NCBI GenBank assembly: GCA_020061125.1
Contig: JAGUYV010000419.1
Span: 1-5,738 of the forward strand
Direction of reading: 5' to 3'
Length of the DNA stretch: 5,738 bases
Origin: a bacterium
GTDB lineage: Bacteria; UBP15; UBA6099; DSWB01
A model generated the notes under the pieces. The model was not told the origin of the DNA. It searched no databases and saw only the letters and a program-made list of their open reading frames with translations. How positions within the stretch are numbered: the stretch's first letter is position 1; every line of letters starts with the position of its first letter. The translations under genes were made by a program, and so were the position numbers. Shown piece after piece: positions 1-5,738 of this stretch.

Positions 1-2656
1 AGGCGTTGGCCAGTGTGCAGGCCGGGGCGGATTCGCCCCAGGGGTAGGTGCGCGCCGTGGTGCCGCGCGCGGCTTTTTCCCACTCGGCTTCAGTCGGAAG
101 GCGGCCGCCGGAGAAGTTGCAGTATGCCTCGGCGTTGCTCCAGCTCACATAAATCACCGGGTAGTTTGCATAGGCCGGGTTGCCGTAGTAGGACGGCCTG
201 CTGTAAGAAGACGAGGACAGGGGAGCGGAGCATGCGCCCGCGGCCACGCACTGCTGATACTGGGCGTTGGTCACGGAATTTTTCATGATGCGGTATTCAT
301 TGAGATAAATCTGGCGCTGGGGCTGGGCGTCGGTCATGCAGCTCGGCTCGGCCGCGGTGCAGCCCCTGGGGAACGCTCCCCCGGGGATGGTGATCCAACC
401 GTCGTCCGCCTTGTAGGTGCAAACGGAGGTGGTGGTTCCGGGATTCTCGCAGGTGTCAATGGTGCCGGAATTGCCGTCATTGCAGTCCGCGTTGGTGAGG
501 CAGGCGATGGGGGTGTGAGAGCAGGAGGCGTTGGCCGCGCCCGCGTTCACGCATGAGTCCAGGGTGTAGGGATTGCCATCGTTGCAGTCGCCCGCGCTGA
601 AGCATGCGATGATAGTCTGTTCGCAACTGGCCGCGGCGGTGCCGGGGTTGACGCAGGTGTCAATGGTGGACTTGTATCCGTCTTCGCAGTCCGCGTTGCT
701 GATGCAGGCCACGGTCAGGTGGCTGCATGACGAGGCGGTAGTGCCGGGGTTCATGCACACATCCTGGGTGTAGGCGTTTCCATCGTTGCAGTTGGCGTCC
801 GTGGCGCAGGCGATGGCCGTGTGCGTGCAGGCCGCGGAGGCGGTTCCGGGGCTGGAGCAGGCGTCCAGGGTGAGATCGTTGCCGTCGCTGCATTCGGAGT
901 CCGTGATGCAGGCCACGGCCGTGTAGGAGCAGGCTGCGGAGGCGGCGCCGGCGTTGTTGCAGGTGTCGGCGGTGTAAGCGTCCTGGTCGTCACAGTCCGC
1001 GTTCGTGGAGCACAGGGCCGGGGTGTAGACGCACACCGCGGTTTCCGTGCCCGCTGCCGAGCAGGTGTCCACTGTGGCGGCATCGCCGTCATCGCAGTGG
1101 GTATCGGCCGTGCAGGACACGCAGACCGCCGCGGCCGTTCCACCGTTCACGCAGTAGCCGCCGCCGCAGTCCGCGTCCGTGCTGCATTCCGTTCCCTGCG
1201 GGGTGTGTTCGCACACCGCCGTGGCCTGGCCGGGATTCATGCACGAGTCCGCAGTGTCCGCGTCGCCGTCGTCGCAGTCCGTGTCCGCGCAGCAGGCCGG
1301 GGCCGCTTCGTCGTAGCCCATCATCACGACCACATTCCACACGGCCCGCGCTTTTTTGATGTTGCGAGAAGTGCGGATCATCTTGTATCCGGATTTCACG
1401 GCCGTGACGCTTCGCTGCGCGCCGTAGGGCACATTGCTGAAGTAGGCGTTGCCTTTGGCGTCCGTAGTCTGCGTCTGGGAATAGCCGTCCGCGGTGAAGG
1501 TGACCGTGGCGTCCTGCAGGGGGCCGCCGCTGCCCTGAATGCCAACTACATGGACCCGCACGCAGTGCGTGCCGCGTCCGCTGCGGCAGCGTTTGCGCCA
1601 GTTCTTATCCGTGTTCTGTTTCCAGTAGTTGATGAATCCCCGGACCGTGTGGTCGAACCCGTGGCCGTGGCCCTGGGCGGTCATGCCGCCGGACACCTGC
1701 GTGCTGGCTGTGCAGGCCATGACGGGCGGCTGAACCGGCGCGGGTTCCGCGGGCGGGGCCGGGGCGGGGATGGAGATCTCGATGGCGTTTTCGACCGTGT
1801 CCTGCACCTGGCCGCCGCCGGGGGTGTTGTGGACAATTTGCTTGAATTCGTCGTTGACCTGCTGCTGCTGGCCCGTGGTCACATCAAGGAGATCCACGAC
1901 CGGCGCGGGCTGCGTCTGGTCCATGGTGAGCGCAGCCTGCATGTGCGAGAGCAGGGCTTCGAGAGCTTCGGGACTGATGTCCGCGCCGCGAATGGCGCCG
2001 TTGCCGCGCGCTCTGGCTTCGAGCACGATGCCGCGCATGCCCTCAACCACTAGAGTGGTGGATGCATCCAGGGCCACGCCGCTTTTCTCGCGCCTCGCCT
2101 TGTCCTCGTCAGAGAACAGGACCACGGTTTTGACCGAGAACACGCGGGTCTGGCCGTTGACCGTGAACTCCCGGCTTGCCGCGAGCACGATGTTCCTGCG
2201 GGCCGGAACCACCAGAGAAAACGAGCCGTCCGCGGCCGTTTCCGCGCTCAAGCCCTGGATGGGAACCAGTTCTCCGTTTTCATCCACTTCGCAGGGGATC
2301 ACGGTTGCGCCCAGAATGGGCAGGTCGCGGCCCGTGGCGTTGAGAGCAGAGCGGGCGCCCATGCGCGGTTCGCCGGACAGCTCGGCGGGGCCGTACACCA
2401 CGCCCTTGAGCGCCACGACTTCCTCGTCCGCGGCTGCGGACAAGGTCTCCGGGACTGCCGGTGAGGGAGTGGTTCCGCCGCCTCCGCCGCAGCCAGCTTG
2501 CAGCGCGGCGAGGGCGCACAAAATCAGCCCCAGAAGGGCTTTTTTCGTGGAATAATGTGCTGTGATTATGGCGGGGATGGGGAGCCGGGCCGATGCGCGG
2601 CGCGCGCTGTTAGGTTCAGTTGTACCTGACCCGTTATCATCGCTGCGCCGTTTCAT
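1..2656 (-). CDS. Large cysteine-repeat lipoprotein with C-terminal FGE-sulfatase (SUMF1-type) domain; partial, runs off left edge
   Basis: One uninterrupted frame of 885 codons, translated base by base; the C-terminus lies beyond position 1. Start: the ATG at 2656 is preceded by GGGAGG with an 8-base gap, and no ATG, GTG or TTG occurs in frame between it and the signal core. Domains: residues 1-37, hydrophilic extension; 38-56, KK then a hydrophobic stretch ending LQAGC and a Gly run, so a probable lipidated Cys56, although Gln at -3 is atypical for a lipobox; about 80-205 and 364-444, beta-rich modules with carboxypeptidase-regulatory-like features (DATVTFTADGY, TDAKGNAYFSNVPYG); 297-311, Pro/Ala linker; 326-365, His-rich then basic; 455-752, nine Cys-rich repeats; 753 onward, FGE-sulfatase fold (GWITIPGGAFPRG, VTNAQY, PVIYVSWSNAEAYC, GRLPTEAEWEKAARG, YPWG). 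The FGE family includes formylglycine-generating enzyme but also many proteins of other or unknown function; the catalytic part is not visible. Probably cell-surface or periplasmic. Function unknown; transcribed divergently from the regulator. Confidence 0.9.
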   Translation of the reverse strand, partial: MKRRSDDNGSGTTEPNSARRASARLPIPAIITAHYSTKKALLGLILCALAALQAGCGGGGGTTPSPAVPETLSAAADEEVVALKGVVYGPAELSGEPRMGARSALNATGRDLPILGATVIPCEVDENGELVPIQGLSAETAADGSFSLVVPARRNIVLAASREFTVNGQTRVFSVKTVVLFSDEDKARREKSGVALDASTTLVVEGMRGIVLEARARGNGAIRGADISPEALEALLSHMQAALTMDQTQPAPVVDLLDVTTGQQQQVNDEFKQIVHNTPGGGQVQDTVENAIEISIPAPAPPAEPAPVQPPVMACTASTQVSGGMTAQGHGHGFDHTVRGFINYWKQNTDKNWRKRCRSGRGTHCVRVHVVGIQGSGGPLQDATVTFTADGYSQTQTTDAKGNAYFSNVPYGAQRSVTAVKSGYKMIRTSRNIKKARAVWNVVVMMGYDEAAPACCADTDCDDGDADTADSCMNPGQATAVCEHTPQGTECSTDADCGGGYCVNGGTAAAVCVSCTADTHCDDGDAATVDTCSAAGTETAVCVYTPALCSTNADCDDQDAYTADTCNNAGAASAACSYTAVACITDSECSDGNDLTLDACSSPGTASAACTHTAIACATDANCNDGNAYTQDVCMNPGTTASSCSHLTVACISNADCEDGYKSTIDTCVNPGTAAASCEQTIIACFSAGDCNDGNPYTLDSCVNAGAANASCSHTPIACLTNADCNDGNSGTIDTCENPGTTTSVCTYKADDGWITIPGGAFPRGCTAAEPSCMTDAQPQRQIYLNEYRIMKNSVTNAQYQQCVAAGACSAPLSSSSYSRPSYYGNPAYANYPVIYVSWSNAEAYCNFSGGRLPTEAEWEKAARGTTARTYPWGESAPACTLANA
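401..1294 (-). repeat. Nine-unit cysteine-rich tandem repeat inside the lipoprotein gene
   Basis: Residues 455-752 of the lipoprotein. Seven consecutive units (first Cys at residues 515, 549, 583, 617, 651, 685 and 719; DNA 401-1114) have an exact period of 34 codons, 102 bp. The pattern is C-x5-C-x10-C-x9-C, with the next unit's first Cys seven residues later. The consensus resembles C-T-N-A-D-C-N-D-G-N-x-x-T-x-D-T-C-x-N-P-G-T. Upstream lie one 35-residue unit (from 455/456) and one short 24-residue unit (from 491) in which the middle is replaced by CGGGYCVNG. Units differ at many positions, so this is an old, diverged array, not a recent duplication. Four Cys per unit suggests disulfide-stapled small modules outside the cytoplasm; the acidic D-C-N-D-G-N stretch could bind calcium, but that is a guess. 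Similar D-C-x-D-G-N-x-x-T-x-D-x-C repeats are known from secreted proteins of deltaproteobacteria. Confidence 0.9.
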
Positions 2657-2661
2657 CAAAC

Positions 2662-2667
2662 TCGCCT
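2662..2667 (-). promoter_or_regulatory. Ribosome binding site fixing the lipoprotein start
   Basis: On the minus strand the sequence reads AGGGAGGCGAGTTTGATG. The GGGAGG is close to an ideal Shine-Dalgarno match, ending 8-9 bases before the ATG at 2656. It is the main reason for placing the start there, 37 residues ahead of the signal core. A second in-frame ATG at 2689 has only AAGG three bases before it and is a weaker candidate. Confidence 0.65.
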
Positions 2668-2818
2668 CCCTGTTGTCTGTGTTCCCCATGCACCTTGCCG
2701 TTAAACACGATTTACAGAAAATCCGATCAAGGCATGCGCTGTTTGACCCCGTCCCGGCAGTCCCATGCTGCTTCATAAGGCTTGACTTTCCACGGCATTT
2801 CATGTCATGCTGTCATAT

Positions 2819-2837
2819 ATATTGGTTCAACCAATAT
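2819..2837. promoter_or_regulatory. Palindromic operator, GntR/FadR-subfamily type (ATTGGT-TCA-ACCAAT)
   Basis: ATATTGGTT-C-AACCAATAT is a perfect inverted repeat with 9-bp arms around a single central C at 2828. Its core ATTGGT-N3-ACCAAT is the known operator form of PdhR and LldR, members of the same FadR subfamily as the protein encoded 20 bases downstream. A -10-like TATATT (2818-2823) overlaps its left arm, so bound repressor would occlude the promoter; I see no convincing -35 at normal spacing (a TTGACT at 2782-2787 is too far away). Autoregulation of the downstream gene is the natural reading; control of the divergent lipoprotein gene is possible but less supported, because its start is about 160 bases away. 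Confidence 0.75.
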
Positions 2838-2856
2838 GCGGAAAGGGCGGTAGAAA

Positions 2857-3627
2857 ATGGCGAAACCGGATGCAGACAACAAGGAACGAAACGGCGGGAC
2901 CGGGGACCAGGCGGCGCGCAACCGCGTGTCCGATCAGGTGCTTGCGCAGCTTGTGTCCATGATCGTGAGCGGCGAATGCGCGCCCGGACAAAAACTGCCG
3001 CCCGAGCGCGCGCTCGCCGAGCGGCTCGGGGTGAATCGCACCACGCTGCGCGAGGCCCTGCGCAGACTCGAAAGCATGGGTCTCATCGCCGTGCGCCAGG
3101 GCGGCGGCATCACCGTGCAGAACCCCGCCGAGTGCGCCACGCTCGAATATGCGGCGTTTCTCGTGCCGCAGGAACTCGCGGATGCGGACATGATTCTTAG
3201 CTTGGAACAGGCGCGCCGCGTGTTCGCGCTTCAAGCGGTCCGGCTGGCCGCGGAGCGCATCACGGATGAAGGCGCGGTGAGTCTCCACAAAATTATCGAT
3301 GATTTCCCCGGCGCTCCGGATCAGGACCTGCTATCGGGGCAATGGGATTTCCGCCTATTGTCGGAAATCGCGCGCCTGTCAGGAAACATGGCGTTCGTAT
3401 GTTATTTGAACACGATCCGAGACACATTCGGCACGATGCGGCTCGTGTATTCCGGCATAAGCGGCGAGCGGCTCAAAGCCCTGGCCGCGCTGTGCGCTAA
3501 AATGGCGCGCGCCATTGCCGCGGGCAAGAAAAAGAAATCCGTGAAACTCGCGGACCTGTTTCTCCAAGAACAGGCTGCGGCCCTGGCCGTATCGCTCAAA
3601 TCCGCGGCCGCGGGCAAGCGGCAATAG
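2857..3627 (+). CDS. GntR-family (FadR-subfamily) transcriptional regulator
   Basis: 256 residues, the usual size for this family. Residues 22-89 form the winged helix-turn-helix, with the classic order G39-E-C-A-P-G-Q-K-L-P-P-E-R-A-L-A, L57-G-V-N-R-T-T-L-R-E-A-L-R-R-L, G75-L-I and the wing R-Q-G-G-G-I. Residues 95-250 are an all-helical ligand-binding domain of the FadR/FCD type (R120/R121, D164, S175-G-N177). The His of the FCD 'FH' metal motif is Arg166 here and no C-terminal His is evident, so the domain probably does not bind a metal in the usual FCD way and may resemble FadR, which binds its ligand without metal. The ligand is unknown. The operator palindrome lies 20-38 bases upstream of the start. 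It leads a plus-strand set with a glycyl-radical-enzyme activase and an alcohol dehydrogenase, so it probably senses the substrate or an intermediate of that anaerobic pathway. The ribosome site (AAAGGGCGG, gap about 6) is moderate. Confidence 0.93.
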   Translation: MAKPDADNKERNGGTGDQAARNRVSDQVLAQLVSMIVSGECAPGQKLPPERALAERLGVNRTTLREALRRLESMGLIAVRQGGGITVQNPAECATLEYAAFLVPQELADADMILSLEQARRVFALQAVRLAAERITDEGAVSLHKIIDDFPGAPDQDLLSGQWDFRLLSEIARLSGNMAFVCYLNTIRDTFGTMRLVYSGISGERLKALAALCAKMARAIAAGKKKKSVKLADLFLQEQAAALAVSLKSAAAGKRQ

Positions 3628-3628
3628 A

Positions 3629-3657
3629 TTTATAAGGAATCCATTTTTTCATAGAAT
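3629..3657 (+). promoter_or_regulatory. Possible secondary sigma-70-type promoter before the activase
   Basis: The gap between regulator and activase is sharply AT-rich compared with the genes around it. TTTATA (3629-3634) and TAGAAT (3652-3657) sit exactly 17 bases apart, matching 4/6 and 5/6 of the sigma-70 consensus. It could let the activase and dehydrogenase be expressed separately from the regulator. No copy of the GntR palindrome overlaps it. AT-rich gaps throw up such matches by chance, hence the low confidence. Confidence 0.35.
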
Positions 3658-3699
3658 AAAAACAGGATGCGCAAAGCACGCGCGGGCGGAGGCCGGTTC

Positions 3700-4632
3700 A
3701 TGCGGGACAATGCGGTTCAGCCGGATTTCGGCATCGTGTTCGACATCCAGCATTATGCCGTGTACGATGGTCCGGGCATCCGCACCTGCATTTTTTTCAA
3801 GGGATGCCCCCTGCGGTGCGCGTGGTGCCACAATCCCGAGTCGCAGAAACTCAAGCCAGAGGTCTCGTATTTCAAGGACCGCTGCACCGCGTGCGGGGCA
3901 TGCGTGGAGGCGTGTCCCAACCGCGCGATCCGGCTTGTCAAAGGCCGGGTGTCGCGCGACGCGGACCGGTGCTCGGTGTGCGGGGCCTGCGCGGACGCAT
4001 GCTTGAGCCACGCCACGCAAATCATGGGGCGGCGCATGACCGTGGACGAAATCGTGGAAACCGTTGCGCGCGATAAGCCCTTTTACGACAACTCCGGCGG
4101 CGGCGTCACCATTTCCGGCGGCGAAGCAACCGCCCAGCATGAATTCCTGTTCTCGCTCTTGCGCGCTCTGCGGGATCATGAAATCCACACCGCGCTCGAA
4201 ACCTGCGGTTTTTTCCGATCCGACATTATTGAAGATCTCTGCGACCTGGTGAATTTGTTTCTGTTCGATTTCAAGCATTCGGACAACGACGAACACACCC
4301 GGCTCACGGGCGTTGGCAATGTCAGCATCATCCAGAACTTCCGCGCCCTTCTAGAGCGCGCGGGCGCGGCGCGCGTGCTGCCGCGCGTGCCCCTGATTCC
4401 GGGCGCAAACACGCACCCGCAAGCCATTGAGGGCATCATCCGCATACTGACCAGTTCGGGCTACCGGGGCGCGGCGCACCTTATGCCCTACAATTCCATG
4501 GCGCGCACAAAATGGGAAAAAATCGGCAGGGGCCGCGAATACACGGATTTCGGCGCGCTGCCTCCCGAAGACATCGATCGCATTTCCGCACAGTTCGCCG
4601 CGGCCGGATTTACGACACTGGTGAACCATTAG
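3700..4632 (+). CDS. Glycyl-radical-enzyme activating protein (radical SAM, with two extra 4Fe-4S clusters)
   Basis: 310 residues from the ATG at 3700. This start is chosen because GGAGG (3688-3692) lies 7 bases before it; an in-frame ATG at 3667 has no good ribosome site. The protein uses a reductively cleaved S-adenosylmethionine to install a glycyl radical on a partner enzyme in the cytoplasm, and is oxygen-sensitive. Visible features: Y22-D-G-P-G-I-R-T29 and F33-K-G-C-P-L-R-C-A-W-C-H-N-P, giving the radical-SAM C36-x3-C40-x2-C43; a ferredoxin-like insert with C62-x2-C65-x2-C68-x3-C72-P and C91-x2-C94-x2-C97-x3-C101; then S132-G-G-G-V-T-I-S-G-G-E-A for SAM binding. The ferredoxin insert separates it from pyruvate formate-lyase activase and places it with activases of dehydratases, decarboxylases, C-S/C-N lyases and fumarate-adding enzymes. 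I cannot tell which partner it serves, and no glycyl radical enzyme is present here. The dehydrogenase starts 20 bases after its stop, so the two form an operon. Confidence 0.95.
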   Translation: MRDNAVQPDFGIVFDIQHYAVYDGPGIRTCIFFKGCPLRCAWCHNPESQKLKPEVSYFKDRCTACGACVEACPNRAIRLVKGRVSRDADRCSVCGACADACLSHATQIMGRRMTVDEIVETVARDKPFYDNSGGGVTISGGEATAQHEFLFSLLRALRDHEIHTALETCGFFRSDIIEDLCDLVNLFLFDFKHSDNDEHTRLTGVGNVSIIQNFRALLERAGAARVLPRVPLIPGANTHPQAIEGIIRILTSSGYRGAAHLMPYNSMARTKWEKIGRGREYTDFGALPPEDIDRISAQFAAAGFTTLVNH

Positions 4633-4652
4633 GCCGGAAAGGTCCAACCAAA

Positions 4653-5738
4653 ATGAACGGCGCGTTCAGATTTGCGGGAATGCCGGAGATCGTGTTCGGG
4701 CGCGGCCGGTTCCGGAGCGCTGTGGACATTGCGCGCGGATTCGGCGAAACCGCGCTGCTAGTCACGGGCCGCGGCTCTTATAAAACGCTCGGCTGCTGGG
4801 ACGAGTTCGCGGCGTCCCTGGACGCCTCTGGCATGACCTGGGCGCAAGTAACCGTGGGCGGCGAACCGTCGCCGGAAATCATTGATGAGGCCGTGACCGC
4901 GCACCGGGATTTGCGGCCGTCCGTGGTCGTGGCCGTTGGCGGAGGCAGCGTCGTGGACGCGGGAAAAGCCATCTCCGCCATGATGCGCCACGAGGGGTCC
5001 GTGACGGACTATCTCGAAGGCGTGGGCGTGCGCGAACCCACGGGCGCCAAGGTTCCGTTCGTGGCCGTGCCCACCACATCGGGCACGGGCAGCGAGGCCA
5101 CGCGAAACGCGGTCATTAGCCGCGTGGGGCCGGGCGGGTTCAAGAAATCGCTCCGGCACCACAATTTCGTGCCGGACATCGCGCTCATTGACCCGGACCT
5201 CATGGTCACATGCCCCCGTGACATCACGGCCGCATGCGGCATGGATGCATTCACGCAACTGCTGGAAAGCTTCGTCTCGACCCAGGCCTCGGCCATGACG
5301 GACGCGCTGGCGTTCAGCGGCATGCAGGCCGCGCGGGACAGCCTCGAAGCCGTGTGCGGCGAAGGTACCTATGTGCGCTACGGAGGCAAAGATCCTTATT
5401 TGGCAAGGGTCAGGCTCATAGCGACTACGGAACTGAATCCCTCCGAAATCACGCGGAAAAGACATCCTTTACTTCATTCTCTCTTGCAGCGGTCAGTTGT
5501 TATACCTCCTTTGAGAAAGCGCCGAAGAGAAATACCAGGACTGGTTGAACATTACATAAGCCAATACTGTCAGGAACTCCGCAAACAAATCGTTGAAATC
5601 CCGAGCGAGACTCTGAAGACTCTGGTTACCTACTCTTGGCCCGGCAATGATATAGAGCTTTCCACAACTCTGAAAAGAGCAGTGCTCGTGTCAGAAGGCG
5701 AAGTACTTCGACCGCAAGACATCTATTTCGATTTGAAG
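4653..5738 (+). CDS. Iron-containing alcohol dehydrogenase, N-terminal ~236 residues, fused in frame to a sigma-54 activator C-terminal fragment; runs off right edge
   Basis: The ATG at 4653 is preceded by GGAAAGG (4636-4642); the frame stays open for 362 codons to the window end. Residues 1 to about 236 are a group III (iron-dependent) alcohol dehydrogenase: F17-G-R-G, V95-G-G-G-S-V-V-D102 for NAD(P) binding, P140-T-T-S-G-T-G-S-E148, then G196-M-D-A-F-T-Q-L-L-E205. This family interconverts alcohols and aldehydes in the cytoplasm; beside a glycyl-radical activase it would typically handle an aldehyde made or consumed by the radical enzyme. Two oddities. The first metal-ligand pair is normally D-x3-H; here it is D198-x3-Q202, possibly a subfamily trait. 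More seriously, the remaining ~150 residues of a normal ~385-residue enzyme, which carry two further metal-ligand His, are absent. From about residue 239 the sequence is sigma-54 activator (separate entry). As it stands the dehydrogenase should be inactive. Confidence 0.82.
   Translation, partial: MNGAFRFAGMPEIVFGRGRFRSAVDIARGFGETALLVTGRGSYKTLGCWDEFAASLDASGMTWAQVTVGGEPSPEIIDEAVTAHRDLRPSVVVAVGGGSVVDAGKAISAMMRHEGSVTDYLEGVGVREPTGAKVPFVAVPTTSGTGSEATRNAVISRVGPGGFKKSLRHHNFVPDIALIDPDLMVTCPRDITAACGMDAFTQLLESFVSTQASAMTDALAFSGMQAARDSLEAVCGEGTYVRYGGKDPYLARVRLIATTELNPSEITRKRHPLLHSLLQRSVVIPPLRKRRREIPGLVEHYISQYCQELRKQIVEIPSETLKTLVTYSWPGNDIELSTTLKRAVLVSEGEVLRPQDIYFDLK
5364..5738 (+). pseudogene. C-terminal fragment of an NtrC-type sigma-54-dependent activator (AAA+), in frame with the upstream dehydrogenase
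   Basis: Residues ~239-362 of the fused frame read like the second half of a sigma-54-interacting AAA+ domain: T239-Y-V-R-Y-G-G245, V253-R-L-I-A-T-T259 (the strand usually written vRiIaaTn), P285-P-L-R-K-R-R-E-E-I-P-G-L (usually PPLReRxeDIxxL), Y327-S-W-P-G-N-D-I-E-L336 (usually WPGNvREL), then K341-R-A-V-L-V, a final G-E-V-L-R-P-Q-D and an open end. Walker A, Walker B and the GAFTGA sigma-54 contact loop all lie before this point in the family and are absent, so the fragment cannot hydrolyse ATP or remodel sigma-54 holoenzyme. The sensor II Arg position of the WPGNxREL motif is Ile334, which is odd even for an intact relative. G+C is about 47% (5401-5738), with ATA, AGA, TTA and CTT codons rare in the neighbouring genes, so this piece has a different origin from the DNA to its left. 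Any DNA-binding domain would lie beyond the window. Confidence 0.72.

Follow-up and report, generated by a model that had tools for sequence, protein, structure and literature searches.

Metagenome assembly is known to suffer from k-mers that genomes have in common, which can link those genomes and thereby produce chimeric contigs (PMC7299287). The DNA analysed here, which is the entire contig C351 (5738 bp, referred to as the window), resembles an inter-species chimeric contig of this type, in that halves from two organisms meet at a short common stretch near the contig end. Here, too, the true continuation begins another contig, and judged from sequence alone nothing essential differs. The first half corresponds to the iron-dependent alcohol dehydrogenases (Fe-ADH; PF00465 with PF25137) that are encoded beside glycyl-radical-enzyme genes, and is of the same type, except that its N-terminal half lies on C351 and its C-terminal half on contig C111. 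The second half corresponds to a Desulfomonilaceae membrane protein with cyclic-nucleotide (cNMP)-binding, AAA+ and polyferredoxin parts (L082–L098). It matches the AAA+ lid region of L082 at 92% identity, but comprises a 127-residue AAA+/lid piece alone, the N-terminal and membrane parts being absent from the genome. We conclude, with a probability of about 95%, that the 3′ end of C351 is an inter-species chimera and that the dehydrogenase-activator fusion is not real.

An open reading frame crosses the junction

The window belongs to an assembly (G000) that totals 4.12 Mb over 513 contigs, with a completeness of 78.8% and a contamination of 1.2%; its fragmentation suggests a mixed sample as the source. 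As a sequence-only reading of this DNA had described, the ORF at positions 4653–5738 (+ strand) crosses the junction with neither a stop nor a frameshift; it also stays open to the last base of the contig. A Pfam scan of this ORF assigns residues 12–181 to Fe-ADH, residues 192–239 to ADH_Fe_C, which breaks off at profile position 48 of 194, and residues 288–360 to AAA_lid_14. The sharp composition break that had been claimed at the junction is reproduced, with G+C falling from ~75% (5281–5340) to 57% (5341–5400), and then to 53, 43, 45 and 48%. The genome averages are a GC of 0.615 and a GC3 of 0.74 ± 0.10.

The dehydrogenase continues at the start of another contig

Residues 1–238 of the ORF are an Fe-ADH. 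The native N-terminal half occupies positions 4653–5342 (+; Pfam PF00465, E = 3.4e-42), and over the N-terminal 236 residues its identity to the dehydrogenases of the relatives G041, G005 and G001 is 57, 53 and 52%, respectively. The gene is complete in G041 and G005, while the G001 copy ends at its own contig end, well beyond the junction point; in all three, the dehydrogenase runs unbroken through that point. When the 394-aa G005 dehydrogenase is used as a query against the assembly G000, residues 4–241 align with C351:4662–5369 and residues 249–392 align with C111:3–434, the latter at 50% identity. Four dehydrogenase paralogues in the same genome are long open frames with only 31–34% identity to this query.

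The dehydrogenase frame of C111 is open from base 3, begins GMAYAALMSGVTLANAGLG, ends at a normal stop, and is followed on its 3′ side by a prolyl-tRNA synthetase-like gene. Set one after the other, C351 and C111 align continuously with the G005, G041 and G001 dehydrogenases, leaving a gap of about six residues relative to them, or roughly 16 bp, that is present in neither contig. Specifically, the Fe-ADH N-terminal domain is identified in C351 by Pfam, and the C-terminal part in C111 by full-length alignment with the G005 and G041 proteins. The first 120 bases of C111 and window positions 5201–5738 have no exact k-mer of at least 9 bases in common, indicating that the two contigs do not overlap there. 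The two halves agree in composition, with GC/GC3 values of 0.67/0.83 on C351 and 0.66/0.79 on C111. The organism's true gene would be an intact, ordinary Fe-ADH of about 390 aa, following a path from C351:4653 to about 5366, across the ~16 missing bases, and on through C111:1–443.

Two neighbours upstream of the dehydrogenase are a radical-SAM glycyl-radical-enzyme activase (3667–4632, +; Pfam Radical_SAM and Fer4) and a GntR/FCD-family regulator (2857–3627, +; Pfam GntR, E = 9.7e-23, and FCD). A homologue of the activase adjoins the intact G041 dehydrogenase, and a homologue of the regulator lies near it. The G041 set around the dehydrogenase comprises the GntR regulator, an 863-aa ORF and the activase; by its position, the 863-aa ORF is presumably a glycyl radical enzyme. 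In G041 this ORF sits between the GntR gene and the dehydrogenase, whereas window positions 2857–4632 hold the GntR and activase genes only. The locus thus differs from that of G041 in two respects: a contig break splits the dehydrogenase gene, and there is no glycyl radical enzyme gene between the GntR and activase genes. Several PFL-like genes are present elsewhere in the genome, on other contigs.

At the other end of the window, the gene at positions 2–2803 (− strand), which is cut by the contig start, encodes a large secreted/lipoprotein-like protein with repeated cysteine-rich C..D.DC.DG-type units and, in addition, an FGE-sulfatase domain. L081:3401–7219 encodes a further large secreted/lipoprotein-like protein with units of the same type. 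A large protein on C111 also carries cysteine-rich repeats of the same kind as the 2–2803 gene, consistent with one genome.

The tail resembles a Desulfomonile gene

The last ~380–395 bases of C351 almost certainly come from a Desulfomonile-like bacterium, as judged by similarity and composition. In particular, positions 5343–5738 are 80% identical in DNA sequence to L082, a contig of a groundwater Desulfomonile tiedjei MAG, over the whole length to the last base of the contig, and the encoded tail is 91–92% identical to the L082 protein. Other relatives of the tail, at 56–64%, are mostly MAGs named Desulfomonile, Desulfomonilaceae, Syntrophaceae or Deltaproteobacteria, while the tail matches the six other genomes of the order to which G000 belongs no better than about 36%. 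The best match among 99 genomes related to that of L082 is the same 80% match, with none near 100%. The tail has a GC of 0.47 and a GC3 of 0.46, with GC3 as low or lower in only 0.5% of 366 coding windows of the genome. Comparing the two halves separately, as the sequence-only reading had proposed, therefore places them in different organisms, with a 92% match of the tail to a Desulfomonile MAG and a GC3 of 0.46 versus 0.74.

Searches with the L082 (690 aa) and L083 (878 aa) proteins against the assembly G000 returned generic AAA+ or weak matches only, and no further real piece of the donor gene. A plasmid tblastn search with the tail returned generic sigma-54 activators alone, all at less than 60% identity, and a scan of viral contigs with the fused protein found no match. 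The donor organism was probably present in the same sample.

The tail proper (5370–5738, +; open at the contig end) corresponds to the C-terminal AAA+ part and lid of the donor protein. Members of the donor family are ~880–900 aa long and have three parts: a domain that binds cyclic nucleotides, an AAA+ module that is sigma-54-activator-like but degenerate, and a membrane polyferredoxin part of the Fer4_5 (4Fe-4S) type. The family ORFs of L082–L097 contain none of the three motifs GAFTGA, Walker B DE, and the FRxDL arginine finger, which are kept by most of the genome's own activators that could be scored; the tail has RHPLL where FRxDL is expected. Since these motifs are missing, the donor family is, by motif, not a normal (NtrC-type) sigma-54 activator, and what had been named half of a sigma-54 activator instead belongs to a membrane redox protein, as its degenerate AAA+ module. 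This identity is a side observation that does not affect the verdict on the contig. The family is possibly a redox-linked sensor, and a literature search found no description of its domain architecture. The member at L083:2083–4719 has all three parts and adjoins FlpD and HGD-D genes, and several family loci among L082–L097 have a normal, GAFTGA-bearing activator of 483–492 aa nearby.

The join lies at a short similarity between the two genes

Residues 231–238 of the ORF (LEAVCGEG, 5343–5366) fit both genes, within a junction zone (5343–5369, +) that is common to both in the same frame. The switch from dehydrogenase to AAA+ homology noted in the sequence-only reading is borne out, with the refinement that the two homologies share these residues instead of meeting edge to edge, which places the join somewhere within about 5343–5369. 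The counterparts of LEAVCGEG are LELVCGAG in the G005 dehydrogenase and LEAMCGEG in L082, both in the same frame; at the join, native L082 reads LEAMCGEGTYVRYGG and the window reads LEAVCGEGTYVRYGG. Positions 5343–5366 are identical to L082 at 20 of 24 bases and to G005 at 17 of 24. Compared directly at the join, G005 and L082 agree at 16 of 24 bases; among the 263,252 in-frame 24-mer pairs that the two genes can form, just 15 score this high. Because LEA(V/M)CGEG occurs in the two genes in one and the same frame, the false fusion is in frame, and a join at this coincidental similarity accounts both for its place and for the kept frame.

GGTACC (5364–5369) and GATC (5391–5394) are both present, as had been pointed out, and had been suggested as join points of a cloned-library chimera. 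Both are ordinary donor coding sequence (GEGTYV and KDP codons), so the cloning idea is rejected, and the common stretch of ~24 bp explains the join better.

A chimeric contig end versus alternative explanations

A chimeric contig was one of the options offered by the sequence-only reading, and it is strongly supported by the remainder of the dehydrogenase at the start of C111, the Desulfomonile-like tail, and the lack of any other donor piece in the genome. We propose that the assembly path would quit the dehydrogenase at the chance similarity of ~24 bp (5343–5369) and would then run into the gene of the co-sampled Desulfomonile-like bacterium until the contig ends. We infer that the step responsible was the assembler, acting through k-mers; template switching in amplification, which could also have made the join, is less likely.

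Real recombination in some cells, in which a Desulfomonile-like fragment joined by short homology would disrupt the dehydrogenase while other cells keep it intact, could likewise yield continuous in-frame sequence at a similarity of ~24 bp, as expected of a microhomology-mediated event. However, the intact remainder lies at the very beginning of a second contig in this assembly, nothing else of the donor gene is present in the genome, and the foreign part reaches the contig end within 400 bases, making recombination very improbable. Its more specific form, in which microhomology has joined a transferred Desulfomonile-type AAA+ fragment in frame to the N-terminal half of the dehydrogenase in a minority of cells and the intact population gave C111, is slightly less probable still. 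A genuine dehydrogenase-AAA+ fusion gene family, although compatible with the frame being open through the join, is scarcely credible, because the parts are two separate genes in every relative found, no intact homologue of this architecture turned up in the genomes searched, no genome of the order has one match spanning both parts, the AAA+ part starts past the Walker A/B region, and most of the dehydrogenase C-terminal domain is missing.

The sequence-only reading had considered a functional fusion unlikely, and we agree, attributing the fusion to a chimeric contig end. The finding is a quality warning only: the fused protein should stay out of databases as a gene family, and the end of C351, starting at about 5343 and running to 5738, should be trimmed off. 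As a worked example, it shows clearly how a chimera whose join falls on a short chance agreement at the protein level retains an open frame and thereby escapes frame-based checks.
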